Of a DNA stretch of 10,250 nucleotides, positions 1 through 10,250 are shown one piece after another. Position 1 is the first letter of the stretch. Each line of letters begins with the position of its first letter. Made by a program: the position numbers and the translations under genes. The stretch comes from JBBIVP01 sp037439705 [NCBI: bacterium] (GTDB lineage: Bacteria > JBBIVP01): the NCBI GenBank assembly GCA_037439705.1, contig JBBIVP010000063.1, forward strand, positions 1-10,250, written 5' to 3'. The notes beneath the pieces were generated by a model. That model saw only the letters and a list, made by a program, of their open reading frames with translations. It was not told where the DNA came from and did no database searches.

Positions 1-98
1 GGAGAGTAGCACAGGCATTCTTGCCTGTGAGAAGAAGAGCAAAAAGGAGAGTAGCACAGGCATTCTTGCCTGTGAGAAGAAGAGCAAAAAGGAGAGTA
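1..98. repeat. 45-bp tandem repeat with hairpin, 2.2 copies, cut by window edge
   Basis: Two identical 45-bp units occupy 1-45 and 46-90, and the first 8 bases of a third follow at 91-98. The array may extend left of the window. Each unit carries a perfect inverted repeat, CACAGGCA and TGCCTGTG around a TTCT loop, at 10-29 and again at 55-74. The rest of the unit is purine-rich. An open frame runs through the repeat because 45 is divisible by 3, but it gives a low-complexity Arg-rich peptide with no recognisable start context, so I do not read it as a gene. I infer a palindromic intergenic repeat of the REP type. Its function is unknown. Confidence 0.85.
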
Positions 99-242
99 AG
101 AGAGTGGAGAATTGGTAAAGGTTGGGATGAATTTTTTAGAAAAAGAATGGATGTGAGGAAAAAGATAAAAATGAAAAAATTCAAAAATAAACCAATTGCC
201 AAAAATATCCCCTCCTTTTTAAGAGACCATTTCTATTTTCCC
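99..242. other. Intergenic stretch with no recognised feature
   Basis: Between the tandem repeat and the promoter of the acyl-CoA dehydrogenase operon the DNA is purine-rich, then A+T-rich. I see no credible gene, tRNA or terminator in it. An open frame crosses it from the repeat but has no codon or domain character of a real protein. Confidence 0.5.
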
Positions 243-270
243 TTGACATTTATTACTATTGTAATAAAAT
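243..270 (+). promoter_or_regulatory. Sigma70-type promoter of the acyl-CoA dehydrogenase operon
   Basis: A perfect -35 box TTGACA lies at 243-248 and a -10 box TAAAAT (5 of 6 matches) at 265-270, with a 16-bp spacer. Transcription should begin near 277, leaving a leader of about 40 nt before the ATG at 317. A palindrome fills the spacer and a second similar site covers the predicted start point, so the promoter is probably repressed. The call rests on consensus matching only. Confidence 0.65.
249..268. promoter_or_regulatory. Putative operator site 1 (palindrome in promoter spacer)
   Basis: TTTATTAC and GTAATAAA form perfect 8-bp arms around TATT. The site lies between the -35 box and the end of the -10 box of the promoter just described. 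A dimeric repressor bound here would block RNA polymerase. The regulator is not in the window. TetR-type repressors often control acyl-CoA dehydrogenase genes, but assigning one here is inference. Confidence 0.55.
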
Positions 271-288
271 TTTAATACTATGGTAAAA
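271..288. promoter_or_regulatory. Putative operator site 2, near-copy of site 1
   Basis: TTTAATACTATGGTAAAA matches 15 of 18 positions of the sequence starting at 249 and is offset by exactly 22 bp, about two helical turns. Its own symmetry is weaker (5 of 8 arm positions). It covers the predicted transcription start. Two sites on one helical face would suit cooperative repressor binding. Confidence 0.45.
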
Positions 289-303
289 ACCTTACAAAAC
301 TTT

Positions 304-310
304 AAGGAGG
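304..310 (+). promoter_or_regulatory. Shine-Dalgarno of first acyl-CoA dehydrogenase gene
   Basis: AAGGAGG ends 6 nt before the ATG at 317. It is a full-strength site and fixes the start of this gene. A near-identical site at 1450-1456 precedes the second gene. Confidence 0.85.
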
Positions 311-316
311 TGGAAG

Positions 317-1444
317 ATGGCAATAGATTTTTCTTTGAATGAGGACGAGAGGATACTCGTTGAAACCGTAAACGATTTTGCACAGAAAGAGATTGTTCCG
401 AACATAAGAACTATTGAAGAAAACGGCATCTCTGACGAATTGAGGATAAAGGCTGTTGAGATGGGGTTGATGGGCATAGAATTTCCAGAAAATCTTGGAG
501 GTTCAGGACTTGGAATGTTTCACAGGGTACTGGTGACCGAAGCAATTTCCTCAGGAGACCCCGGAACGGCGTATTCACTTTTCATTCACCTTCCCTATTC
601 CTATTTTCTTCTTGAACTTGGAAATGAAGAAATAAAGGGAAAATATCTCAAACCTGTAATCACAGGAGCGAAAAAAGCCTGCCTTTTGAGGTCTGAATTC
701 TTAACCGATGATGTGATTACACCATTGAAATGGGAAAAGAGTAAAGAGGGTTACAAAATTTCTGGAAGGGGAGTAATTGAGGTTGAAAATCCTGATTTTG
801 TCCTTCTTCCTGCAAAATCGGATAATAAAATCGGATTTTTTCTTCTTGATGGTTTGAATGCCATTGAGTTCGGAAAAACGCTTCATAGATGTGGTGTTCA
901 ATCATCTCCTGCAAAGGAAGTCATTTTTAAGGATGTTGAATTGAAAGAAAATATGTGTATTACAGAAGATGCTTTTTCACACGAGAACTTTTGGAAGGCA
1001 GTGGTTAGGACGAGACTTTTCATATCAAGTATTCTTCTCGGATTAGCAAAAACCGCTCAGGAGTATTCCCTCAAATATGCTATGGAAAGGGTAGCTTTTG
1101 GTCAGCAGATAGCAAAGCATCAGGCAATATCCTTTATGCTTGCTGATCTTGCAACACAGGTTGAAGCAATAAGGCTTATACTCTGGAAAGCAGTTTATGA
1201 GTTTGACAGAAATTCATCCTCTCCCGAAAAACAAATAAGGTCTTCTGTCCTTGACTGGTCAATAGAAGCATACCTTCAGGCAGTAGATTATTCCTCTTCT
1301 ATTTCTGCAGATGCGGTTCAGATACTCGGCGGTCACGGATACATAAAAGACCATCCTGTTGAAAAATGGATGAGGGATGTAAAAGAGTTCGCCAATGCGT
1401 TCGGAAGACATGATGCTTTCAGAATAGTTATTGAAAACCTTTAA
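317..1444 (+). CDS. Acyl-CoA dehydrogenase homologue lacking the catalytic Glu; likely FAD-completing partner subunit
   Basis: The 375-aa protein has acyl-CoA dehydrogenase length and architecture: an N-terminal helical domain, a middle beta domain and a C-terminal helical domain. The C-terminal FAD-binding elements are well kept: R258-x-x-F261-G262, Q269 and QILGGHGY (335-342). In family structures these reach the FAD of a neighbouring subunit. The middle-domain motif usually read as LTEPGAGSD is degenerate (LLRSEFLTDD, 123-132). The catalytic Glu of the usual YEGT motif is replaced by Phe362 (AFGR, 361-364) in a gapless alignment with the next gene. It is therefore unlikely to dehydrogenate acyl-CoA alone. 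The adjacent gene, 19 bp downstream, retains exactly the missing elements. I infer the catalytically silent subunit of a heteromeric enzyme. Family membership is certain; the role is inferred and the substrate unknown. Confidence 0.9.
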   Translation: MAIDFSLNEDERILVETVNDFAQKEIVPNIRTIEENGISDELRIKAVEMGLMGIEFPENLGGSGLGMFHRVLVTEAISSGDPGTAYSLFIHLPYSYFLLELGNEEIKGKYLKPVITGAKKACLLRSEFLTDDVITPLKWEKSKEGYKISGRGVIEVENPDFVLLPAKSDNKIGFFLLDGLNAIEFGKTLHRCGVQSSPAKEVIFKDVELKENMCITEDAFSHENFWKAVVRTRLFISSILLGLAKTAQEYSLKYAMERVAFGQQIAKHQAISFMLADLATQVEAIRLILWKAVYEFDRNSSSPEKQIRSSVLDWSIEAYLQAVDYSSSISADAVQILGGHGYIKDHPVEKWMRDVKEFANAFGRHDAFRIVIENL

Positions 1445-1449
1445 ATTTT

Positions 1450-1456
1450 AAGGAGG
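1450..1456 (+). promoter_or_regulatory. Shine-Dalgarno of second acyl-CoA dehydrogenase gene
   Basis: AAGGAGG sits 7 nt before the ATG at 1464, inside the 19-bp gap between the two genes. There is no room for a separate promoter, so the two proteins are made from one message with matching initiation signals. That suits equal production of two subunits. Confidence 0.85.
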
Positions 1457-1463
1457 TGAGGCA

Positions 1464-2663
1464 ATGGAGTTAGAGTTAACACCAGCACAAAAAAATGTCA
1501 TTGAAATGGTGAGGTGGCTTGCTCTTGAAAAATTGAGACCACTCGGTCTTGAGTATGATAAAAAGGGAGAACCCATCCCTCCTGATCATCCTTTTTTCAA
1601 AGAAGCAAAGGCTATGGGAATAAGGATGGCTCTTGGAGATATTGGTAAGAGAAGAAAGGAACTCACCACAAAAGAGGGACCGGGCGAGATGGCAAGGCTC
1701 GGCATACTCGCTGCGGAGGAGATAGCCTATGGAGATACGGGCGTTGCTATGAGCCTTCCTGGTCCAGGGCTTGGTGGTCCACCAATACTCATAATGGGCA
1801 CACCCGAACAGCAGGATAGATTCTTTGGCATGCTTGAAGGAGATGAACCGAAATGGGGAGCATACGCGTTGACAGAGCCAGGCGCAGGTTCTGATGTGGC
1901 AATGATAAAAACCACCTGCAGAAAGGAAGGAAATTACTATGTTTTAAATGGGACAAAGATGTTCATAACAAACGGAGCAAGGGCTACATGGAATGTTGTA
2001 TTTGCTACAATAGACCCATCCCTTGGAAGGGAAGGGCACAGGGTATTTGTTGTAGAAAAGGGGACCCCAGGCTTTTATGCTGGAAAAATTGAAAAGAAGA
2101 TGGGATTAAAAGCTTCAGAGACAGCAGAGTTGGTTTTTGATGAGTGTAAGGTTCCGGTTGAAAACCTTCTCGGAGGCGAGGAAAGGTATAAAGAAAGGGC
2201 TGGTTTTAAGGCTGCAATGGAAACTTTCAATATGACAAGGCCTGCTGTTGCAGCAATGGGCATAGGAATAGCGAGAGCGGCATACGAATACACAAGGGAT
2301 TACTTCAAGGAAAATTACATGCTCTCAAGGCCAATTCCCCTTTATCATTCAATAAAAGAAAAATTAAATACAATGAAAAGGCTCCTTGATACCGCAAGGC
2401 TTCTCTGCTGGAAGGCAGCCTACATGATTGATTACAAACTTCCCAATGCAAAGGAGGCATCAATGGCAAAGGCTTATGCTCCCCCTGTCTGTCTATGGGT
2501 AACATCAAAGTGTATTGACCTTCTCGGTCAGGAGGGAACCCTTGAATACCACCATCTTGTTGAGAAATGCTACAGGGACATAAAGGTGTTTGACATATTT
2601 GAAGGAACAGGGCAGGCTCAGAGAATTGTTATATCAAGGAGGCTATTTTCACAATTTGAATAG
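1464..2663 (+). CDS. Acyl-CoA dehydrogenase, catalytic subunit
   Basis: A 399-aa flavoprotein of the acyl-CoA dehydrogenase family, which oxidises an acyl-CoA to the 2,3-enoyl-CoA and normally passes electrons to electron-transfer flavoprotein. The middle-domain FAD and substrate motif YALTEPGAGSD is intact at 134-144, followed by MFITNG (166-171). The catalytic base is Glu380 in FEGT (379-382), within RDIKVFDIFEGTGQAQRI. The elements that normally bind the FAD of the neighbouring subunit are eroded: R-x-x-FG is replaced by NYMLS (284-288) and Q-x-x-GG by DLLGQ (352-356). The upstream partner has both in good form. I infer that the two proteins form mixed dimers with FAD at the interface, as described for mycobacterial FadE28-FadE29. 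The open frame ends 6 bp from the convergent kinase gene. Chain-length or steroid-type specificity cannot be judged. Confidence 0.93.
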   Translation: MELELTPAQKNVIEMVRWLALEKLRPLGLEYDKKGEPIPPDHPFFKEAKAMGIRMALGDIGKRRKELTTKEGPGEMARLGILAAEEIAYGDTGVAMSLPGPGLGGPPILIMGTPEQQDRFFGMLEGDEPKWGAYALTEPGAGSDVAMIKTTCRKEGNYYVLNGTKMFITNGARATWNVVFATIDPSLGREGHRVFVVEKGTPGFYAGKIEKKMGLKASETAELVFDECKVPVENLLGGEERYKERAGFKAAMETFNMTRPAVAAMGIGIARAAYEYTRDYFKENYMLSRPIPLYHSIKEKLNTMKRLLDTARLLCWKAAYMIDYKLPNAKEASMAKAYAPPVCLWVTSKCIDLLGQEGTLEYHHLVEKCYRDIKVFDIFEGTGQAQRIVISRRLFSQFE

Positions 2664-2669
2664 CGAACT

Positions 2670-3515
2670 CTAAATGCAGAGATGATGTTCTCCGGTTTTT
2701 GGATTGACCACTAAATTGCCGAATTTTATAAATTTTATCCTTCCCGGGTCTCCGGAATAGGGAGTTAGAATTTCAAGTCTGCTCTCTGAATCAAAAGAGT
2801 TTATAATGGCAGAAGAAAGCATGAATTCATTCTCATCAAGAAGTCCTATTAGCCTTCCATTTAAAAGGTTTTCTTTGATATTTTCTTTAAACGATGAAGA
2901 ATTGAGAACCCTTAAAAATGCATTTTCAAAATATCTTCTGAAAGCTGATTCCCTGTATCTTTTTCTTTCTTCAGGACCCCTGGATTTTACCTTGGAAGAG
3001 GGACTTATGAACAGAAAATTTTTCGTAAGCGGAAGCATTGTTTCTCTTATCACAGGAGTAAGTTCTTCCTGCACAAGAATTATTATAAGGTCGAGAGAAA
3101 GTATTTTTATCTTTGATTCCTTCAGTGAAATAGCCTCATAAGTATTTATATAACCTGTTGTATCAATTACTGTAAAATCTGGATTTCTTTGAATCAGCCA
3201 CCACTTAAGTTTTAAAACCCCTTTCAAAACCTCAGGAATCACTCCCGAAGGGCTTATACTTCCTACAAAATAATGAGCTGTTTCCCTTTTCCAATCGTCT
3301 TCGTAATAGGCGTTAAGGGTTCCTGGTAATAAAGAGGACTGACCGAGATCAAGGTCAAGAAAGGCTCTTTTCAAACCTTTTGCACCAGCGATCCTTATAA
3401 GAAACTGGCATAAGGTTGTTTTGCCAGTATTTGTATCTCCGATGACCATTATACTTCCACCATTTTTCATTATATCTTTTATTTGTGGAGTAGAGAGGAG
3501 CTCTTCTATTTCCAC
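2670..3515 (-). CDS. Clp1/Grc3-family polynucleotide 5'-hydroxyl kinase (P-loop NTPase)
   Basis: The 281-aa protein has a Walker A loop GDTNTGKTT (26-34), then DLDLGQS with a following PGT (54-66), which are hallmarks of the Clp1 P-loop domain. YFVGSISP (82-89) and VIDTTGYI (116-123) match family blocks. A basic stretch near 175-196 ending RRYF resembles the Arg-rich lid. Family members phosphorylate 5'-OH ends of RNA or DNA: eukaryotic Clp1 and Grc3/Nol9 in RNA processing, and archaeal Clp1 as a polynucleotide kinase. The C-terminal part (about 215-281) is a small domain I cannot name. The start is GTG, 2 nt after the thyX stop (TAA-AA-GTG) and without a clear Shine-Dalgarno, so translation probably depends on re-initiation. 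An alternative ATG is residue 16 (about 3470). It is the last gene of the minus-strand operon. Substrate and partners are unknown. Confidence 0.75.
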   Translation of the reverse strand: MEIEELLSTPQIKDIMKNGGSIMVIGDTNTGKTTLCQFLIRIAGAKGLKRAFLDLDLGQSSLLPGTLNAYYEDDWKRETAHYFVGSISPSGVIPEVLKGVLKLKWWLIQRNPDFTVIDTTGYINTYEAISLKESKIKILSLDLIIILVQEELTPVIRETMLPLTKNFLFISPSSKVKSRGPEERKRYRESAFRRYFENAFLRVLNSSSFKENIKENLLNGRLIGLLDENEFMLSSAIINSFDSESRLEILTPYSGDPGRIKFIKFGNLVVNPKTGEHHLCI

Positions 3516-3517
3516 TT

Positions 3518-4144
3518 TTATTCAACCGGTTTTATTATAACCCTTTCCTCCTTCTCATCTATTTCCATATCACAAAATATGGTAGGAGAGTGATTCTTGA
3601 GAATCTTAAGAACTTCTATTGCAAGTTTTCTTATTTCCCACTGGCTTGATGGGTCTCCCCTCAACTGAATTATGTGCCTCCATTCCCTCATATTGGCAGT
3701 AACTACTATTTCGGTCTCTGTGGCGTTTGGAAGAACATACCTTGCATCCTGAGATTTTATTCCAGCTTCCTTCAGTTTTCTGTAAACATCGCGCGCAGTT
3801 TGCATAAATTCTTCATAAATTTTAAGGGCTGAAGGATTTTCTGAAATTGAAGGGGGAGTAATCCACGAAAAATTGCTTTCGTCCACATACCTCTGTGATT
3901 TTTGTGTGAATGATGCAATTCTGTGTCTCACTAACTGATGGGTTAAAGCCCTTGAAACCCCTTTTATTCTGAATGTAGCCCAGCCGTGTTCAAGCACGGA
4001 GTGGTGTCCTCTTTTAAGAAGCATTTTTATAAATGATTTTTCAGTCCCCTCACCCTCTTTTTCAAAGGATTGATATGATGTCCTTCCTGCCCTTTCTATA
4101 ACCTTTTCCACCTCAGGGGTTATGCTTATAAGTTCAACCTTCAT
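3518..4144 (-). CDS. thyX: Flavin-dependent thymidylate synthase ThyX
   Basis: A 208-aa protein of normal ThyX length. ThyX methylates dUMP to dTMP with methylenetetrahydrofolate, using FAD and NADPH, and unlike ThyA it releases tetrahydrofolate rather than dihydrofolate. The signature RHRxxSxxxxSxRY is present as R73-H-R-I-A-S78-F-T-Q-K-S83-Q-R85-Y86. HHSVLEH (47-53), ARYVLP (134-139) and NMREWRHIIQLR (151-162) are further family blocks for FAD and nucleotide binding. The ATG start lies inside the end of nadC with an 11-bp overlap (4134-4144) and only a weak GAAGG next to it, which points to translational coupling. The N-terminus MKVELIS fits the family start. No thyA or dihydrofolate reductase gene is in the window. 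Confidence 0.96.
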   Translation of the reverse strand: MKVELISITPEVEKVIERAGRTSYQSFEKEGEGTEKSFIKMLLKRGHHSVLEHGWATFRIKGVSRALTHQLVRHRIASFTQKSQRYVDESNFSWITPPSISENPSALKIYEEFMQTARDVYRKLKEAGIKSQDARYVLPNATETEIVVTANMREWRHIIQLRGDPSSQWEIRKLAIEVLKILKNHSPTIFCDMEIDEKEERVIIKPVE

Positions 4145-4991
4145 CCTTCAAAATTTCAAAATTCATATCAACGGATGGAGCGGAGTGGGTTATACTTCCC
4201 ATGGAAATATAATTAATTCCCTTTATCCTTTTAAGCCTTTTTATTCTTTCTTCATCAATTTTTCCTGAAATTTCAACCTCTGCCCTTCCGTTTATCATTT
4301 TCACTGCCTTTTTTATTTCTTCATCCGTCATGTTATCAAGCATTATTATGTCTGCTCCTGATTCTATGGCGGATTTTACTTCTTCTAATGTTTTCGCTTC
4401 CACCTCTATTTTTATAAAAGGGGTTAGCTTTTTTCTTACCTCCTCCACCGCATCTTTAATAGACCCCACCATCCTTATGTGATTTGTCTTTATAAGAATT
4501 CCATCGGAAAGTGAAAACCTGTGGTTGTATCCTCCTCCAATTCTTACTGCATATTTTTGAAGAGCTCTTAATCCCGGAAGGGTCTTTCTTGTATCCACAA
4601 GTTTTATTCCGGTTCCTTCAAGAAGTTCTGAGATTCTTCTCACATAGGTTGCAATTCCGCTCAGATGGGAAAGTATGTTCAGAGCAATTCTTTCTCCTTT
4701 AAATAAAGACCCTGCCCTTCCAGCCACAACTGCTATTACCTCTTTGTTATCAACCTCCTCTCCATCCTTCTTTAAAGGATTGAAGGAAACCAGGGGATCC
4801 ACCTTTTCAAAAACAAACCTTGCAACTTCAATTCCTGCAAGCACAAACCTTTCTTTTGCTTTTATGAATCCCCTTGCAGAGCAGTCCTTTATTGAGGAAA
4901 GATAATCTGTAGTTTTATCTCCGTAAGGAATGTCCTCTTCTATTGCTTTATTCACCACATCTTCAATTATGTGCCTGGCTATTTCAATCAT
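4134..4991 (-). CDS. nadC: Nicotinate-nucleotide pyrophosphorylase (quinolinate phosphoribosyltransferase)
   Basis: A 285-aa cytoplasmic enzyme that converts quinolinate and PRPP to nicotinate mononucleotide, CO2 and pyrophosphate in de novo NAD synthesis. Family blocks appear in order: PYGDKTT (22-28), GERIALNILSHLSGIAT (99-115), DTRKTLPGLRALQKYAVRIGGG (starting 133), YNHR (155-158), KTNH (168-171), EVEAKTLEE (196-204), IIMLDN (215-220), EISGKI (240-245) and ISMGSITHSAP (262-272). The DTRKT and GGG-YNHR segments carry the substrate-binding basic residues. It overlaps valS by 4 bp (ATGA, 4988-4991), and a GGAG about 8 nt upstream within valS serves as ribosome site. nadA and nadB, which make quinolinate, are not in the window. 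Confidence 0.97.
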   Translation of the reverse strand: MIEIARHIIEDVVNKAIEEDIPYGDKTTDYLSSIKDCSARGFIKAKERFVLAGIEVARFVFEKVDPLVSFNPLKKDGEEVDNKEVIAVVAGRAGSLFKGERIALNILSHLSGIATYVRRISELLEGTGIKLVDTRKTLPGLRALQKYAVRIGGGYNHRFSLSDGILIKTNHIRMVGSIKDAVEEVRKKLTPFIKIEVEAKTLEEVKSAIESGADIIMLDNMTDEEIKKAVKMINGRAEVEISGKIDEERIKRLKRIKGINYISMGSITHSAPSVDMNFEILKDEG

Positions 4992-7627
4992 CCTTTCATC
5001 TCCGAGAGAATTTTTATTTTTTCCTGAAGCACCTTAATCCTTTCGGAAAGAAGTCCTGCCTCCATCTCCGTTTTTCTGATCACCTCCTCCGGGGCCTTTG
5101 AAATGAAGTTTTCGTTTGAAAGTTTCTTCATAAGAAAAGAAAGTTCTTCTTCTGCCTTTTTCAACGCTTCCTGTGCCTTTTTTATCTCGTTCTCTCTGTT
5201 TATTATTAAGCCCTCTATGTTTATTCCTACTGCCATATCATCCACTTCCCTGATAACCGTATTTAAAATGTCTTTTGTCGGTTTTTCACATATAACTTCT
5301 GCATTCGCCCCTGTTAGATGGGAAATGATGTATAAAACTTTATTTATTTCTTTTCCAATGTTTTCGGATGCCCAGATTTTACAAAAAATTTCTCTTTCTT
5401 CCCCGATGTTATAATCCGATTTTATGTTTCTTATTGTGGTAACAATTTTCTTTATTTTTTCAAAAACTTCTGCTTCAGTTTTAAACTCATATTCATCTTT
5501 TTGGGGAAAATCTGCTATCATAATGCTTTTTCTATTGCTTTTGAAATTTTCTGGAATTCTATTCCATATCTCCTCTGTTATGAAAGGAATAACAGGATGA
5601 GAAAGTCTTAAGAACTTCTCCAGAACATATAAAAGGATATTTGATGTATTTTTGCATTTTTCTTCATCACCCTTATAAATGTGATACTTTGCAATTTCTA
5701 TATACCAGTCACAGAATTCCTTCCAGAGGAAATTGTAGATTTCCTGGGCATAAATATTAAACTCGTATTTCTCAAGAGCCCTTTCTGTTTTTTCAATTGT
5801 CTCATTTAATTTTGTAAGAATCCATTTGTCTTCAATTGTAAGTGGCTGGAACCCATCTTCCGAGGGTTTACCTGCAGTGAAAATGAACCTACTTGCATTC
5901 CAAATCTTGTTTATGAAATGCTTATATCCTTCAATTCTTTCTTCTGAAAGTTTTGTGTCCCTTCCCTGAGCGGTCATCGCGGTAAGTGTAAATCTCAGAG
6001 CATCGGTTCCGTATTTTTCCACCATATCAAGTGGGTCAATTACATTTCCTTTTGTCTTGCTCATCTTCTGCCCCGTAGCATCCCTTACCAGAGCGTGTAT
6101 GTAAACCTTTCTGAATGGCACCTCTTTCATTATGTAAAGTCCCATCATCATCATCCTTGCTACCCAGAAGGTTATTATGTCAAAACCTGTTACGAGAAGG
6201 GATGTAGGATAGAAGATTTTTAAATCCTTTGTTTTTTTTGGCCATCCAAGAGTTGAAAAGGGCCACAGAGCAGAACTGAACCATGTATCAAGCACATCTT
6301 CATCCTGTTTTATCCTTTCGCTTTTGCAATTATTGCATTTCTTCGGCGTGGTCTTTCTTACCATTATATTTCCGCAATCGGAGCAGTAATAGGCTGGAAT
6401 TCTGTGTCCCCACCATATCTGCCTTGAAATGCACCAGTCCCTCATATTATTGAGCCAGTGATAATAACCTCCAGTCCACATTTCAGGAATGAAAACTGTC
6501 TTTCCTTCCTGAACCGCCTTTAATGCCTCTTCAGCGAGGGGTTTTGTTTTCACAAACCACTGTTTGGAAAGCAAAGGCTCAACCACAGTTTTGCACCTGT
6601 AGCATCTGCCAAGTAAGATTTCATAATTTTCGGTCCTCTCAAAAAGACCTTTTTCACGGAGTGCTTCTATGATTTTTTCTCTTGCGGAAAATCTGTCAAG
6701 CCCCTCAAACTCTCCCGCTTCACGGGTCATTTTTCCTTCTTCATCTATTACCTTGATGGCTGGAAGATTGCAAGATTTTGCTATTTCAAAATCGTTGAAA
6801 TCGTGAGCAGGGGTAATTTTCAGGACACCTGTTCCGAATTCTTCTTCCACATAGGGATGGGTAATTACAGGGATTCTCCTTCCCACAAGTGGGAGTATGG
6901 CATATTTTTCATGATATTTCAGATACCTTTCGTCCCCAGGATTAACTGCAATGGCTGTATCTCCGAGCATTGTTTCGGGTCTTGTAGTGGCAACCGTTAG
7001 ATATTCCTTTTCACCTTCAATAGGATATCTTATGTAGTAAAGTTTTCCATTTTCCTGAGAACTTTCAACCTCAATATCTGCAAGGGCTGTTTTACACCTC
7101 GGACACCAGTTTATTATATAATCTCCTCTGTAAATTAACCCGTCATTCCATAGCCTTATGAAAGCCTCCTTCACTGCCAAACTCAATCCCCCGTCCATCG
7201 TGAAACGCTCTCTCGTCCAGTCACAGGAAGAGCCAAGTTTTTTCAATTGATAGATAATCCTGTTTCCGTACTCCTCCTTCCACTTCCAGACCCTTTCTAT
7301 AAATTTTTCACGCCCGAGTTCTTCTCTTGTAAGTCCTTCCTTTGCAAGCTCCCTTTCAACTACATTCTGAGTGGCAATTCCAGCATGGTCTGTTCCGGGC
7401 AACCACAATACTTCAAATCCCTTCATCCGTTTGTATCTTGCCACTATGTCCTGAATTGTGTTGTTGAGGGCGTGTCCCATGTGAAGGGAACCGGTTACAT
7501 TCGGGGGAGGAATTACCATTGAGAAAGGTGGTTTTTTTGAATTCAGGTTTGGAGTGAAAAATTTATTTTTTTCCCAGAAGGAATACCATTTGTCCTCTGT
7601 CTCTTTGTGGTTGTATGCCTTTTCCAT
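4988..7627 (-). CDS. valS: Valine--tRNA ligase
   Basis: A class I aminoacyl-tRNA synthetase, 879 aa from the ATG at 7627, a normal size. It charges tRNA-Val and edits misactivated threonine. From N to C: PPPNVTGSLHMGH with the HIGH motif as HMGH (49-52); Cys pairs CPRC (175-178) and CYRC (342-345), probably one zinc site; the editing-domain block TTRPETMLGDTAIAV (214-228); a second Cys set CSDC (415-418) and CNNC (431-434); DTWFSSALWPFS (447-458); KMSKTKGN (521-528), with Thr at the usual last Ser; an anticodon-binding helical domain; and a C-terminal coiled-coil arm (about 809-879). An in-frame GTG at 7639 would add four residues. I prefer the ATG because MEKAYNHKETEDKWYSFW fits the usual start and a weak GGAAG precedes it. 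No T-box leader is visible. It overlaps nadC by 4 bp. Confidence 0.97.
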   Translation of the reverse strand: MEKAYNHKETEDKWYSFWEKNKFFTPNLNSKKPPFSMVIPPPNVTGSLHMGHALNNTIQDIVARYKRMKGFEVLWLPGTDHAGIATQNVVERELAKEGLTREELGREKFIERVWKWKEEYGNRIIYQLKKLGSSCDWTRERFTMDGGLSLAVKEAFIRLWNDGLIYRGDYIINWCPRCKTALADIEVESSQENGKLYYIRYPIEGEKEYLTVATTRPETMLGDTAIAVNPGDERYLKYHEKYAILPLVGRRIPVITHPYVEEEFGTGVLKITPAHDFNDFEIAKSCNLPAIKVIDEEGKMTREAGEFEGLDRFSAREKIIEALREKGLFERTENYEILLGRCYRCKTVVEPLLSKQWFVKTKPLAEEALKAVQEGKTVFIPEMWTGGYYHWLNNMRDWCISRQIWWGHRIPAYYCSDCGNIMVRKTTPKKCNNCKSERIKQDEDVLDTWFSSALWPFSTLGWPKKTKDLKIFYPTSLLVTGFDIITFWVARMMMMGLYIMKEVPFRKVYIHALVRDATGQKMSKTKGNVIDPLDMVEKYGTDALRFTLTAMTAQGRDTKLSEERIEGYKHFINKIWNASRFIFTAGKPSEDGFQPLTIEDKWILTKLNETIEKTERALEKYEFNIYAQEIYNFLWKEFCDWYIEIAKYHIYKGDEEKCKNTSNILLYVLEKFLRLSHPVIPFITEEIWNRIPENFKSNRKSIMIADFPQKDEYEFKTEAEVFEKIKKIVTTIRNIKSDYNIGEEREIFCKIWASENIGKEINKVLYIISHLTGANAEVICEKPTKDILNTVIREVDDMAVGINIEGLIINRENEIKKAQEALKKAEEELSFLMKKLSNENFISKAPEEVIRKTEMEAGLLSERIKVLQEKIKILSEMKG

Positions 7628-7648
7628 TTTTTCTTCCACTATGAAAGA

Positions 7649-7676
7649 ATTTTATCAAGAAGATTTCAATTTTCAA
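7649..7676 (-). promoter_or_regulatory. Possible internal promoter before valS
   Basis: On the minus strand TTGAAA (7671-7676) and TAAAAT (7649-7654) are separated by 16 bp in the gap between the Glu-rich protein gene and valS. Transcription would start near 7642 and give a short leader to the ATG at 7627. In A+T-rich DNA such matches arise by chance, so confidence is low. Confidence 0.3.
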
Positions 7677-7681
7677 AAAAA

Positions 7682-8032
7682 TCAGTATTCAAATTCCTCT
7701 TCACCAAAACTTTCTTCCTCAGTTGGTATTTCTTCTTCCTCACCCTCCCACGGGCTTTCATAGGCAGATATAAATCTGTTTCCTTCTTCCTCAAGAAGAA
7801 CAATAGAACTTCCCTCCTCAATGAATTCCTCTTCAACAACTATTCTTTCTGTTATCAATTCTCCTTCTTCCACAAAGACTATCTCCATGGTCTCTACACT
7901 CATTCCAATCTCTTCAGGTGAAATTACCTCCCCCTCTATTATTTCTCCTTCCTCTGTGAATATGTAAGCCTTTTCTGCACCTGCTGTCCCCACGATTAGA
8001 AAAATTACAAAAATAAAAGTTAATTTTTTCAT
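7682..8032 (-). CDS. Small Glu-rich exported protein of unknown function
   Basis: The 116-aa protein starts at the ATG at 8032; an in-frame TTG at 8035 is less likely. Residues 1-19 form a Sec signal peptide: two Lys, a long hydrophobic run, then TAGA before Glu20. There is no lipobox Cys. The 97-residue mature part holds 35 Glu, no Asp, one Lys and two Arg, so it is extremely acidic. Two segments 28 residues apart resemble each other, FTEEGEIIEGEV (from 25) and FVEEGELITERI (from 53), each followed by an E-E cluster. Alternation with Val, Ile and Phe suggests beta strands. The last 25 residues are mostly Glu. I recognise no family. Metal or cation binding in the envelope is possible but only inferred. 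It sits 44 bp after panD and 54 bp before valS, probably within the same transcript. Confidence 0.7.
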   Translation of the reverse strand: MKKLTFIFVIFLIVGTAGAEKAYIFTEEGEIIEGEVISPEEIGMSVETMEIVFVEEGELITERIVVEEEFIEEGSSIVLLEEEGNRFISAYESPWEGEEEEIPTEEESFGEEEFEY

Positions 8033-8039
8033 CAATTAA

Positions 8040-8069
8040 ATTTTAGCAAATTTTTGCCTGGGATTTCAA
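8040..8069 (-). promoter_or_regulatory. Possible extended -10 promoter for the Glu-rich protein gene
   Basis: On the minus strand TTGAAA (8064-8069) and TAAAAT (8040-8045) are separated by 18 bp, with an extended -10 TG (TGCTAAAAT). The predicted start falls at about 8033, essentially on the ATG at 8032, and there is no Shine-Dalgarno. That would give a leaderless mRNA. The spacer also contains the small palindrome GCAAA-TT-TTTGC (8046-8057). Confidence 0.4.
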
Positions 8070-8076
8070 GTGAATT

Positions 8077-8451
8077 TTAATTGTCCGGAGTTTCGCCCTT
8101 TATTGATTTTATTCTGTTTTCATCATCAACCAGAACAATTCTTGGTCTCAATCTTTTTACTTCCTCTTCATCGTAGGAGGCATAGCTCAATATTATTATT
8201 TTATCCCCAACTGCCACCTTTCTTGCTGCTGCACCGTTGAGGCATATTACCCCGCTATCCCTTTCGCCTTTTATCACATAGGTCTCAAATCTCTCTCCGT
8301 TGTTTATATTGTAGACCTGGACGAGTTCAAACTCTTTGAGATCCGCTGCATCCATAAGTTTTTCATCTATGGTGATACTTCCCTCATAGTTGAGGTTTGC
8401 TTCGGTTACTGTTGCCCTGTGGATTTTTGATTTCATCATCATTCTTTTCAT
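8077..8451 (-). CDS. panD: Aspartate 1-decarboxylase precursor
   Basis: A 124-aa pyruvoyl enzyme that decarboxylates L-aspartate to beta-alanine, the second substrate of PanC. The self-cleavage site is Gly24-Ser25 in NYEGSITID (21-29); Ser25 becomes the pyruvoyl group. Lys9, Arg54, Tyr58 and the NGAAAR block (72-77) stand at the same places as in the E. coli enzyme, which supports the chosen start. A strong GGAGGTG (8457-8463) lies within the end of panC, and the genes overlap by 4 bp (ATGA). Processing yields a 24-residue beta chain and a 100-residue alpha chain. Some bacteria need PanM/PanZ for maturation; none is in the window. Confidence 0.97.
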
Positions 8452-9299
8452 TTTCTCACCTCCAGTTTCATATTATCTATAAGCCTTGCCCTGCCGACAA
8501 AAACAGCAAGGGCAATAACTGCCTCATTCTCAATCATTTTTATTGGTTCAAGGGTTAAGGGATGGGCTATCTCCACATAATCTATTTTTGTATGGGGTTC
8601 TTTTTCAATTATTTCTTTTGCTTTTTTGATGAGAACCTCACAATTCCTTTCACCCTGGTGAACCATCCTCTTCACTTCATAAAGGGCTTTTGAAAGGGAA
8701 AGAGCAGATTTTCTCTCCTCTTCTGTAAGATAAGTGTTCCTTGAACTCATTGCCAGCCCATCCTTTTCCCTTACTGTTGGTCCCGGAATAATTTTTATAT
8801 CCATATTCAAATCTTTTGTGAGCCTTTCTATTATTTTCAATTGCTGATAATCCTTCTCGCCGAAAACCGCATAATGCGGTTTGACTATGTTGAAGAGTTT
8901 TGTTACAACTGTGCACACTCCTCTGAAATGTCCCGGTCTTGACCTTCCGCAGAGATATTTTGACAGTTCTGTAACTTCCACATAGGTCTGATAGTTTTCA
9001 GGATACATTTCTTCAACAGACGGTATAAACACGAAATCAACCTTTTCTTTTCTTAAAACTGAAAGGTCTCTCTTTTCATCCCTTGGATATGATCTGTAGT
9101 CTTCAGATGGTCCAAACTGCGTTGGGTTTACAAAAATGCTTACAATAACAATGTCTCCGAATCTCTTCGCAATTCGTACAAGGGAAAGATGACCCTCATG
9201 AAGGTATCCCATTGTGGGAACAAAGGCTATTTCCTTTTCCTTTTTTCTCAGTTCCTCAGAGATTTTCTGCATGGTTTTTATTTTTCTTATGACCTTCAT
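8448..9299 (-). CDS. panC: Pantothenate synthetase (pantoate--beta-alanine ligase)
   Basis: A 283-aa enzyme that joins pantoate and beta-alanine in an ATP-dependent reaction through pantoyl-adenylate, giving pantothenate. The nucleotide-binding [10 protein letters not shown] (28-37) carries the HxGH signature as [20 protein letters not shown] (58-73), [11 protein letters not shown] (118-128), FGEKDYQQ (146-153) and GLAMSSRN (181-188) are the remaining substrate and ATP blocks. The C-terminal domain ends with VGRARLIDN, a standard family ending. It overlaps panB (9296-9299) and panD (8448-8451) by ATGA, so the three enzymes are translationally coupled in pathway-related order. Length is typical. 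Confidence 0.97.
8457..8463 (-). promoter_or_regulatory. Shine-Dalgarno of panD inside panC
   Basis: Minus-strand GGAGGTG ends 5 nt before the panD ATG (8449-8451). It settles the start among the four Met residues near the N-terminus and allows panD to be translated well despite its 4-bp overlap with panC. Confidence 0.75.
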
Positions 9300-10102
9300 C
9301 TGTACGAATGCTCCTCTCCGGGAAATTTTCTTTCTCTCACTTCATCAGCATATTTTTTTATTGCTGAAAGAGTTTTTTCGTAAAGGTTTTCGTACGCTTT
9401 TACAAATGTGGGACGCATACCGGGAAATAGTCCGAGGACATCGTGAATGACAAGTATCTGCCCATCGCATCCAATTCCTGCTCCTATTCCAATTGTGGGA
9501 ATAGAAAGAGAAGATGTAATTTCAGAAGCAAGTTCAGCAGGAATACCTTCAAGGACAATGGAGAAAGCCCCTGCTTTTTCAAGCGCCTTGGCATCCCTTT
9601 TTAATTTTTCCCTTTTCTCTTCTTCCCTCCCCTGAACCTTATATCCTCCAAAACTGTGTATCCATTGAGGAGTGAGCCCTATGTGACCCATAACCGGAAT
9701 TCCGAGTACAGTCAATCTGTGAACGAGTTCCTCAATCTCCTCTCCCCCTTCTATTTTTACTCCTTCAGCACCGTTTTTCATGGCAAGAACTGCATTCTTA
9801 ATTCCTTCCTCAATTGAGGATTGATAGCTTCCGAATGGCATATCAAAAATAAGGAGGGCATTTTTTCTTCCCCTTGCCACAGCTCTCAGATGATAAAGCA
9901 TTTCCTCCATAGTGACGGGAAGAGTATTTTCATAACCGCTGAAAACCATTCCCGCTGAATCTCCAACAAGAATTATATCTACATCTGCTTCATCTGCTAT
10001 TTTTGAAAATATATAATCGTAGGCTGTGATTGCTACTATAGGAATTCCTACCTTCCTCTTCTTTATTCCAGGAACTGTTCTCTTTTTTGTGTCCCGGTCC
10101 AT
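9296..10102 (-). CDS. panB: 3-methyl-2-oxobutanoate hydroxymethyltransferase (ketopantoate hydroxymethyltransferase)
   Basis: A 268-aa TIM-barrel enzyme that transfers the one-carbon unit of methylenetetrahydrofolate to 2-oxoisovalerate, giving ketopantoate, the first step of pantothenate synthesis. Metal-ligand blocks are VGDSAGMV (Asp48), FDMPFGSY (Asp87) and KIEGG (Lys116, Glu118). GHIGLTPQ (139-146), the catalytic Glu185 in VLEGIP, and GIGAG (205-209) follow as in the family. The ATG at 10102 has AGAGGTG about 10 nt upstream (10113-10119). It is the first gene of the minus-strand operon. The next enzyme, ketopantoate reductase (PanE), is not in the window. Confidence 0.97.
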
Positions 10103-10139
10103 CGGATCCAGGCACCTCTTTTTAATTTAAATATAAAGT

Positions 10140-10162
10140 TGGGTTCCCTTTCGGGATACCCA
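10140..10162 (-). promoter_or_regulatory. Leader stem-loop of the panB operon with GAAA tetraloop
   Basis: On the minus strand TGGGT-A-TCCC-GAAA-GGGA-ACCCA folds into a 9-bp stem with one bulged A and a GNRA-type GAAA loop. The predicted start of the panB message is at about 10165, so the hairpin would lie within a few nt of the 5' end. Such terminal hairpins can protect mRNA from decay. Alternatively it marks an RNA-binding regulator site. I recognise no known riboswitch, and the leader is too short for most. Confidence 0.5.
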
Positions 10163-10171
10163 CTTTTTAAC

Positions 10172-10200
10172 ATTATACTCCCCTCAAATTTTCAAGTCAA
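10172..10200 (-). promoter_or_regulatory. Sigma70-type promoter of the panB operon
   Basis: On the minus strand the -35 box TTGACT (10195-10200, 5 of 6) and -10 box TATAAT (10172-10177, perfect) are separated by 17 bp. It is the best promoter in the window. The predicted start near 10165 leaves a leader of about 62 nt before panB. Since no terminator is evident downstream, it may drive all eight minus-strand genes. Confidence 0.75.
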
Positions 10201-10208
10201 ATTTTTGT

Positions 10209-10225
10209 ATAAGTTATATACTTAT
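10209..10225. promoter_or_regulatory. Palindrome upstream of the panB promoter
   Basis: ATAAGT and ACTTAT form perfect 6-bp arms around TATAT. The site is centred about 52 bp upstream of the predicted panB start, which would suit an activator or the operator of a divergent gene beyond the window edge. A+T-rich palindromes also arise by chance. Confidence 0.3.
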
Positions 10226-10250
10226 GCGACATTTTATGAGTTTGAATGAG

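What the first reader, a model, noticed from the sequence alone, without database searches (positions are those of the whole stretch)
317..2663. Two adjacent acyl-CoA dehydrogenases with complementary losses: one split, heteromeric enzyme
Seen directly: the first protein keeps R258-xx-FG and Q335-xx-GG, which bind the neighbour's FAD, but has lost LTEPGAGSD and has Phe362 for the catalytic Glu. The second keeps LTEPGAGSD (136-144) and Glu380 but has lost R-xx-FG (NYMLS) and Q-xx-GG (DLLGQ). Every element is retained in exactly one partner. Known: in acyl-CoA dehydrogenases FAD lies between subunits, and mycobacterial FadE28-FadE29 form alpha2beta2 tetramers with half the FAD sites. Inference: this pair forms the same architecture in an organism where the substrate need not be a steroid, so it may be an undescribed heteromeric subclass.
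Basis: partly seen in the sequence, partly recalled or inferred. Interest (0 to 1): 0.7.

Follow-up and report, generated by a model that had tools for sequence, protein, structure and literature searches.

The report
Two-gene acyl-CoA dehydrogenase of new lineage
Two neighbouring genes appear to encode the two halves of one fat-oxidising enzyme: one half carries the active site, the other only helps to hold the flavin cofactor, and this split seems to have evolved separately from the known split enzymes of steroid-eating bacteria.

Summary
P1 (317-1444) keeps only the FAD-donor motifs; P2 (1464-2663) keeps only the FAD-pocket motif and catalytic Glu380. The division is conserved: R-xx-F is in 26/26 P1 and 0/27 P2 relatives, Glu376 (MCAD numbering) in 0/26 and 27/27. 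Of 43 P1-family loci, 33 have P2 adjacent, 3 within 3 kb, 6 elsewhere in the genome, 1 not found. Best reading: an obligate heteromer, probably alpha2beta2 with two FADs. It works like the steroid enzyme ChsE4-ChsE5 but is not a member of that family: the base sits at position 376 instead of 255, both subunits form their own clades near MCAD, and a joint origin of the catalytic subunits is rejected (p-AU 0.019 and 0.0017). For the partner subunits rejection depends on sampling (0.19 and 0.038). So this looks like a second, probably convergent, lineage of split acyl-CoA dehydrogenases, in several phyla; ten searches of an open-licence library found no report of it. Complex formation and substrate are untested.

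The parts
317..1444 (+). P1: non-catalytic, FAD-donor subunit (ACAD fold; lost FAD pocket motif and catalytic Glu)
   Evidence: Pfam; motif counts; AlphaFold2 single chain pLDDT 93.4, best PDB Z 43.5 to SCAD 8sgs
1085..1102 (+). P1 ERVAFG (R258, F261): donor motif for the partner's FAD
   Evidence: position; R258 and F261 invariant in the 37 rows of A1, P1 itself included
1319..1339 (+). P1 QILGGHG (Q335): donor motif for the partner's FAD
   Evidence: position; Q335 and G341 invariant, G338 and G339 at 90% or more
1394..1414 (+). P1 NAFGRHD: Phe362 where catalytic Glu376 would be
   Evidence: Glu376 in 0/26 P1
1464..2663 (+). P2: catalytic, FAD-pocket subunit (MCAD-like; lost donor motifs)
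   Evidence: Pfam all three domains; best PDB sequence match 1ukw, 3.8e-76; AlphaFold2 single chain pLDDT 81.9, best Z 41.2 to 1ukw, tied with other MCADs
1869..1895 (+). P2 LTEPGAGSD: FAD-pocket motif
   Evidence: E138 and A141-D144 invariant in the 32 rows of A2
2310..2327 (+). P2 ENYMLS: site of the lost R-xx-FG
   Evidence: R281 with F284 in 0/27 P2
2517..2537 (+). P2 DLLGQEG: site of the lost Q-xx-GG
   Evidence: Q/H-xx-GG in 0/27 P2
2598..2615 (+). P2 FEGTGQ: catalytic base Glu380 (MCAD Glu376)
   Evidence: E380-G381-T382 invariant in the 32 rows of A2
243..270 (+). sigma-70-like promoter TTGACA-16-TAAAAT upstream of the pair
   Evidence: 11 of 12 matches, the best of 8 sites in 1-3600; shuffles give 7.1 sites at the scan's threshold of 9 of 12; not evidence of function
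249..290 (+). operator-like palindrome TTTATTAC-TATT-GTAATAAA (249-268) and a second imperfect copy (271-290) overlapping the promoter
   Evidence: 3 matches at 2 sites (one site read on both strands) against 0.05 expected; the pattern was derived from this site, so that figure is optimistic; function inferred only

Best explanation
P1 and P2 are the two subunits of one acyl-CoA dehydrogenase. Shown by sequence: P2 has the FAD-pocket motif and the catalytic Glu but lacks the residues that an ACAD normally lends to its neighbour's FAD; P1 has only those lent residues. Inferred: P1 and P2 form a dimer in which the single FAD of P2 is completed by R258/F261/Q335 of P1, while the reciprocal site is dead; two dimers make an alpha2beta2 tetramer with two FADs. 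Glu380 removes the alpha proton of an acyl-CoA, the beta hydride goes to FAD, and electrons go to an ETF-type acceptor. The system arose by duplication and complementary decay of an MCAD-like homotetramer, apart from the steroid/dicarboxylate heteromers. The substrate is unknown; in several Bacillota the pair sits among beta-oxidation genes, so a fatty or other lipid acyl-CoA is the likeliest class.
For: Complementary motif retention across 26 P1 / 27 P2 (wider table). P1's invariant residues include the donor residues, P2's the pocket and base. Linkage: 33 of 43 P1 loci have P2 adjacent (overlap or gap under about 250 nt), 3 more within 3 kb, 6 with P2 elsewhere in the genome. From the P2 side: of 21 P2 places found in Bacillota, Myxococcota and Planctomycetota samples, 13 are places already seen; of the 8 new ones 7 have a P1-type neighbour within the fetched flank. 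Parallel trees of 26 pairs: r 0.85, 0 of 20000 permutations as high; same nearest pair in both trees for 17 of 26. Two P2 copies in 5 of 5 Calescibacteriota genomes. Own clades P1 100/97 and P2 100/99; L102, an ordinary ACAD with all motifs, branches next to P2 (93/76). P2 + reference catalytic subunits as one clade rejected, p 0.019 and 0.0017; P1 + reference partners p 0.038 in the second set. L023 carries the operon TetR-ACAD-SCP2-FadD-SDR-thiolase-ECH with one complete ACAD where others have the pair. Confident full ACAD fold for P1.
Against: No complex was predicted or measured; stoichiometry is by analogy. P1 + reference partner subunits as one clade is not rejected in the full 82-row set (p 0.192); the set that rejects it was pruned of long branches after that result was seen. 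P1+P2 as one clade is not rejected (0.342), so which ordinary ACAD gave rise to each is open. L009 (a MAG) has P1 but no P2 above 40% identity; L187 has a P2 without its first 70 model positions and no P1 in the flank. P2's own model is weak at 379-393, around Glu380. The parallel trees partly reflect host phylogeny.
Confidence: 0.85

Rival explanations
1. The pair is simply a member of the known steroid/dicarboxylate alpha2beta2 family (ChsE1-E2, ChsE4-E5, IpdE1-E2, PimCD) in another organism.
For: Same division of FAD-site motifs: reference catalytic-type subunits 6/6 pocket and 0/6 donor, reference partners 6/6 R-xx-F and 0/6 pocket. The joint partner clade is not rejected in the full set (p 0.192).
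Against: Reference catalytic-type subunits have Glu255 (6/6) and no Glu376 (0/6); P2 has Glu376 (27/27) and no Glu255 (0/27). Each group is one clade in all 200 bootstrap trees examined. Joint catalytic clade rejected. P2's best PDB match is 1ukw, and 4x28 and 6wy8 are not among the 60 of 111 matches shown.
Confidence: 0.07
2. P1 and P2 form a heteromer with another stoichiometry (one alpha-beta dimer, or an unequal mix), or P1 is mainly an allosteric or stabilising subunit.
For: No oligomer data. P1 changes about 2.4 times faster than P2 by path length.
Against: ACADs of this size are mostly tetramers (established knowledge); strict conservation of R258, F261 and Q335 in P1 points to FAD binding.
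Confidence: 0.1
3. P1 is a decaying copy of no function and P2 works alone.
For: P1 has lost the catalytic base and the middle-domain signature.
Against: Open frame with its own ribosome site; donor residues invariant in 37 sequences; P2 has lost the donor residues, so its FAD site looks incomplete alone.
Confidence: 0.03

Closest known systems
ChsE4-ChsE5 (FadE26-FadE27, PDB 4x28), ChsE1-ChsE2, Tcur3483-Tcur3481 (6wy8), IpdE1-IpdE2: steroid alpha2beta2 ACADs
   Same: Two subunits; one with FAD pocket and base, the other with the donor residues; per passages of PMC8399759 and PMC11153573, one FAD and one catalytic Glu per heterodimer, the other subunit contacting the ADP-ribose part
   Different: Catalytic Glu at 255 instead of 376 in the references compared; separate clades; P2's best PDB match is MCAD-type
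PimC-PimD-like pairs (dicarboxylic acid catabolism)
   Same: Paired, motifs split in the same way; PMC12543098 (passages) says such a pair may be a heterotetramer
   Different: Fall with the ChsE groups; Glu255-type base
Medium-chain acyl-CoA dehydrogenase (human MCAD, T. thermophilus 1ukw)
   Same: Nearest solved relatives of P2 (3.8e-76 to 1ukw; Z 41.2); Glu376-type base
   Different: Has all motifs in one chain; homotetramer with one FAD per chain (established knowledge)
CasC (fused two-domain steroid ACAD)
   Same: One domain is needed for FAD binding, the other has the catalytic Glu (PMC8399759, passage)
   Different: Single fused chain; not compared by sequence here

Membership tests
Acyl-CoA dehydrogenase superfamily | ACAD N-terminal, middle and C-terminal domains in the ACAD fold | tested here: met
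   P2 all three, P1 N and C by Pfam; both full ACAD fold by AlphaFold2 and PDB comparison
Steroid/dicarboxylate heteromeric ACAD (ChsE/IpdE/PimCD) | FAD-site motifs divided between two subunits | tested here: met
Steroid/dicarboxylate heteromeric ACAD (ChsE/IpdE/PimCD) | Catalytic Glu at position 255, none at 376, in the catalytic subunit | tested here: not met
   Glu255 6/6 references, 0/27 P2; Glu376 0/6 references, 27/27 P2
Steroid/dicarboxylate heteromeric ACAD (ChsE/IpdE/PimCD) | Catalytic subunit falls in the FadE26/FadE29/PimC clade | tested here: not met
   own clade 100/99; joint clade p-AU 0.019 and 0.0017
Steroid/dicarboxylate heteromeric ACAD (ChsE/IpdE/PimCD) | Partner subunit falls in the FadE27/FadE28/PimD clade | tested here: inconclusive
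   own clade 100/97; joint clade p-AU 0.192 in 82 rows, 0.038 in a pruned 60-row set
Steroid/dicarboxylate heteromeric ACAD (ChsE/IpdE/PimCD) | alpha2beta2 tetramer with two FADs | not testable with these tools
   only single chains could be modelled
Steroid/dicarboxylate heteromeric ACAD (ChsE/IpdE/PimCD) | Lies in a steroid or dicarboxylate degradation cluster | not tested
   loci were not scanned for steroid-ring genes; the window's downstream neighbour tested is a CLP1-type protein
MCAD-type homotetramer | Pocket, base and donor motifs all in one chain | tested here: not met
   neither P1 nor P2 has all

The most novel reading that the evidence does not exclude
Split acyl-CoA dehydrogenases evolved at least twice: here from an MCAD-type homotetramer by duplication and reciprocal decay of the two half-sites, probably in non-steroid lipid oxidation, in scattered bacteria (Calescibacteriota, Bacillota, Myxococcota, Planctomycetota, Nitrospirota, Dadabacteria): convergence within one enzyme family, driven either by neutral mutual dependence or by the need for a larger pocket.
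Probability: 0.7. Interest if true: 0.68.

Novelty: new variant of a known kind. Interest (0 to 1): 0.6.

Why it matters
The split ACADs named in the passages read here act on steroids or, as suggested, dicarboxylic acids. A second lineage with the base at the other classical position gives an independent replicate: one can test whether the split follows from substrate size or from reciprocal decay of duplicated subunits. It also means that each such pair in a genome is one enzyme, not two, and that P1 proteins annotated as acyl-CoA dehydrogenase are probably not catalysts. The operon of L023, where one complete ACAD stands in the pair's place, gives a natural comparison.

Tried and rejected
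Known-family membership by curated model: no NCBIfam equivalog reaches its cut-off (best for P2: acryloyl-CoA reductase 261.7 bits against 640; for P1 the same model 139.6). Plasmid collection: 1760 records match P2, none at 60% identity or more; the best of the 30 rows shown is 40.2%, and none of them was examined for pairing. The P1 profile alone cannot classify P1: a Bacillota search gave 132 of 299 genomes at E <= 1e-70, and of the 30 loci fetched only L140 (the seed pair) is P1-type by motif, while the P1 of L134 scores just 156 bits, below many ordinary ACADs; so that search neither shows nor excludes P1 without P2. Operator pattern: no match in the 132 loci then held, so no shared regulator is shown. 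Structure comparison: 4x28 and 6wy8 are not among the 50 entries shown for either model; this says nothing about the fold. Papers: ten searches listed no paper whose title or shown abstract reports an MCAD-type split ACAD; the library is open-licence only. Four papers were opened, as passages: PMC12543098, PMC6678751, PMC11153573, PMC8399759. The primary ChsE and IpdE papers are not held. Rows dropped: five of the 48 loci (L023, L026, L030, L032, L046) are ordinary ACADs and are left out of the 43; L039's ORF 3-1388, another ACAD, was not counted as P1. The 43 loci lie in 39 genomes by their titles (L001/L021, L002/L019, L004/L040, L005/L041 share one each). The tree dropped 28 of 82 rows and added six ordinary ACADs after the first AU results had been seen; an AU test of all four groups together was started, did not finish and was not repeated.

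Full report
What is there. The window carries two co-directional ORFs, P1 (317-1444, 375 aa) and P2 (1464-2663, 399 aa), 19 nt apart, each preceded by AAGGAGGTG. The genes downstream run the other way: a CLP1-type P-loop protein, then, by my reading of the translations only, ThyX, NadC, ValS and pantothenate genes. So the pair looks like its own two-gene unit. A sigma-70-like promoter at 243-270 (11 of 12 matches) overlaps a perfect 8+8 palindrome (249-268) and a second imperfect copy (271-290). No whole genome is held for the window. Among 13 genomes compared, its ValS is nearest to that of an unplaced bacterium (G018, 56%) and Dadabacteria CSP1-2 (G006, 54%), with 49-51% to three Calescibacteriota genomes; partial matches of 57% and 60% cover only part of the protein. 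The host is not placed.

The observation. On human MCAD numbering P1 has R281, F284 and Q349-xx-GG but neither the TEPGAGSD pocket nor Glu376; P2 the reverse. In ACADs the 281/284/349/353 residues reach the FAD of the neighbouring subunit (established knowledge of MCAD). Over 82 aligned proteins the counts are: R281 with F284 26/26 P1, 0/27 P2, 17/17 ordinary; Q/H349-xx-GG 25/26, 0/27, 17/17; TE..GSD 0/26, 27/27, 17/17; Glu376 0/26, 27/27, 15/17. Exceptions: P1 of L041 lacks the GG; P2 of L044 and L047 keep an Arg at 281; one P2 has Phe284; five P2 keep Gln349 without GG. Among the 37 P1 sequences R258, F261, Q335 and a DHPVEKWMR block are invariant; among the 32 P2, E138, AGSD, K165, N170 and E380-G381-T382.

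Distribution and linkage. One scan of the 84,980-species genome collection with P1 gave 48 loci, a method that finds close relatives only; 43 are P1-family, in 39 genomes by title. P2 is adjacent in 33 (overlap or gap under about 250 nt; in L013 cut by the contig end), within 3 kb in 3 (L011, L031, L040), about 19 kb off in L048, elsewhere in the genome for five Calescibacteriota loci, and not found for one MAG (L009). From the other side, P2-profile searches found P2-type proteins in 2 of 299 Bacillota genomes (one is the seed), 8 of 195 Myxococcota, 9 of 246 Planctomycetota and 5 of 5 Calescibacteriota, the last with two copies each (thresholds E 1e-110, 1e-135, 1e-135, 1e-100; five further Bacillota matches of 369-407 bits are ordinary ACADs with all motifs and are not counted). 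Of the 21 P2 places in the first three samples, 18 have a P1-type neighbour in the fetched flank. But 13 of the 21 are places already seen; of the 8 new ones, 7 have a P1-type neighbour. The three misses are L175 (= L031, P1 2.6 kb away), L178 (= L040, P1 about 1.6 kb away) and L187, a P2 without its first 70 model positions, not followed further.

Origin. A careful ML tree of 82 proteins puts P1 in one clade (100/97), P2 in one clade (100/99), the reference catalytic-type subunits in one (100/100) and their partners in one (100/98). P1 and P2 lie on the MCAD side; L102, an ordinary ACAD with every motif, branches next to P2 (93/76). Holding P2 with the reference catalytic subunits is rejected (p-AU 0.019; 0.0017 in a 60-row set pruned of long branches). 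Holding P1 with the reference partners is not rejected in the full set (0.192) but is in the pruned one (0.038). P1+P2 as one clade is not rejected (0.342). The base differs too: Glu255 in 6/6 reference catalytic subunits and 0/27 P2, Glu376 in 0/6 and 27/27. P1 and P2 trees run in parallel (26 pairs, 22 of them linked within 3 kb and 4 paired by genome and tree place: r 0.85, 0 of 20000 permutations; 24 pairs without L044/L047 r 0.77, 0 of 20000; same nearest pair in both trees for 17 of 26), and P1 changes about 2.4 times faster. Pairing the four unlinked ones by tree place makes r slightly favourable, and host phylogeny contributes; but where one genome holds two systems (L004/L040, L005/L041), P1 and P2 group by system, not by host.

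Structure. AlphaFold2 gives P1 a confident complete ACAD fold (pLDDT 93.4), so the losses are of motifs, not of the fold; P2 reaches 81.9 with weak stretches at 56-62 and 379-393. Closest solved structures shown: for P1 Z 43.5 to SCAD 8sgs (rmsd 2.2, 361 aligned; tied with others), for P2 Z 41.2 to 1ukw (rmsd 2.4, 357 aligned; tied with other MCADs). Complexes could not be run.

Role. In Bacillota the pair sits among beta-oxidation genes: in L025 TetR-P1-P2-SCP2-AMP ligase-SDR-enoyl-CoA hydratase (Pfam); by homology search full or partial sets in L010, L016, L017, L018, L035 and L042, none in L036. L023 shows the same cassette with one complete ACAD in place of the pair, and no P2-type protein above 41-44% in its genome. 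In L001 and L002 an SDR follows the pair. Other loci show none of these neighbours (for example L004-L008 and L027), and no locus was scanned for steroid-ring genes. Lipid acyl-CoA oxidation is the likeliest role; the substrate is inferred, not shown.

Comparison. It works like ChsE4-ChsE5 and relatives, in which review passages state one FAD at the dimer interface and one catalytic Glu per heterodimer (PMC8399759, PMC11153573). PimCD-like pairs are suggested to be heterotetramers (PMC12543098). Membership in that family fails on base position and on the clade of the catalytic subunit; for the partner subunit it is open. Ten literature searches listed no report of an MCAD-type split enzyme; the 29 papers listed are by title mostly on mycobacteria and steroids, with one on dicarboxylic acids and one on human LCAD, and most were seen as listings only.

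Noticed in passing
L157:2679-3803 (-) and 1483-2622 (-): A Bacillota ACAD with pocket motif and EGT Glu but DLSRAG and DLWGLEG at the donor sites stands next to an ACAD that keeps all motifs: possibly a third kind of mixed ACAD with one complete partner.
   Followed up: no
window 1-90: Two exact tandem copies of a 45-bp unit, each holding the palindrome CACAGGCA-TTCT-TGCCTGTG, upstream of the pair.
   Followed up: no
window 2670-3515 (-): A CLP1-type P-loop protein (PF16575, 5.3e-26), a family named after an mRNA cleavage and polyadenylation factor, in a bacterial-looking gene neighbourhood.
   Followed up: no
L023:7216-14235: Same operon as the Bacillota pairs but with one complete ACAD in place of P1 and P2: a natural swap.
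   Followed up: partly
L176, L177, L044, L047: Divergent pairs with other donor-loss patterns in P2 (AEAGYG, VEPDYG, RENYG, RSEYG), which may record intermediate steps of the split.
   Followed up: partly
window 4988-7639 (-) against 1464-2663: ValS is nearest to G018 and Dadabacteria (56%, 54%) whereas P2 is nearest to Calescibacteriota (67%), hinting at transfer of the pair between lineages.
   Followed up: partly
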